Made by a program: the position numbers and the translations under genes
Assembly (NCBI RefSeq): GCF_016653405.1
Contig: NZ_NHSN01000025.1
Location: 62,001 to 126,000, forward strand
Source: Halorhodospira halophila
Lineage (GTDB): Bacteria > Pseudomonadota > Gammaproteobacteria > Nitrococcales > Halorhodospiraceae
Reading direction: 5' to 3'
DNA: 64,000 bases
Notes under the pieces: model-generated
The model's database searches: none
Told to the model about the DNA's origin: nothing
Seen by the model: the letters and a program-made list of their open reading frames with translations, nothing else
Part shown: piece after piece, positions 1 to 64,000 of the stretch
Layout of the letters: each line of letters begins with the position of its first letter
Numbering within the stretch: position 1 is the stretch's first letter

Positions 1-1
1 C

Positions 2-562
2 CTGGAGGGGGCCCACCTGCGGCGGGCAGACCTGACCAGTGTCAGCGCCGCCGGCGTCAACCTGCGCGACGCCAACCTGTCGCGGGCCCGGCTGAGCTCC
101 GGGGATTTTACCGACGCCGACCTCTCGGGCAGCGACCTGCGAGACGCCCGGGCAGGCCGCGCCGATTTTGAGGGTGCCCGGCTCGACGGCGCCATCGCCA
201 CCGGTATCGACCTCAACAGCGCCCGCATGCGCGGCGCCAGCCTGCAGGACGCCGATCTGAGCGGTGCCTCGCTGCGGCGCACGGGCCTGCGCGAGCTGCA
301 GGCAGCGAGGGCGAAGCTGGCCGGGGCCGATCTCAACGGCGCGGATCTAGAGGGGGCCAACCTCTCGGGAGCGGAGATGCGGCAAGTGGATCTGCGCGAT
401 GCGAACCTAGTCGATGTGGACTTCACGGACGCCGACTTGGGGCGGGCCGACCTGCGCGGCGCGGACCTCAGCGGCGCCGAGTTCACCGAGGCCCGCCTCG
501 GCAGCACCCTGTGGACCGACGGCCGGCGCTGCCGCCCCACCTCCGTGGGGGAGTGCCAGTAG
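2..562 (+). CDS. Pentapeptide-repeat protein, 5' end outside the window
   Basis: The frame is open from base 2 to the TAG at 560-562, giving 186 visible residues. Almost the whole length is tandem pentapeptides of the A-D/N-L-x-x type (ADLSG, ANLRD, ADLRG, ANLVD), which in this family stack as a right-handed quadrilateral beta-helix. The repeats fade in the last 20 residues, which contain one Cys. An in-frame ATG exists at 227, but the repeats run unbroken before it, so the real start lies upstream. The gene converges on bamB. Pentapeptide proteins range from gyrase-protecting DNA mimics to scaffolds; nothing here decides the role. Confidence 0.85.
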   Translation: MEGAHLRRADLTSVSAAGVNLRDANLSRARLSSGDFTDADLSGSDLRDARAGRADFEGARLDGAIATGIDLNSARMRGASLQDADLSGASLRRTGLRELQAARAKLAGADLNGADLEGANLSGAEMRQVDLRDANLVDVDFTDADLGRADLRGADLSGAEFTEARLGSTLWTDGRRCRPTSVGECQ

Positions 563-581
563 CGGCGCCCGCAGGCGCCGC
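562..581. terminator. Hairpin between convergent genes
   Basis: GCGGCGCC (562-569) and GGCGCCGC (574-581) form a perfect 8-bp stem with a CGCA loop, exactly between the stop codons of the pentapeptide gene and bamB. There is no T tract on either strand, so it is a candidate bidirectional terminator or mRNA 3'-end protector. Confidence 0.45.
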
Positions 582-583
582 GC

Positions 584-1726
584 CTAATGCAGGCGCAGCG
601 CCGTCATGCGGCCGCGGGCATCCAAGACGTAGACATCGCCGTCGCCGGTGACCACCGGAGGCCTCTCCAGGGGCACGTCAGAGAGGCGCTCCCGCGCCAC
701 CAGCTCTCCGTCGCGCAGGCGCAGCCAGTTGACGTGTCCGGCATCGTCGCCCATCACCAGGTAGCCCTCGTGGACCACAGGGCGCGTTAGGGCCAGCCCC
801 TCGAGGGCCTCCTGTCGCCAGGCGGTGGCACCGTTACGCCGATCGAAGGCCCAGACCCGCCCGTCATCGGCGGCCAGGTAGACCTCCTCGCCCTGAGCGA
901 CCAGCCCTCGATGGCTTGCCACATCCCGGCTCCAGGCCTGGGCCCCGCTGGCGATGCGGACCGAACCGATCGCCCCCTGATAGGCCACGGCGTAGGCGGC
1001 ACCGCGGTGAATGACCGGATCGGCGGCGATGTCCGACATACGCTCGAGTTCAGTCCGTCCCCGCGGCTCGGTGAGGGTGTGCTCCCAGCGCACGCTGCCA
1101 TCGGCCACGTTCAGCGCCACCAGTCGCCCGTTCTGCAGACCCACCACCGCGGTACCGCCGCTGACCGCCGGCGCGCTGTTGCGACGCAGGGTCAGGGCGG
1201 GGATGCTGCGGTCGAAGATCCACTGCCGCGACCCGTCCTCGGCGTCGAGGCCGTAGATCCGGCCATCGGCGCTACGCGCCACCACCATCCCGCGGGTGTA
1301 GCGCGGGCTCGCCAGCACTTGGGCCGAGAGGCCGGTCATCCACGCCGGCTCGCCGCTGTCCCGTTCGTACGCGTAGACCCGCCCCTTGCGATCCCCCACC
1401 AGCAAGCGGTCACCGGCGACCACCGGACCGGCGGACAGGGGACGGTTTAGGCGATCGTGCCACAGCCCCTCGCGGGTCTCGGCATCGAGGGCCCGGACCC
1501 AGCCGCGGGCGTCAGCCACGTACAGCACGCCGTCCGCGTAAGCCGGCTCCAGAGCGAAGGCGCCGGACTCCAGGCTACCCACCGGCCGCCCGCTCCAGAC
1601 CAGTTCGACATCCAGCGTGTCGGTGGCCTCGACCTGCGGGTTGGGCAGCGGATCCTGCAGCGCGCAACCGGCCGCCATGCCGAGCACCGCAGCAACCCCG
1701 ATGGAACGCAGTCCCGCGCGGATCAC
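584..1726 (-). CDS. bamB: BamB, outer-membrane assembly lipoprotein
   Basis: This 380-residue lipoprotein is the beta-propeller subunit of the BAM complex, which folds and inserts outer-membrane proteins. The N terminus has a signal peptide with lipobox AAGC and Cys21 as the lipidated residue, followed by Ala, which favours outer-membrane sorting. The rest is PQQ-type propeller repeats of the form G-x-V-Y-A-x-D-x-x-(S/T)-G-x-x-x-W (for example around GRVYAYERDSG and GRLVALNVADG). The start is GTG at 1726, overlapping the yfgM stop as GTGA, so the two are translationally coupled. The usual next gene, der, is replaced by a convergent pentapeptide gene. Confidence 0.93.
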   Translation of the reverse strand: MIRAGLRSIGVAAVLGMAAGCALQDPLPNPQVEATDTLDVELVWSGRPVGSLESGAFALEPAYADGVLYVADARGWVRALDAETREGLWHDRLNRPLSAGPVVAGDRLLVGDRKGRVYAYERDSGEPAWMTGLSAQVLASPRYTRGMVVARSADGRIYGLDAEDGSRQWIFDRSIPALTLRRNSAPAVSGGTAVVGLQNGRLVALNVADGSVRWEHTLTEPRGRTELERMSDIAADPVIHRGAAYAVAYQGAIGSVRIASGAQAWSRDVASHRGLVAQGEEVYLAADDGRVWAFDRRNGATAWRQEALEGLALTRPVVHEGYLVMGDDAGHVNWLRLRDGELVARERLSDVPLERPPVVTGDGDVYVLDARGRMTALRLH

Positions 1727-2349
1727 GCCTCACTCTCCACGGCCTGCAGCTTCAGGCGGACCAGCTCGCGTGACTGTGCGCCCAATCCTTCCTGATCCAG
1801 CGCCTGCTGATATGCTTCGGTGGCCTCGTCATAGCGACCGAGCTCGCGGAGCAGGTCACCACGCAGCTCGGCATAGGCGGCCGCAAAACCAGCCGAGACA
1901 GAACCCTCCAGCGCCGCCAGGGCCTCCTCCGCGTCAACCTCGCCGAGGACCCGGGCCTGGCGCAGCCGGGCGAGCTCCGCCATGGCGCTATGGTCGGCGT
2001 TGTCGATCAACCAGCCGAGCGTCTCCGCCGCACGCCGGTACGCGCCGGCTTCGGCCTGGATACGGGCCATGCGCAACGCAGTCAGCCCTGCGTAACCGCT
2101 GCGGGCGTGATCGTCGAGCACCCGCTGGCCCGCCTGCTCGGCCATCTCGGGCTCACCGGACCGGGTGGCCTGCAGGAACTCGGCGTAGGCCGCGGCGGCC
2201 TGCTGCGCGCCTCGCTCTTGCCAGGTGCCGTAGCCCCACCAGCCGGCCACGATCAGCAGCGCCGCGGTCAAACCCAGCATGATCGACCCACCGTTGCGCC
2301 GCCACCAGTCCTTGAGCTGCTGAAGCTGTTCGTCGTCGGTGCGCTCCAT
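1723..2349 (-). CDS. yfgM: YfgM-type membrane-anchored TPR protein
   Basis: A 208-residue protein with a charged N-terminal cytoplasmic tail, one membrane segment at about residues 22-41 and a periplasmic helical region with TPR-like repeats. Length and layout match YfgM, a periplasmic protein linked to the SecYEG translocon and chaperone network. It lies between hisS and bamB as in E. coli. The ATG start is 27 bases after the hisS stop, and the gene overlaps bamB by 4 bases. The family call rests mainly on topology and gene order. Confidence 0.85.
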   Translation of the reverse strand: MERTDDEQLQQLKDWWRRNGGSIMLGLTAALLIVAGWWGYGTWQERGAQQAAAAYAEFLQATRSGEPEMAEQAGQRVLDDHARSGYAGLTALRMARIQAEAGAYRRAAETLGWLIDNADHSAMAELARLRQARVLGEVDAEEALAALEGSVSAGFAAAYAELRGDLLRELGRYDEATEAYQQALDQEGLGAQSRELVRLKLQAVESEA

Positions 2350-2376
2350 CTCCAGTCCCCTTGCCAGCGACCGGGG

Positions 2377-3648
2377 CTACGCCCCGATCAGCCCTCGCAG
2401 ATATTTGACTGCGTCGTCGAAGGGCAGCCGCTGCTGCCCGTCTTCGCCACGCAGATCCTTGATCGTCAGTGCACCGGCCGCATGCTCCTCGTCACCGAGA
2501 ATCAGGGCCACCCGGGCACCACTGCGGTCGGCGCGCTTGAGCTGCGCCTTAAAGCCGCCACCGCCGGCATGGGTCTGCAGACGCAGTTCCGGCAGCGCGT
2601 CACGCAGGGCCTCAGCCGTCTCCAGCCCGGCCCCGACCTCGGTGGCCACCACCAGGTAGGCGTGGGGCACCCCGCCCTGACCGGGCACCCCCTGTTCCTC
2701 GAGCAACGCCACCAACCGCTCCAATCCCAGGGCGAAACCGATCGCCGGGGTCGGGCGGCCACCGAGCTGCTCGACCAGCCCGTCGAAGCGCCCGCCGGCG
2801 CAGACCGTGCCCTGGGCACCGAGTCGATCGGTCACCCATTCGAAGACCGTGCGCGTGTAGTAGTCGAGCCCCCGCACCAGCGAGGGATTCACCTCGTATT
2901 CGACGCCGGCCCGCTCAAGCAGGTTCCGTACCGTGTCGAAGTGTTCCGCCGAGGTAGCATCGAGGCAGTCCATCAGCCGTGGCGCATCGGCCATGATCTG
3001 CTGCACTTCCGGGTTCTTGCTGTCGAAGATGCGCAGCGGATTTGTCTCCAGGCGTCGCCGCGCGTCCTCGTCGAGCCGGTCCTCGTGGCGGCGCAGGTAG
3101 GCGACCAACTCCTCGCGATGGGCCGCGCGGCTCTCCGGGGTGCCGAGCGAATTGAGCTGCAGGCGCACATCGGGCAGTCCCAGCTCACGCAGCATGCGCG
3201 CGGTCATGATGATCATCTCGGCGTCGAGCTCGGGCCCGGGGATCCCGAAAACCTCGGCCCCGACCTGATGGAACTGCCGCAGCCGCCCCTTCTGCGGCCG
3301 CTCGTGCCGGAACATGGGGCCGGCGTACCAGAGCCGCGGCTCGGCATTGTGCAGCAGACCGGACTGGATGCCGGCGCGTACACAGCCGGCCGTACCCTCA
3401 GGGCGCAACGTGACGCTGTCGCCATTGCGATCGTCGAAGGTGTACATCTCCTTCTCGACGATATCGGTGACCTCACCGATGGACCGGCTGAACAGCTCGG
3501 TGCGCTCGAGCACCGGCAGCCGGATCTCGCGATAACCGTAGGCCTCCAGGACCCGGCGGATCACCGACTCGGCGCGCTGCCACAGCGGGCTCTCCTCCGG
3601 AAGGATATCCGAGAACCCGCGAACGCTCTGAATCCCCTTTTTTGACAA
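2377..3648 (-). CDS. hisS: Histidyl-tRNA synthetase
   Basis: The enzyme charges tRNA-His. With a TTG start at 3648 it is 423 residues, close to the E. coli length of 424, and begins [16 protein letters not shown] as the family does. A GGAG lies 7 bases upstream of that TTG. The frame stays open to 3774, but this would overlap rodZ and add an unrelated Arg-rich leader. Class II signatures are present: motif 2 ([16 protein letters not shown]), the His-A motif ([12 protein letters not shown]) and motif 3 (GFALGLERL). It follows rodZ directly; ispG, often in between, is absent. Confidence 0.93.
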
Positions 3649-3652
3649 AACG

Positions 3653-4237
3653 CTACTCCGACTCCATCGACGTCCAAGGCACACCGGCGACCGGCGTGCC
3701 CACCTGCGCGGCGGAGGCCTCCCGGGCCTGTGCACCGTCCTCGCCCGGGCCTGTCGGTTCCGGCTCGCCACCATCGAGCAGGATTGCGGTCATCACCACG
3801 GCCACGGCGAGCAGCAGCACAAGGAGCATCAACGGCAACCAGCGCCGCCGGCGGCGCCCGGCCGGTCGGGGCTCAACGGCTCCCACATTGCCCACGGCCC
3901 GCTCCTCGCTGGCCGGATCGCTGCCCCGGCGCCGGTTGTACGCCTCGACCACCGCCTCGGGATCGAGTTCGACCAGGCGCGCATAGGCGCGTAGGTAACC
4001 GCGCACGAAGGTTGGCGGCGGCAGACGTTCGTCGTCATCTTCCTCGAGGGCCGTCACCCGGTCCGCCGACAGGTTGAGACTCGACCCCACCGCACGCACG
4101 GTACGCCCCTGCGCCTCACGGGCGCGGCGCAGTTGCTGCCCCGGCGACGGCCGGGCGCCCTTGTCCCCGGCATCATCCGGGGCATCGGCCCGGGGCCGCG
4201 CCCCGTCGCTGTCGTCCTGCCCCGTTTCATCAGTCAT
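3653..4237 (-). CDS. rodZ: RodZ-like membrane-anchored helix-turn-helix protein, short form
   Basis: A 194-residue protein: disordered acidic tail (1-30), a Cro/C1-type HTH domain (about 32-97), an Arg-rich patch, a membrane segment (about 133-154) and only some 40 periplasmic residues. RodZ links the MreB cytoskeleton to the elongasome through the HTH domain; E. coli RodZ is much longer and ends in a periplasmic beta domain, which is missing here. The ATG start at 4237 overlaps the pilF stop (ATGA). The gene ends 4 bases before the hisS start. Gene order (pilF-rodZ-hisS) supports the name. Confidence 0.83.
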
Positions 4238-4977
4238 GGCCCGACCTCATCCGCGTGCAAACGTTCGTTCCACCCCGAACCAGGGAAACGCTCGGCCAGC
4301 ATCTCGGCGAAGGCGGCCGCCTCCTCCGGCCGCCCCTGCTCGGCCGCCACGCGTGCCGACCAGTAAAGGCCGCGCGCCCCGGCGCCACCGCTGTCACGGG
4401 CACGTTCCAAGTCTTCGGCGGCCGCCTCCAGCGCCCCCTGGCGGTAACGCAGCTCCCCGCGCACCACACGCGCCGGGGCAAACCCCGGTGCCGCCTCGAC
4501 GGCAGCATCGGCGCGGCGGGCAGCGGCATCCTCGCGCCCCGCATCGAGGGCGCAGCGGGCGGCGTTGGTCAACGGCACTTCGGCGGAATCATAGCCACCC
4601 GCCCCGGCGGCATCCCCGAAGACCTCCAGCGCCTCATCCACTTGCCCGGCACGGCACAGACTCCGCCCCCGGTTGTTCAGGATAGGCCCCGAGTCCGGAG
4701 CGGCCTGCGCGGCACGCCGATGGTATTCGTGGGCCATCTCCAGATCGCCCTGCGACTCGGCCACGAGCCCCATGCCGGAAAGCGCCTGTGGGTGTTCTCC
4801 ATCGATCTGCAACGCCCGCTCCAGGCGCGAGCGGGCGGCCTCCGGCTGCGCATGGGCGATCAGATGAAGCCCTGCCCCGGCGTGGCTGTCGGCTGCGCGC
4901 TGGTCATCCGGCATCTCGGGCCCGGCAGCGCACCCGACCGCCAGCAGGGCCGCCAGCATGGGCCCCGTGCGCTTCAC
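4234..4977 (-). CDS. pilF: PilF-type TPR lipoprotein, type IV pilus biogenesis
   Basis: A 247-residue lipoprotein with lipobox LAVGC (Cys16) and about six TPR-like helical repeats. PilF (PilW in Neisseria) is the pilotin that brings the PilQ secretin to the outer membrane. The start is GTG at 4977, overlapping the rlmN stop as GTGA. The position between rlmN and rodZ is the usual one in Pseudomonas-type genomes. A minor-pilin cluster occurs at 35.7-38.5 kb, consistent with type IV pili in this organism. Confidence 0.85.
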   Translation of the reverse strand: MKRTGPMLAALLAVGCAAGPEMPDDQRAADSHAGAGLHLIAHAQPEAARSRLERALQIDGEHPQALSGMGLVAESQGDLEMAHEYHRRAAQAAPDSGPILNNRGRSLCRAGQVDEALEVFGDAAGAGGYDSAEVPLTNAARCALDAGREDAAARRADAAVEAAPGFAPARVVRGELRYRQGALEAAAEDLERARDSGGAGARGLYWSARVAAEQGRPEEAAAFAEMLAERFPGSGWNERLHADEVGP

Positions 4978-6083
4978 GCCGTTCCCGCCACCTTACTGGG
5001 CCGCGCATCGCGGATCTCGCCGACGAGCTGGCCGCACGCCCCATCGATATCATCACCACGGGTTTCGCGGATGGTCGCGGTCAGGCCGTGCTCGAGCAGT
5101 CGATCCGCGAAGCGGCGCACCCGCCGCTGTGGCGAGCGGCCGTAGCGTGCCCCCGGGTAGGGATTGAACGGGATCAGGTTCACCTTGGACGGAATCCCCC
5201 GCAGCCGCTCGATCAGCTCCCGGGCGTGCTCGTCTTGGTCGTTGACCCCATCGAGCATGACGTACTCCCAGGTGATGCGCCTATGGGGCTTGTCGGCGAT
5301 GTACGCGTGGCAGGCCGGCAGCAGGCGCTCCAGAGGGTTCTTGCGATTGAGCGGAACCAGCTCGTTGCGCAGCTCGTTATTCGGAGCGTGCAGTGAGACC
5401 GCCAGACTCACGTCCGTGATGCGCTGCATCCGCTCGATGGCGTGGACCACTCCCGAGGTCGAGATCGTGACCCGACGCTTGGAGAGAACGAACCCGAAAT
5501 CGTCGGTGAACACCCGCGACGCCGAGATGACCGGGTCGAAGTTGAGCAGCGGCTCGCCCATGCCCATGAAGACGATGTTGGTGATCGCCCCCTCCGGCAG
5601 GTGGCGGCGCGCGATGTGAACCTGACCGACGATCTCGGCGGCGCTGAGATTCCGCGAGAACCCGCCCTCCGCCGTAGCGCAGAAGGTGCAGCCCATCGGG
5701 CAGCCGGCCTGCGAGGAGACGCACAGCGTCCCACGCTTCGGCTCCGGGATGTAGACGGCCTCGACACAGTTGCCGTCGGCCAGGCGCACCACCCACTTGC
5801 GGGTGCCGTCGCTGGCCTGCTGGTCGGCGGCCACCTCGGGCAGACCGACCCGGGCGTTCTCGCGCAGCCGCTGGCGCAGCGCCTTGCTCAGGTCGGTCAT
5901 CTCGTCGAAATCGTAGACGTGGCGCTGATGCAGCCACTGCATCATCTGCCGGGCGCGGAACCGCTTTTCGCCCAGGGCATCGAAGAAAGCGGCCAGCCGC
6001 GGCCGATCGAGCCCGAGCAGCTCGACCGGGCCCGACTGGCGCTCGGCGTGCACCGCCTCGTGGTCAGCGGGAGCAGATCTCAT
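4974..6083 (-). CDS. rlmN: Dual-specificity 23S rRNA/tRNA methyltransferase RlmN
   Basis: A radical-SAM enzyme that makes 2-methyladenosine at A2503 of 23S rRNA and A37 of some tRNAs. The CX3CX2C cluster motif reads CPMGCTFC, and the C-terminal catalytic Cys lies in [10 protein letters not shown] chose the ATG at 6083 (369 residues, E. coli 384), which overlaps the ndk end by 20 bases; a GTG at 6053 is an alternative. The longer frame to 6155 would overlap ndk by 92 bases and add an Arg/Ser-rich leader foreign to the family. Confidence 0.93.
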
Positions 6084-6489
6084 CGGCCTTGAAGAAGAAC
6101 TCGATCTCCTGTTCCGCCGTCTCGGGGCTGTCCGACCCGTGGACCGCATTGGCATCGATGCTCTCCGCGTAGTCGTGGCGGAGGGTGCCTGCAGCCGCCT
6201 CCTTGGGGTTGGTGGCGCCCATGATCTCGCGGTTCTTGCGGATGGCGTCCTCGCCCTCGAGAACCTGCACCATCACCGGCCCGGAGGTCATGAAGCCGAC
6301 CAGGTCATTGAAGAACGGACGCTCCCTGTGCACAGCGTAGAAGCTCTCGGCCTGCTCGGTGCTCAGCCGAACCATGCGCGCAGCCACCACGCGCAGGCCA
6401 GAGCGCTCGAAGCGGGCAAGGATCTCGCCGATCGCGTTCTGCGCTACGGCATCCGGCTTGATGATGGAAAGGGTTCGCTCGACGGCCAT
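6064..6489 (-). CDS. ndk: Nucleoside diphosphate kinase
   Basis: A 141-residue enzyme, typical in length, that transfers phosphate between nucleoside tri- and diphosphates through a phosphohistidine. The N terminus [12 protein letters not shown] and the active-site NAVHGSDS (His117) are intact. A GGAT-type ribosome site precedes the ATG at 6489. A terminator at 6525-6554 separates it from iscA, so ndk probably starts its own unit (ndk-rlmN-pilF-rodZ-hisS-yfgM-bamB). Confidence 0.95.
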
Positions 6490-6524
6490 TAGGATCTCCT
6501 GACTGATGAATGCTCGCGTTCAAC

Positions 6525-6554
6525 AAAAAAGCCGCAGCGCTGGAATGCTGCGGC
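6525..6554 (-). terminator. Rho-independent terminator after iscA
   Basis: Read on the minus strand, an 8-bp stem (GCCGCAGC/GCTGCGGC, loop of 8) at 6531-6554 is followed by six T residues (6530-6525). It lies after the iscA stop (6622) and before the ndk start, separating cysE-iscA from the ndk unit. Confidence 0.75.
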
Positions 6555-6621
6555 GCCTTGGGCAGTCGGACAGTCTACCCCTCCGTTCCGGGCGCCGACA
6601 ATCTCGCCGCGGTTGGGCCGT

Positions 6622-6951
6622 TCACACGGCAAAGCTCTCGCCGCACCCACACAGATCGCGGACGTTCGGGTTGCGGAAATCGAAACGGTAATTGATACCG
6701 TCGCGCACGTAGTCCACCTCGGTGCCTTCCAGAAACGGCCGGTGCTGTTGCGCCATCACCACCTTCACCCCGTGGCTCTCGACGACAAGATCCTGATCGC
6801 CGATCTCCTCGGCGTAATCGACCACGTAGGCGAAGCCGGAGCAGCCACTGGCCTTGATCCCCAGGCGCAGGCCGTGGGCCCGGTCAGCATCCTGGCTGGC
6901 GAGCATCTTCTCGACATGCCGCGCGGCACGTTCGGTCAGGGTTACGGGCAT
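6622..6951 (-). CDS. iscA: IscA-type iron-sulfur cluster assembly protein
   Basis: A 109-residue A-type Fe-S carrier. The three conserved cysteines are Cys37 in SGCSGFAY and Cys101/Cys103 in the C-terminal CGCGESF. The stretch NPNVRDLCGCGESF resembles IscA more than ErpA or SufA, though A-type carriers are hard to separate. The ATG at 6951 matches the family N terminus; the frame extends to 7149 but there overlaps cysE. The iscR, iscS, iscU, hscA/B and fdx genes that usually accompany it are not here. Confidence 0.88.
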   Translation of the reverse strand: MPVTLTERAARHVEKMLASQDADRAHGLRLGIKASGCSGFAYVVDYAEEIGDQDLVVESHGVKVVMAQQHRPFLEGTEVDYVRDGINYRFDFRNPNVRDLCGCGESFAV

Positions 6952-7018
6952 GACTTGCCTCCTGTCACTGGGCGCGCCGTAACGGCGCATCTGTCTGCAT
7001 TCTAGGGGGTTCCGGCAG

Positions 7019-7807
7019 CTAGCGGGAAGCGTCCCGGTGGTGCTCGCCGCACGCCTTCTCGACCGACGTCTCGTCGACCTCCAGATCCGGCACGCGGGTC
7101 TCTTCAAGCCGCCCGCCCATCTGCTGCACGGCGCTGCACAGCTCCTCAATGCGCCGATCGGTGACGTGGATATGATCGAGGATCGCGTTCACCGCCTGGG
7201 CCACCGGGTCCGGCATCTCGGTGGTCCCGTAAGCATCGAAGCCAATTCGCCGCGCCACCCGGGCTCGCTGCTCGTCCCCGTCAACGTCGCGCTTGCGCTC
7301 GCCGACCTGGCGCGCCGGGATCCCCACCATAGTCGCCCCGTCGGGGACATCCTTGAGCACCACAGCATTCGAGCCGATGCGCGCCCCGCCACCCACACGG
7401 ATGGGTCCAAGCAGCTTGGCGCCGGCGCCGACCACGACGTCATTGCCCAGGGTCGGGTGGCGCTTGCCCGACTGCCAGCTGGTCCCGCCCAGGGTGACGC
7501 CGTGGTAGAGGGTGACGTCGTCGCCGATGTCTGCAGTCTCGCCAATGACCACCCCCATGCCGTGGTCGATGAAGAAGCGCCGGCCGATGCGCGCCGCCGG
7601 GTGGATCTCGATCCCCGTGACCCAGCGGCTGAACAGCCCCAGCATGCGCGCCAGCCATCGCAGCCGCCAGCGCCAGAGCCGCGCGCTGATGCGGTGCAGG
7701 ATCAGGGCGTGGAAACCGGGATAGGTGGTCACCACATGGAAGGCGTTCCGGGCGGCCGGATCGCGATCCATGACACACCGGATGTCCTCACGCAGGCGTC
7801 GCAGCAT
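7019..7807 (-). CDS. cysE: Serine O-acetyltransferase
   Basis: A 262-residue enzyme that makes O-acetylserine, the precursor for cysteine. After an N-terminal helical region comes a left-handed beta-helix of hexapeptide repeats, with the catalytic surroundings [12 protein letters not shown] and [11 protein letters not shown]-terminal extension of about 80 residues follows the helix, longer than in the minimal type. In many relatives cysE sits next to the isc genes, matching the neighbouring iscA. TrmJ lies upstream with a 22-base gap. Confidence 0.92.
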
Positions 7808-7829
7808 CCATTTACCCTTTACAACGGTC

Positions 7830-8564
7830 CTACTTGCGCCAGCGGCGCGGATTGAGCACGTGGCTGAGCAGCCCGCGCAGCATCCGCACCTCGTCCTCGG
7901 TCAACCGCGCACGGCGGAAGATGTTGCGCAACCGCCGCATGGTCAGCGCGGGGTTGTGCCGGTCCAGGTAGCCGACTCGACCGGCCATCTCCTCCAGGTG
8001 AACGAAGAAGCGCTCCAGCGTATCCACGGCGGCGGGCGGCTCTTCCGTCTCGGGCTGCGGCGGTGCGCCCCCCACCTCGGCCGCCATGCGCAGCTCCCAC
8101 GCTACCAGCTGCACGGACTGAGCCACATTCAGGGAACTGTAATCCGCGTCGGTCGGGATCTGCACGAGGTAGTGGCAATGATCCAGCTCGGCGTTGGTCA
8201 GGCCGGTGCGCTCCCGACCGAAGACCCACGCCAACCCCCCTTCGCCCCCCTCAGCGGCGGCCGACTCGGCCGCCGGGCGCAGCGCCAGCCGGGGCTGCCG
8301 CTCGGCGCGGATACGCGCCGAGAGCCCGAAGGCCAGACGACAGCCGGCCAGCGCCGAGGCGAGATCCGGATAGCGCTGCGCCTGCTCCAGAACCTCGCCG
8401 GCCCCGGCCGCCCGCGCGACGGCCTCCGGGTCATCGGGGTCGCACTGCGGATCCACCAGACACAGATCCCGCAGCCCCATGGTGCGCATGGCGCGCGCGG
8501 CGGCGCCGATATTGCCGGGGTGCGTGGTCCCGACCAACACAATACGAGTGCGCTCAAGGCTCAA
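7830..8564 (-). CDS. trmJ: tRNA (cytidine/uridine-2'-O-)-methyltransferase TrmJ
   Basis: A 244-residue SPOUT methyltransferase that 2'-O-methylates position 32 of tRNAs. The start is TTG at 8564 with GGGAGG five bases before it. Signatures are the N-terminal [12 protein letters not shown] and the knot motifs [10 protein letters not shown] and SSLNLNVAQ-like [11 protein letters not shown]. The neighbourhood suhB (divergent)-trmJ-cysE-isc is standard in gammaproteobacteria. Confidence 0.93.
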
Positions 8565-8636
8565 GATGGCCTCCCGGTCTGAATCGCATCAGTTTTGCTG
8601 TTATCCTGTACCGCGTCCAGCGTAGGAGCTTTCCCG

Positions 8637-9446
8637 ATGCACCCAATGGTCAACATCGCAGTCCGTGCCGCACGGGCTGGTGGTGATCTAATCGTCCGCA
8701 ACATCGACCGCCTCGACCGCGTCCGGGTCGAGACCAAGGGACGCTACGACTTCGTCTGCGACATCGATCGCCAGGCCGAGGCGGCGATCGTGCAGACCAT
8801 CCAGCGCGCCTACCCGCAGCACGCCATACTCGCCGAGGAGAGTGGCCTGCAGGGGCGCGCGCAGGGTGAGGCGGAGTATACGTGGATCATCGACCCGCTG
8901 GACGGGACGGCGAACTTCCTCCGCGGCTACCCCCACATCGGCGTGTCGATCGCTGTGCAGAAGGACGGCCAGCTGGAGGCAGCCGCCGTCTACGACCCGC
9001 TGCGCCAAGAGCTGTTCACCGCCTCACGGGGCAACGGGGCGCAGCTCGACGGCCGCCGCATCCGCGTACCGCAGCGCCGCGGGGTGGACGGGGCGATGAT
9101 CGGGACCGGCTTTCCGTTCAAGAACCAGGCCCTGATGCCGGCCTACCTGCGGATGTTCTCCGCCCTGACCGAGCACGCCGAAGACATGCGCCGTGCCGGC
9201 TCCGCGGCACTGGACCTGGCCTACGTCGCCGCCGGGCGGCTGGACGGCTACTTCGAGTTGGGCCTGAAACCGTGGGACATCGCCGGCGGCACCCTGCTGG
9301 TCCGTGAGGCCGGCGGCATTGTGACGGACATCACGGGCGAGGATCGCGCCCTCGCCACCGGCCATGTCGTCGCCGGCGCCCCCAAGGTCCACAGCGGTCT
9401 GCTGAACACCATCCGCGCCCACACGGCGGATCTGCCTACCGCCTGA
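8637..9446 (+). CDS. suhB: Inositol-1-monophosphatase family protein SuhB
   Basis: A 269-residue Mg-dependent phosphatase; E. coli SuhB (267) also acts in rRNA antitermination complexes. Metal-site motifs are EESG, DPLDGTANFLRG and the C-terminal KPWDIAGG. I start at the ATG at 8637, preceded by GGAGCT; an upstream in-frame codon at 8595 would add 14 atypical residues. It is transcribed divergently from trmJ. A TATCCT at 8602-8607 is a possible -10 box, but no good -35 accompanies it. Confidence 0.93.
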   Translation: MHPMVNIAVRAARAGGDLIVRNIDRLDRVRVETKGRYDFVCDIDRQAEAAIVQTIQRAYPQHAILAEESGLQGRAQGEAEYTWIIDPLDGTANFLRGYPHIGVSIAVQKDGQLEAAAVYDPLRQELFTASRGNGAQLDGRRIRVPQRRGVDGAMIGTGFPFKNQALMPAYLRMFSALTEHAEDMRRAGSAALDLAYVAAGRLDGYFELGLKPWDIAGGTLLVREAGGIVTDITGEDRALATGHVVAGAPKVHSGLLNTIRAHTADLPTA

Positions 9447-9465
9447 GCAACCCGACCGCTCAGGC
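9441..9465. terminator. Hairpin spanning the convergent suhB and metZ stops
   Basis: GCCTGAGC (9441-9448) and GCTCAGGC (9458-9465) form an 8-bp stem with a 9-base loop. The suhB TGA lies in one arm and the metZ TGA in the other. No T tract follows on either strand, so it may be a weak bidirectional terminator or a 3'-end stabiliser. Confidence 0.45.
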
Positions 9466-10659
9466 GCTGCCCAGGCCGCGCTCCAGGTCGCGGATGATGT
9501 CCGCCGGATCCTCCAGGCCGACGGAGATCCGGACCAGCCCCTCGCCGATGCCGGCCGCCGCCCTCAGTTCGTCGGTGATGGTGCCGTGGGTGGTGGTCGC
9601 CGGGTGCGTGATGGTGGACTTGGTATCGCCGAGGTTGCCGGTGATCGACAGCATGCGGGTGCTATCGATCACGCGCCAGGCCGCCTCCCGTCCGCCAGCC
9701 AGCTCGAAGGCAACGATCCCGCCAAAGCCACTCTGCTGCGCCGCCGCCAGCCGGTGGTGCGGATGGTCCGGCAGCCCCGCGTAGTAGACCCGCTCGACCC
9801 GCGGATGATCCCGCAGCCACTCGGCCACCTGCTGGGCATGGCTACTGTGGGCGCGCATGCGCAGCGAAAGCGTCTCCAGCCCCTTGAGAAACACCCAGGC
9901 ATTGAAAGGACTCATGCACGGCCCGGCAGTGCGGATGAAACCGTGGATCTCTTCGCCCACCCGCTGGGCGTCGCCCACCACCGCGCCGCCGACACAGCGC
10001 CCCTGGCCATCCAGGTACTTGGTCGCCGAGTGGACCACCAGATCGGCCCCAAGCTCCAGGGGCCGCTGCAGGGCGGGGGTACAGAAGCAGTTGTCGATCG
10101 CCAGCAGGGCGTCGTGGGCGTGCGCGATCTCCGCCAGGCGGCGGATGTCAGCGACCTCGTTGAGCGGGTTGGAGGGCGTCTCGGCGAAGAGCAGACGCGT
10201 ATTCGGCTGGATCGCCCCGGCCCAGGCCCCCTCGTCGCTCAACGGCACCCAGCTGACCTCGATCCCCCAGCGCGGCAGGTACTTGGTGAACAGCGACAGC
10301 GTGGTCCCGAACAGGGTCCGCGACGCGACCACGTGGTCCCCGGACTGCAGCAGGCCAAGGCACGTCGCCAGGACCGCGGACATGCCCGAGGCCGTCCCGA
10401 CGCAGGCCTGACCGCCCTCCAGGGCCGCCAGGCGGTCGCAGAAGGTCCGCACCGTTGGATTGGTGAAACGCGAGTAGACGTTGCCCGGCTCCTCGCCGGA
10501 GAACCGGGCGGCCGCCTGAGCGGCGCTCTCAAAGGTGAAGCTCGAGGTCGGGTAGATGGGCTCCGACTGCTCCTGGCCATCGGTCCGCACCTGCCCGGCT
10601 CGCACCGCCCGGGAATCAAACCCGGAGAGCGGCTCGTCGTCAGGCCTGGTTGTGCACAT
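9460..10659 (-). CDS. metZ: O-succinylhomoserine sulfhydrylase
   Basis: A PLP-dependent Cys/Met-metabolism enzyme that makes homocysteine from O-succinylhomoserine and sulfide. The PLP lysine is in [12 protein letters not shown]. The ATG at 10659 gives 399 residues, has GGAG seven bases upstream and overlaps the purF end by 20 bases; the frame to 10731 adds a foreign leader. Gene order cvpA-purF-metZ matches Pseudomonas, where the gene is metZ. A cystathionine gamma-synthase-like activity cannot be excluded from motifs alone. Confidence 0.9.
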
Positions 10660-12154
10660 CCACGATCTCCAAGTCCTGGTCGCTGCGCGCCTTTTCCCTG
10701 GCGGCATCGGCCCGCGCCTGGGACAGGCCACGCAGGTAGTCCTGGCTCACGCCACCGGTGACGTACTGACCATTGAAGCACGAGCTGTCGAACTGCCGGA
10801 TCTGCGGATTGCCATCGGCCACGGCGGCCTCCAGGTCAGCGAGTTCCTGGTAGATCATTCGGTCGGCCCCGATGGCCTCGGTGATCTCGGCCTCGTCCCG
10901 ATTGTGAGCGATGAGTTCCTCGGGGGCGGGCATATCGATGCCGTAGACATTGGGGTAACGCACCGGCGGCGCCGCAGAGGCCAGGTAGACCCGCCGCGCC
11001 CCGGACTCCCGGGCCAGCTGCACCAACTGCTGCGAGGTGGTGCCGCGGACGACCGAGTCATCCACCAGCAGGACGTTCTTGCCCTCGAACTCCAGCGGAA
11101 TGGGGTTGAGCTTCTGACGTACTGACTTCTTGCGCGCCGCCTGCCCGGGCATGATGAACGTACGCCCCACGTAGCGGTTCTTGATGAAGCCCTCACGGGA
11201 CTCCACACCCAGCTGATAGGCCAGCTGCATCGCCACCGTACGGCTGGTGTCCGGGATCGGGATGATCACATCGATATCGTGCTCGGGCCACTCGCGCCGG
11301 ATCTTCGCGGCCAGCCGCTCACCCATGCGCAACCGCGCCTTGTGCACGGCCACCCCGTCGACGATGGAGTCGGGCCGGGAGAGGTAGACGTACTCGAACA
11401 GGCACGGCGCATGGACCGGATCCTCGGCACACTGCCGGGTGTGGAGCTCGCCAGCCATGTCGATGAAGATCGCCTCGCCCGGGGCTACCTCGCGCACCAG
11501 GCGGAAGCCGAGCATGTCCAGGGCCACGCTCTCGGAGGCGATCAGGTACTCCCGCCCCTGCTCGGTATCGCGCTCGCCAAAGCACAGCGGGCGGATTCCA
11601 AAAGGATCCCGGAAGGCAAGGATACCGTAGCCGTTGATCATCGCCACGGCCGAGTAGGCCCCGTGGCAGCGTCGGTGGACCTGCTCGACGGCGCTGAACA
11701 GGTCGCCGGGCTCGAGCCGGTCGTGGGGCGAGACACTCAGCTCGTGGGCGAGGATATTGAGCAGGATCTCGGAGTCGGAATTGGTGTTGATATGGCGCCG
11801 GTCGGTGCGGAAGAGCTCCTGCTTGAGCTCCTCGGTATTGGTCAGATTGCCGTTGTGCGCCAGCGAGATGCCGTAGGGCGAATTGACATAGAAGGGCTGC
11901 GCCTCGGCGGAACTCTCGCAGCCGGCGGTGGGGTAGCGGACGTGGCCGATGCCGATATTGCCGGTCAGGCGCATCATGTGCCGGGTTCGAAAGACATCCC
12001 GGACCAGCCCGTTGCTCTTGCGCAGACTCAGCTGCCCCTGGTCATAGGTGATGATCCCGGCAGCGTCCTGACCCCGGTGCTGGAGCACGGTCAGCCCCTC
12101 GTAGAGGTCCTGGTTCACCGGCCCCTTGGCCACCATTCCGATTACGCCACACAT
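10640..12154 (-). CDS. purF: Amidophosphoribosyltransferase
   Basis: First committed enzyme of purine synthesis, 504 residues. Cys2 after the initiator Met (MCGVIG) is the N-terminal glutaminase nucleophile. The PRPP-binding loop reads [13 protein letters not shown]. The ATG at 12154 follows cvpA by a 44-base gap, the widest within the trpF-metZ supraoperon. Confidence 0.95.
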
Positions 12155-12198
12155 GGATTGCTCCTACCTCTTGCTGGGCGCCGGCACGGCGGGCGGAT

Positions 12199-12762
12199 TC
12201 ACGGCCGCCGGCCGGCGCAGTATTCAGCCCAGTAATCCGGCAAGCCATCGAAGCCCTCCATTGCCTCGCCCTCAACAGGCGGCTGCCAATCAAAGTCTTC
12301 CAGCCAGGCGTCCAGGCCGGCTCGACAGATCCACGGCTTGATCCCCGGCAGCACGACGGACTCCTCCCAGGCCCGCTCCTGGGTCATCGGCGAGAACCCG
12401 AGCAGCAGCACCACCAGCGCCACCACCACCGCCCCGCGCGCAGCCCCGAACAGCACCCCTAGGAGCCGGTCGGTGCCGCCCAGACCGGTGCGCGTCACCA
12501 ACGCCGACAGGGCGTTGTTGAGCAGCGCCCCGAGGATCAGTGTTCCCACGAAAAGCACCACGAAACCGGCACCCAGGCGGATCGTCGGCGATGCGATCCA
12601 CTCCTCGAGCAGCAGCGCCACGGCCCCGGAGTAGCGCACCGCAACCCAGAAGGCGGCCACCCAGACCAGCACAGAGAGCACCTCGCGGACGAAACCGCGG
12701 ATCAGGCTGATCCCCGCCGACAGGGCGATGACACCGAGAATGGCCAGGTCCAGCCAGTTCAT
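12199..12762 (-). CDS. cvpA: CvpA family inner-membrane protein
   Basis: A 187-residue membrane protein with about four hydrophobic segments in its first 135 residues and a soluble C terminus. CvpA is named for a colicin V production phenotype in E. coli; its molecular role is unclear. It overlaps the dedD stop by four bases (ATGA) and precedes purF as in E. coli and Pseudomonas. Confidence 0.9.
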   Translation of the reverse strand: MNWLDLAILGVIALSAGISLIRGFVREVLSVLVWVAAFWVAVRYSGAVALLLEEWIASPTIRLGAGFVVLFVGTLILGALLNNALSALVTRTGLGGTDRLLGVLFGAARGAVVVALVVLLLGFSPMTQERAWEESVVLPGIKPWICRAGLDAWLEDFDWQPPVEGEAMEGFDGLPDYWAEYCAGRRP

Positions 12763-13391
12763 CGCGTGACCACGTAGCCCTCGACCCCCGCCTCATCGAC
12801 GGCGCGCTCGAGCAGCGCCTGCGCCTCGTCACGCTCCATGACCGGCCCGACACGGACGCGGTGGAAGCTTCCGTCCCCTTCGGCCGACTGGATATAGGCC
12901 GGTAGCCCCAGCTCGCGGATGCGATCGCGTTCGCGCTCGGCGTTGTCCGCCTCCCGGAAGCTGCCCACCTGGACGGAGTACGCCCCCTGGTCGCGGCTGA
13001 CAATGGCGATACCGTCCACCTCGTCCACTACACCATTAACGTCGTCGTCTTCGCTCACGACGTCTTCGGCTTCGTCATCGGCGGCGGGCTCCCGCGCCTC
13101 GGGGTCGTCACGTCGGGTCTCGTCGTCGTCCCCGTCCCGCGGCGCCTCCGGCTCCTCGAACCCAACCGGCTCGTCGGTGCTGAAGTCCTCCGGCTCGTCC
13201 TCCAGGCCCTCGGGCGGCTGCTCGGCGAGTTCCTCCGGCTCCGGCTGCTCGTCGGGCCGCGGAGGCACCTCCACGGGGACGTCCACATCCTCGGCATCGT
13301 CGGAACCAGAGAAGATCATCGGCAGGAAGATCACGGCCAGGGCGACCAGGACCGCGGCGCCAACCAGCTGTCTTTTCGTGCTTGGATCCAT
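12759..13391 (-). CDS. dedD: DedD-like SPOR-domain cell-division protein
   Basis: A 210-residue bitopic protein: short cytoplasmic tail, membrane segment at about 8-26, a long very acidic Pro/Glu/Asp linker (about 28-125), and a C-terminal SPOR domain (about 137-210, beginning YSVQVGSF). SPOR domains bind denuded septal peptidoglycan. The acidic linker fits a halophile. Gene order folC-dedD-cvpA is conserved in gammaproteobacteria. Confidence 0.87.
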   Translation of the reverse strand: MDPSTKRQLVGAAVLVALAVIFLPMIFSGSDDAEDVDVPVEVPPRPDEQPEPEELAEQPPEGLEDEPEDFSTDEPVGFEEPEAPRDGDDDETRRDDPEAREPAADDEAEDVVSEDDDVNGVVDEVDGIAIVSRDQGAYSVQVGSFREADNAERERDRIRELGLPAYIQSAEGDGSFHRVRVGPVMERDEAQALLERAVDEAGVEGYVVTR

Positions 13392-13394
13392 CGC

Positions 13395-14699
13395 CTACCC
13401 CCAGCCTTTCTGCGCTTGTACGGCGGCCACAGTACGGAAGGAACCGAACACCACCACCCGGTCACCGGGGCGGGCCTGTTCTTCCAGTACGGCCAGGGTG
13501 GCCGCCACGTCGTCGCCGCAGTGGACCACCGGTTCCCCGGCTGCGGCAAGCTCACGGGCCAATTCATCGGCGTGACGCATATCCGGCTCGTCGAGCTGCG
13601 GCAGGTACCAGGCATCGATCCGGCCGCTCAGCGCGCCAATCAGCGCGCCGGCGTCCTTGCGCGACGCCACGGCGAATACAGCCCGCGTCCACCCGGACGC
13701 CGCCCCGTCGTCGAGCACCCGGGCGAGTTCTTCCGCCCCATCGGCATTATGCGCGACATCCAACAGCCACTCCAGTGACCCGGTCCCGATCCGCTCCAGC
13801 CGTCCGGGGACGCGGATCCGGCCGAGGATGCGGGCAACGGCTTCCGGATCCGCACCGGTGCCCTCCGGCAGCTGAACCAGAGCGGCCAGGGCGGTGGCCA
13901 CGTTACCGCGCGCCGCCCGGCCGGAGACCCCGGGCGCCGGCAGGCCGCACCAGTGGTGTCCGGCGCAGCGCCACCACCAGAGCCCGTCGTCCCCCTCCCC
14001 CCAGGTGAAGGCGTCCCCGGCCTCCACCAGTCCGGCACCGACCTCCAGGGCGATCCGACGCAGCGCCGCCGGCGCATCCGGCTGACCGATCACCGCCGGC
14101 CGGCCGGAGCGAAAGATGCCGGCCTTCTCCGCGGCGATCACCTCGAGGTCGTCACCCAGGAACTCGGCATGATCGCGGGCGATGCGGGTCACCACGGCGA
14201 TATCAGCATCCACCGTGTTCACTGCGTCCAGCCGGCCGCCCAGGCCCACTTCGAGGATCCAGACCACCGCGCCACTGCGCCCGAAGAGGTCGAAGGCTGC
14301 GAGGGTGGTGTGCTCGAAGTAGGTCAGGCTTACGCCCGCCTCGCTCCGGGCCTGCTCGACCCGACCCAGCGCCTCGATCAACGCGGCATCGCTGACCTCC
14401 GCGCCATCGATGCGCATGCGCTCGTTGAAGCGCTGGAAATGCGGCGAGGTGTAGAGTGCCGTGGCCACGCCAAGACCGTTCAGCACACCCTCGAGGGTCC
14501 GCGCCACGCTCCCCTTGCCGTTGGTCCCGCCGACGGTGATCACCCGCGCGGCGGGATCGAGGACACCAAGGCGCCGACCCACCGCGGCCACCCGCTCAAG
14601 GCCCAGGTCGATGGCCGTCGGGTGGGCCGCTTCCAGGCGTGCCAGCCAGCCATCGAGATCCGCCGGGACTGCCGGCTGCGCCGTGCGGGCGTCGTTCAT
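13395..14699 (-). CDS. folC: Bifunctional folylpolyglutamate/dihydrofolate synthase
   Basis: A 434-residue Mur-ligase-family enzyme that makes dihydrofolate and adds glutamates to folates. The P-loop [10 protein letters not shown] and the C-terminal-domain [12 protein letters not shown] are clear. The ATG at 14699 overlaps the accD stop (ATGA), and dedD starts three bases after the folC stop. Confidence 0.93.
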
Positions 14700-15709
14700 G
14701 CGTTGCGTGAGCCGCCCCCGTCCTCACCGGCGTCGGCCGGACCGTCACCCGCCTCGCCGGAGCCGTCTCCCTCGCTCGGCTCGCCGGCCTCGGTGCCCTG
14801 CGCCTCGGCAGCCGTCGGCTCGGACTCCACCGCCGGAGCGGGCGCCACCGAGACATCGCCGCCGAGCTTGCCCATCAGCGAGGCGATCTCGTCGCGCATC
14901 TCGCGCCGGTCGACGATCATGTCGATGGCGCCGTGCTCGAGCAGGAACTCGGCCCGCTGAAACCCCTCGGGCAGGGTCTCGCGCACGGTCTGCTCGATCA
15001 CCCGGGGACCGGCGAAGCCGATCAACGCCCCGGGCTCGGCGATGATGACATCGCCCAGCGTGGCCAGGCTGGCCGAGACACCGCCCATGGTCGGATCGGT
15101 GAGCACGGAGATATACGGCACCCGGGCCTCGTTGAGCCGCGAAATGGCCGCCGAGGTCTTGGCCATCTGCATCAGCGAGAACAGCGCCTCCTGCATGCGC
15201 GCCCCGCCCGAGGCCGAGAAACAGACCAGCGGGATGTCGTGGGCCCGGGCCTCCTCGGCGGCACGGCAGAAGCGCTCGCCAACGATGGTGCCCATGGACC
15301 CGCCCATGAACCCGAACTCGAACGCGCAGACGACGACGGGCCGCTGATGGACCGCACCGCGCATAGCCACCAGGGCGTCGTTCTCGCCGGTAGCCTTTTG
15401 GGCCTGGGTCAGCCGATCCCGGTAGCGCTTGCTGTCGCGAAAACGCAGGAAGTCCGAGGGCTGCAGTTCGGCGCCGATCTCCACGGCCTCGCAGGACTCG
15501 TCCAGGAACAGCCGCAGGCGCTGCCGCGCCGAGATCCGCATGTGTGCATCGCACTTCGGGCAGACCTCGAGGTTGCGCTCCAGATCCGGGCGGTAAAGGA
15601 TGCCCTGACACGACTCGCACTTGGTCCACAGCCCCTCGGGGACGCTGCGGCTGCGCGGTCCGGCCTCAGTCCGGATGCGCCGCGGCATGAGTTTCTGAAA
15701 CCAGCTCAC
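14696..15709 (-). CDS. accD: Acetyl-CoA carboxylase carboxyltransferase subunit beta
   Basis: A 337-residue subunit that, with AccA, transfers CO2 to acetyl-CoA in the first step of fatty-acid synthesis. The zinc ribbon has Cys31, Cys34, Cys50 and Cys53. The carboxyltransferase core includes the [10 protein letters not shown] motif. The last 45 residues or so form a Glu/Ala/Gly-rich low-complexity tail. The start is GTG at 15709, overlapping the trpA stop by four bases. Confidence 0.94.
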
Positions 15710-16527
15710 GAATCACCCCCCGTCGTCGTCTCGTCCATCGCCCGGCGCAGGGCGCGGACGGCATCGCGCAGGCGCTCGGGCAGATCCGCCGCCGCGCCGT
15801 GTTCGCCGATCATGCGCACCAGCGCGCTGCCGACGATCACACCGTCGGCGCAAGGCGCCAGCGCCGCAGCGCTCTGCGGGTCGCGCACCCCGAACCCGAC
15901 GGCCACCGGCAGATCAGTGACGCGGCGGATACCGGTGACCTGCTGCTCCACCAACCCGGCATCCAGGTCCGCCGCACCGGTGACCCCCTTGAGGGCGACC
16001 GCGTAGACGAACCCGCCGGCCACCGAGCAGACCCGCTCGAGGCGGGCGGCGCTGGTGTTGGGCGCCACTAGGTAGATGAGATCGAGGCCGTGGGCCTGCG
16101 CCTCGTCGGCCAGCTCTTCGGCCTCCTCCGGGGGCAGATCAACCGTCAGCAGCCCATCGACACCGGCGGCGGCGGCATCGCGCGCAAAGGCGCCGTAGCC
16201 GGCAGCCTCGAGGATATTGGCGTAACCCATGAAGACCACCGGCGTATCCGGATCGTCCTCGCGGAAACGGCGCACGACCTCGAACAGCCGCGCCGGCGTC
16301 GTCCCCGCCGCCAGTGCCCGGGCGCAGGCGGCCTGGATCACAGGGCCGTCGGCCATCGGATCGGAAAACGGGACGCCAACCTCGATGATGTCGGCGCCGC
16401 CGGCCACCAGGGCGTGCATCAGGCGCACGGTGTCGTCGGGCGACGGATCACCACCGGTGATGTACGGGATCAGGGCCGTTCGCCCGGCGGAGCGGCAAGT
16501 GCGGAAACGTTCAGCGATGCGGCTCAC
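15706..16527 (-). CDS. trpA: Tryptophan synthase alpha chain
   Basis: A 273-residue TIM-barrel subunit that splits indole-3-glycerol phosphate. The catalytic Glu49 ([12 protein letters not shown]) and Asp60 (MADGP) fall at the family's standard positions. The GTG start overlaps the trpB stop (GTGA), giving the coupling expected for a complex of equal subunits. Confidence 0.95.
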
Positions 16528-17744
16528 AGTTCGATGCCCTCCTGCGCCGCGACAGTGGCGATGTCCTTGTCACCCCGTCCGGAGAGATTGACCACCAGGG
16601 TGGCGTCCGGCCCGAGTTCCGCGGCCAGGCTTTCGGCGTAGGCGACCGCATGGGCGGTCTCCAGCGCCGGCAGGATGCCCTCGGTTCGGCTGAGCCGGTG
16701 GAACGCCGCGAGCGCCTCGGCATCGGTGACCGCGACGTACTCGGCGCGCCCGGTATCCTTCAGCCAGGCGTGCTCGGGGCCGACGCCGGGGTAGTCGAGG
16801 CCGGCCGAGATGGAGTGGGTGCCGATGATCTGCCCCTCGTCGGACTCCATCAGGTAGCTGCGCGCGCCGTGCAGCACCCCGGGCCGTCCGGCATTGAGCG
16901 GAGCGGCATGCCGACCGCTGGCCACGCCTTCGCCACCGGCCTCGACACCCACCAGCCGGACAGCGGCGTCGTCGAGGAACGGGTGGAAGATGCCCAGGGC
17001 ATTGGAGCCGCCGCCGACGCACGCCACCACGGCATCGGGCAGACGGCCCTCGCGCTCCAGCATCTGCGCCCGGGTCTCGACGCCGATGACCCGCTGGAGA
17101 TCACGCACCAGGGTCGGATAGGGGTGGGGGCCGGCGACGGTGCCGATGATGTAGAAGGTGTTGTCGACGTTCGCCACCCAGTCGCGCATCGCCTCGTTCA
17201 TGGCGTCCTTGAGGGTGCGCGTACCGGCATCCACGGCGCGGACCTCCGCACCAAGCAGGCGCATCCGATAGACGTTGGCGGCCTGGCGCTGCACATCGTC
17301 GGCTCCCATGTAGACGACGCACTCCAGGCCCATTCGCGCCGCCACCGTCGCCGTGGCCACGCCGTGCTGGCCGGCCCCGGTCTCGGCAATGATCCGGGTC
17401 TTGCCCATGCGTGCGGCCAGCACCGCCTGGCCGACGGTGTTGTTGACCTTGTGCGCGCCGGTATGGGCCAGGTCCTCACGCTTGAAATAGATGCGCGCCC
17501 CGCCGGCGCTGGCGGTCAGCCGCTCGGCCAAATACAGCGGAGTCGGTCGGCCGACGAAATCGCGCAGCTCGCGGTCGAGTTCATCCTGAAAGGCCGGATC
17601 GCGACGCGCTTCCGCGTACGCCTCGGCCAGCTCCTCAAGCGGCCCCACCAGGGTCTCGGAGACGAACCGTCCCCCGAAACGGCCAAAGTGCCCGTCGTGC
17701 TCCCCGGCGGGATCGCCGCCGTACTGCTCAGGTCTCGTCGCCAC
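16524..17744 (-). CDS. trpB: Tryptophan synthase beta chain
   Basis: A 406-residue PLP enzyme that condenses indole with serine. The PLP lysine is Lys99 in HTGAHKVNN, and the phosphate loop is GGGSNALG. The start is GTG at 17744, overlapping the trpF end by 17 bases. It is TrpB type 1, as expected next to trpA. Confidence 0.95.
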
Positions 17745-18351
17745 GTTCCACCTCCGCGAGAAACCGGGCTATGCGCTCCCGGTCCTTGATCCCCGGCTCC
17801 GACTCGACGCCGCTGCTGACATCCACGGCGAAGGGGCGCACATTGCGCACCACCCCCGCCACATTCTCGGCGTTCAGGCCGCCGGCCACCGTAAGCCCCC
17901 GCACGCCGCCCGGGATCGTGTCGTGATCAAAGGACTCGCCCCGGCCACCCCGTTCGCCCAGGCGGTGGCTGTCGAACAGGAACCCGCTGGCATCGGGATA
18001 GGCCGCCACATAATCCTGAGGATCCACCCCGCCGCCCATGGGCACCGCCTTGACGTAACGGCGCTCGTAGAAGCGGCAGAGCTCAGGCGCCTCATCGCCG
18101 TGGAACTGCAGGGTATCAAGGTGCAGCCCCTCGAGCGCCACTTCCACCTGCCCCGGCTTGGGATCGACAAACAGGCCGACCACGGAGACAAAGGCCGGGA
18201 CCGCGGCCACAATGGCGCGGGCCTCTTTCATATCCACCGCACGCGGGCTGGCATCGCAGAAGACCAGGCCGATGGCATCGGCCCCCAACTCCACGGCGGT
18301 CGCGGCATCTTCAGGGCGGGTGATTCCGCAGATCTTGACGCGCGTGCGCAC
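17728..18351 (-). CDS. trpF: Phosphoribosylanthranilate isomerase
   Basis: A TIM-barrel isomerase of tryptophan synthesis, 207 residues with the GTG start at 18351. That start has AAGGGGG nine bases upstream and begins [10 protein letters not shown], the usual N terminus. The alternative ATG at 18390 adds 13 residues and has no visible ribosome site. trpF heads the trpFBA-accD block; trpC, trpD and trpE are not in the window. Confidence 0.92.
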
Positions 18352-18411
18352 GCTCGGCGTCCCCCTTCGGCGGCTCCAAGGAAAGCGCAAATGTTACCGC
18401 GTGGGCCGGCT

Positions 18412-19212
18412 TTACGCCAAAAACGGCCAGTGCCCTTCGGCGGGGAGTCCGTAATGCGGCGGGTAGACCACCCGGGTCAGGTAGAGCCCGGACGCCGGCG
18501 CCGTGATCCCGCTGCGGGTCCGGTCGCCCGCGGCCAGCAGATCGGCGGGCCAGTGCTCAGCCTGCTCGCCGGTTCCGACGGCCATCAGCGTCCCGGCGAT
18601 GTTGCGCACCATGTGGTGCACGAAGGCGTTGGCCTCGATGTCGATGAACAGAAGCTCACCGTGGCGGTGCACATCGATCCGGTACACCTCGCGAACGGCG
18701 TGGGGTGCCTGGCAGGCGACGGCACGGAAGGCCGAGAAGTCTTGCTCACCGACCAGGGCCTGGGCGGCCCGGTGCATACGCCCCGCATCGAGCTCGCGGT
18801 GGGTCCACGCCACCCGGTGGCGCAACAGCGCCGGGCGGGCGCGGCGGCTCAGGAAGACGTAGCGGTAGCCACGGCGCTGGGCGCGGTAGCGGGCGTGGAA
18901 ATCGGCGTCGACGGCGTGGGCCGAGCGCACGCTGACCGTCTCGGGCAGTTGCGCGTTGGTCCCTAGCACCCAGGCGTGCAGCGGGCGCGACGCCGTCGTA
19001 TCGAAATGAACCACCTGCGCGGCGGCGTGCACCCCGGCATCGGTTCGCCCGGCGCAGACCACGGTCACGGGGTGATCCGCGATCCGCGACACCGCCCGCT
19101 CGAGGGCCTGCTGCACCGAGGGGGCGTGGTCCTGGCGCTGCCAGCCGCTGAAATTGGTGCCGTCATACTCCAGCACCAGCGCGATGCGTTGCTCGGTACA
19201 CGCTCCCGCCAA
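18412..19212 (-). CDS. truA: tRNA pseudouridine(38-40) synthase
   Basis: A 266-residue enzyme modifying positions 38-40 in the anticodon arm. The catalytic Asp58 is in CAGRTDAGVHA, and the N-terminal YDGTNFSGWQRQ is a family hallmark. The start is a TTG at 19212, 12 bases after the fimV stop with only a weak purine tract, so the exact start is uncertain. The asd-fimV-truA-trpF order matches Pseudomonas. Confidence 0.92.
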   Translation of the reverse strand: MAGACTEQRIALVLEYDGTNFSGWQRQDHAPSVQQALERAVSRIADHPVTVVCAGRTDAGVHAAAQVVHFDTTASRPLHAWVLGTNAQLPETVSVRSAHAVDADFHARYRAQRRGYRYVFLSRRARPALLRHRVAWTHRELDAGRMHRAAQALVGEQDFSAFRAVACQAPHAVREVYRIDVHRHGELLFIDIEANAFVHHMVRNIAGTLMAVGTGEQAEHWPADLLAAGDRTRSGITAPASGLYLTRVVYPPHYGLPAEGHWPFLA

Positions 19213-19223
19213 GGCCGCCCCGC

Positions 19224-21686
19224 CTACTCGCCGCCGAGCTCAGCCAGGACCTGCCGGGCGCTCTCGCGCTGCGACTCGGTCCCCTCCTCCAGGACCTCCT
19301 CGAGCAGGCTGCGGGCCCCCGGCTCATCCCCCAGGTCGATGTAGGCCCGGGCCAGGTCGAGCTTGGTGTCGGCCTCATCCCCCTCACCGACCCCCAGGGA
19401 CGGCTCCGGCTCAGCCTCCGGCTCGGCACCCTCGTCCGCCTGCAGGCCGAGCCCCTCCTCGGCGCCCTCGTCTTCCTCCTCGCTGAACAGGCTGTCGAGG
19501 TCCATTTCGTCGAGTTCATCGCCGCTGGCATCCGCACCGCCGAAGAGCTCATCGGCGACGTCCTGCGCGCCGGCACTCGATTCCGGCTCGCGGGCCATGG
19601 CCGGCTCAGGCTCCTCGGCGGGCTCGGCAGCTGCCGGCCCCCCGGCGGCCTCGGGCTCCGCCGGCTGCGGCTGCTCGTCAAAAGCCGCATCAAGACGGCG
19701 ATCGAAGTCATCCTCGCCCTCGCCTTCGCCCGGCGCCTGCTTGCCGACTCCTTCGCCCTCGTCAGCGTCCAGACCCAGATCCAGGTCTTCCAGATCCGGC
19801 TTGGTATCCAGACCCTCCTCGACCTCGGGCGCCGGACTCTCCGGCGTACCGCCATCGGCTGCCGCCCCCCCAGGCGCCTGCGCTTCGCCCTCCGCCTCGT
19901 CGGCGTGCGCCTGGCTTGCTGCCGCGGCATCGGCGAACAGCGGACTATCCGGCACGAAGGCCACACCCAGTGCCACCGCTGCCTGCCAGGTCGGGTCGGC
20001 GTCGCTGCGGGTCCGGTCGTAGAGGTCCTGGGCCTGGCTGAGGAACGCCTCCCGATCGCCGAGACGGGAGTGCACCTCGAGCAACCGCAGGCGCAGATCG
20101 GTGCGTGCCGGTTCGCGGTGAATGCCGCGCTCGAGCACGTCCCGGGCCCGGCGCAGGTCGTCGTCTGCCAGGTACTCGTCGGCGAGTTCGAGGGCGTCGC
20201 GGCGTGCTCCGCTGTCGAAATCGAAATCGAGGTCGCCGCGATCGAGGCGCAGCCCCTCCCGGCTATCAGGCTCCGCCGAACGGCGCCGCCGGCGCAGCAA
20301 CAGGCCGGCGACCACAGCGAGCGCCAGCAGGGTTCCTCCGGTGGCGATCAGCATCTGCCGCCGTGCCTCCTCGTCACGCCAGAGGTCGGCAGCGGTGACG
20401 TCGCCGTCGCCGGAGAGCCACTGCGCCCAGCCGACCTCATCTTCCGTCTCTTCCTCGCGCTCCGGCGCCTCCGGCTCAACCTCGACGGGCGCTGGCTCCG
20501 GCTCGTCCAGGGGGTCGAGGGGCTCGTCCACCTCGGGCAGCGGGACGATCGGCGTCGGCTCGGCATCCGGCGGCGGCAGCACCCCTTCCATGTCCAGGTC
20601 CACCAGCCGCTCGAGCGCCGCCACCCGCTCGCTCAGATCCTCAACCTGCGCCCGGAGGCTGTCACGTTCCGAACGCAGGCTCGCCCGCTCCTCCCGCAGG
20701 GCCGCCAGCGCCCCCTGCAACCGGCGTACGTTGGCCTCAGAGGCCTCCAGCTCGGTATCAAGCAGCGAGAGCACCTCTTCGGTGCCTTCCTCATCGCCCA
20801 GGGCCAGGATGCGCAGACGGGCCTCCTCGGCTGTCGGCGCCTCTTCCTCCCCAACGGGCGCGTCGGGGTCCGCCAGGTCAGGGATAGGCACCGACTCGTC
20901 GAGCTCCTCCACCGCCGCGCGTCGCTCGGCTGGCGGCACCCAGCTGGCCAGGTGCTCCTCGTAGATCGCCTGGGCCTCGCCGGCAGAAAGCTGCTCGATC
21001 TGCTCGCGGCTGGGCAGCTTCAGCCACCACCCACTGAGCAGGTCGTTGACGTTGTCGTCAGAGAAGGCGCGGGGGTTAAGCCGCTGGATGGCCAGCATGG
21101 TCTGCGCGACCGTCACCGAGTCATCGGGGCGGTGCTCCGACGCGATCCGCCACAGGGTATCCCCCTCCTCCACCGGCCCATAGGCGGTGGATCGGCGCTC
21201 GCGCTCACCGTCGCGGGTCACCTCCTCAAACGGCTCGCCCTCGCGGGCCAGTGGCTGCCCCTGTGCCGGGGCATCGTCGTCGGCGGTGGTCGGCCGCTCG
21301 AGGAGCAGGGTGTACTCGCGGACCAGGTCGCCCTCGGGCCAGCTGACCTGGACCAGGAAATCAAGCAGGGGCTCATCGATGGGCTGCTGGCTGGTGACGG
21401 CGATGTACGGGGCATCCTCGCCCGACTCGATCAGCTCAAAGTCGAGCAGCGACAGCTCGGGCGCACGCTCGATCCCGGCGCGATCGAAGATCCGCCCCGG
21501 GGCCAGACCGACATCGAGCCGCGCCAGCTCGTCGGAACCGAGATCCCGCACAGGGATGCGCGCCGAAACCGGCTCGCCGGCCTCGGAGCGGCCCTCGATG
21601 GTACCGAGGCTGACCTCCACCGCGGCTGCCACCGAGACCAGTGACAGACCTGCCAGGCCGGCGAGGCCGTGAATCGCCTTGCGCAC
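19224..21686 (-). CDS. fimV: FimV-like polar/pilus-assembly protein
   Basis: With the GTG at 21686 (GGAGG nine bases upstream) the protein has 820 residues. Order: signal peptide (1 to about 22), FimV N-terminal domain (to about 130), LysM-type peptidoglycan-binding domain (about 169-226), coiled coil (about 312-362), Pro/Glu-rich linker, membrane segment (about 445-465), TPR-containing cytoplasmic part with very acidic linkers, and the C-terminal FimV motif (DTKLDLARAYIDLGD). FimV organises cell poles and type IV pili. The earlier TTG at 21725 overlaps asd and is less likely. Confidence 0.9.
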   Translation of the reverse strand: MRKAIHGLAGLAGLSLVSVAAAVEVSLGTIEGRSEAGEPVSARIPVRDLGSDELARLDVGLAPGRIFDRAGIERAPELSLLDFELIESGEDAPYIAVTSQQPIDEPLLDFLVQVSWPEGDLVREYTLLLERPTTADDDAPAQGQPLAREGEPFEEVTRDGERERRSTAYGPVEEGDTLWRIASEHRPDDSVTVAQTMLAIQRLNPRAFSDDNVNDLLSGWWLKLPSREQIEQLSAGEAQAIYEEHLASWVPPAERRAAVEELDESVPIPDLADPDAPVGEEEAPTAEEARLRILALGDEEGTEEVLSLLDTELEASEANVRRLQGALAALREERASLRSERDSLRAQVEDLSERVAALERLVDLDMEGVLPPPDAEPTPIVPLPEVDEPLDPLDEPEPAPVEVEPEAPEREEETEDEVGWAQWLSGDGDVTAADLWRDEEARRQMLIATGGTLLALAVVAGLLLRRRRRSAEPDSREGLRLDRGDLDFDFDSGARRDALELADEYLADDDLRRARDVLERGIHREPARTDLRLRLLEVHSRLGDREAFLSQAQDLYDRTRSDADPTWQAAVALGVAFVPDSPLFADAAAASQAHADEAEGEAQAPGGAAADGGTPESPAPEVEEGLDTKPDLEDLDLGLDADEGEGVGKQAPGEGEGEDDFDRRLDAAFDEQPQPAEPEAAGGPAAAEPAEEPEPAMAREPESSAGAQDVADELFGGADASGDELDEMDLDSLFSEEEDEGAEEGLGLQADEGAEPEAEPEPSLGVGEGDEADTKLDLARAYIDLGDEPGARSLLEEVLEEGTESQRESARQVLAELGGE

Positions 21687-21708
21687 GGGCTCGCCCCTCC
21701 GTCCGCCG

Positions 21709-22731
21709 TCAGATGTATTCGCCAATCAGCAGCTCCGCGATCTGCACGCTGTTCAGCGCTGCTCCCTTGCGGACGTTATCGGCCACCACCCACAGATCGA
21801 GACCCCGCTCGTGGCTGATGTCCTCGCGGATGCGTCCGACGTAGACTGGATCGCGCCCCGCGGCCTCGGTCAGTGCCGTCGGATAGCCGCCACCGGCGCG
21901 CTCGTCCAAGACCTCGATGCCCGGAGCGCCGGAGAGCACCTGCCGGGCACGCTCGGCGGTGATGCGCTCGCGGGTCTCGATGTGCACAGCCTCGGAGTGG
22001 CCGTAGACCACCGGCACCCGCACCGTGGTCGGGTTCACCCGCACGGAGGAGTCCTCGAAGATCTTGATGGTCTCCCAGACCATCTTCATCTCCTCCTTGG
22101 TGTAGCCGTTGTCCTGGAAGTCGTCGATGTGCGGCAGGCAGTTGAAGGCGATCGGCTTGGGATACTCGGCACACTGCGGCTCGGCGCCGTCGAGGATCGC
22201 CCGACTCTGGGTGTGGAGTTCGTCGATGGCCGGCTTGCCACTGCCGGAGACCGCCTGGTAGGTGGCCACGTTGATCCGCTCGATGCCCACGGCGTCATGG
22301 ATCGGCTTGAGCGCCACCAGCATCTGGATGGTGGAACAGTTGGGGTTGGCGATGATCCCCCGCTTCTTGTAGCCAGCCACCGCGTGAGGGTTCACCTCGG
22401 GGATGATCAGCGGGATATCGTCGTCATAGCGGAAGTGGGAGGTGTTGTCGATGACCACCGCACCGGCCTCCGCCGCCCGCGGCGCATGCTCGGCGGAGAT
22501 GGAGCCCCCGGCGGAGAAGAGCGCGATCTGCACCTGCGAGAAATCGAACTCGGCCAGATCCTGGATCACCAGCTCCTGCCCGGCAAAGGTCACCGTGTTC
22601 CCCGCCGAGCGCGCGCTGGCCAGCGGGTAGATCCTGCGCGCGGGGAAGCCGCGCTCGGCCAGGATGGAGAGCATCACCTCTCCCACGGCGCCGGTGGCAC
22701 CAACGACGGCGACGTCGTACTGCTTGCTCAT
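21709..22731 (-). CDS. asd: Aspartate-semialdehyde dehydrogenase
   Basis: A 340-residue NADPH enzyme at the branch point to Met, Thr, Lys and diaminopimelate. The N terminus has the GATGAVGEVM dinucleotide fold, the catalytic Cys is in NPNCSTIQ and a conserved His is in VYGHSEAVH. The ATG at 22731 has AAGGATCC just before it. It leads the asd-fimV-truA-trpF run. Confidence 0.95.
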   Translation of the reverse strand: MSKQYDVAVVGATGAVGEVMLSILAERGFPARRIYPLASARSAGNTVTFAGQELVIQDLAEFDFSQVQIALFSAGGSISAEHAPRAAEAGAVVIDNTSHFRYDDDIPLIIPEVNPHAVAGYKKRGIIANPNCSTIQMLVALKPIHDAVGIERINVATYQAVSGSGKPAIDELHTQSRAILDGAEPQCAEYPKPIAFNCLPHIDDFQDNGYTKEEMKMVWETIKIFEDSSVRVNPTTVRVPVVYGHSEAVHIETRERITAERARQVLSGAPGIEVLDERAGGGYPTALTEAAGRDPVYVGRIREDISHERGLDLWVVADNVRKGAALNSVQIAELLIGEYI

Positions 22732-22838
22732 GGATCCTTAGCCCCTGTCTGGACGTTTTCCTGTCCGGAGTCTAACGCCTCGCGGCAGCGCGGGGCCAGC
22801 GCGACCCGCCGCCTCGGGCCGCCCCAGCAATCCGCGGA

Positions 22839-22867
22839 CTGGCACGCCGGCAGGTACCTGCTAGATT
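22839..22867 (+). promoter_or_regulatory. Putative promoter with palindromic spacer
   Basis: CTGGCA (22839-22844) and TAGATT (22862-22867), 17 bases apart, resemble -35 and -10 boxes, 44 bases before the outer-membrane protein ATG. The spacer includes the perfect 12-base palindrome GCAGGTACCTGC (22850-22861), a plausible operator. Confidence 0.4.
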
Positions 22868-22910
22868 GTCAGCAGTTCCCCCCAACCCGTGAAACCAAGG
22901 AGCGGCACCC

Positions 22911-23531
22911 ATGCACAGAGGCATTCTCTATACGGCCGCCAGTGGCCTGGTCGCCGGTGGTTTGATCGGCGGGCAGGCGTTTGCGCAGCTGCCGGCCCAG
23001 GACTTCAGCTACGACTACGCCGAGGGCGGCGTTGTCTTTACTGAGCTGGACGACGCGGATCAGGACCTTGTCGGCCCGCGGCTGATCGGCTCGCTGAACC
23101 TGACCGACGACATCTTCCTGCGCGGCGAGGCCAGCTACCTCACCGACGACATCGACATCACCACGCTCTCGCTGGGCCCGGGCTACCGCCTGGCCGTCAC
23201 GCCGGGCATCGACCTCTACGGGGTCGCCGCCCTGGTCTACCGCGATACCGACTTTGATGATGGCTCAAGCAGTGAGAGCGAGACCGGTTTCGAACTCACC
23301 GCCGGCATCCGCCACGGCTGCATGTTCCTCGACGGCCTGCAGTACGCCTGGGAGATCCGCTACCTGGATGTGGACACCGGGGAAGATCTCGACGACGGCA
23401 TCTTCAATCTGGCGGCCAAGTTCACCTACGCGCTGACCCCGCAGTGGGACGCCGTGGGCGATCTGCAGATCAACGACGCCGGCGACGAGAACGACCTGGG
23501 CCTGGCGCTCGGGGCCCGCTTCAACTTCTAA
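22911..23531 (+). CDS. Small outer-membrane beta-barrel protein, function unknown
   Basis: A 206-residue protein with a signal peptide ending AFA-Q at about residue 25. The mature part is alternating amphipathic strands ending in Phe (GARFNF), the usual signal for BAM-dependent insertion. The strand count suggests an 8-stranded barrel of the OmpA/OmpW size class, but I recognise no specific family. It is acidic, with runs such as DDADQD and DTDFDDGSS. It stands alone on the plus strand between leuB and asd, which are adjacent and co-oriented in Pseudomonas, and is followed by a strong terminator. Confidence 0.8.
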   Translation: MHRGILYTAASGLVAGGLIGGQAFAQLPAQDFSYDYAEGGVVFTELDDADQDLVGPRLIGSLNLTDDIFLRGEASYLTDDIDITTLSLGPGYRLAVTPGIDLYGVAALVYRDTDFDDGSSSESETGFELTAGIRHGCMFLDGLQYAWEIRYLDVDTGEDLDDGIFNLAAKFTYALTPQWDAVGDLQINDAGDENDLGLALGARFNF

Positions 23532-23566
23532 CGCCTCCCCGGGACGCGCGGAGGCACCCACGCAAA

Positions 23567-23594
23567 GGGGCCGCACCTTGTCGGGTGCGGCCCC
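23567..23594. terminator. Bidirectional terminator between the barrel gene and leuB
   Basis: GGGGCCGCACC (23567-23577) and its perfect complement (23584-23594) form an 11-bp stem with a TTGTCG loop. It lies between the convergent ends of the barrel gene (23531) and leuB (23631). T tracts are short on both sides. Confidence 0.75.
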
Positions 23595-23630
23595 TCTGTC
23601 GCGGATGGTCGCTGCGGGCTGTAGCTGGAG

Positions 23631-24701
23631 CTACAGCCGCTGCGCCACCGCCTCGCCCATTTCGCGCGTGCCCACCGGCCGCGTGCCGCCCTGCAGGTCC
23701 GGGGTGCGCAGCCCTTCCTCGAGCACCGCCCCCACGGCGGCCTCGACCCGGTCGGCAGCCTCGCCGGCACCCAGGCTATAGCGCAGCATCATCGCCACCG
23801 AGAGGATCGTGGCCAGCGGATTGGCCTTGTCCTGCCCGGCGATGTCCGGCGCCGAGCCGTGCACCGGCTCGTAGAGCCCCTTGCCGTACTCATCCAGCGA
23901 GGCCGAGGGCAGCATGCCGATGGAGCCGGTCAACTGGGCGGCGCAGTCCGAGAGGATGTCGCCGAAGAGGTTGCCGGTGACCACCACGTCGAACTGCTTC
24001 GGCGCGCGCACCAGCTGCATGGCGGCGTTGTCTACATACATATGGGAGAGCTCCACCGCCGGATAGTCGGCGGCCACCCGCTCGGCGACCTCCCGCCAGA
24101 GCTCCGAGCTCTCCAACACGTTCGCCTTGTCCACCGAGCAGACCCGCCCCTGGCGCTGCTGCGCCGCCTCGAAGGCCAGGCGCATGATCCGCTCGATCTC
24201 CGACTCGCTGTAGACCTCGGTGTTGTACCCCTGGCGCTCGCCGTTCTCCAGCGTGCGGATCCCCCGGGGCTGGCCGAAGTAGATGCCGCCGGTGAGCTCG
24301 CGGACGATGAGGATGTCCAGCCCCGCCACGACCTCCTCGCGCAGCGCCGAGGCCCCGGCCAGCTGCGGGTAGAGGATGGCCGGGCGCAGATTGCCGAACA
24401 GCCCCAGCTCCGAGCGGATCGCCAGCAGACCACGCTCCGGGCGCACCTCGCGGGGCAGCGCGTCGTACTGCGGGCCGCCGACCGCGCCGAGCAGCACCGC
24501 GTCGGCCGCCCGCGCCAGGCGCAGGGTCTCCTCGGGCAGGGGCTGCCCCGCCGCGTCGTAGCCGGCGCCGCCGATGGGCGCCGTCTCCATCTCGCAGCCA
24601 AGCCCGTGGCGCTCGTTCAGGGCCTCCAGCACGCGCCGGGCCTCCGCGGTGATCTCGGGGCCGATACCGTCGCCGGGAAGCAGCAGGATCTTGTGGGACA
24701 T
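23631..24701 (-). CDS. leuB: 3-isopropylmalate dehydrogenase
   Basis: A 356-residue enzyme for the third step of leucine synthesis (oxidative decarboxylation of 3-isopropylmalate, NAD-dependent). Family signatures include the GDGIGPEI N terminus, the [10 protein letters not shown] metal-site region and the NAD-binding HGSAPDIAG. It is last in leuC-leuD-leuB, 23 bases after leuD; that gap and the leuD 3' end hold a short imperfect repeat of CAGGGTTC. Confidence 0.95.
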
Positions 24702-24724
24702 AGGTTCTATTCAGGTTCCAGGGT

Positions 24725-25372
24725 TCAGGGTTCGGGGAAGAGCCAGGGGGCTTCCTGCTTGCGCCGCTGCTCGTAGGCTTGGATCGCCTCGCTCTGCTCC
24801 TCCAGGGTGACGCCGATCTCATCGAGCCCCTCGAGCAGCATGCGCTTGCGGAACGGATCCACCTCGAAGCCGAAGCGCTCGCCATCCGGGGTCAGGACCT
24901 GCTGCTCGAAAAGATCGATGGTCAGCTGGTACCCCTCGGTGGCGTAAACCGCCTGGAAGAGCCGGTCCACCGCCCCCTCCTCCAGCACCACAGGCAGCAG
25001 GCCGTTCTTGAAGCAGTTGCTGTAGAAGATATCGGCGAAGCTTGGCGCCACAATCGCCCGGAAGCCGTAGTCCTTGAGCGCCCAAGGGGCGTGTTCCCGG
25101 GATGAGCCGCAGCCGAAGTTGTCCCGGGTGAGCAGCACGCTGGCCCCCTGATAACGCTCCTGGTTGAGGACGAAATCGGGGTTGCGCGGCCGGTTCGCAC
25201 AGTCCATCCCCGGCTCGCCGCGGTCGAGGTACCGCCACTCGTCAAAGAGGTACGGACCGAACCCGGTGCGCTTGACCGACTTGAGGAACTGCTTGGGGAT
25301 GATGGCGTCCGTGTCCACGTTGGAGCGATCCAACGGCGCCACCAGACCGGTGTGTCGAGTGAAAGGTTCCAT
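24725..25372 (-). CDS. leuD: 3-isopropylmalate dehydratase small subunit
   Basis: A 215-residue swivel-domain subunit of isopropylmalate isomerase, partner of LeuC. The substrate-loop motif [14 protein letters not shown] is intact. The ATG is at 25372, 45 bases after leuC. Confidence 0.95.
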
Positions 25373-25417
25373 GGGCGTTTCCAGTCGTTGGATGAAGGGC
25401 CGGAGACGTGTCGGCGA

Positions 25418-26818
25418 CTACTCTCGGATATCCACGAAGTGGCCGTGAATGGCTGCGGCGGCGACCATCGCCGGGCTGGCCAGATGGGTGCGTCCCCCCT
25501 GTCCCTGCCGGCCCTCGAAATTGCGGTTCGAGGTGGAGGCACAGCGCTCGCCGGGCTCCAGACGATCAGGATTCATGCCCAGGCACATGGAGCACCCCGG
25601 CTCCCGCCATTCGAAACCGGCCTCGAGGAAGACCCGGTCCAGCCCCTCGGCCTCGGCCTGCTGCTTGACCACGCCGGAGCCCGGCACCACCAGGGCCTGG
25701 CGAATGTTCTCCGCCACCCGGCGGCCACGGACCACCTCGGCGGCTTCGCGCAGATCCTCGATACGGGCGTTGGTGCAGGAACCGATGAAGATCTTGTCCA
25801 TGGGGATGTCAGTCAGGGCGATTCCCGGCTCCAGGCCCATGTACTCCAGTGCCCGGGTCATTGCCCGGGCACGGACCGCATCGGACTCCTCGGCCGGGTC
25901 GGGCACGTGCCGGTTCACCGAGGCGACCATCTCCGGCGAGGTTCCCCAGGTCACCTGGGGCTCGATCTCGTCGGCGTGCATCTCCACCACCCGGTCGAAC
26001 TCGGCGTCCGGATCCGAGACCAGATTGCGCCAGCTGGCCACGGCCTGCTCCCACCGCTCGCCCTCCGGGGCGTTGGGCCGGCCACGGACGTAATCGATGG
26101 TGGTGTCGTCCACGGCCACCATGCCGGTGCGTGCCCCGGCCTCGATGGACATGTTGCAGATGGTCATCCGCCCCTCCATGGAGAGGTTGCGGATGGCTTC
26201 ACCGCCGTACTCCAGGGCGTAGCCGGTGCCGCCGGCAGTGCCGATACGGCCAATGATCGCCAGGATGATGTCCTTGGCCGTGACCCCGCGCCCCAGCTGC
26301 CCGTCGATGCGGATGAGCATGGTCCGGGCCTTTTTCTGGACCAGGGTCTGCGTGGCCAGGACGTGCTCCACCTCGCTGGTCCCCACGCCGAAGGCCAGGG
26401 CACCGAGCGCCCCATGGGTGGAGGTGTGGGAGTCACCGCAGACCAGCGTCATCCCGGGCAGGGTGGTGCCCTGCTCGGGACCGACGACATGGACGATCCC
26501 CTGACGCGGGTCGTGGATGCCGAACTCGGTGACCCGGAAGTCAGCACAATTGCGGTCCAGCGTCTCGATCTGAACACGCGAGACCGGATCCTCCACCGGC
26601 TGGCTGCGATCGGTGGTGGGAACATTGTGATCGGTCACGGCAAGATTGGACGCCACGCTCCAGGGCTGGCGCCCGGCCAGGCGGAGACCCTCAAACGCCT
26701 GCGGCGAGGTCACCTCGTGCAGGAGCTGACGATCGATGTAGAGCAGCGCCGAGCCGTCGTCGTACTCGGTAACCACATGGCTATCCCAGAGCTTGTCGTA
26801 GAGGGTCTTCCCGGTCAT
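25418..26818 (-). CDS. leuC: 3-isopropylmalate dehydratase large subunit
   Basis: A 466-residue aconitase-family subunit carrying the [4Fe-4S] cluster. Cluster cysteines are in [11 protein letters not shown] and CSMCLGMNP. It opens the leuC-leuD-leuB operon; leuA is not in the window. The ATG at 26818 has a probable promoter about 40 bases upstream. Confidence 0.95.
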
Positions 26819-26859
26819 TGGCCTGTTCTATCAATTGACTTCAAAACATTCACCGTACA

Positions 26860-26889
26860 ATTATATCGGACCGACCCCCTTCGGGGGAA
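26860..26889 (-). promoter_or_regulatory. Putative leuCDB promoter
   Basis: On the minus strand a perfect TATAAT lies at 26865-26860 in an AT-rich island, about 42 bases upstream of leuC. The -35 position (26889-26884, TTCCCC) is a poor match, so an activator may help. The -35 region overlaps a small CCCCC-TTC-GGGGG hairpin (26875-26887) after the MFS gene. I see no leucine leader peptide. Confidence 0.4.
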
Positions 26890-26899
26890 ATGCCTCCCC

Positions 26900-28069
26900 T
26901 CAGGCCCGCTGCCCGCGCAGGCTCCAAGCCGCCAGGATCGCCGCCAGGAAAGCCACCGCGCTGGCGGCCAGGAAGGTCTGCCCACCGAAGAGATCCCAGG
27001 CCATGCCCGAGAGCAGCGACCCCAGAGCGACGCCGGCGCCGAAGGTCAGGCTGGAGTAGAGCGCCTGCCCGCGCCCCTGCGCGGCGCCGGTGAAAAAACG
27101 GTTGACCACGTCAATGGCCACCGCGTGGTAGATCCCGAAGCTGGCGGCGTGGAAGGTCTGACTCAGGGCCACCAGCCAGGCCGAGTCCACCCAGGCGGCG
27201 ACCATCAGCCACCGCAGCCCGCCCAGCGTCAGCGCCAGTGTCAGCAAAGTGCGGGCCCCGAAACGGGGTAGTAGCCGATGCATGACCAGGAAGATGACGA
27301 TCTCGGCCACCACGCCCCAGGCCCATAGGGCCCCGATCAGCCCGCCGCTGTAGCCGTGGTCCTCCAGGTAGATGCTGAAAAAGCCGTAGAACGGTCCGTG
27401 GCCCATCTGGTTGAGGAAACAGGCCAGAAAGAACCCGATCACCGCCGGCCGGCGCAGGGTCTCCCAGAAACCGTCACCATCGGCACGGCGCATGGCGCGC
27501 CCCGCCTCCGGCGCGATCAGGCTGGAGATGGCCAGCCCGCCGAAGATCAGCAGCACCACGTAGGGCAGCGCGTCGAACCCGGCCCGGTCGAGCATCTCCC
27601 CGATGCCCATCACCGACAGGATGAACCCCACCGAGCCCCAAAGCCGGATACGCCCGTATCGGTGCTCCTGCCCACGCAGGTGGTTGAAGGTATTGGCCTC
27701 GTACTGGGGCAGCGCGGCGTTCCAGAAGAAGCCGAACAGGGCCATCACCAGGGCCACCGCCCCGTAGGTCTCGGCGATGAGGATGGCGGAGAAGGCCAGG
27801 AAAGCCACCACCGAGGCGGCACGCACCACAGCCATGCGCCGGTCGAGCCGATCGGCCAGAGCCCCCCAGACGTTGGGCGCGATGATCTTGGTGGCGTGCA
27901 GGATGGCCAGCAGCTGACCGATCTCCGCCGAAGAGAACCCCTCGGCGCGCAGATACGGCCCCCAGTAGGGCATCAGCGCCCCGAGGGCGGCGAAGAAGAA
28001 CAGGTAGAAGCCGGAGAGCCGCCAGTAAGGCAGCGGCGTCTGCGCCCCGCCCGGAGCCCCGACGCTCAA
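26900..28069 (-). CDS. MFS transporter of the LacY/HcaT-like type
   Basis: A 389-residue membrane protein with about 12 hydrophobic segments. It has the N-terminal signature of the LacY/NupG/HcaT group (YWRLSGFYLFFFAALGALMPYW region) and a loop 2-3 motif GALADRLDRR. The substrate is not deducible; HcaT-type members move phenylpropionate, others nucleosides or sugars. The start is TTG at 28069, four bases after the aroC stop with GGGAG upstream, so it is probably co-transcribed with aroC. Because the PYP chromophore is a phenylpropanoid, an aromatic-acid substrate is conceivable but unsupported. Confidence 0.8.
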   Translation of the reverse strand: MSVGAPGGAQTPLPYWRLSGFYLFFFAALGALMPYWGPYLRAEGFSSAEIGQLLAILHATKIIAPNVWGALADRLDRRMAVVRAASVVAFLAFSAILIAETYGAVALVMALFGFFWNAALPQYEANTFNHLRGQEHRYGRIRLWGSVGFILSVMGIGEMLDRAGFDALPYVVLLIFGGLAISSLIAPEAGRAMRRADGDGFWETLRRPAVIGFFLACFLNQMGHGPFYGFFSIYLEDHGYSGGLIGALWAWGVVAEIVIFLVMHRLLPRFGARTLLTLALTLGGLRWLMVAAWVDSAWLVALSQTFHAASFGIYHAVAIDVVNRFFTGAAQGRGQALYSSLTFGAGVALGSLLSGMAWDLFGGQTFLAASAVAFLAAILAAWSLRGQRA

Positions 28070-28073
28070 CGGG

Positions 28074-29177
28074 TCACTCCCGGTCGCGGGCGGGCAGCAC
28101 CGGGGTCCCGGACTCGACGTCGGCGTTCTGTGCCCGATGCCGCAGCCAGTGATCCATCACTACCAGCGCCGCCATGGCCTCGGCAATGGGCACGGCACGG
28201 ATCCCGACGCAGGGATCGTGGCGTCCTTTGGTCACCACCGAGACCGGCTGGCCGTGGACGTCCACCGAGCGTCCCGGAATAAGCATGCTCGAGGTGGGCT
28301 TGAGCGCAGCCCGCACCACCAGATCCTGCCCGCTGGAGATACCACCGAGCACTCCGCCGGACTGGTTGCCGGCGAACCCGTCCGGAGTCAGTTCATCGCG
28401 ATGGGCGCTACCCCGCTGCCCGGCGGCGGCCATACCCGCGCCGACCTCCACCCCCTTGACGGCGTTAATGGACATCAGCGCCTTGGCCAGATCGGCATCG
28501 AGCCGGTCGAAGACCGGCTCGCCGAGCCCCGGCGGCATATGGCGGACCTCGACCTCCACCGCCGCACCCACCGAGTCGCCGGCCTTGCGAACCTCGTGGA
28601 TCAGCGCCTCGAGCTCCGGAATGCGCGCCGGATCAGCGCAGAAGAAATCGTTGCTGTCGACGGCGGACCAGTCTTCGGCCCCAAGTTCGATCTCGCCCAT
28701 CTGCGCCAGCCGTCCACGGATTTCGATACCGAGACGCTGGGCGAGATAGCGGCGGGCGATGGCCCCGGCCGCCACCCGGACGGCCGTCTCCCGGGCCGAG
28801 GAGCGCCCGCCGCCACGATAGTCACGGATGCCGTACTTTTGCTGATAGGTGTAGTCGGCGTGCCCGGGCCGGAAGCGCTCGGCGATCTCCGAGTAATCCT
28901 TGGAGCGCTGATCGGTGTTTTCGATGAGCAGCCCGATGGACGTCCCGGTGGTCACCCCCTCGAAGACCCCGGAGAGGATCCGCACCTGATCGCTCTCGCG
29001 GCGCTGCGTGGTGTGCTTGGAGCGCCCGGGCCGGCGCCGGTCGAGTTCGACCTGCAGATCCGTCTCGGTAAGGGCGAGCCCCGGCGGGCAGCCATCCACG
29101 ACGCCGCCAAGCGCCGGGCCGTGGCTCTCGCCGAAGGTCGTAACCGTGAACAGGGTGCCGAAGGTATTCCCAGACAT
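28074..29177 (-). CDS. aroC: Chorismate synthase
   Basis: Last enzyme of the shikimate pathway, 367 residues with the ATG at 29177 ([10 protein letters not shown]). Signatures include [24 protein letters not shown] and [10 protein letters not shown]. The frame continues to 29618 but that part is antisense to the cobW gene. It is divergent from cobW. Confidence 0.95.
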
Positions 29178-29241
29178 AGGTCTCCGATTGTAGCACTGCA
29201 GACCTGTGGGCGGGCCTGGTCGGGTGCGGGTCGCTGCGCGT

Positions 29242-30255
29242 ATGCTTCGCATCATGCAGAGTCCCGCCCCCGCCAATCTGATCACTGGCTTCCTGGGCGT
29301 CGGCAAGACAACGGCCATCCGGCACCTGCTCGCCGAGGCCCGCCCTGCCGGCGAGCGCTGGGCCGTGCTCGTCAACGAATTCGGCGATGTCGGTGTCGAC
29401 GCCACACGATTCGAGGACGACGCGGCCATCGAAGAACTGCCCGGCGGCTGCCTGTGCTGCACACTCGGGGCGCCCTTCCGGATCGCCCTGGCCCGCCTGC
29501 TGCGCCGCAGCCGTCCGTCCCGGCTGCTGATCGAGCCGACCGGACTCGGCCATCCGGCGCGCATCCTCGACCTGCTCCGCGAATTCGAGCAGCAGGGCGC
29601 TATCTCGCTGCGCGCCACGCTGACCCTGATCGACCCGCGCCAACTCGATGATCCGCGGGTCGCCGGGCACGACGCATTCCTGGATCAGGCGCAGCTGGCC
29701 GATGTGCTGGTTGCCCACAAGACCGACCTGTGCAGCGCCGGCGAGCGCGCAACCTTCCAGGCCTGGGCCCGATCGCTGTATCCACCCAAGCAGCGCATCG
29801 AGGAGGCCGCCCACGGCTGCATCGATCCGGCTTGGCTGGACGAGTCAGCTGGCCGTGCCGGCCCCGCAGGCAGCGCGGCAGCGCCTCACCACGCCGGGCA
29901 CCACGACCACCACGCCGACCGTGCCGCCACCCCCGAACCGGGCCGCCCGGTGCGCGCCGAGCAGGCTGGCGGCGCCGCTGCGGCCTGCGGGTGGATCTTC
30001 CACCCCGACGACGCCTTCGACCGCCAGGCCCTGCTCCGGGCCCTTGAGACCCTTCGCGGCTCCCAGCGCGTCAAGGGCGTCGTGCGCACCGGCCGCGACT
30101 GGCTGCGCGTGGATGTCGACGCCGATGGGGTCCGGATGGAAGCCACCGCCTGGCGCGGCGAAAGCCGGCTGGAGATCATTGGCCCGGCCGACGGGATCAG
30201 CTGGGCCGCCACCGAGCAGGCCCTGCTGGCAGCCCGCCGGGACGCCGGCGAGTGA
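29242..30255 (+). CDS. CobW/COG0523 family metal-chaperone GTPase
   Basis: A G3E-family GTPase of 337 residues with the ATG at 29242 (another ATG is at 29254; neither has a strong ribosome site). The Walker A is GFLGVGKTT, the metal-binding motif is GGCLCC, and the Asp/Glu switch regions fit the family. A His-rich stretch ([11 protein letters not shown]) marks the inter-domain linker, followed by the CobW C-terminal domain. These proteins deliver or insert metals, often zinc. It lies 90 bases upstream of queC, whose product binds zinc; a functional link is inference. Confidence 0.85.
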
Positions 30256-30345
30256 CCGCCGGGGCACCGCCGCATCGCTCTGGCGGACGCTGCACGCAAC
30301 CCCTATCCTGTTACGGGAACGCGACAACCAACCAGGAAGCAGGCG

Positions 30346-31089
30346 ATGGCCGAGTCCCGGCAGCGGACACCCGCCAGCACCGATGAAGAACACGCCCTGG
30401 TCCTCTTCTCCGGGGGGCAGGACTCCACGGCCTGTCTTGCCTGGGCCCTGGAGCGTTTCAGCCGCGTCGAGACCATCGGCTTCGCCTACGGGCAGCGGCA
30501 CGACGTGGAACTCTCGGCCCGCCGCGAGGTTCTTGACGGCCTGCGGGCCCTGCGCCCCGATTGGGCGGCGCGCCTGGGCGAGGACCGCGTTCTCGACGCC
30601 GGCGTGCTCGGCGAGATCAGCGACACGGCGCTGACCCGCGAGGCCGAAATCACCTACGACGCGCGCGGCCTGCCCAACACCTTCGTCCCCGGCCGCAACC
30701 TGCTCTTCTTCACCCTGGCGGCGGCCCTGGGCCACCGGCGGGGCATCCGCCACCTGGTAGCCGGCGTCTGCGAAACCGACTTCTCCGGCTACCCCGACTG
30801 CCGCGACGACACCGTCAAGTCCCTGCAGGTCACCCTGAACCTGGGCATGGCCGAACGACTGGTGCTGCATACCCCCCTGATGTGGCTGGACAAGGCCCAG
30901 ACTTGGGCGCTGACCGAACGACTCGGCGGAACCGCCCTGGTGGACCTGATCGTGGAGGCAAGCCACACCTGCTACTACGGCGCGCGCGAGCAGCGCCACG
31001 AGTGGGGCTACGGCTGCGGCGAATGCCCGGCCTGCCGTTTGCGCGCCGAGGGCTGGCACCGTTACCGAGACAGCAGCGCGGCGCCGTGA
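30346..31089 (+). CDS. queC: 7-cyano-7-deazaguanine synthase
   Basis: A 247-residue PP-loop ATPase that converts carboxydeazaguanine to preQ0 on the way to queuosine. The PP-loop is [10 protein letters not shown]. The zinc site is formed by a C-terminal Cys in HTCYYG followed by CGECPAC. queD, queE and folE are not nearby. A TATCCT at 30304-30309 could be a -10 box but the -35 is poor. Confidence 0.92.
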
Positions 31090-31144
31090 TCCCACCGCCC
31101 GCGCCGGAGAATCGTGCCCGAACCACAACCGAGGGAGAACACCG

Positions 31145-32407
31145 ATGCGCATCGCTGTAGTCGGGGCTGGCGTGGTCGGAACCTCCGTGGCCTGGGAACT
31201 GACCGCCCGTGGCCACCAGATCGTGCTCATCGAGCGCTGCAGCGACGTGGCGCAGGAGACGAGCTACGCCAACGGCGCCCAGCTCCACGCCGGCCACGCC
31301 GCTCCATGGAACCCTCCGGGCGTACTCCGGGATGCCATTGCCTGGCTCGGCAAACCCGACTCCCCGCTGCGCATCAATCCCTTGCGCGTACTGCGCAATC
31401 CGAGCTGGTCGCTGCGCTTCCTGGCCAACGCGACCGCCCGGCGCTACCGCCGTCACGCCGACGCCAATGCGGTCCTGGCCCTCTACGGCCTACAGCAGGC
31501 ACGGGCGTGGCGTGACGAGCTCGACCTCTCGTTCGCCGCTCGCGACAGCGGCATCCTGAAGCTCTTCGATGACCCGGACGCTCTGGAGCAGGGGTGCACC
31601 GAAGCGGCTGCCGTGGAAGCGCTGGGCATCCGGCACCAGGTATTGGGAGTGGACGAGACGCTCGCCCGCGAACCCGCGCTGAGTGATACCGCAGACCAGC
31701 TGGCTGGCGCCATCGAGTTCCCCGACGACGGCTGCGGCGACCCGCTGCAGTTCACCGCGGCCCTGGCGCAGCGACTCACCGCCGAAGGCGCCGAACTGTG
31801 GCTCGACACTACGGCACGCAGGCTGCTCGGCGGCCCAGCGGGTGTGGAGGGCGTCGAGACCAGCCGCGGGATCATCGACGCGGACGCCGTAGTTGTCGCG
31901 GCGGGCAGTTACAGCCCGGCCCTGACCCGCAGCTTCGGTCTGCGCCTGCCCATCGAACCCGTCAAGGGGTATTCGGTGAGCATCCCGCTGCGCGGGATAG
32001 AGGGCGCACCCGGGATGCCCATCATCGACGACGCCCGCAAGGTGGTCGTTACCCGACTGGGTGAGCAGCTGCGTATCGCCGGCAAGGCGGAGATCACCGG
32101 CTTCGATCTCAGGCTCGACGAGCGGCGCTGGCGAGCCGTCCGCGAGCAGGGTCTGAGCCGCTTCCCGCGCCTGGCCGAACAGCTGGCGGACGCCCCGAGC
32201 CAACCCTGGGCCGGCCTGCGCCCGATGACCTGCGACGGCCCCCCGATCCTGGGTCCGACCCCGATCTCCGGCCTGCACCTGGCCACGGGCGTCGGCCACC
32301 TGGGCTGGACGTTCGCCGCCGGCAGCGCGCGCCTGGTCGCCGACCAGCTGGAGGAGCGCACCTGCGACCTCGATCCCGCCCCGTACTGGCTCCAACGCTA
32401 CGGATGA
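31145..32407 (+). CDS. dadA: D-amino-acid dehydrogenase (DadA type)
   Basis: A 420-residue FAD enzyme that deaminates D-amino acids, feeding electrons to the respiratory chain. The N terminus has the Rossmann motif VVGAGVVGTS followed by a FAD-binding Glu (VLIER). The C terminus has the family's RPMTCDGPPILGPT and GHLGWTFAAGSARLVAD. GAGGGAGAAC precedes the ATG at 31145. It sits 56 bases after queC and 105 bases before pyp. The exact substrate is unknown. Confidence 0.88.
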   Translation: MRIAVVGAGVVGTSVAWELTARGHQIVLIERCSDVAQETSYANGAQLHAGHAAPWNPPGVLRDAIAWLGKPDSPLRINPLRVLRNPSWSLRFLANATARRYRRHADANAVLALYGLQQARAWRDELDLSFAARDSGILKLFDDPDALEQGCTEAAAVEALGIRHQVLGVDETLAREPALSDTADQLAGAIEFPDDGCGDPLQFTAALAQRLTAEGAELWLDTTARRLLGGPAGVEGVETSRGIIDADAVVVAAGSYSPALTRSFGLRLPIEPVKGYSVSIPLRGIEGAPGMPIIDDARKVVVTRLGEQLRIAGKAEITGFDLRLDERRWRAVREQGLSRFPRLAEQLADAPSQPWAGLRPMTCDGPPILGPTPISGLHLATGVGHLGWTFAAGSARLVADQLEERTCDLDPAPYWLQRYG

Positions 32408-32422
32408 ACAAAGGGACGGGTC

Positions 32423-32443
32423 TTGTTATACAAAGGCTGTACA
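32423..32443 (+). promoter_or_regulatory. AT-rich control region upstream of pyp
   Basis: Between dadA and pyp, the inverted repeat TTGT-tat-ACAA (32423-32433) is followed by the palindrome TGTACA (32438-32443). TTGTTA (32423-32428) with TAGGCT (32446-32451), 17 bases apart, is a weak sigma-70-like pair. The site is the most AT-rich patch of the leader and a likely promoter/operator. Confidence 0.35.
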
Positions 32444-32463
32444 TCTAGGCTGGAGTCCCGAGA

Positions 32464-32478
32464 GTGAGCAAGGCTCAC
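32464..32478 (+). promoter_or_regulatory. Small hairpin in the pyp leader
   Basis: GTGAGC (32464-32469) and GCTCAC (32473-32478) form a 6-bp stem with a three-base loop, ending 34 bases before the pyp ATG and upstream of its strong ribosome site AAAGGAG. It may stabilise the 5' end of the mRNA. Confidence 0.3.
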
Positions 32479-32512
32479 CACGAAGCCCCCGGTCCATGAA
32501 AGGAGTATCACG

Positions 32513-32890
32513 ATGGAACACGTAGCCTTCGGTAGCGAGGACATCGAGAACACCCTCGCCAAGATGGACGACGGCCAGCTCGACGGCCTGGCCTTCGGCG
32601 CCATCCAGCTCGACGGCGACGGCAACATCCTTCAGTACAACGCCGCGGAGGGCGACATCACCGGCCGCGACCCGAAGGAGGTCATCGGCAAGAACTTCTT
32701 CAAGGACGTGGCCCCGTGCACTGACAGCCCGGAGTTCTACGGCAAGTTCAAGGAAGGGGTGGCCTCGGGCAACCTGAACACGATGTTCGAGTACACCTTC
32801 GATTACCAAATGACGCCCACGAAGGTGAAGGTGCACATGAAGAAGGCCCTCTCCGGCGACAGCTACTGGGTCTTCGTCAAGCGCGTCTAG
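32513..32890 (+). CDS. pyp: Photoactive yellow protein (blue-light PAS photoreceptor)
   Basis: A 125-residue PAS-fold photoreceptor that binds trans-p-coumaric acid as a thioester to Cys69 and photoisomerises it in blue light; in H. halophila it is linked to negative phototaxis. All chromophore-pocket residues are present: Tyr42, Glu46, Thr50, Arg52 and Cys69 (VAPCTDS). The sequence reads as the H. halophila protein nearly residue for residue; from memory the published one has Gln at 56, whereas this has Glu. AAAGGAG lies seven bases before the ATG, and codon use is strongly C/G-ending, as for an abundant protein. pcl and tal, which supply the chromophore, follow. Confidence 0.98.
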
Positions 32891-32900
32891 ACCAGACCCC

Positions 32901-32931
32901 GCTGCCCGTGCCCGTCCCGGGCGCGGGCAGC
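32901..32931 (+). other. Strong intercistronic hairpin between pyp and pcl
   Basis: Ten bases after the pyp stop, 14 bases (32901-32914, GCTGCCCGTGCCCG) pair with 32918-32931 with one G-T wobble and a TCC loop. No T tract follows, and pcl starts 17 bases downstream. It most resembles an mRNA 3'-end stabiliser or partial terminator that lets pyp be expressed far above pcl and tal. Confidence 0.75.
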
Positions 32932-32948
32932 CGCGAAAGGACCGACCG

Positions 32949-34133
32949 ATGCAAGGGCTGAATGCCGATGAAGTGCTGCGGTTGCTGCGCAGCCTGATCC
33001 CCGGCGAGCTGGCCACCGGCCGCGGTCAACGGGGCGACCCGCCCGAAGCGCAGGACCTGTGCGCCGATAGCCGCCTGGATGCCGAACCAATCCGGGCGGA
33101 CTCCCTGGATCGACTCAATCTAGCCAGCGCGCTCAACCGCTTCTTCCGCCTGCATGAGACCGGTGTGGAGGACCGTCTGCTGGCCGTGCGCCGGATCGGC
33201 GACATGGCCGAACTCATCGCCGACGCCAGTCAGCACACCAGCGGCCTGACCTTCTCGACCTCGGGCAGCACGGGCACCCCGCAGCCGCACCACCACAGCT
33301 GGGCGGCGCTGACCCAGGAGGCCGAGGCACTGGCCAACGCCCTGGGCAGTCACCCGCGGGTGATCGCCTGGCTGCCCGTCCACCACCTCTACGGTTTCGT
33401 CTTCGGCGTCGCCCTGCCCCGCGCGCTGGGCAGCACCGTGATCGAGAGCCACGCCGCGCCCACCGCCCTGTTCCGCGAGCCGGCACCTGACGACCTGATT
33501 GCCACCGTCCCGGCACGCTGGCGTTACCTGTTCGATAGCAATCACCGCTTCCCCGGCGGCACGGGCATCAGCTCGACCGCCGCGCTGGAGACCGCCTGCC
33601 GCAACGGGCTGTTGCAGGCCGGCCTGGACGCGCTGCTGGAGGTCTACGGCGCCACCGAGGCCGGCGGGATCGGCCTGCGCTGGGCACCCTCGGAGGACTA
33701 CCGCCTGCTGCCCCACTGGCAGCGCGACGCGGACGGCAACCTCCAGCGCACTCAACCCGATGGTGCAGCGGTGACCGTGGCCCCGCTCGATCGCCTCCAG
33801 TGGCGGGACGAGCGGGTCTTCCGACCCACCGGACGCATCGATGACATCATTCAGATCGGCGGTGTGAACGTCTCTCCGGGGCACGTCGCGCGGCGCCTCG
33901 AAAGCCACGAGGCCGTTGCCGCCTGCGCGGTCCGCAGCCACGGCGAAGGCAGTCGTCGGCGCCTGAAGGCGTTCATCGTTCCCGCGCGTTCCGACGCCGA
34001 TCCTGAAACGCTGCGCCAGACGCTCGAGAACTGGATCTGGGAGCACCTACCGGCGGTCGAGCGACCCACGGATCTGCGTATCGGCACCGAGCTTCCGCGC
34101 AACGCCATGGGCAAACTGCAGGACTGGGACTGA
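32949..34133 (+). CDS. pcl: p-Coumarate:CoA ligase-type adenylating enzyme for the PYP chromophore
   Basis: An ANL-superfamily enzyme of 394 residues that activates p-coumarate for attachment to PYP. The P-loop is at residues 101-112 (TFSTSGSTGTPQ), the A5-type motif at 231-240 (EVYGATEAGG) and the hinge region near GRIDDIIQIGGVNVSP. Plant 4-coumarate ligases are about 540 residues with the P-loop near 190, so the N-terminal subdomain is much reduced. Residues about 1-95 instead resemble an acyl-carrier domain, with ADSLDRLNLASALNRFF (Ser52) matching the phosphopantetheine-site pattern. It sits between pyp and tal; AAAGG precedes the ATG. Confidence 0.9.
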   Translation: MQGLNADEVLRLLRSLIPGELATGRGQRGDPPEAQDLCADSRLDAEPIRADSLDRLNLASALNRFFRLHETGVEDRLLAVRRIGDMAELIADASQHTSGLTFSTSGSTGTPQPHHHSWAALTQEAEALANALGSHPRVIAWLPVHHLYGFVFGVALPRALGSTVIESHAAPTALFREPAPDDLIATVPARWRYLFDSNHRFPGGTGISSTAALETACRNGLLQAGLDALLEVYGATEAGGIGLRWAPSEDYRLLPHWQRDADGNLQRTQPDGAAVTVAPLDRLQWRDERVFRPTGRIDDIIQIGGVNVSPGHVARRLESHEAVAACAVRSHGEGSRRRLKAFIVPARSDADPETLRQTLENWIWEHLPAVERPTDLRIGTELPRNAMGKLQDWD

Positions 34134-34138
34134 ACAGC

Positions 34139-35731
34139 ATGGCTGCAGTGGATCTGGCCGGTGGCCTGAGCGCCGCCGATATCGAGGGTATCGGACACGG
34201 CAGCAGCTCAGCCACGGTCTTAGCGGCCGGCTGGGAACGCTTGCGTGCCGCTGAGGGCTACCTCCAGCGCCTCGTGGACGAACGCCGGCTGGTCTACGGT
34301 GTCACCACCGGCTACGGACCGCTGGCCACCAGCCGGATCGACCCCTCCGCCTCGCGCACCCTGCAGCGCAACCTGGTCTACCACCTGTGCAGCGGCGTCG
34401 GCGATCCGCTCTCCCGTTGCCACACCCGCGCCACGCTGGCCGCGCGCATTGCCAGTGTCACCCGCGGACACTCCGGGGTCACGCCGGCGGTTGTGGAGCG
34501 CCTGCTGGGGTGGCTGGAGCAGGACGTGATCCCGGAAGTGCCGGCCATCGGGACCGTCGGCGCCAGCGGCGACCTGACCCCGCTGGCCCACGTGGCGCGG
34601 GCCCTGATGGGGGAGGGCCGGGTGAGCGTCCACGGCGGCGCCTGGGAGCCTGCTGACGCCGCCCAGCGCCGCCTGGGCTGGGAACCGTGGACCCTGGACG
34701 GCAAGGACGCCATCGCCCTGGTCAACGGCACCTCGACCACCGCCGGCATCAGTGCCGTCACCGGCGCGGGCGCCGAGCGGGCGGCCGGGATCTGTGCGGT
34801 ACTGGGCATGCTCTACGCCGAGTTGCTTGGCGGCCATGCCGAGGCCTTCCAGCCGGCCATCGGCGCCGCCCGCCCTCACCCTGGCCAGATGCGGGCCCAC
34901 GCCTGGCTCACCGCCCTGGCCGAGGACAGCCGGCGCCTGCAGCCGTGGCCCGGCGTGCCACCCCGGCTGGATGAAGAGCAAGGCGCCGTCCTGCCCGACC
35001 AGCCGCTGCCCCAGGACCCCTACTCGATCCGCTGCCTGCCTCAGGCGCTGGGCGCGGTGCTGGACAGCATCACCTTCCACAACCAGACCGTGGCCAGCGA
35101 GCTGGATGCGGCCAGCGACAACCCGCTGCTCTTCCCCGAGGAGGGGCGCGTGCTGCATGGCGGCAATTTCTTTGGCCAGCACCTGGCCTTTGCCGCCGAC
35201 GCCCTGAACAACGCCCTGGTCCAACTGGCCGTGCACAGTGAACGGCGCATCAACCGCATCACCGACCCGGTGCGCAGCGGCTTCCCGGCCTTCATGCAGC
35301 CCCGCCAGACCGGTCTGCACAGCGGCTTTATGGGCGCCCAGGTGACGGCGTCGGCCCTGGTCGCGGAGATGCGCACCGGCGCCCACCCGGCCTCGATCCA
35401 GTCAGTGCCGACCAACGCCGACAACCAGGACATCGTCCCCATGAGCACCCGCGCCGCCCGCCAGGCGGCCACCAACCTGGACCACCTGCAGCGGATCCTG
35501 GCCATCGAGGCGCTGGTCCTGGCCCAGGCCCTGGAACTGACCGACAGGACCGGTTTCAGCCACAGCGCGCGTCAGACCCTGGCGTGGGTCCGCGAACTGG
35601 CGCCGCCATTGGAGGCGGACCGCCCGCTGGCCGAGGAGATCGCCGCAGTCGCCGACGCCCTGGCCACGCCCCACCGGGCCCAACGCCTGGTCGCCGGGCT
35701 GCCGGGCGCCCCCCCGGGCCCGGCCTCCTGA
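34139..35731 (+). CDS. tal: Tyrosine ammonia-lyase
   Basis: A 530-residue member of the histidine/phenylalanine ammonia-lyase family that converts tyrosine to p-coumarate. The MIO cofactor triad Ala142-Ser143-Gly144 is in GTVGASGDLTPLAH. At the substrate-selectivity position (the His89 equivalent of Rhodobacter TAL) the sequence is NLVYHLCSG, with His82, which fits tyrosine rather than phenylalanine. The active-site Tyr53 (YGVTTGYG) and the HGGNFFGQH and SGFMGAQVTA motifs are intact. It starts five bases after the pcl stop with only a weak ribosome site, so it is probably coupled. Product and position make it the first enzyme of PYP chromophore supply. Confidence 0.93.
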   Translation: MAAVDLAGGLSAADIEGIGHGSSSATVLAAGWERLRAAEGYLQRLVDERRLVYGVTTGYGPLATSRIDPSASRTLQRNLVYHLCSGVGDPLSRCHTRATLAARIASVTRGHSGVTPAVVERLLGWLEQDVIPEVPAIGTVGASGDLTPLAHVARALMGEGRVSVHGGAWEPADAAQRRLGWEPWTLDGKDAIALVNGTSTTAGISAVTGAGAERAAGICAVLGMLYAELLGGHAEAFQPAIGAARPHPGQMRAHAWLTALAEDSRRLQPWPGVPPRLDEEQGAVLPDQPLPQDPYSIRCLPQALGAVLDSITFHNQTVASELDAASDNPLLFPEEGRVLHGGNFFGQHLAFAADALNNALVQLAVHSERRINRITDPVRSGFPAFMQPRQTGLHSGFMGAQVTASALVAEMRTGAHPASIQSVPTNADNQDIVPMSTRAARQAATNLDHLQRILAIEALVLAQALELTDRTGFSHSARQTLAWVRELAPPLEADRPLAEEIAAVADALATPHRAQRLVAGLPGAPPGPAS

Positions 35732-35735
35732 GGCC

Positions 35736-36320
35736 TCAGTCGCAGGGCTCACCCCGCTTGTCGTCGGCCGGCCTTGGCCGGCCGGTCATGGCCACCTCGA
35801 TGGCGGCCACTTTCACGCCGTCGCGACAAAGGGTGATGGACCCGGCGATACCGTGCCACCAGTCATTTGGCGCGAACTTGAACCCCTCCGACCCGGTGCC
35901 CGCCGCGACCCGATGACCCGGCCCGGCGCCACGCCCCCGGGCGAGGAGCTGCTCCGGTTCCGGCGCCTGGCCGGATGCGGCCTCGCCGCGGAACAGGATC
36001 CAGCCGTCATCCCAGCCCTGCGCCTCGCACCCGCTCTGCGGGGTGCCGCCGCACAGGGTGACGATCTCGTCGTGGTCCAGCGCCTCGATGCGGGCCCGCT
36101 CCAGCCCGGCGAGGAGCTCCCGCTGCCAGGCCCAGGCACGGACCTCGTCCACTCCAGCGCCCAACCGGGGCGCTGCCACGGCCGCCAGCCCGGCAACCAG
36201 GGCGAGGACCACCAGCAGCTCGGTGAGGGTAAAGGCCGGGCTCAGTCGCCCCAGCAGACCTCGACGCCCTCGGGGCCACTGCCCCGCTCGCCGCGGTGAT
36301 CGAGGGTGAATTCCGTACAC
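35736..36320 (-). CDS. fimT: FimT/GspH-type minor pilin
   Basis: A type IV pilin-like protein. The prepilin motif is A|FTLTELLVVLALVAG, with Glu at mature position 5 but Ala instead of Gly before the cleavage site. It ends with the C-terminal GspH-like domain. The open frame (194 codons) begins at a GTG at 36320, deep inside pilE. A CTG at 36245 overlapping the pilE stop (CTGA) would match the coupling seen elsewhere in the cluster and give a 169-residue protein with a four-residue leader; the start is undecided. The gene converges on tal. Confidence 0.8.
   Translation of the reverse strand: MYGIHPRSPRRAGQWPRGRRGLLGRLSPAFTLTELLVVLALVAGLAAVAAPRLGAGVDEVRAWAWQRELLAGLERARIEALDHDEIVTLCGGTPQSGCEAQGWDDGWILFRGEAASGQAPEPEQLLARGRGAGPGHRVAAGTGSEGFKFAPNDWWHGIAGSITLCRDGVKVAAIEVAMTGRPRPADDKRGEPCD
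35765..35784. terminator. Palindromic hairpin just past tal
   Basis: CGGCCGGCC (35765-35773), TT, then GGCCGGCCG (35776-35784) forms a stem of at least 8 bp. It is 34 bases past the tal stop and inside the fimT 3' end. It could end or protect the pyp-pcl-tal transcript; no T tract is present. Confidence 0.35.
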
Positions 36321-36658
36321 GCCTCATCCGCCTCCTGCGGACTTCCCGGCGCCGGTGTGGCAGTCAGGCGAAAGCCATCGGCGTCGGTCTCGACCCCCAG
36401 CTCATAAAGGCCCCGCTCGGACAACTCCGGGACCTCATCCGTACACGCGTCGTAGTCCATCTCCTGGATGAAACAGCGCTCCAGCGCCATCCAGGTATCC
36501 ATCAAGGTGGCGGTGGCGTCGCTACGGTCCGCCTGCACCTTGTACTGGCCGTAGAAGGGGTAGGCGATCGCCACCAGGATGGCCAAGATGGCCAAGACGA
36601 TCATCAGCTCGACCAGGCTGAAGCCAGCCACGCGGACGCGCTGATCCGCTCTCCTCAT
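36242..36658 (-). CDS. pilE: PilE-type pilin
   Basis: A 138-residue type IV pilin with a 12-residue leader cut at G12|F13 (GFSLVELMIVL, Glu at mature position 5), followed by the long hydrophobic N-terminal helix. Four Cys (CFIQEMDYDAC and two near the C terminus, ending VEVCWGD) could form the D-region disulfides. Size and position with the minor pilins suggest the PilE-like minor pilin rather than the main fibre subunit, but this is not certain. Confidence 0.87.
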   Translation of the reverse strand: MRRADQRVRVAGFSLVELMIVLAILAILVAIAYPFYGQYKVQADRSDATATLMDTWMALERCFIQEMDYDACTDEVPELSERGLYELGVETDADGFRLTATPAPGSPQEADEACTEFTLDHRGERGSGPEGVEVCWGD

Positions 36659-36668
36659 AACACCTTCC

Positions 36669-37100
36669 TCAATCCCGATTCCCGTAGGGACATTCGCGCT
36701 GCCAGCGGATTTCGAAGCGGTCAGCTGCTCCCGTTACCGGCGCCGGCGCGAGCACACCACCCGCTTGCAGGCAGACCTCGGCCCCGTCCCCCCCGCTGCC
36801 GCGAGCACAAATCCGAAATTGCCCGTCGTCGCGCTCGATACGGTAGCACGGCGCCGCCACCTCGCCGCTGCAGCACCCCGGATCGCCGGCTTCTTCGCGC
36901 CCGGCTGCCAGCTCCCGCCTTGCCCTGACCAGTTCATCGGCAGCCGCCAGGCGGGCTGCAGCCCGGGACTCCAAGGCCGCGGCCGCGCGCAGCTGCAGCG
37001 CGGTGGGGGCAACCACCGACCAGGACAACAGCGCCAACATGACCAACACGGCACTCAGGCCGAGCACCGCAAAGCCGAGCTGCCGGGAGGCCCCCGTCAA
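36669..37100 (-). CDS. pilX: PilX-type minor pilin
   Basis: A 143-residue protein starting at a TTG (37100) that overlaps the pilW stop as TTGA. The N terminus RQLGFAVLGLSAVLVML is a PilX-like hydrophobic segment; mature position 5 is Gly rather than Glu, as in other PilX/GspK-type tip pilins. The C-terminal part has several Cys. The open frame extends to 37481, but that portion is Gly/Arg-rich shadow of pilW. Confidence 0.78.
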   Translation of the reverse strand: MTGASRQLGFAVLGLSAVLVMLALLSWSVVAPTALQLRAAAALESRAAARLAAADELVRARRELAAGREEAGDPGCCSGEVAAPCYRIERDDGQFRICARGSGGDGAEVCLQAGGVLAPAPVTGAADRFEIRWQRECPYGNRD

Positions 37101-38041
37101 GGCAGCCTCCCGTGGATCGGCACCGTCACCGTCTGGACCTGCTCCGCGCCGGTCGCACCCCGCTGGCCACCGGTGCGGATGCGTGCCGTAAAGCGCACGG
37201 CACACACCCGCAGCCAATCCTCCACCTCCTCCGCGCGCTGGAAAGGCCCTGGATGATCCGGGACCTGGGCCGGGTCGTCGGCCCCCGGGCACTCGGCGAA
37301 GCCCATCTCCAGCGCCTCGACCCCGCGCAGGATCGGCTGCGGAGCCCCCTCGCCACGGCCGAGGTTCAGGGTCGGCACCCCATCGACGCCTCCGCCATCC
37401 GACCACCGCAACCGCCGCACCTGGACGGGCGACGCATCGTCGTCCTCCGCGGACTCCTCCTCCGGCCACCAGGGGACCCACGCCACCCCGCGCTCGGGCA
37501 GGTCGTGGTCCTCGCCCAGCCCGTCCAGGGTGAGATCCTTGGCGCCATCCTGCGCCTCGGCCTCGAGCAGGAACAGGCCCTCGGCATTACCGACCAGGAC
37601 CTTGGCCGGCAGGCTTCCCAACGCCTCCTCGGCCGGCTCATCCAGCTCGATTTGCGCCTCCGGGGCCGCTACCTCGATGGCATCGTAGCCGGTCGCCACG
37701 CTCCGCGGCGCCTCCTTACCGCGCACCCAGGTCAGCTCGCCTTCATCGGCGCGCAGACCCGGCGGATCGAGCTGGGCCCCGATCACCTCGCCGGCCGCGC
37801 CCTCGCCTCGATACAGCGGGGTCCGGCCACCGCAGGGGACCTCCCCGGCCAGCGCGACTTCGCCATCGAGGACCTGACGCAACACCGCGCCCTTATCCGC
37901 CACCCGCCCCAGGTCCTCCACGGTGGCGCTGGCCCGCAGCGCGCTGCCGAGGATCTGCACCGCCGCGAGCAGCGCCACCGCCGCCACGGCCAGCGCCACC
38001 AGCAGCTCGACCAAGGTCACGCCATAGGCACGCCCGGTCAT
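37097..38041 (-). CDS. pilW: PilW-type minor pilin
   Basis: A 314-residue minor pilin, the largest of the cluster as expected for PilW. The prepilin site is G7|VTLVELLVALAV with Glu at mature position 5. The ATG at 38041 overlaps the pilV stop (ATGA). Minor pilins of this set form the initiating tip of the pilus. Confidence 0.85.
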   Translation of the reverse strand: MTGRAYGVTLVELLVALAVAAVALLAAVQILGSALRASATVEDLGRVADKGAVLRQVLDGEVALAGEVPCGGRTPLYRGEGAAGEVIGAQLDPPGLRADEGELTWVRGKEAPRSVATGYDAIEVAAPEAQIELDEPAEEALGSLPAKVLVGNAEGLFLLEAEAQDGAKDLTLDGLGEDHDLPERGVAWVPWWPEEESAEDDDASPVQVRRLRWSDGGGVDGVPTLNLGRGEGAPQPILRGVEALEMGFAECPGADDPAQVPDHPGPFQRAEEVEDWLRVCAVRFTARIRTGGQRGATGAEQVQTVTVPIHGRLP

Positions 38042-38487
38042 GGGCCGACCTCGAGGAGTTGCCCGGAGAGCTCAAGGGACGATGCCTCGTCCCGGTGGGG
38101 AGCCTGCCAGCGGAGTTCGACGCGGATGCGATCGGCGCCCGCCTCGACCGACACCTCGGCCTGCGGCAGCTGGCAGGCAACCTCGGCCCGCCAACCGTCG
38201 GCATCAACCACGTCGCCGCGGGCCTGGTCCCCGACCGACGGCGGTTGGCACGTGCCCCCGTCCCCCGCATCGACCTCGGCCAGATCAGCCGAGCGCTGAT
38301 CTGGCGCGACCAGCCGGGCGCGGGTGATCAACTCTTCGGCGAGGAGAGTGGCTCGTACGTGATACGCGGCATCACGAGCCCCGTGCACCCCACCCAGAAG
38401 GGCCTGGAGCGACACGGCCGCGACACCGGCCAAGAGCCCGAGGGCGACGAGCGCCTCGAGCATTGTGAATCCAGAGTGGCGAGGCAT
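38038..38487 (-). CDS. pilV: PilV-type minor pilin
   Basis: A 149-residue minor pilin; I start at the ATG at 38487 (MPRHSG|FTMLEALVALGLLAG, Glu at mature position 5), with GAGGAAGGG just before. In-frame ATGs further upstream give leaders without family resemblance. It is first in the pilV-pilW-pilX-pilE-fimT operon. pilY1, usual in such clusters, is missing. Confidence 0.85.
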   Translation of the reverse strand: MPRHSGFTMLEALVALGLLAGVAAVSLQALLGGVHGARDAAYHVRATLLAEELITRARLVAPDQRSADLAEVDAGDGGTCQPPSVGDQARGDVVDADGWRAEVACQLPQAEVSVEAGADRIRVELRWQAPHRDEASSLELSGQLLEVGP

Positions 38488-38590
38488 CCCTTCCTCGCGT
38501 TTGGGTTCCATCCGCACCTTCCATGCGCACCCGCTGAGACTAGCGCAAGATCGCCGGGACGCGACCGCGGCCCGATGACGCACGGGGGGC

Positions 38591-38620
38591 TTGGTTCCCC
38601 ACCCGCCCTTCGGCTACAAT
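38591..38620 (+). promoter_or_regulatory. Promoter of tRNA-Thr
   Basis: TTGGTT (38591-38596) and TACAAT (38615-38620) with an 18-base spacer lie 24 bases upstream of the tRNA. This is a good sigma-70-type pair in an otherwise GC-rich gap that separates the tRNA from the divergent pilV. Confidence 0.6.
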
Positions 38621-38644
38621 TCGCGGCGTTGTTCAGGCAGCCTG

Positions 38645-38721
38645 TGCCGGTGTAGCTCAGTTGGTAGAGCAGCCGATTCGTAATCGGCAGGTCGGAGGTT
38701 CAAGTCCTCTCGCCGGCACCA
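38645..38721 (+). tRNA. tRNA-Thr (anticodon CGU)
   Basis: A full cloverleaf: acceptor TGCCGGT/GCCGGCA (7 bp, one G-T at the end), D arm around GCTC...GAGC, anticodon stem GCCGA/TCGGC with loop TTCGTAA (anticodon CGT at 38679-38681), T arm with GGTTCAAGTCC, and an encoded CCA (38719-38721). It reads ACG codons. Confidence 0.97.
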
Positions 38722-38730
38722 GAAACCCCG

Positions 38731-39240
38731 ATGACTCACCCCCAAAACCGTCTCTATTACGCCCACGGCAAGGGCACCGGCCCCTGGGGCCGCAAGAGTT
38801 CCGCCCTGCTGCCTGTCGCCGAGCAGGCCGGCTTCACTGTCGAGAGCATCGACTTCACGGCCACCGAGGACCCGGATGAGCGGGTAGCCATGCTGCTCGA
38901 GCACCGACCCCGGGCCGCCGGTCGGCTGGTGTTGGTCGGCTCCAGCATGGGTGGCTATGTCATGGCGAATGCGGCCAACGAGCTCAAGGCGGACGGCCTC
39001 TTCCTGCTCGCCCCGGCCATCGGCATACCGGGTTACCCGGCCTACCCGACGCCCACCACGCATCACCAGGAGATCGTCCACGGCTGGCGAGACGCGCTGA
39101 TCCCGCCCGAGGCGGTGATGACCTTCGCACAGCGCCAGCGGGCCCGCCTACACCTGCTCGACGCCGAGCACGACCTCAACGACCACCTGCCGACGCTACA
39201 ACACCTGTTCGAAGATTTCCTCCGACGGGTGCGCGGCTGA
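38731..39240 (+). CDS. Small alpha/beta-hydrolase-fold protein
   Basis: A 169-residue protein resembling compact hydrolases of the YqiA/UPF0227 or dienelactone-hydrolase type. An N-terminal YYAHGKGTGPWG precedes the nucleophile elbow VGSSMGGY (Ser72), and EHDLNDH near the C terminus can supply the His. The substrate is unknown. The ATG lies only 9 bases after the tRNA-Thr CCA end with no Shine-Dalgarno, so mature tRNA processing would leave an almost leaderless mRNA. Confidence 0.8.
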   Translation: MTHPQNRLYYAHGKGTGPWGRKSSALLPVAEQAGFTVESIDFTATEDPDERVAMLLEHRPRAAGRLVLVGSSMGGYVMANAANELKADGLFLLAPAIGIPGYPAYPTPTTHHQEIVHGWRDALIPPEAVMTFAQRQRARLHLLDAEHDLNDHLPTLQHLFEDFLRRVRG

Positions 39241-39351
39241 GCGCTTCCCGCCAGTCCGCGCAGCATCACGTTGCATGACCCGCATCAGCGTGCGACGCTC
39301 CACCACAAGTGGATCATTCGTGAAAAAACCACTCAAAATAGGAGCTTCTCC

Positions 39352-39711
39352 ATGAAGCGCACCGGTATCAAAGGTCTCATCGTCCTAATCGGGCTCGCGC
39401 TCTCGCTGGGTGCCATGGCGCCGACCACGGCGCTGGCGGGTGTGGTCGGGACCAGCGACGTGATCAGCGAGCGCCAGGCGGCATCCGACCGCGATCGCGT
39501 CCAGGAGGCCCTGCAACGCGAGGATGTCCAGCAAGCCCTGACCGACTACGGCGTTGATCCGGCGCAGGCCAAGGAGCGTGTCGCCGCGCTGAGCGATGAG
39601 GAGGCGCGGGAGCTGGCCGAGCGCATCGAGCAGCAACCGGCCGGCGCGGGCGTTTCCATCGGCGCAACCACCATCCTCCTGCTGGTCATCATCTGGCTGC
39701 TGGTCCGCTGA
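39352..39711 (+). CDS. PA2779-family small membrane protein
   Basis: A 119-residue protein with a signal peptide ending ALA|G at about residue 29, a charged helical middle (38-95) and a C-terminal hydrophobic segment (about 104-118) ending LLVR. Just before that segment is PAGAG (96-100). From memory, this family keeps a double-glycine-like PAGG motif there. GGAGC precedes the ATG at 39352; the upstream frame to 39271 lacks such a site. The next gene encodes a C39-like peptidase, as in Pseudomonas (PA2779-PA2778), so this protein is a candidate substrate or partner. Function is unknown. Confidence 0.78.
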   Translation: MKRTGIKGLIVLIGLALSLGAMAPTTALAGVVGTSDVISERQAASDRDRVQEALQREDVQQALTDYGVDPAQAKERVAALSDEEARELAERIEQQPAGAGVSIGATTILLLVIIWLLVR

Positions 39712-39725
39712 ACCGCTGCACCGCC

Positions 39726-40724
39726 ATGGGGCCCGCAATCCGGCTGCAGCGGCGGATCACCCCGCGGTACGCCCTGATGGTGACAGCGCTTCTCGGTGCC
39801 GGGCTGGCCGGCTGCGCCGGCCAGCCACTGCAGCACCCGGAGGTAATCGCCGAGGCGCGGGAGACCGCCGAGCTACCCCGCGCGGTGGAGCTGAGCGACA
39901 CGCCCTTCTTCCCGGACGAGACCTACTACTGCGGCCCGGCGGCACTGGCCACGGTCTTGGTCGCCAGCGATGTGGTGACTACCGGCGATGAGCTGATCGA
40001 CGCCGTCTACCTTCCCGAGCGCCAGGGCACGCTGCAGAACGAGCTGCTGGCCGCCGCCCGCCGCGCCGACCGCATCCCGTATGTCCTCGCACCGGATCTA
40101 GCCGACCTACTAGCGGAGGTAGCCGGCGGCCGCCCGGTTTTGGTCCTGCAGAACCTGGCCCTGGAGGCGTTGCCCCACTGGCATTACGCCGTGGTGGTGG
40201 GCTTTGACCTGGACGCTGGAACGGTCACCCTGCGCTCGGGGACCGAGCGACGCGAGACCCTCTCGCTGCGCCGGTTCGAGCGAACCTGGCAACGCGGCGA
40301 CCATTGGGCGATGGTGATCCCGCGCCCCGGGCACCTGCCCCGCAGTGCCAACGCCGATGACTGGGTCGCCGCCGTCGCCGAGCTGGAGCGCCAGGAGCGC
40401 TGGGAGCCGGCCCTGGCCGGCTACCACGCCGCCACGACGCGCTGGCCCGCGCACGCAGACGCCTGGCTGGGCCTCGGCAACATCCGCTACGCCCGGGGGG
40501 AGTACGCCGCCGCTGTGGACGCCTATGGCCACGCTATCGAGGCGGAGGACGAGTCGGGGCCAGCGGCCCACCACAACCTGGCTTGGGCACTGCTGCGCCT
40601 GGACCAGGTCGCCGAGGCGCTGGAGGCGGCTCGCCGGAGCGAAGCGGCAGCACCCGATCATCCGCAGTACGGCGAGGCGGTCGAACGGATCCGCCTAGAG
40701 GCTGCGAGCGGCCGCGGGGAATAA
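39726..40724 (+). CDS. PA2778-family lipoprotein, C39-like cysteine peptidase with TPR repeats
   Basis: A 332-residue lipoprotein: lipobox GLAGC (Cys30), a papain-like C39 domain (about 55-195) with Cys69 in YYCGPAAL and His153 in HWHYAVVVGFD, then TPR repeats (about 205-330). C39 domains cut after double-glycine leaders, but the membrane-anchored periplasmic members of this family have no proven substrate. It starts 14 bases after the PA2779-type gene and is surely in the same operon. An internal ATG (codon 18) is an alternative start that keeps the lipobox. Confidence 0.82.
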   Translation: MGPAIRLQRRITPRYALMVTALLGAGLAGCAGQPLQHPEVIAEARETAELPRAVELSDTPFFPDETYYCGPAALATVLVASDVVTTGDELIDAVYLPERQGTLQNELLAAARRADRIPYVLAPDLADLLAEVAGGRPVLVLQNLALEALPHWHYAVVVGFDLDAGTVTLRSGTERRETLSLRRFERTWQRGDHWAMVIPRPGHLPRSANADDWVAAVAELERQERWEPALAGYHAATTRWPAHADAWLGLGNIRYARGEYAAAVDAYGHAIEAEDESGPAAHHNLAWALLRLDQVAEALEAARRSEAAAPDHPQYGEAVERIRLEAASGRGE

Positions 40725-40854
40725 CCCACCGGCGCTGGGTCGCGAGACGGGCACGGGCTGACTATCCTTCGGGGCAGGGCCGGCGCGCCTCACCAGCCGA
40801 CGGGCCGCGCTGGCCGGAAGCAAGAGGTAGCGGCACAACAGACAGGAGCCACCC

Positions 40855-41886
40855 ATGCACCGGTATCGTCGGCCCAACCGCACGCCCGGCAGCAGGCACC
40901 TCGCCGGGTTACTCATCGTGGCCGCCACGCTGTGGCCGGTCCTCCAAGCGACGGCCGAAGACGCCGAGGCTCCGGCGCCCCACGGCAGCGCATCCGCTGA
41001 TCCGGGCCTGCTCACCGAACACCAGCGCAGCATCCTCGATGACGCCCTGACCCGCATCGAGGAGGCGGCGCTGCGCGACGATGAGGCCTTCCTCGATGAG
41101 CTCGACGAACTGCTGTCGACCTATCCGCGACTGGCCGACCCGATTGCCCGCCACGCCATGGAGATGCGGCCGGCGTTGATGCCCGGGATCATGCGCATCC
41201 TCGAACAGGCCGACGGCCCCGAGCCACCCGATACAACGCGTGAGACACCGCCCACCGACCGACCGGCCTGGTGGCAGGGTGGAATCCCGGGGGCGACTCA
41301 TGACGAGACCGAGGAGGAACGGGCAGAAGAAGCGGAGACGATACGCGTGGCCGAGCGGGCCGAAGAGCAGGCGCCGCCGCCCCGGCGCAACTGGAGTGTG
41401 GGGGTCGGCTACGGCTACCACCACCTGTCGGTTGAAGAGCGATACGGCGACGACTCAACGCGCCTGCGCGCCCACGGACCCGTGCTGGACATCCAGTACG
41501 CCGTCAGCGAACACGCCTCGGTGGGCATCGCCCACCTGCACAGCGAGCAGCTGAGCACCAGCGGCAGCCTCTACGCCGACCCGGAACCGAAACGCTGGAG
41601 CGCCACAGACCTGACCCTGCGTTTCGGGCGCGAGTTCCGCGAGGCCGGGCCGCGCGCCTACATGGGGGCCGGCCTGCACTACGAGCGCCTTGAACGCGAC
41701 AACGGCGATACGCTCTCCGGCACTGGCTTCCACCTGCTCGGCGGCGGCGGCTATGCCTGGGAGCGGATCGAGCTCCGGCTGGAGGCCTCGGCAAGAAGCG
41801 TTGACCGCGATCTGGTTCCGGATGACTTCCGCGGCAGCCGCTCGAGTTCGCTGCTCGCTACGGCCACGCTGCGCGGTCGCTTCTAG
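40855..41886 (+). CDS. Outer-membrane beta-barrel protein with helical N-terminal region
   Basis: A 343-residue protein: signal peptide (to about 35, ending QATA), a helical acidic region (about 50-125), a charged linker (about 130-180) and a C-terminal beta-barrel of alternating strands ending in GRF, which fits BAM-dependent insertion. I do not recognise the family. It follows the PA2778-type gene after 130 bases with GGAGCC before the ATG, possibly a separate unit. Its TAG stop shares the CTAG at 41883-41886 with the convergent lipoprotein gene. Confidence 0.75.
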   Translation: MHRYRRPNRTPGSRHLAGLLIVAATLWPVLQATAEDAEAPAPHGSASADPGLLTEHQRSILDDALTRIEEAALRDDEAFLDELDELLSTYPRLADPIARHAMEMRPALMPGIMRILEQADGPEPPDTTRETPPTDRPAWWQGGIPGATHDETEEERAEEAETIRVAERAEEQAPPPRRNWSVGVGYGYHHLSVEERYGDDSTRLRAHGPVLDIQYAVSEHASVGIAHLHSEQLSTSGSLYADPEPKRWSATDLTLRFGREFREAGPRAYMGAGLHYERLERDNGDTLSGTGFHLLGGGGYAWERIELRLEASARSVDRDLVPDDFRGSRSSSLLATATLRGRF

Positions 41887-42902
41887 CCTCGCGGCGCCGA
41901 CTCGCCCTGGCCGACAGCCAAGGCGATGATCAGGCCGAACAGGTCTTCGCCGAGGCGCTCGAATGCCTGCTCCAGGGCGCGACGCTCGGCCGTCGTGTAA
42001 TCGGTGGCGGCACCGCGCACCGGCCAGCGCTGCTCGCCACGGACTTCACCGGCATCATCCAGCAAGCGCAGGGTCAGGCCGCCACGCTGCCAGTACCAGC
42101 CATCGCGCTGCCCGAGATCCTCGAGTTCAAGCACAGCCTCCAGCCGGTAGGCATCCTCCCGTTCATCGACCCGGAACCCGGCAGCGGCCACCGATGCCCG
42201 CAGTTTGCTTGCCACCCGTTCGGCATGATCACCCCGCGCGCCGATGCCGAAGGGGATGCTCCCAGCCTCGGCGGCCAGCCGCGCACGCAGCACCGCCAGC
42301 TCGTACCGCACCGTCATGCCGGCGCCGGTGAGCACCCGCAGGGCCTGCTGATACTCGGCACGCTGGCGCTGCGCCTCCAGCCCCCGGGCCAGCGCGGCGA
42401 GTGCGTGCAGCGGGTCGGCGGCAGCGTCTGCCTGGCGCAGATAGCGACTGGTCGCCGCGTCCAGGCCCGCGATGCCCTCGCGCAGCGCGCTGGCCGCCTG
42501 CTGCCGATCCATGACGGCGAGGACGTGATACCGGCCGCTCTGCGGCTCCCGCCAGGTCTCGCCGATCTCGACACCGCGCAGGGTGACCGCGGTGCGCGTC
42601 GCGACCTGCTGACCCAGCGTCGCCCGGTGCCGGGTCTCGCCGTCGCCGAACGCCAGCCGGTCCTCCTGCTGTGTCGCCGCCGTTACATGAACCTCGAAGG
42701 CGCGCGCCAGCTCGGCCCGGGCCCGATCGTGGGCCAGCTCACGGTGATCGGCCGTGCCCACCGCACTGAGATAGCTTTCACGGGGATAGGAGGCCGGCTC
42801 ACCGCCGACCACCCAGGATGGCTGATCTCCCGATGGCGGAGCACTACCAGCACAGCCGGCCAGCAGGAACAGCGCCATCAGGACTACGAGAAGCGCTTTC
42901 AC
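41883..42902 (-). CDS. LPP20-like lipoprotein
   Basis: A 339-residue lipoprotein with lipobox LLAGC (Cys17). The first half resembles the LPP20 family (YLSAVGTADHRELAHDRARAELAR and a Val/Thr-rich strand region), whose role is unknown beyond surface antigens in Helicobacter. The GTG start overlaps the preceding stop (GTGA). It is last in the lpoB-COG3014-LPP20 operon. Confidence 0.78.
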   Translation of the reverse strand: MKALLVVLMALFLLAGCAGSAPPSGDQPSWVVGGEPASYPRESYLSAVGTADHRELAHDRARAELARAFEVHVTAATQQEDRLAFGDGETRHRATLGQQVATRTAVTLRGVEIGETWREPQSGRYHVLAVMDRQQAASALREGIAGLDAATSRYLRQADAAADPLHALAALARGLEAQRQRAEYQQALRVLTGAGMTVRYELAVLRARLAAEAGSIPFGIGARGDHAERVASKLRASVAAAGFRVDEREDAYRLEAVLELEDLGQRDGWYWQRGGLTLRLLDDAGEVRGEQRWPVRGAATDYTTAERRALEQAFERLGEDLFGLIIALAVGQGESAPRG

Positions 42903-44224
42903 GGCTCCCCCCTGTGGGTCACGGAGCCGGCACGCGCCGAGACCCAGCGATCGAATACAAAGTGATAAGCCCCGGCCTCGAGTTCCAGCGCCCCGAGGTC
43001 CACCCGGGTCAGCGGGTGACCGGACCGGCCCTGATAGACCAGCTCAAGCCGGTGCTCGCCGGGTGGCAGACTGATGCGGGCCATGTAGTACTGCGCCGGC
43101 AGCATGCCCCAGGTGCGGGTGTCCGCCCGGTCCGCCACCAGGGTGAAGACGTTCATGGCCAGACCGGCTACCGGACTGGCCTCGCGGGCCTGATCGATCA
43201 TCTCCTTCTGCACCAGCAGTCGCCCCAGCGCGCGGGCGGCGAGCACGCCCTGCTGCTCTTCGAGCAGGATCCGGGCGACGGCGTCCACGTCGTGCACCGG
43301 CTCTGCCGGCACCGAGGCCTCCCCAGCGCTGAACTGGACCCCGCCCAGCGGCCTGCGCCGCGGCTCGTAGTACGGCAGGGCCACGCTGTGGATGCGTCCC
43401 TGGCGATCCTGCACCGCGAACCCCTGCTCTCCCTTGCGCGGGGCCAGCCCCACCCCGGCAATCAACACCACGTGCGCCTGCTCGCGATGCTCGGCCGGAT
43501 CCGGCCAGGCGTCCAGCCCAAAAGCCTGCTGCCACTCGGCCCGCTCTTCGTCGAGTCCCAGCTCATCGGCTAGGCGCAGCAGATCGCGCTGTAGCGAGCG
43601 GGGCACCGCAACCCCCAGCCGTCCGCCCTGCTCGCGGTAAGCCTGGTAGGCCTGGCGATAGGCCACCAGGGCCTGATCCGGCTCACCCAGACGCTCGAAG
43701 ATCAACCCGCTGAGGTACCGGGCAAACGGATCCTGCCGGTAGACGGACCGCCCCTGCTCGGCGGCGAGACGCTGCAGGCGCAGATCCACGCGCAAAGCCT
43801 CGACCCGCGCCGCATCCGGATCCCCGAGATCCAGATAATTGAAAGCCATGAGCAGATGGAGCAGGACCCGTTCGTGGGGCTCGCCGGCGTAGGCGAAAGC
43901 GGTCTCACCCACCATCAGACTGCCCACGCTCTCCGAGACGCTCAGCGGATCGACCTCGGCGATGGCGTCGTAGGCCTCTTCCAGGGCACGGTTGCTGGCC
44001 TCGAACTCCCCGGCCATGCGCAGGAGCGCTCCGCGGTTGAGCAGGTCGACAACACGGTCCCCCGGCCCGCCGGAGTCCGCATCGAGCAGCTCCACCGCTC
44101 GACGCGGATCGCCGTCCTCCACGGCGGCCTCTACCGGTGCCATCCGATCGCCGTAGGTCGTGCACCCGGCCAGGGCAGCAGCCAGTATCAGTGCCAGCCA
44201 GGGCCTATACAGCCAATGCGTCAC
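42899..44224 (-). CDS. COG3014-type TPR lipoprotein
   Basis: A 441-residue lipoprotein starting at GTG 44224 with lipobox LAGC (Cys21). The middle has TPR-like repeats (A-V-E-L-L and NRGALLRMAGEFEASN patterns), and the C-terminal part holds a beta-rich domain with the segment PPGEHRLELVYQG. The family is widespread beside lpoB and LPP20-like genes in gammaproteobacteria, but no activity is known. It begins 13 bases after the lpoB stop. The frame to 44290 would overlap lpoB. Confidence 0.8.
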   Translation of the reverse strand: MTHWLYRPWLALILAAALAGCTTYGDRMAPVEAAVEDGDPRRAVELLDADSGGPGDRVVDLLNRGALLRMAGEFEASNRALEEAYDAIAEVDPLSVSESVGSLMVGETAFAYAGEPHERVLLHLLMAFNYLDLGDPDAARVEALRVDLRLQRLAAEQGRSVYRQDPFARYLSGLIFERLGEPDQALVAYRQAYQAYREQGGRLGVAVPRSLQRDLLRLADELGLDEERAEWQQAFGLDAWPDPAEHREQAHVVLIAGVGLAPRKGEQGFAVQDRQGRIHSVALPYYEPRRRPLGGVQFSAGEASVPAEPVHDVDAVARILLEEQQGVLAARALGRLLVQKEMIDQAREASPVAGLAMNVFTLVADRADTRTWGMLPAQYYMARISLPPGEHRLELVYQGRSGHPLTRVDLGALELEAGAYHFVFDRWVSARAGSVTHRGEP

Positions 44225-44237
44225 GCGGCCGCGCCGC

Positions 44238-44837
44238 TCAGGGCCGCGCCGAGGCCGAACGCACGAGCTTGCGGATCTCCTTGTTGCCAATCCAGACCTT
44301 GCGGTTATCGGCCAGGCTGATCAGCTCCATGTCGACCTGGTAGTAACGGACCTGACGTCGCCCCTCCTGATCGATGATGGAGTTCACCGAACCAAGCAGC
44401 ATGTAGTCAGCGCCCAGCTCCTCCCCCATGGCCTTGCGGGTCTCCTCGCTGGCGTGCAGATCCTGGTCGCGGCGCTCCTCACGGATGCGCTCGCGCTGAT
44501 CGGCGTCGGCGACGAAATCCACCTGTCCGGAATTGATCAGCTCCCGCTGGATATCGTTAACGAACGTGCGGGTATTGATGTGCTCGTGGCTGAGATTGCG
44601 GACACCCCCCACGATGACGGTGGGCCGCCCGCCCTCGTCGCGCCGAAACTCCCGCAACCAGGGGCGATCCAGCGCGTCGGCGATCATCTCCTCAGCAACC
44701 AGTCGCGAATCCTGGTCGTTCCACCGACCGGAGAGGTCGTGCTCCGCATCCCGATCGATCCGCTCCACCGAGTGACCGCAGCCCGCGACCGCCGCCATGG
44801 CCAACAGCACCAGGGCACCCCGAATCCACGCCTTCAT
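44238..44837 (-). CDS. lpoB: LpoB-like activator of penicillin-binding protein
   Basis: A 199-residue outer-membrane lipoprotein (Cys20 in VAGC) with a short disordered stretch and the C-terminal LpoB domain: TVIVGGVRNLSHEHINTR, then GADYMLLGSVNSII and the final beta strands. E. coli LpoB stimulates PBP1b from the outer membrane. The linker here is short. The gene leads a three-lipoprotein operon. Confidence 0.85.
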   Translation of the reverse strand: MKAWIRGALVLLAMAAVAGCGHSVERIDRDAEHDLSGRWNDQDSRLVAEEMIADALDRPWLREFRRDEGGRPTVIVGGVRNLSHEHINTRTFVNDIQRELINSGQVDFVADADQRERIREERRDQDLHASEETRKAMGEELGADYMLLGSVNSIIDQEGRRQVRYYQVDMELISLADNRKVWIGNKEIRKLVRSASARP

Positions 44838-44941
44838 AGCCCCCTCGCCTTATCCGGAAAAACTGGCTGCGGGATCAGTATAACCCGCCATGTCGCGACC
44901 GGGGGTCGACGCCGGCAGGCCACCTGTGCAGAATGCTGCAC

Positions 44942-45385
44942 ATGTCAAATTCTCTTCAAGAACAGCTTGTTAGAGCAGGTCTGGCGAGCCAGGAGGAAGC
45001 TCGCAGGCAGCAGTCGGGCAAGCGCCGAGGCCCCCGCGACCGGGCAACCCCGCGCGGGAGATCCCGCCCGGACAAGGCACGGGATCACCAACCGCTCGAG
45101 GCGCACATCCCACTACCCGACCTGATCCGCCATTACGCGCTACCGCGCTGGGGAGGCGACACCGCCTACCACTTCATCGAGGGACAGCGGATCCGCCACG
45201 CCTGGGTGACCCGGCAGCAACAGCGGCAGCTGGCGGACGGCTACGCCGGCTTGGTCATCAGTGGCGACGGCCTGGCCGTGGTGCCCAGGGCGGTTGCCGA
45301 GCAGGTGCGCCAGCGCCAGCCGGAGGCCCTGCTGGTGCTGCACCCGCTCAAGCGGCGGGAGGAGTCGCCGGCACGGCGCTCATGA
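44942..45385 (+). CDS. DUF2058 family (YaiL-like) protein
   Basis: A basic 147-residue protein: an N-terminal [14 protein letters not shown] motif, an Arg/Lys-rich middle and a C-terminal globular part with [14 protein letters not shown]. This matches the DUF2058 family, annotated as nucleic-acid-associated without firm evidence. A further ATG at 44933 is an alternative start. It stands alone, converging on ispH with stop codons back to back in TCATGA. Confidence 0.8.
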
Positions 45386-46336
45386 GGCCGCCGGAGGCTG
45401 ACCGAGCTCCCGCGGCAAACCAAAGGTGACCGTCTCCGCCTTGCCCGGCCGCTCCTCCGGCGCTTCGCAGCCCCACGCCTGGAGCTGCTCGACCACCTCC
45501 ACCACGGTGCTCTCCGGCGCCGAGGCGCCGGCGGTCACGCCGATCGCCTGACGGCCATCCAGCCAGCCCCGGTCCAGATCGGCAGCACCATCGATCAGGT
45601 ACGCCTCGGTACCGCAGCGCACGGCCAATTCGCGCAGGCGGTTGGAGTTGGAGCTGTTGACCGAGCCGACCACCAACAGCAGGTCAACCTCGTCGGCAAG
45701 AGTACGCACCGCATCCTGGCGATTCTGCGTGGCGTAACAGATGTCGTCCTTGCGCGGCCCCTGGATAGACGGGAAGCGGCGCTGCAGCGCCTCGACAATG
45801 CCAGCGGCGTCGTCCACCGACAGCGTGGTCTGGGTGACAAAGGCCAGATCGTCCGGGGTCCGGACCTGTAGCGCCGCCGCCTCCTCCTGGCTCTGCACCA
45901 GGTAGATACCGCCCTGTCCCTCCGGGGCCAGATACTGCCCCATGGTGCCCTCGACCTCCGGATGACCGGCGTGGCCGATCAGGACCACTTCACGGCCCGC
46001 TCGCGCATGATCGCGCACCTCTTTGTGGACCTTGGTCACCAGCGGGCAGGTGGCATCAAAGACCTGCAGCCCCCGCCGCTCGGCCTCGTCGGCGACCCAC
46101 TGCGGCACGCCGTGGGCGCTGAAGATCACGGTGGCCCCGTCGGGCACCTCGTGCAGTTCCTCGACAAAGACCGCGCCGCGCCCGCGCAGATCATCCACCA
46201 CAAAACGGTTATGCACCACCTCATGACGGACGTAGACGGGCGACCCGTAAACCGCCAGCGCCCGATCGACGATGGCGATGGCCCGGTCCACGCCGGCGCA
46301 GAAACCGCGGGGATTGGCAAGGTGAATCTTGGGCAC
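45380..46336 (-). CDS. ispH: 4-hydroxy-3-methylbut-2-enyl diphosphate reductase
   Basis: Last enzyme of the MEP isoprenoid pathway, 318 residues, with a [4Fe-4S] cluster. Cluster cysteines are Cys13 (RGFCAGVDR), one in [11 protein letters not shown] and one in [10 protein letters not shown]; the substrate motif is [10 protein letters not shown]. The start is GTG at 46336. It follows lspA by 28 bases as in E. coli (ribF-ileS-lspA-ispH; fkpB is missing). Confidence 0.95.
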
Positions 46337-46364
46337 GGAAACCTCCGGTTCTGCCTGCAGCGGT

Positions 46365-46841
46365 TCAGTGTTCAGTGGCCGATTTTGAGAACACGAGCAG
46401 CGCGATCACCAGGCCGGCGCCCAGTGTGATGGCAATATCGGCGACGTTGAAGATCGGCCAGTGAAACCCAGCGTAATGGAGGTGGATGAAATCAACCACG
46501 TACCCCAGGTACAGGCGATCGACCAGGTTGCCCAGGGCCCCGGCCAGGATCAGAGCCACCCCCAAGGCGAGCCAGGGCTGCGACGCCCCGATACGGCGCA
46601 GCCAGTAGATCAGGTAGACCCCCACGGCGGCAGCGATGCCGGCAAGCAGCCAGCGCTGCCAGCCGCCGGCGTCGCCGAGCAGGCTGAACGCCGCCCCGGG
46701 GTTGTAGCCGAGCGTGAGACTGAGCACGGGCAGCAATTCGACCGACTCGTAAGGTCGCAGCGCCGCTTGGGCCCACGCCTTGGAGGCCTGATCCAGGGCC
46801 GCGATGGCGACGGCGAGCAGAAGCCAGAGCCGGTAGCCCAT
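46365..46841 (-). CDS. lspA: Lipoprotein signal peptidase
   Basis: A 158-residue, four-helix membrane aspartic protease that removes lipoprotein signal peptides. Motifs: [31 protein letters not shown] (catalytic Asp) and FNVADIAIT (second Asp). The ATG at 46841 is 10 bases after ileS; longer frames run into ileS. Confidence 0.95.
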
Positions 46842-46851
46842 CCCACCCCCG

Positions 46852-49677
46852 TCAGGCCGTGGCCCGGCGCTCACCGGCCCCGGCCACGTTCTCGACGCAG
46901 CGCCCACACAGCTGCGGGTGCTCATCACTGGCGCCGATATCGGGACGACGATGCCAGCAACGCGGGCACTTGTCGTGGCCGGAGGCGGCCACCACGATGC
47001 GCACCTCGGTGCCATCCTCCAGGGCGGCGCTGGCGGCACCGGCCGGAGCCTCGGCGACGTCGTGGATGCGTGCCGCCGAAGTGATCAGCACGAAGCGCAG
47101 CTCATCGCCCAGCGGGGCGAGCTCCGCAGCGAGCGCCTCGGGGACGTAGAGGTCCACCTCGGCATCCAGATTGGCGCCGATCACCTTCTCGTTACGCAGC
47201 CGCTCCAGCTCGCGGCTGACCACCGTGCGCACTTCCATGACCCGCTCCCAGAACGAGGCCTCGCGCGACTCGTTGTCCAGCGGGAAGAGCCCATCGTACC
47301 ACTCCGCCGTGAACACCGGCTCGCGGCGATCGCCGGGCAGATGCCCCCAGATTTCGTCGGCGGTGAAGGAGAGGATCGGCGCCAGCCAGCGCACCAAGGC
47401 CTCGGCGATGTGGTACATAGCCGTCTGGCCGGAGCGCCGGGCGCGGCTGTCCGCCGGCGTGGTGTACAGACGGTCCTTGAGCACATCGAGATAGAAGCCA
47501 CCCATGTCCACCACGCAGAAGTTATGCAGCAGGTGGTAGATGCGGTGCAGCTCGTAGCGGTCATAGGCGGCGACGATCCGCTCCTGCAGTTCCCGGGCCC
47601 GCGCCACCGCCCAACGGTCCAGGGGCAGCATCTGCTCCGCGGCCAGAGCATCACGCCCGGGCTCGAAGCCGTGCAGATTGCCGAGCAGGAACCGGGCAGT
47701 GTTGCGCATGCGACGGTAGGCATCAGCGGTGCGCTGCAGGATATTGTCGGAGACAGCGATCTCGCCGCTGTAATCCGCCGAGGCCACCCACAGGCGCAGG
47801 ATATCGGCGCCGAGGCGGTCCATCACGTCCTGCGGGGCCACCACGTTGCCGCGCGACTTGGACATCTTGTGCCCCTGCTCATCCACGGTGAATCCGTGGG
47901 TGAGCACGCCACGGTAGGGCGCCGAACGGCGGATTGCCGCCGAGGAGAGCAACGAAGACTGGAACCAGCCGCGGTGCTGATCCGAGCCCTCCAGATAGAG
48001 ATCCGCCGGCACCTGCAGGCCGTCGCGCTGATCCAGCACGGTGGCGTGGGTCACCCCGGAGTCGAACCAGACGTCCAGGATGTCGGTGACCTTCTCGTAC
48101 TCGGCGGCCTCGTCACCGAGCAGCTCCGCGGGATCCAGGTCCCACCAGGCTTCCAGTCCCTCGCGCTCCATGCGCTCGGCGACCGCTTCCATGTGCTGAG
48201 GCGTCTGCGGATGCGGTTCGCCGCTGCGGCGATGGATGAACACGGCGATGGGCACGCCCCAGTGGCGCTGCCGGGAGATACACCAGTCCGGACGCCCGCG
48301 GACCATGGCGTCGATGCGCGCCTGGCCCCACTCCGGCATCCAGCGCACGCCCTGGATCCCGGCCAGAGCGCACTCGCGCATGCCGTGACGATCCAGATCG
48401 ATGAACCACTGCGGCGTGGCCCGAAAGATCACCGGGGTCTTGTGCCGCCAGCAGTGGGGGTAGCTGTGCCGGTACTTCTCGTGGTGCAGCAGCGCCCCGC
48501 CGGCCTCGAGCACCTCGACGACCCGGGGATTGGCATCCAAGACATTCAGCCCGCCGAAGTGCTCGGTATCCTCGAAGAAGCAGCCGGCGCCGTCGACCGG
48601 ATTGGTCACCTCCAGAGCGTAGCGCTGCCCGACTTCGAAGTCCTCCTGGCCGTGCCCCGGCGCCGTGTGCACGCAACCGGTACCCCCGTCGGTGGTCACA
48701 TGCCCGCCGAGAACCACCGGGACTTCGCGCTCAAGGAAGGGGTGGCGCAGGGTCAGTCCCTCCAGATCCGCCCCGCGGCAGCGGCCCACCACCTCGTGGC
48801 GGCCGATGCCGGCCCGCGCCAGGGTCGACTCGGCCAAATCGGCGGCCAGGATGAGCCGCTCGCTGTGATCCAGGGCGACCACCAGGTACTCCAGCTCGGG
48901 ATGCACCGCCACCGCCCGGTTGGCCGGTAGCGTCCAGGGCGTGGTGGTCCAGATCACCACCGAGGCCGTTCCCGCCTGGGCACCCTCGCCCTCGAGCAGG
49001 ACGCGCTGCTGCAGCGCCATCTCGTCCGCCACAGCGAAGCGCACATCCACCGCCGGCGAGGTGCGCTCCTCGTACTCCACCTCGGCCTCGGCCAGGGCCG
49101 AGCCGCAGTCGGCACACCAGTGCACCGGCTTGAACCCCTGGGTAACGTGCCCGCCCTCGAAGATCCGGGCCAGGGCCCGCAGGATGCCGGCCTCGGTGGC
49201 GTAATCCATGGTCAGATAGGGGCGCTCCCAGTCGCCGAGCACGCCCAGGCGCTTGAAGTCCTGGCGCTGTCCGTCCACCTGCTCGGCAGCGAACGCCCGG
49301 CAGCGCTCACGAAACTGCGCGTAACTCAGGTCTACGCCGGGCTTGCCAGCCTCCTCCTCGACCTTGTGCTCGATCGGCAGGCCGTGGCAGTCCCACCCGG
49401 GGATGTACGGCGCGTCATACCCGTCCAGGGTGCGCGCCTTGACGATGATATCCTTGAGGATCTTGTTGACCGCGTGGCCGATATGGATATCGCCGTTGGC
49501 GTAGGGCGGACCGTCGTGCAGGATAAACCGCTCGCGCCCCGACCGCGCACGCCGGATGGCGCCGTAGAGGTCCTCTTCCTCCCAGCGCTGCAGGCGCTGC
49601 GGCTCACGCTCGGCCAGACGCGCCCGCATCGGGAATTCGGTGTGGGGAAGGTTGAGGGTGTGCTTGTACTCGCTCAC
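46852..49677 (-). CDS. ileS: Isoleucyl-tRNA synthetase
   Basis: A 941-residue class I synthetase (E. coli 938). The HIGH motif is HIGH in [15 protein letters not shown] is in [10 protein letters not shown], and the C-terminal zinc site is CPRCW...CGRC. The editing domain is present between HIGH and KMSKS. The start is GTG at 49677 ([10 protein letters not shown]), preceded by an AGGCGAGG tract and 13 bases after ribF; the frame to 49761 overlaps ribF. Confidence 0.95.
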
Positions 49678-49690
49678 GTCGCCGCCTCGC

Positions 49691-50626
49691 CTAATGGTGT
49701 TCTTGACCGAGCACGCGCCGCGCCGCGCGTACATCCTCGCCGATTTGTCTCGCCAGCGCATCGAGCCCGTCGAAGTGCTCCTCGCCCCGGAGCCGGGCCA
49801 CCGGCTCGACGCAGAGGTGGCGGCCGTAGAGGTCGCCGTCGAAATCGATCAGGTGAGCCTCGAAAACCAAGCGCCGCCCCCCCACCGTGGGGCGCACGCC
49901 GACACTGATTGCCGTCGGCCACGGGCGTTCGGCAGCCCCCCGGGCCCACCCGGCGTAGATACCGTCGAGCGGGATGCGCTCCGGTGACAGCCGTAGATTG
50001 GCCGTCGGCCAGCCGAGCTTCCGGCCCATGGCATCACCGTGGACCACACGCCCCTGCACGCAATAGGGATGTCCGAGCAGCTCGGCCGCATCGGCGAAGC
50101 GCCCCTGGGTAACGGCCTGACGGATGCGGGTGCTGCTCACCCGCTCCCCGGAGCGCACCACCGTGTCCATGGGTGCCACCTCGTAGCCCCGCTCGCGGCC
50201 AACGCGCCGAAGCATGTCCAGATCTCCCCGGCGCTGGCGACCGAACCGGAAATCGTCGCCGACTAGGACGTATCCGGCACCCAGGCGCTCACCGAGCAAC
50301 TCGCCGGCAAAGGCCTCGGCCTCCACCGCCGCCAGATGCTGATCGAAGCGCAGGCAGAGCACCGCATCCACACCGGTCTCGGCGAGCCGGCGCACCTTCT
50401 CGCGCAGCCCGGTCAAACGCGCCGGCGCCCGCGCCGGGGCCAGGCGCTCCATGGGGTGCGGCTCAAAGGTGACCACGACGGCCGGCCGACCACGCCGCGC
50501 CGCCTCCCGGCGCAGGCGCTCGATCATGGCCCGGTGCCCGCGGTGGACCCCATCGAAGTTGCCGATGGTGATCGCCGCGCCGCGGTGACGGGCCCGGACG
50601 TTATGCAATCCCCGGATGAGTTCCAT
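49691..50626 (-). CDS. ribF: Bifunctional riboflavin kinase/FAD synthetase
   Basis: A 311-residue enzyme making FMN and then FAD. The N-terminal nucleotidyltransferase has [10 protein letters not shown]; the C-terminal kinase has the GWPTANL motif. The ATG at 50626 with CAGGGG before it fits the family start MELIRGLHN. It lies between murJ and ileS, the usual arrangement. Confidence 0.94.
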
Positions 50627-50673
50627 GGCCCCTGAGAAAAGGATCAAGTGTACTAGCCCGGCAACAGCCTCGG

Positions 50674-52248
50674 CTAGCCGCCCGGCTCACCGGCCGCCTC
50701 CGGTTCGCGGAACTGCCGCGGCCGGACACCCAGGGCGTAGAGCGCAGCGAAGTAGACGGCCCCGCCGGCAGCCACGACACCGGTCAGCGCCAGCACGCGC
50801 GCCACAACGCCGGCCTCCAGCCACGCCTCCAGGCGCAGCGCGGGGTAGAGCAGGACCGCCACCATCAGTGACGTGGCCACGGCCACCTGCACCGTCAGGC
50901 GCAGCCAGCCGCTGCCCCCCCGGTAGACCCGCCGGCGAACCAGGCCGGTGAACAACAGCGCCGAATTGACGGTCGCCGAGGCCGCCGTGGCGGCGGCCAG
51001 AGCCACGTGGCCGAAGGGCGTCTCGTGCAGGGCCCAGACCGCGCTCACTGAGAGGACCAGGTTGACCGCCACGGCGGCCACCGCGCAGTAGACCGGGGTC
51101 TTCATGTCTTCCCGGGAAAAGTATCCCGGCGTCAGCACCTTGACCAGGACGAATCCGAAAAGACCCAGGCTGTAGGCGGCCAGAGACCAGGAAGCGGCGA
51201 CCACATCGTCCGCGCCGAAGGCACCGTACTGAAACAGGGTAGCCAGAATCGGCCCGGCGAGCACGATCAGCCCGGCCGTGGCCGGCGCCACCACCAGCAG
51301 CACCAGACGCAGCCCCCAGTCCAGCGTGCGCGAGAAGCGCTCCGGCTCACTGCCGGCGTGCTCGGCCGAGAGCCGCGGCAGCAGCACGGTTCCCAGCGCG
51401 ATGCCGAACACCCCCAGCGGGAACTCCACCAGGCGGTCCGAGAAGTAAAGCCAGCTGACACTGCCGGTGATCAGGAAGGAGGCGAGGATGGTGTCCACCA
51501 GCAGGTTGACCTGCATCACCGAGGAGCCGATCACCGCCGGTCCCATCAGCCGGGCCACCCGCCGCACCCCGGGGTGGCGCAGCGACGGCCGAGGCCAGAC
51601 CAGCAGCCCCTCCCGGTAGAGAAACGGCAGCTGCAGCAGCAGCTGCAGGACACCGGCCACCGCCACGGCCACCGCCAGGGCCATGATCGGCTCTTCGAAC
51701 CACGGCGTGGCCCACAGCGCGGCCCCGATCATCGCAGCGTTCAGCAACACCGGCGCAAAGGCGAAGGAGGCGAACCGGTTGCAGGTATGCAGCACGGCCC
51801 CGGCGCACGCGACCAGGGATATGAATAGAATGTAGGGGAAGGTCACCCGCAGCAGGTCCACGGTCAGCGCGAAGCGCTCCGGATCGTCGCTGAAACCGGG
51901 GGCGAAGACACTGACCACCGCCGGCGCCGCCACCATGCCGAGGGCCGTGACCAACGCCAATGCCGCCCCGAGGGTGCCGGCGCTGTAGGCGATCAGGGCG
52001 CGGACTTCGCGGTGCGTGCTGTGCGTGCGATAGTCGGTGAGCACCGGGACAAACGCCTGCGAAAACGCCCCTTCGGCGGTAATCCGCCGCATGAAATTGG
52101 GGATTTTGAAGGCGACAATAAACGAGTCCGTCTGCGCCCCCGAGCCGAACACCCCGGCGATGATCACATCCCGGGCCAAACCGAGGATCCGCGAAACCAG
52201 GGTCAGGGAGCCGAACGTGAAGATGTGGCGAAACAGACCGGTAACCAC
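50674..52248 (-). CDS. murJ: Lipid II flippase MurJ
   Basis: A 524-residue polytopic protein (about 14 hydrophobic segments) that flips lipid II for peptidoglycan synthesis. The N-terminal SLTLVSRILGLARD and AFSQAFVPV motifs are characteristic. The start is GTG at 52248 with GAGGAGG ten bases upstream. It is divergent from the MCE operon. Confidence 0.94.
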   Translation of the reverse strand: MVTGLFRHIFTFGSLTLVSRILGLARDVIIAGVFGSGAQTDSFIVAFKIPNFMRRITAEGAFSQAFVPVLTDYRTHSTHREVRALIAYSAGTLGAALALVTALGMVAAPAVVSVFAPGFSDDPERFALTVDLLRVTFPYILFISLVACAGAVLHTCNRFASFAFAPVLLNAAMIGAALWATPWFEEPIMALAVAVAVAGVLQLLLQLPFLYREGLLVWPRPSLRHPGVRRVARLMGPAVIGSSVMQVNLLVDTILASFLITGSVSWLYFSDRLVEFPLGVFGIALGTVLLPRLSAEHAGSEPERFSRTLDWGLRLVLLVVAPATAGLIVLAGPILATLFQYGAFGADDVVAASWSLAAYSLGLFGFVLVKVLTPGYFSREDMKTPVYCAVAAVAVNLVLSVSAVWALHETPFGHVALAAATAASATVNSALLFTGLVRRRVYRGGSGWLRLTVQVAVATSLMVAVLLYPALRLEAWLEAGVVARVLALTGVVAAGGAVYFAALYALGVRPRQFREPEAAGEPGG

Positions 52249-52292
52249 GCAGGGAACGCCTCCTCGGCACACAGCAAACAGCGACGGCGCTG

Positions 52293-53459
52293 ATGATACA
52301 GCGCCCGGTCAAGGGGATACGACCATCCGTGGCTGACCCGGGCTACCTGAGGTGCCGGCACGGGGCAGCGGGGCCCGAGGTGCTTGTCGGCGGCGACTGG
52401 ACCCTGGCCCACTACCGCACCGTGCTCCGGCAAGTGGAGCAGACGCGGCTGGACGGCGAACCGCGGGTCGATCTCGGCGCACTGGAACGACTGGACACCG
52501 CCGGCGCGACCCTACTGGCCCGCCTGCTCGGGCCGGAACGTGTCGAAGCGCTGGCGCGCACGGCACCCGAGCTCTCCGCCGAGCGACGCAACCTGCTCCA
52601 GGCCGTGGCGGCAGCTAGCGAGCGTGCCCGCGCCACCCCGGAACCGACCCGTGAACCCTACTTCTTCGGGCGCCTGACGATCGGCCTGGGGGCACAAATC
52701 AGCCATGCGGGCCAACAATTGGCCCGGGCCATCGCCTTTACCGGTCTGGTCCTCGCCGCCTTCGCCGCCAGCGCCCTGCGCCCCTGGCGCTGGCGCCCGG
52801 CCGCGGTCTCGCGCCAGCTCCAGCATACGGCGCTGGAGGCGCTGCCCATCGTCGCCCTGCTGACCTTCGCCGTCGGGGCGGTGATTGCGGTTCTCGGAAT
52901 CACCGTGCTGGGGCGCTTCGGTGCCGGCATCTTCACTGTGGACCTGGTGGCGTATGCGTTCTTGCGCGAGTTCGGCGTCGTGCTCACCGCGATCCTCCTC
53001 GCCGGACGCTCGGCCAGCGCCTTTACGGCCCAGATCGGCTCGATGAAGGCCAACGAGGAGATCGATGCCATGCGCGCCCAGGGGCTCAGCCCCATCGAGA
53101 TGCTGGTCATCCCGCGGGTTGTCGCGCTGCTGATTGCCGTGCCGGTCCTCTCCTTCGTGGCGGTGGTCTGTGGCTTGGCTGGCGGTGGGCTGGTCACCCT
53201 GCTCAACGTCGACGTCCCCGCGGGGCGGATCATCTCGCTCTACAGCGACATCTCGCTGCGCCACTACCTTGCCGGACTGGCCAAGGCGCCGGTTTTCGCC
53301 TTCGTGATCGCCATCATCGGCTGCCTGGAAGGACTCAAGTGCAGTGCCAGCGCGCAGTCGGTGGGCACGCACACCACCTCGGCGGTGGTGCAGTCGATCT
53401 TCTGGGTCATCATCCTCAACGCCGTGGCCGCCCTCATCTATGTGGAGATAGGATGGTGA
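52293..53459 (+). CDS. STAS-fused MlaE-type ABC permease
   Basis: A 388-residue permease of an MCE lipid transporter. The N-terminal 100 residues form a STAS-like domain (VDLGALERLDTAGATLL); the rest is an MlaE permease with the segments GQQLARAIAF, GRSASAFTAQIGSM and SMKANEEIDAMRAQG. In the Mla system MlaB (STAS) is separate, so this is a natural fusion of the two roles. ATG 52293 and GTG 52329 are both possible starts. It leads a four-gene operon with an ATPase, an MCE protein and a lipoprotein, similar to PA3214-PA3211 of Pseudomonas from memory. Confidence 0.88.
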   Translation: MIQRPVKGIRPSVADPGYLRCRHGAAGPEVLVGGDWTLAHYRTVLRQVEQTRLDGEPRVDLGALERLDTAGATLLARLLGPERVEALARTAPELSAERRNLLQAVAAASERARATPEPTREPYFFGRLTIGLGAQISHAGQQLARAIAFTGLVLAAFAASALRPWRWRPAAVSRQLQHTALEALPIVALLTFAVGAVIAVLGITVLGRFGAGIFTVDLVAYAFLREFGVVLTAILLAGRSASAFTAQIGSMKANEEIDAMRAQGLSPIEMLVIPRVVALLIAVPVLSFVAVVCGLAGGGLVTLLNVDVPAGRIISLYSDISLRHYLAGLAKAPVFAFVIAIIGCLEGLKCSASAQSVGTHTTSAVVQSIFWVIILNAVAALIYVEIGW

Positions 53460-54241
53460 GCGCCAGCACCACCGATCCTCACCCGGCGATCCGGGTCCGC
53501 GGCCTAGTCACCCGACTCGGCGGGCAGACCATCCACGACGGGCTGGATCTGGACGTGCACCGGGGCGAGATCCTCGGCCTAGTCGGCGGCTCGGGCAGCG
53601 GCAAGTCGGTCCTGCTGCGCACGCTCATCGGACTGTTGCGCCCGGCCGCCGGCCAGATCCGGATCCACGACCAATCCGTCGACGCCCTCCGACAAGGGGG
53701 CGGGCTGGAGCGGCGCATCGGCGTACTGTTCCAGCACGGCGCCCTTTACTCGTCGCTGACCATCACCGAGAACGTCGCGCTGGCCCTGATCGAACACGCC
53801 GGGCTAACCCGCGCCGAGGCCGAAGACCTGGCCCGGGTCAAGCTGGCGCTCACCGGCCTCGACCCGGCGGCCGGCCCGCGCTACCCCGCCGAACTCTCCG
53901 GCGGGATGGTCAAGCGGGCTGCCCTTGCCCGCGCCCTGTCGCTCTGCCCGGACGTCCTGTTCCTGGACGAGCCCACCGCCGGCCTGGATCCGATCAGTGC
54001 CGGCGGCTTCGACCGATTGCTGGTCACCCTGCGGGACGCGCTGAACCTGACGGTCTTCCTGGTCACCCACGACCTGGATACGCTCTATGCCACCTGTGAC
54101 CGCGTTGCGGTGCTCGCCCACCAGCGGGTTCTGGCCACGGGCACGCTTGAGCAAGTGAGCGCCATCGACGACGATTGGGTGCGGGCCTATTTCCATGGCG
54201 CGCGGGGGCGCGCCGCCCGCAGCACGCAGGAGAACCGCTGA
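53453..54241 (+). CDS. MlaF-type ABC transporter ATPase
   Basis: A 262-residue ATPase: Walker A GGSGSGKSVLL, signature LSGGMVKRAALA, Walker B VLFLDEPTAGLD and a switch His in VTHDLD. It pairs with the STAS-permease, whose stop it overlaps by 7 bases, and powers lipid movement between membranes. The start codon ATG 53453 has GGAGATAGG before it. Confidence 0.92.
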   Translation: MVSASTTDPHPAIRVRGLVTRLGGQTIHDGLDLDVHRGEILGLVGGSGSGKSVLLRTLIGLLRPAAGQIRIHDQSVDALRQGGGLERRIGVLFQHGALYSSLTITENVALALIEHAGLTRAEAEDLARVKLALTGLDPAAGPRYPAELSGGMVKRAALARALSLCPDVLFLDEPTAGLDPISAGGFDRLLVTLRDALNLTVFLVTHDLDTLYATCDRVAVLAHQRVLATGTLEQVSAIDDDWVRAYFHGARGRAARSTQENR

Positions 54242-55183
54242 ATGGAGACCCGGGCGCGGCATTTCTGGATCGGGCTGGCCACCCTGGCCCTGATCGTGGG
54301 CGTCATCCTCTTCGGGGTCTGGCTCACCGACTCCGATCTCCACGGTGAACGGCAGCGCTTCGAGATCGTCTTCGAAGAGGATGTCAGCGGCCTGACCACG
54401 CGCAGCCCGGTGAAGTTCAACGGGATCAACGTCGGCGAGATCGACCACCTGACCCTCGACCCCGACGACCCGCGGCGGGTGATCGCCCGCATCACGGTGG
54501 GGGGCGACACCCCGGTCCGCAGCGACACCCGGGCCCAGATCGGCAGCTCGAGCCTGTTCGCCGGCGGTGCCCACATCCGGCTCAAGCCCGGCGATGCCGA
54601 CGCTCCGCCGCTTGAACCACCGGATCGGGGAATGGCGCGGATCGAGACGGAGCCCTCGCCCATGGCCCGTCTGCGCCAGGACAGCGACCAACTGCTGGCC
54701 GGCATCAACGACCTGGTCGAGACCGCCAATCAGCTGCTCTCTCCGGAGAACATCGAGACCCTGAGCGCCACCCTCAAACACCTTGAGCGGACCAGCGGGA
54801 CGGTCGCCTCGCGCAGCGACGACCTGGGCCGGGGCATCACCGCCCTGGCCGATGGCGGCGAGCAGCTTCAGGAGACCCTGAGCGAGGCGCAACAAATGCT
54901 TGAGGAGATCCGCGCGCTGCTTGACGGCCCGGGCCGCGAGATCCTACGCAGCACCGCGCGCGCGGCCGAGGCGCTCGAGGGAAGCAGCAGCGAGGCGCAG
55001 GAGCTGTTCCGCGACAACCGCGAGGCTGTCGAACGCGGCCTGCAGAGCCTGCAGGACCTGGAACCGTTGAGCGAAGAGCTGCAGCAAACCCTGGGCGCCC
55101 TGCGCGGCCTGCTCCGACGCCTGGGACAGGACCCCGGCGGGCAACTGCTGCGCCGTGAGCAGATGGAGGAGTACCAGCCGTGA
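54242..55183 (+). CDS. MCE-domain substrate-binding protein
   Basis: A 313-residue protein with an N-terminal membrane anchor (about 9-28), an MCE domain (about 38-118, FEEDVSGLTTRSPVKFNGI) and a long C-terminal helical, coiled-coil region (about 145-290). It is probably the periplasmic ring of the transporter encoded by the operon. The ATG immediately follows the ATPase stop. Confidence 0.9.
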   Translation: METRARHFWIGLATLALIVGVILFGVWLTDSDLHGERQRFEIVFEEDVSGLTTRSPVKFNGINVGEIDHLTLDPDDPRRVIARITVGGDTPVRSDTRAQIGSSSLFAGGAHIRLKPGDADAPPLEPPDRGMARIETEPSPMARLRQDSDQLLAGINDLVETANQLLSPENIETLSATLKHLERTSGTVASRSDDLGRGITALADGGEQLQETLSEAQQMLEEIRALLDGPGREILRSTARAAEALEGSSSEAQELFRDNREAVERGLQSLQDLEPLSEELQQTLGALRGLLRRLGQDPGGQLLRREQMEEYQP

Positions 55184-55800
55184 AAACGCCCCGCCGCCCC
55201 GGCCTGCTGCTGACGCTGCTGGCAGCCGCGACGCTGAGCGCCTGCACCCTGCTGCCCGACCCCGAGACCTACACCGCCTATCGCCTGCCGCCGCCCGATG
55301 CGGACGCACCGTCGCCGGCTGGTCGCGAGGTGGACTGGACGCTGCGTGTGGCCGCTCCCGGCAGCAGTGACCTGCTGGCCGGTAACCGGATCGCCGTCGC
55401 TACCGGCGAACACCGCATGAGCGCCTTTAGCGGCGCGCGCTGGGTCTCGCCGCTGCCCCGGCTCTGGCAGGAGCACCTCATCGACACCTTCCGGAGCGAC
55501 GGCCGTGTCCGGCACCTGAGCGCCGACGGCGACCGCCTCGCCGCGGACCTGGAACTGCGCACCACCCTGCGCGACTTCCAGCTGGATGCCCGTGATGAGA
55601 CACCACGAGCGCGGGTGGTGGTGGATGCCCGTCTGGTGGACGTCGGGCAACGGCGGATCATCGACGCCGAGCGATTTTCGGCCACTGAGGAGGCACCGGC
55701 CCGTGACGTCGATGCGGCTGTTGCCGCCCTGGGAGCCGCCAATCGAAGCGTCGGCAGCGAACTGTTGGCCTGGACGCTGGCCACCGCTGCCGGGGAGTAA
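55180..55800 (+). CDS. ABC-type transport auxiliary lipoprotein (PqiC-like)
   Basis: A 206-residue lipoprotein (Cys22 in LSAC) of the PqiC/ABC_trans_aux family. It has the N-terminal YTAYRLPPP strand and a fold with LWQEHLIDTF and a C-terminal helix. PqiC docks MCE assemblies at the outer membrane. The GTG start overlaps the MCE stop (GTGA). It is last in the MCE operon. Confidence 0.85.
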   Translation: MKTPRRPGLLLTLLAAATLSACTLLPDPETYTAYRLPPPDADAPSPAGREVDWTLRVAAPGSSDLLAGNRIAVATGEHRMSAFSGARWVSPLPRLWQEHLIDTFRSDGRVRHLSADGDRLAADLELRTTLRDFQLDARDETPRARVVVDARLVDVGQRRIIDAERFSATEEAPARDVDAAVAALGAANRSVGSELLAWTLATAAGE

Positions 55801-55810
55801 CCCGGCGCGC

Positions 55811-55839
55811 TTGACAGCGATCACGCCAGCAGGCATATT
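55811..55839 (+). promoter_or_regulatory. rpsT promoter
   Basis: A perfect -35 TTGACA (55811-55816) and CATATT (55834-55839) with a 17-base spacer lie about 75 bases before the rpsT start, giving a long leader that could bear S20 autoregulation. Confidence 0.65.
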
Positions 55840-55914
55840 TACGCGCTTTGCAGGGTCCGCTATGACAGCTTAGGACCCCGTCTCCGAGGATCGCAAGCGA
55901 GCAGGAGTACAACC

Positions 55915-56181
55915 GTGGCGAATATCGCGAGCGCCAAGAAGCGTGCCCGTCAGGCCGAAGAACGCCGGCTGCGCAACAAGTCGCGCCGCAGCGAGATGCG
56001 CACCTCGATGAAGAAAGTTCTCAAGGCGGTCAAGACCGGGGACCACGATCAGGCTCAGCAGGCCTACCGCAGTGCCGTGCGAGTCATCGATCGTTCGGCG
56101 AATCGCGGGATCATCCACAAGAACAAGGCCGCGCGCCACAAGTCCCGGCTTAACGCCAAGGTGCGTGGCCTCGCCGGCTGA
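55915..56181 (+). CDS. rpsT: 30S ribosomal protein S20
   Basis: An 88-residue very basic helical protein ([15 protein letters not shown] start) that binds 16S rRNA. The GTG start, with GCAGGAG upstream, recalls the UUG of E. coli rpsT, which limits translation for autocontrol. It has its own promoter and terminator. Confidence 0.97.
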
Positions 56182-56212
56182 ACCGGGCAACCGGAACGCG
56201 CAGCATCCCAAG

Positions 56213-56237
56213 CGGGCGCCCTCAAGGCGCCCGTTTT
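56213..56237 (+). terminator. rpsT terminator
   Basis: CGGGCGCC (56213-56220) pairs perfectly with GGCGCCCG (56226-56233), loop CTCAA, followed by four T. It lies 32 bases past the rpsT stop. Confidence 0.85.
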
Positions 56238-56265
56238 GCGTTGTGCCCCCCCCCATCCGTGGCCG

Positions 56266-58125
56266 TCACCAGAACAGCCCGCCTGTGGCAGCTGGCAGAT
56301 CGACATCGAAGATCTCGACCCAGTCCATGCCGCGGATGTGCGCCACCCGCCCCACGCTGATCTCGCTGACCGCCGTCCCGTCCGGTGGCCAAGCGCCGAA
56401 CAGGTAATCCTCGAACAGCAGTCCGCGCAGGCCCGGCTCCTGGACCAGGAAGACCCCGTGGAGCCGGCCGTCCTCGGCTGCCTCGCGGGCCACCAGCTCC
56501 ACCGTTGTCCCGGCCGGCAGCACGACCACGGGCGGCACCAGGCAACCGTGACCCCGGCAAGCCGTGGTGTAGGGCAGAAAACGGGCACTGTGACCGTCGT
56601 AGCCGGCACTGTCGAAGATGGCCACCGGGGCGTCGAGACGCATCAGGCGCTGGTGATCGCCGCCAACGGACAACCCCGGCGTCCCCTGGCGCGGCCCCAC
56701 GGCCTTACCGCCCCCGGCTTCGCGCACGGCCGTTACCGCCTCTTCGGCCATACCACGCGACTCGGCCAACCGGGCATGGGTCAGCGCCGTAGCGCCGAGC
56801 GCATCCACGGCCCGCGGATCGGCCCCTCGCGCCAGCAGGGCGGCCAGGGTCGCCTCGTTGCCGGCCTGGGCGGCGAAGATTAGCGGTGTCCGGCCGTTGC
56901 GATCGGTCTGCTCCAGGCCGGCGCCGGCATCGAGGAGCGCCTCGACAGTCTTCGCCTCCGCCCGGGCCGCCGCTGCATGAATGGCGGCAAAATCGTGACG
57001 GTCGCCGCTGGACGGGGCAACGCCGGCCTCGAGCAGGGTCCGGACCACAGCGCCCCGATCCGCGTCGCGCTCCAGCCCGGCCTGCTCGTCCCCCGGCGAG
57101 ACGTAGCCTACCGCGGCGTGCCAGAGCGCATCGGCGCCGTGCTCGTCGACGGCGCTGGCATCAGCCCCCGCAGCCAAGAGGTCTGCCACCACCTCGTCAT
57201 ACCCAAGGCGTGCCGCCTCCATCAGGAGCGTACGGCCCTCGGCATCGCCACCGCGGACCGTCACGTCGGGATCCACCCCTTCGCCGAGCAGCTCGGCGAC
57301 CTGATCGGCATCCCCGTGGAGCGCCGCCGCCACCAGGGCCGCAGTCCCGTCCCCGTGCAGCTGCGCACCTCGGCGCAGCAGTAGAGCCGCAGCCCGCGGG
57401 CTGGATTCGGCGGCGATATCCGCCAGGGAGAGGAAGTCATCGCCATCCTGCCAAGCGAGATCCACTGGCAACCCGCGGTCGAGCATCCAGGCCAGGGTCT
57501 CGACATCGCCCGCGCGCACGACCCCGATCAGGGCCCAGGGGGCGGCCGGTCGCTCGCTGACCTCGCGCAGCTGCGCTGCGACCCGGGGGTAGCGGGCGGC
57601 CGATGCCATCGACAGCGCGGTCGCACCATCGGCATCCTGACGATCCGGTTCCGCCCCGGCAGCCAGCAACGCCTCCACTGTGCGCGGATCACCGCTGCGG
57701 GCGGCCAGCATCAACGGTGTCCGCCGATCCCCGTCAACGGGATCCACCGCTACCCCGGCTGACAGCAGCGCCGCCACCGCCTCGGTGTGCCCACCCGCGG
57801 CCGCCTCGTGCAGGGGCACCCGCCCGCCGTCGTCGCGGAGCTCGAGATCCGCCCCGTCCGAGCGTTCGATGAGCAGCTCCACCACCCCCGCCTCGCCGTT
57901 GAGGGCGGCGTAGTGCAAGAGTCCGCGCCCGGATCCGTCGGTTGCCTGCACATCGGCAGCACCGTCCAGGGCCCGCTCCAGGGTGGCGGCATCGCCGTCA
58001 CGCGCCGCGTTGAAGGCCTCCTGCTGCGCCGGTGACAGCGGCCAGGCGCCACAAGCGGCGAGCAAGCCGCCGAGCAGACATCCGGTCGCCAACGGCACCA
58101 AGACGCGAAGGGCGGGCCCGAGCAT
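56266..58125 (-). CDS. Ankyrin-repeat lipoprotein with unrecognised C-terminal domain
   Basis: A 619-residue lipoprotein (lipobox LAAC, Cys25). From about residue 33 to 470 there are about a dozen ankyrin repeats of the G-x-T-P-L-x-x-A-A-x-x-G type, some degenerate. The last 146 residues (about 474-619) are beta-rich and contain CRGHGC, GMDWVEIF and PPVVVLPAG. I do not recognise that domain. Ankyrin proteins mediate binding, so this may be a periplasmic scaffold. It is next to proB in the same direction with a three-base gap. Confidence 0.8.
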   Translation of the reverse strand: MLGPALRVLVPLATGCLLGGLLAACGAWPLSPAQQEAFNAARDGDAATLERALDGAADVQATDGSGRGLLHYAALNGEAGVVELLIERSDGADLELRDDGGRVPLHEAAAGGHTEAVAALLSAGVAVDPVDGDRRTPLMLAARSGDPRTVEALLAAGAEPDRQDADGATALSMASAARYPRVAAQLREVSERPAAPWALIGVVRAGDVETLAWMLDRGLPVDLAWQDGDDFLSLADIAAESSPRAAALLLRRGAQLHGDGTAALVAAALHGDADQVAELLGEGVDPDVTVRGGDAEGRTLLMEAARLGYDEVVADLLAAGADASAVDEHGADALWHAAVGYVSPGDEQAGLERDADRGAVVRTLLEAGVAPSSGDRHDFAAIHAAAARAEAKTVEALLDAGAGLEQTDRNGRTPLIFAAQAGNEATLAALLARGADPRAVDALGATALTHARLAESRGMAEEAVTAVREAGGGKAVGPRQGTPGLSVGGDHQRLMRLDAPVAIFDSAGYDGHSARFLPYTTACRGHGCLVPPVVVLPAGTTVELVAREAAEDGRLHGVFLVQEPGLRGLLFEDYLFGAWPPDGTAVSEISVGRVAHIRGMDWVEIFDVDLPAATGGLFW

Positions 58126-58128
58126 GAC

Positions 58129-60348
<2,220 letters not shown>

Positions 60349-60373
60349 ACGGGTCCGGAATGGGTCGCCGCCC

Positions 60374-60631
60374 TTAGACCGCTTCGATTCGCACCCGGCG
60401 GCGCTGGGCCGGCCCCTTGCGCTCGAAGACAACCCGACCGTCGCTCTTGGCGAACAGGGTGTAGTCCTTGCCCACCCCGACGTTCTCGCCGGCGTGGAAG
60501 TGGGTGCCGCGCTGGCGGACGATGATGCTGCCCGCAGAGACCGCCTCACCGCCGTAGCGCTTGACGCCCAGACGCTTTGACTGAGAGTCGCGACCGTTCT
60601 TGGTGCTGCCGCCCGCCTTCTTGTGTGCCAT
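60374..60631 (-). CDS. rpmA: 50S ribosomal protein L27
   Basis: An 85-residue protein; the start [18 protein letters not shown] is invariant in the family and reaches the peptidyl-transferase site. It lies 15 bases after rplU. Confidence 0.97.
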
Positions 60632-60646
60632 GCCTGATGCCCTCCG

Positions 60647-60961
60647 TCAGCCGGCGTTGATGCCGGTGATCTTGACCTGGGTGTACGGCTGCCGATGACC
60701 GTGGTGGCGACGATAGCCCTGCCGCCGCTTGAACTTGGTCACCTCGACCTTGCGATGCCGGTCCTGCTCAAGGACCTCGGCCTTCACGCTGCCGCCCTCG
60801 ACCTGCGGCGTACCGATCTTGACCTCGCTCCCTTCGCCGACCATGAGGACATCGTCGAACTGCACGGTCTCGCCGACCTCGGCCGGGAGCTTCTCGACTC
60901 GCAGCACGTCTCCTTCCGAGACCCGGTACTGCTTTCCGCCGCTTCGGATCACCGCGTACAT
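60647..60961 (-). CDS. rplU: 50S ribosomal protein L21
   Basis: A 104-residue protein with the family signatures YAVIRSGGKQYRV and FKRRQGYRRHHGHRQ. It leads rplU-rpmA. The 154-base gap up to the tRNA-Pro gene (60962-61115) probably holds its promoter and leader; I see no clear boxes. Confidence 0.96.
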   Translation of the reverse strand: MYAVIRSGGKQYRVSEGDVLRVEKLPAEVGETVQFDDVLMVGEGSEVKIGTPQVEGGSVKAEVLEQDRHRKVEVTKFKRRQGYRRHHGHRQPYTQVKITGINAG

Positions 60962-61115
60962 CGGCGTCTTGCTCCTGTCTACTCTGATGGCTACGGGCCG
61001 CCGCTCGATTCGACACGATCACCGCGCCTGACCCCGGGGCCGCTTCCGGGCCGTCGAACGATTGGGGAGAGGCGGGCGTGGTGGCTGCGGTCGATCCGCG
61101 GCGCCTTGGATTGTC

Positions 61116-61192
61116 TGGTCGGGGTGGCAGGATTTGAACCTGCGGCCCCTGCCTCCCGAAGGCAGTGCTCTACCAAACTGAGCTACACCCCG
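61116..61192 (-). tRNA. tRNA-Pro (anticodon CGG)
   Basis: On the minus strand: acceptor CGGGGTG/CACCCCG, discriminator A (61119), encoded CCA (61118-61116), D arm with AGCTCAGTTTGGTAGAGC, anticodon stem CTGCC/GGCAG with loop TTCGGGA (anticodon at 61158-61156) and T arm with GGTTCAAATCC. It reads CCG codons. It begins 11 bases after the ispB stop, so it may be co-transcribed. Confidence 0.97.
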
Positions 61193-61203
61193 TGTGCAAC
61201 CTG

Positions 61204-62175
61204 TTACGCTGTCCGGGATACCGAGTTGCGGGCCAAGTGTACCAGCGCATCCCGCCAGGGACTACCCGGAACCGCTGAGGTGAGCTGCTCGATGGCCTGC
61301 TCAACCTCAACCTCAGCGAGGCGCCTAGTATATTCAGCCGATCCGGTCTTTTCAATCGCCCGGCCGACGGCTTCCATCTGATCCAGCCCACCGGCCTCGA
61401 TGGCCTCCCGGATCAGGTCACGGTCCGCGGGCTCACCCTCGCGCATGGCGTGGATCAGGGGCATGGTGGTCTTGCCCTCGGCCAGGTCGTCACCGATGTT
61501 CTTGCCGATCTCGGTGGCATCGCCGCTGTAATCCAGAGCATCGTCCACCAGCTGGTAGGCCGTCCCCAAGTGCCGCCCGTAGGCCGCCAGGGCCTCGCAT
61601 CCGGCCTCGTCCAGTCCCGCGAGCACCGCTCCGTTCTGACAGCCGGCCTCGAACAGGGTCGCCGTCTTGCGGTAGATCACCTGCCGGTAATCGGCCTCAG
61701 TGAGATCCGGCTCGTGGACGTTCATCAGCTGCATCACCTCGCCCCGGGCGATGGTGTTGGTCGCCCGCGCCAGGATCCGCAGTACGGCCATGGAGTCGAG
61801 TTCGACCATCATCTCGAAGGCCCGGGTATAGAGGAAGTCGCCGACCAGCACGCTGGCCTCGTTCCCCCAGATGGTGTGCGCCGTCTGTTGGCCACGACGC
61901 ATGTCCGAGCCGTCCACCACGTCGTCGTGGAGCAGCGTGGCGGTGTGGATGAACTCGATGATCGCCGCCAGCTGGACGTGATCCGTGCCCTGGTAGCCGC
62001 AGGCCCGCGCCGCCAGAAGCACGACCGTGGGGCGCAGACGCTTACCGCCACTGTTGACGATGTGGTGGGCGAGCTGGTTGATCAGAACCACGTCCGACGA
62101 CAGCCGCGCCTGGATCAAGCGGTTGACCTCCGCCATGTCGTCGGCGGCGAGCTCACGGATTGCATCAAGGTTCAT
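61204..62175 (-). CDS. ispB: Octaprenyl diphosphate synthase
   Basis: A 323-residue trans-isoprenyl diphosphate synthase that makes the quinone side chain. The two Asp-rich motifs are DDVVDGSDMRRG and VDDALDYSGD. Chain length (C40 or C45) cannot be read with certainty. It lies next to rplU-rpmA-obgE as in E. coli. Confidence 0.93.
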   Translation of the reverse strand: MNLDAIRELAADDMAEVNRLIQARLSSDVVLINQLAHHIVNSGGKRLRPTVVLLAARACGYQGTDHVQLAAIIEFIHTATLLHDDVVDGSDMRRGQQTAHTIWGNEASVLVGDFLYTRAFEMMVELDSMAVLRILARATNTIARGEVMQLMNVHEPDLTEADYRQVIYRKTATLFEAGCQNGAVLAGLDEAGCEALAAYGRHLGTAYQLVDDALDYSGDATEIGKNIGDDLAEGKTTMPLIHAMREGEPADRDLIREAIEAGGLDQMEAVGRAIEKTGSAEYTRRLAEVEVEQAIEQLTSAVPGSPWRDALVHLARNSVSRTA

Positions 62176-62233
62176 GGGCAGGATCTGCGCTCCGGGTCAG
62201 CCCCGCGGATGCTAGGCAGGGGGGCCAGGGGTG

Positions 62234-62737
62234 TCAAGCACGGCCGCGGCGACCGCGCCGGCCGCTGCGCCAGATCGAGACCAGCACCAGCAAGGCCAGC
62301 ACCGGGGCCGCATAGACCGCCACCAGGGCTACGGTCGCCCCCAACTGGGGCAGCGGCTCGGGAATCGGCGGGGCCCCCAACAGGCTGTAAGCGGTGACCC
62401 GATCAAGCCAGTGGCTGATCTCGTCCGCACCGAGCGCCTGCTCGCCCCATCCGGCCGTCGGCAGCCCGTAGCGACCACCGACGACGGCGTAGACCAGCGC
62501 CGGCATCGCCCAGAGTATCCAGGCCAGGAATGCCCGAACCGCCGTTACCCGGGCCAGCCAAGGCCGCTGCCGGGCGACGTGAACGGCCAGTACACCGATC
62601 AGGGCAAACCCGGACCATACCGGCCACCAGGCGGGCCAGGCGGCGGCGATCGGCGCCGAGACCATGGGCCCGAGTGCGACGGTCACCACGGCCAGGATGC
62701 CGACGACGGACAAAACGGGGAGCATCCCGCGATGCAT
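62234..62737 (-). CDS. Membrane protein of unknown function
   Basis: A 167-residue protein with about four hydrophobic segments (roughly 5-25, 36-54, 67-86, 135-157) and a basic C terminus (RRGRRGRRG). The soluble loop between segments 3 and 4 contains YGLPTAGWGEQALGADE. I recognise no family. It is divergent from the BCCT gene and 58 bases before ispB in the same direction. Confidence 0.6.
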   Translation of the reverse strand: MHRGMLPVLSVVGILAVVTVALGPMVSAPIAAAWPAWWPVWSGFALIGVLAVHVARQRPWLARVTAVRAFLAWILWAMPALVYAVVGGRYGLPTAGWGEQALGADEISHWLDRVTAYSLLGAPPIPEPLPQLGATVALVAVYAAPVLALLVLVSIWRSGRRGRRGRA

Positions 62738-62853
62738 GCACGCCTCCTTGGGCCCCGCGGCGCGGCCAACGCCGCAGGACGCGTCGGTGGTTGTTAGGCT
62801 AGGGCGCCCGTGCGCCAGCCCGTTAGCCTACCGCAAAGCAGGAGCCAGCAGCG

Positions 62854-64000
62854 ATGTTCAACGTAGCGACCCGCGGTTTCTTCAAGGGCATGAGCCCCCG
62901 GGTGACCGCCGTGTCCACCTTCCTTGTGGCCGCCTTTGCCCTGGCCGGAGCCGTCTGGCCGAAGCAGCTGGAGACGGTGGTCACCGGCTGGCGCGAGGCC
63001 TTGACCCCCTTCCTGCAGTGGTACTACGTGCTGGTCGTGGCCGCCTTTCTGCTGCTGGTGATCTGGCTGGGCACCGGGCGCTTTAAGAACGTGCGCCTGG
63101 GCCAGGACCACGAGGTGCCCGAGTTCCGAACCTTCTCCTGGCTCACCATGCTCTTCGCCGCCGGAATGGGCGTCGGCCTGATCTTCTGGGCGGTCGCCGA
63201 GCCCATCTCCCACTTCGACCGAAACCCGTTCACGGTCAGCGACGACCCGAGCGAAGCCGCCGACACCGCGCTACGCCTGGCCTACTTTCACTGGGGCCTC
63301 AACGGCTGGGCGGTCTTCTCGCTGGTCGCCCTCATCCTCGCCTACTTCAGCTTCCGCCGCGGGCTGCCGCTGACCATGCGCTCGGCCTTCTACCCGCTCA
63401 TCGGCAAGCACATCCACGGCCCCTGGGGGGATGCCATCGACGTCCTAGCCGTGTTCGCCACGGTCTTCGGCATCGCCACTACGCTGGGGCTGGGCATCCA
63501 GCAGCTGAACACCGGCATCGGCGAACTCACCGGGATCACGGCGGGCACCACCGGTCAGATCGCCATCGCTGTCACGGTGATGGGCGTCGCCACCGTATCG
63601 GTGCTTTACGGCGTGCAGTCCGGGGTGCGCATGATCAGCGAGGCCAACTTCTGGATGAGCGCCGCGGTGCTGCTCTTCTTCCTGCTCTGGGGGCCGACCC
63701 AGTACCTGCTGGCGCTGATCGTGCAGTCCACCGGCGACTACCTGCAGAACCTCTTCACCCTCTCCTTCCATACCCACGCCAACGCCGAGGGCAACTGGCA
63801 GGCCGAGTGGACCCTCTTCTACTGGGGGTGGTGGCTGGCCTGGGCGCCCTTCGTCGGGATCTTCATCGCGCGCATCTCGCGCGGCCGCAAGCTGCGCGAG
63901 TTCGTCATGGGCGTGCTGCTGGTGCCGACCGGTATCACCATCGTCTGGATCGGACTGTTTGGCGGCAACGCCATCCACCTTGAGCTCTTTGGCCCCGGCG
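62854..64000 (+). CDS. BCCT-family compatible-solute transporter, 3' end outside the window
   Basis: The frame runs from ATG 62854 (GGAGC upstream) to the window edge, 382 codons visible of about 500-600 usual. Family hallmarks: the glycine-rich GMGVGLIFWAVAEPI segment and the core motif WTLFYWGWWLAWAPFVG, whose Trp residues form the cation-binding box. Such carriers take up glycine betaine, choline or ectoine with sodium or protons; the Gly-rich segment is nearer BetP than CaiT. Osmolyte import suits a halophile. The C-terminal regulatory part is not visible. Confidence 0.92.
   Translation, partial: MFNVATRGFFKGMSPRVTAVSTFLVAAFALAGAVWPKQLETVVTGWREALTPFLQWYYVLVVAAFLLLVIWLGTGRFKNVRLGQDHEVPEFRTFSWLTMLFAAGMGVGLIFWAVAEPISHFDRNPFTVSDDPSEAADTALRLAYFHWGLNGWAVFSLVALILAYFSFRRGLPLTMRSAFYPLIGKHIHGPWGDAIDVLAVFATVFGIATTLGLGIQQLNTGIGELTGITAGTTGQIAIAVTVMGVATVSVLYGVQSGVRMISEANFWMSAAVLLFFLLWGPTQYLLALIVQSTGDYLQNLFTLSFHTHANAEGNWQAEWTLFYWGWWLAWAPFVGIFIARISRGRKLREFVMGVLLVPTGITIVWIGLFGGNAIHLELFGPG

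Follow-up and report, generated by a model that had tools for sequence, protein, structure and literature searches.

In the published route to the textbook photoreceptor photoactive yellow protein (PYP), a ligase joins p-coumarate to CoA, and the resulting coumaroyl-CoA reacts with Cys69 of apo-PYP (PMC12826048, PMC9664959). Is this route complete if the ligase itself carries an acyl-carrier-like domain at its N-terminus? We analysed this question for the pyp–pcl–lyase locus of Halorhodospira halophila, located in a window of 64,000 nucleotides (contig NZ_NHSN01000025.1, positions 62,001 to 126,000 of the forward strand). Our main reading, to which we assign a probability of roughly 0.6, is that Pcl is an ACP–ligase fusion, in which coumarate would be loaded onto the enzyme's own phosphopantetheine arm and transferred from there to Cys69 of PYP.

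The three genes are co-directional, with gaps of 58 bp between pyp and pcl and 5 bp between pcl and the lyase gene (Table 1). The match of the pyp product to PYP chains in the PDB (1kou and others) spans its full length. The window Pcl is a full-length member of the TIGR02372 family (4-coumarate--CoA ligase, PYP-linked), with a score of 641.9 bits against a cut-off of 334.7 over residues 2–391. The original prediction had noted that the ANL P-loop of Pcl comes early in the protein, at residue 101; the early position was confirmed, but the motif itself, TSGSTG, lies at residues 104–109. The Pfam AMP-binding match begins only at profile position 170, at residue 104, and no Pfam match to the ANL N-terminal subdomain was detected in the window Pcl, indicating the absence of this subdomain from the protein.

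Table 1. Features of the pyp–pcl–lyase locus (positions in the window) and plasmid-encoded PAS proteins next to related ligases (locus:positions)
Feature	Position	Strand	Description	Basis
pyp	32513..32890	+	photoactive yellow protein, 125 aa; acceptor (Cys69)	TIGR02373, 224.9 bits
pcl	32949..34133	+	p-coumarate ligase, 394 aa	TIGR02372, residues 2-391
Acyl-carrier-like N-terminal domain	32949..33233	+	residues 1-95 of Pcl	PDB profile search, Pfam on relatives, hhalign with shuffles
Codons of Asp51 (GAC) and Ser52 (TCC)	33099..33104	+	predicted phosphopantetheine attachment site	invariant columns
ANL P-loop	33258..33275	+	TSGSTG, residues 104-109	sequence reading; AMP-binding match starts at residue 104
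ANL core	33258..33683	+	residues 104-245; AMP-binding profile positions 170-332 only	Pfam
ANL C-terminal domain (AMP-binding_C)	33897..34115	+	residues 317-389, with the lysine of PRNAMGK	Pfam
Aromatic amino acid lyase	34139..35731	+	presumed tyrosine ammonia-lyase, p-coumarate source	PF00221, 483 bits; operon position
Plasmid PAS proteins	L045:7625-7993, L046:2302-2658, L047:5135-5524, L048:2310-2669, L050:2018-2380			

The segment that precedes the P-loop lies within the TIGR02372 model, the initial part of which gives residues 1–95 by themselves a score of 140.9 bits. Since the segment is inside a published family model, an annotation or frameshift artefact is excluded; judged by the model, the segment is a regular component of the PYP-linked ligases. 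As a single sequence, residues 1–95 retrieved nothing from Pfam or the PDB, and PF00550 gave no match to the window Pcl sequence alone at E<=10. We gathered relatives of Pcl from whole genomes and plasmids, and built a profile from 21 segments. When all PDB sequences were compared with this profile, acyl carrier proteins ranked first (2fq0, E 3.2e-4), with the 2fq0 alignment covering positions 33–93 and placing DSL over DSL; the noise level, as seen from weak matches to T4 lysozyme (E about 0.03), lay beneath the top matches. PF00550 was matched by seven of the 21 segments, the best of which, L013 (E 1.2e-4, 22.7 bits), was the single segment above the Pfam PP-binding cut-off of 20.8 bits, the others being sub-threshold.

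Comparison of profiles by hhalign gave a match of 81.8% (P 1.1e-5) between the segment profile and a mixed carrier set, compared with 10.5% for the highest-scoring of 100 column-shuffled controls. The best match, at 89.4% (P 2e-6), was to ACPs from aryl-polyene-type loci, while FAS carriers reached 78.9% and NRPS/PKS carriers 77.0%. A PHROGs search returned only weak, mostly unnamed matches, among them an acyl carrier family (E 0.26), and AlphaFold2 models from three close sequences were too poor for a fold search (pLDDT 57 for the domain and 39 for the whole protein). In common with PF00550 carriers, the Pcl segment has the DSL motif, the helix II–IV spacing and the invariant Ser; it differs from them in its fusion to the ANL N-terminus, in a window sequence below detection and in a neutral helix II. 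The acyl-carrier likeness of residues 1–95, originally read by eye, was upheld by the agreement of the PDB profile search, PF00550 on relatives and hhalign with shuffles. On this evidence from sequence, residues 1–95 of Pcl are almost certainly a diverged acyl-carrier domain, homologous to known carriers.

The same genome encodes another fusion of an AMP-ligase and a carrier domain, a protein of about 980 aa (L009 on G000:C1, reverse strand, overlapping L066), with an acyltransferase part read by eye. This protein is a ligase–carrier fusion of another type, poorly related to the Pcl carrier. The carrier of the 982-aa ligase–ACP–acyltransferase type was considered as a source of the Pcl carrier, and was set aside as a weak candidate (hhalign 3.6%).

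The Ser52 codon, TCC, is located at 33102–33104, within ADSLDRLNLASALNRFF. We aligned 22 PYP- or PYP-like-linked ligases, all with an intact P-loop and reaching down to about 21% identity in the segment. Asp51 and Ser52 were the only invariant residues among the first 95 (22/22), as strict as the P-loop glycines; the serine of the DSL pattern, whose lack of conservation would have refuted the original prediction, is thus kept in all PYP-linked ligases examined. The segment and the DS[LI] motif were kept in every collected relative with an intact P-loop, and four further relatives (L138-L141) likewise read DS. The Ser52 codon is TCN in some relatives and AGY in others, and this use of both serine codon families argues for selection on the serine itself. 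Loss of the serine was seen only in L042:1492-2643 of the alphaproteobacterium G725, a genome without PYP, in which the DS motif is lost, as is the P-loop (KAAARDEK), with the frame still open; this gene is possibly a decaying or repurposed Pcl-like copy. We consider it quite likely that Ser52 is phosphopantetheinylated in vivo. A weak point of this proposal is the combination of a host with AcpS as the only phosphopantetheinyl transferase found in its genome and a helix II that is neutral in the window domain, compared with acidic in FAS ACP (0 vs -6). This helix is mildly acidic in alphaproteobacterial Pcl carrier domains.

The relationships of the ligase core were analysed through TIGR02372 matches in 369 gammaproteobacterial genomes, which fell into three groups. 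The first consists of PYP-linked full-length TIGR02372 proteins; the second, which gave the best non-PYP matches, of ligases matching model positions 95–385 (E 1e-43 to 1e-30); and the third of general acyl-CoA synthetases, matched mainly over the C-terminal domain. A stand-alone ACP ORF was present 5' of the ligase on the same strand in 11 of the 12 high-scoring second-group genes examined, nearly always within about 1 kb, compared with no ACP within about 6.5 kb of the lower-ranked ANL genes of the third group (0/14; Fisher p 1.6e-6). Some second-group ligases have an extra C-terminal part that by eye is ApeI-type dehydratase-like. We interpret these second-group ligases as ApeH-type enzymes of aryl-polyene clusters. 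ApeH is reported to load its ACP without a CoA thioester intermediate (PMC8253772, on earlier in vitro work; PMC8041823). Aryl-polyene ligases near carrier proteins had been offered as a precedent for Pcl, and they proved to be its nearest relative group. This assignment is carried by the score ranking and the ACP neighbours and not by the tree of ligase cores, which has no outside root and in which Pcl, the ApeH-like group and other ANL proteins are separate. An ACP gene 5' of a ligase is the expected starting point for an N-terminal carrier fusion.

With the PYP-linked group set aside, ApeH-type synthetases thus come closest to Pcl in their ligase core; they also activate aromatic acids and have an ACP encoded immediately upstream. 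Their ACP is separate and their ANL N-subdomain is present (about 130 residues before the P-loop), whereas Pcl has a fused carrier and no N-subdomain; their product enters a polyketide chain, whereas that of Pcl goes to a photoreceptor cysteine. By this comparison, Pcl appears to work like an ApeH-type synthetase, yet lies outside that subgroup. The short ANL enzyme 4gs5 (358 aa) likewise has little sequence before the P-loop, with a profile match from chain residue 33, but here, unlike in Pcl, the missing part is not replaced by a carrier domain.

The occurrence of Pcl follows that of PYP. Full Pcl was detected in six of the 369 gammaproteobacterial genomes and intact Pcl in six of 385 alphaproteobacterial genomes, and PYP was present in all of them (6/6 in each sample, 12/12 together), while PYP overall was found in seven and eight genomes, respectively (Fisher p 2e-12 and 6e-12 for co-occurrence). 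L042 was the sole Pcl-like gene without PYP in the two samples. Conversely, a Pcl-type ligase was not found in the PYP genomes G280, G764 and G880 of these samples. In G764 and G880, the PYP domain sits inside a longer open frame. In G280 (L151:4644-6815), a PYP-like gene with Cys69 is followed by a small ORF and then by an unrelated-looking 472-aa ANL-like frame, which has a conventional N-part and lacks both a clear P-loop motif and a carrier domain; this arrangement may represent a different way of loading a PYP-like protein. These genomes indicate that the carrier is universal only to the Pcl ligase family and not to PYP. A neighbouring pcl has been recorded at 32% of pyp loci, with many loci lacking it (PMC12826048).

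The carrier–ligase also occurs on plasmids of Methylobacterium, Rhizobium, Sphingomonas and Caballeronia, where it adjoins a diguanylate cyclase and a PAS protein of roughly 120 aa. These PAS proteins are mostly annotated as 'phosphonate transporter', and otherwise as hypothetical or PAS-domain proteins. They align with PYP, with Glu46 and Cys69 kept and Tyr42 kept in most, and on these residues they are probably misannotated distant PYPs.

Sequence comparison thus brings together a carrier domain, an invariant serine, a ligase akin to ACP-loading enzymes and a link to PYP. From this combination, we infer phosphopantetheine on Ser52, acyl loading onto the arm and direct transfer to PYP. In the proposed pathway, Pcl would combine, in one fused protein, an acyl carrier domain (residues 1–95) and an aryl-acid-activating ANL ligase that would share a descent group with the aryl-polyene acyl-ACP synthetases. 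Ser52 would be brought into the holo form by a phosphopantetheinyl transferase of the host. As expected from family knowledge, the lyase would supply p-coumarate, and Pcl would adenylate it to p-coumaroyl-AMP. The acyl group would then move to the phosphopantetheine on Ser52 of the enzyme's own or a partner-subunit carrier, a step suggested by the sequence evidence, and the carrier-bound thioester would exchange with Cys69 of apo-PYP, which the gene just upstream encodes, as gene linkage and chemistry suggest. Only about 6 residues link the carrier domain to the P-loop strand; cis loading may therefore be sterically hard, and loading may take place between subunits. We lean slightly towards carrier-bound coumarate as the main donor to PYP. 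The chances appear even that the PYP chromophore comes from tethered p-coumaroyl-phosphopantetheine on Pcl by carrier-to-receptor transthioesterification, unlike the assumed coumaroyl-CoA route.

Other explanations of the segment have to be weighed against this pathway. Because it occupies the place of the ANL N-terminal subdomain, it could be a diverged form of that subdomain with a chance carrier motif. We reject this identity on profile comparison, in which hhalign gave 0.1% when the segment was compared with the nearest ligases' N-subdomain and 0.15% with other ANL proteins, versus 82–89% with ACPs, in a test of limited power in which two ANL sets score just 3.8% against each other; a chance motif is rejected on the basis of the column shuffles and the invariance of Asp51–Ser52. 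We consider this explanation extremely improbable, and the carrier segment stands in place of the ANL N-subdomain, as first proposed, in agreement with the AMP-binding match from profile position 170. A carrier by descent could also be vestigial, left over from an ACP–ligase ancestor, with Ser52 unmodified and Asp51–Ser52 serving as a helix cap or in packing on the ANL core. Divergence beyond single-sequence Pfam detection, the short linker, the neutral helix II and the presence of AcpS only in the host are consistent with such a remnant. However, Thr, Asn, Asp or Gly would also be acceptable in a helix cap, yet intact enzymes have none of these at the site, and Ser is kept across both codon families in an otherwise freely variable segment, making a vestigial carrier improbable.

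Alternatively, the carrier may be genuine and modified, with Pcl also or mainly releasing coumaroyl-CoA and the carrier acting as a buffer, as a secondary route or as an arm on which PYP docks. The published view has coumaroyl-CoA as donor, and FlxY, a ligase of the flexirubin pathway, forms 4-coumaroyl-CoA in vitro (PMC3992019). FlxY resembles Pcl in acting on p-coumarate alongside a TAL, as part of a pigment pathway; a fused carrier is not mentioned in the text consulted. Apo-PYP reacts with activated p-coumaroyl esters, even simple ones (PMC6273459), and a carrier is therefore not chemically required, which renders the transfer step easy but not exclusive. Against the release of coumaroyl-CoA, the nearest relatives adjoin ACP genes, the one characterised member dispenses with CoA, and the strict conservation of Ser implies a contribution of the arm to fitness; we regard this alternative as rather unlikely. 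In 2003, Kyndt et al. reportedly produced holo-PYP in E. coli with pcl (cited in PMC12826048), but E. coli possesses phosphopantetheinyl transferases, and this result thus does not discriminate between the routes.

Both the family library and the reviews call TIGR02372 proteins CoA ligases, and the carrier domain is unmentioned in the texts found. Of the two surveys that treat pCL as a CoA ligase, one (PMC12826048) contains neither 'acyl carrier' nor 'phosphopantetheine', and the other (PMC9664959) contains no word starting 'acyl'. In the openly accessible literature, we found no relevant paper on PYP paired with carrier proteins or a fused carrier, or on coumaroyl-ACP. What is new is the use, namely, an ACP–ligase fusion apparently dedicated to photoreceptor loading. 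The conserved carrier and invariant Ser in the ligase suggest that the published route is one step short or names an incorrect intermediate. If coumarate is indeed loaded on the Pcl carrier and handed to PYP, this would explain the selective delivery of a reactive aryl thioester to one cysteine, and supplying a phosphopantetheinyl transferase would improve the production of recombinant holo-PYP and PYP-based tags. It would also represent carrier-protein chemistry that serves sensor maturation instead of metabolite building.

A second PYP gene was detected in the same genome (G000:C18:27168-27530, in L154, G000:C18:22000-34000). Its product shares 61.6% identity with the first over 125 aa, and Tyr42, Glu46 and Cys69 are kept. 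No ligase or carrier gene was detected in the surrounding 12 kb, so the second PYP would have to share Pcl. In the window, the pyp operon is adjoined by minus-strand ORFs at 35736–38041, several of which have type IV pilin-like N-termini (GFSLVELMIVLAIL, GVTLVELLVALAVAAVA) and were read by eye as minor pilin genes.
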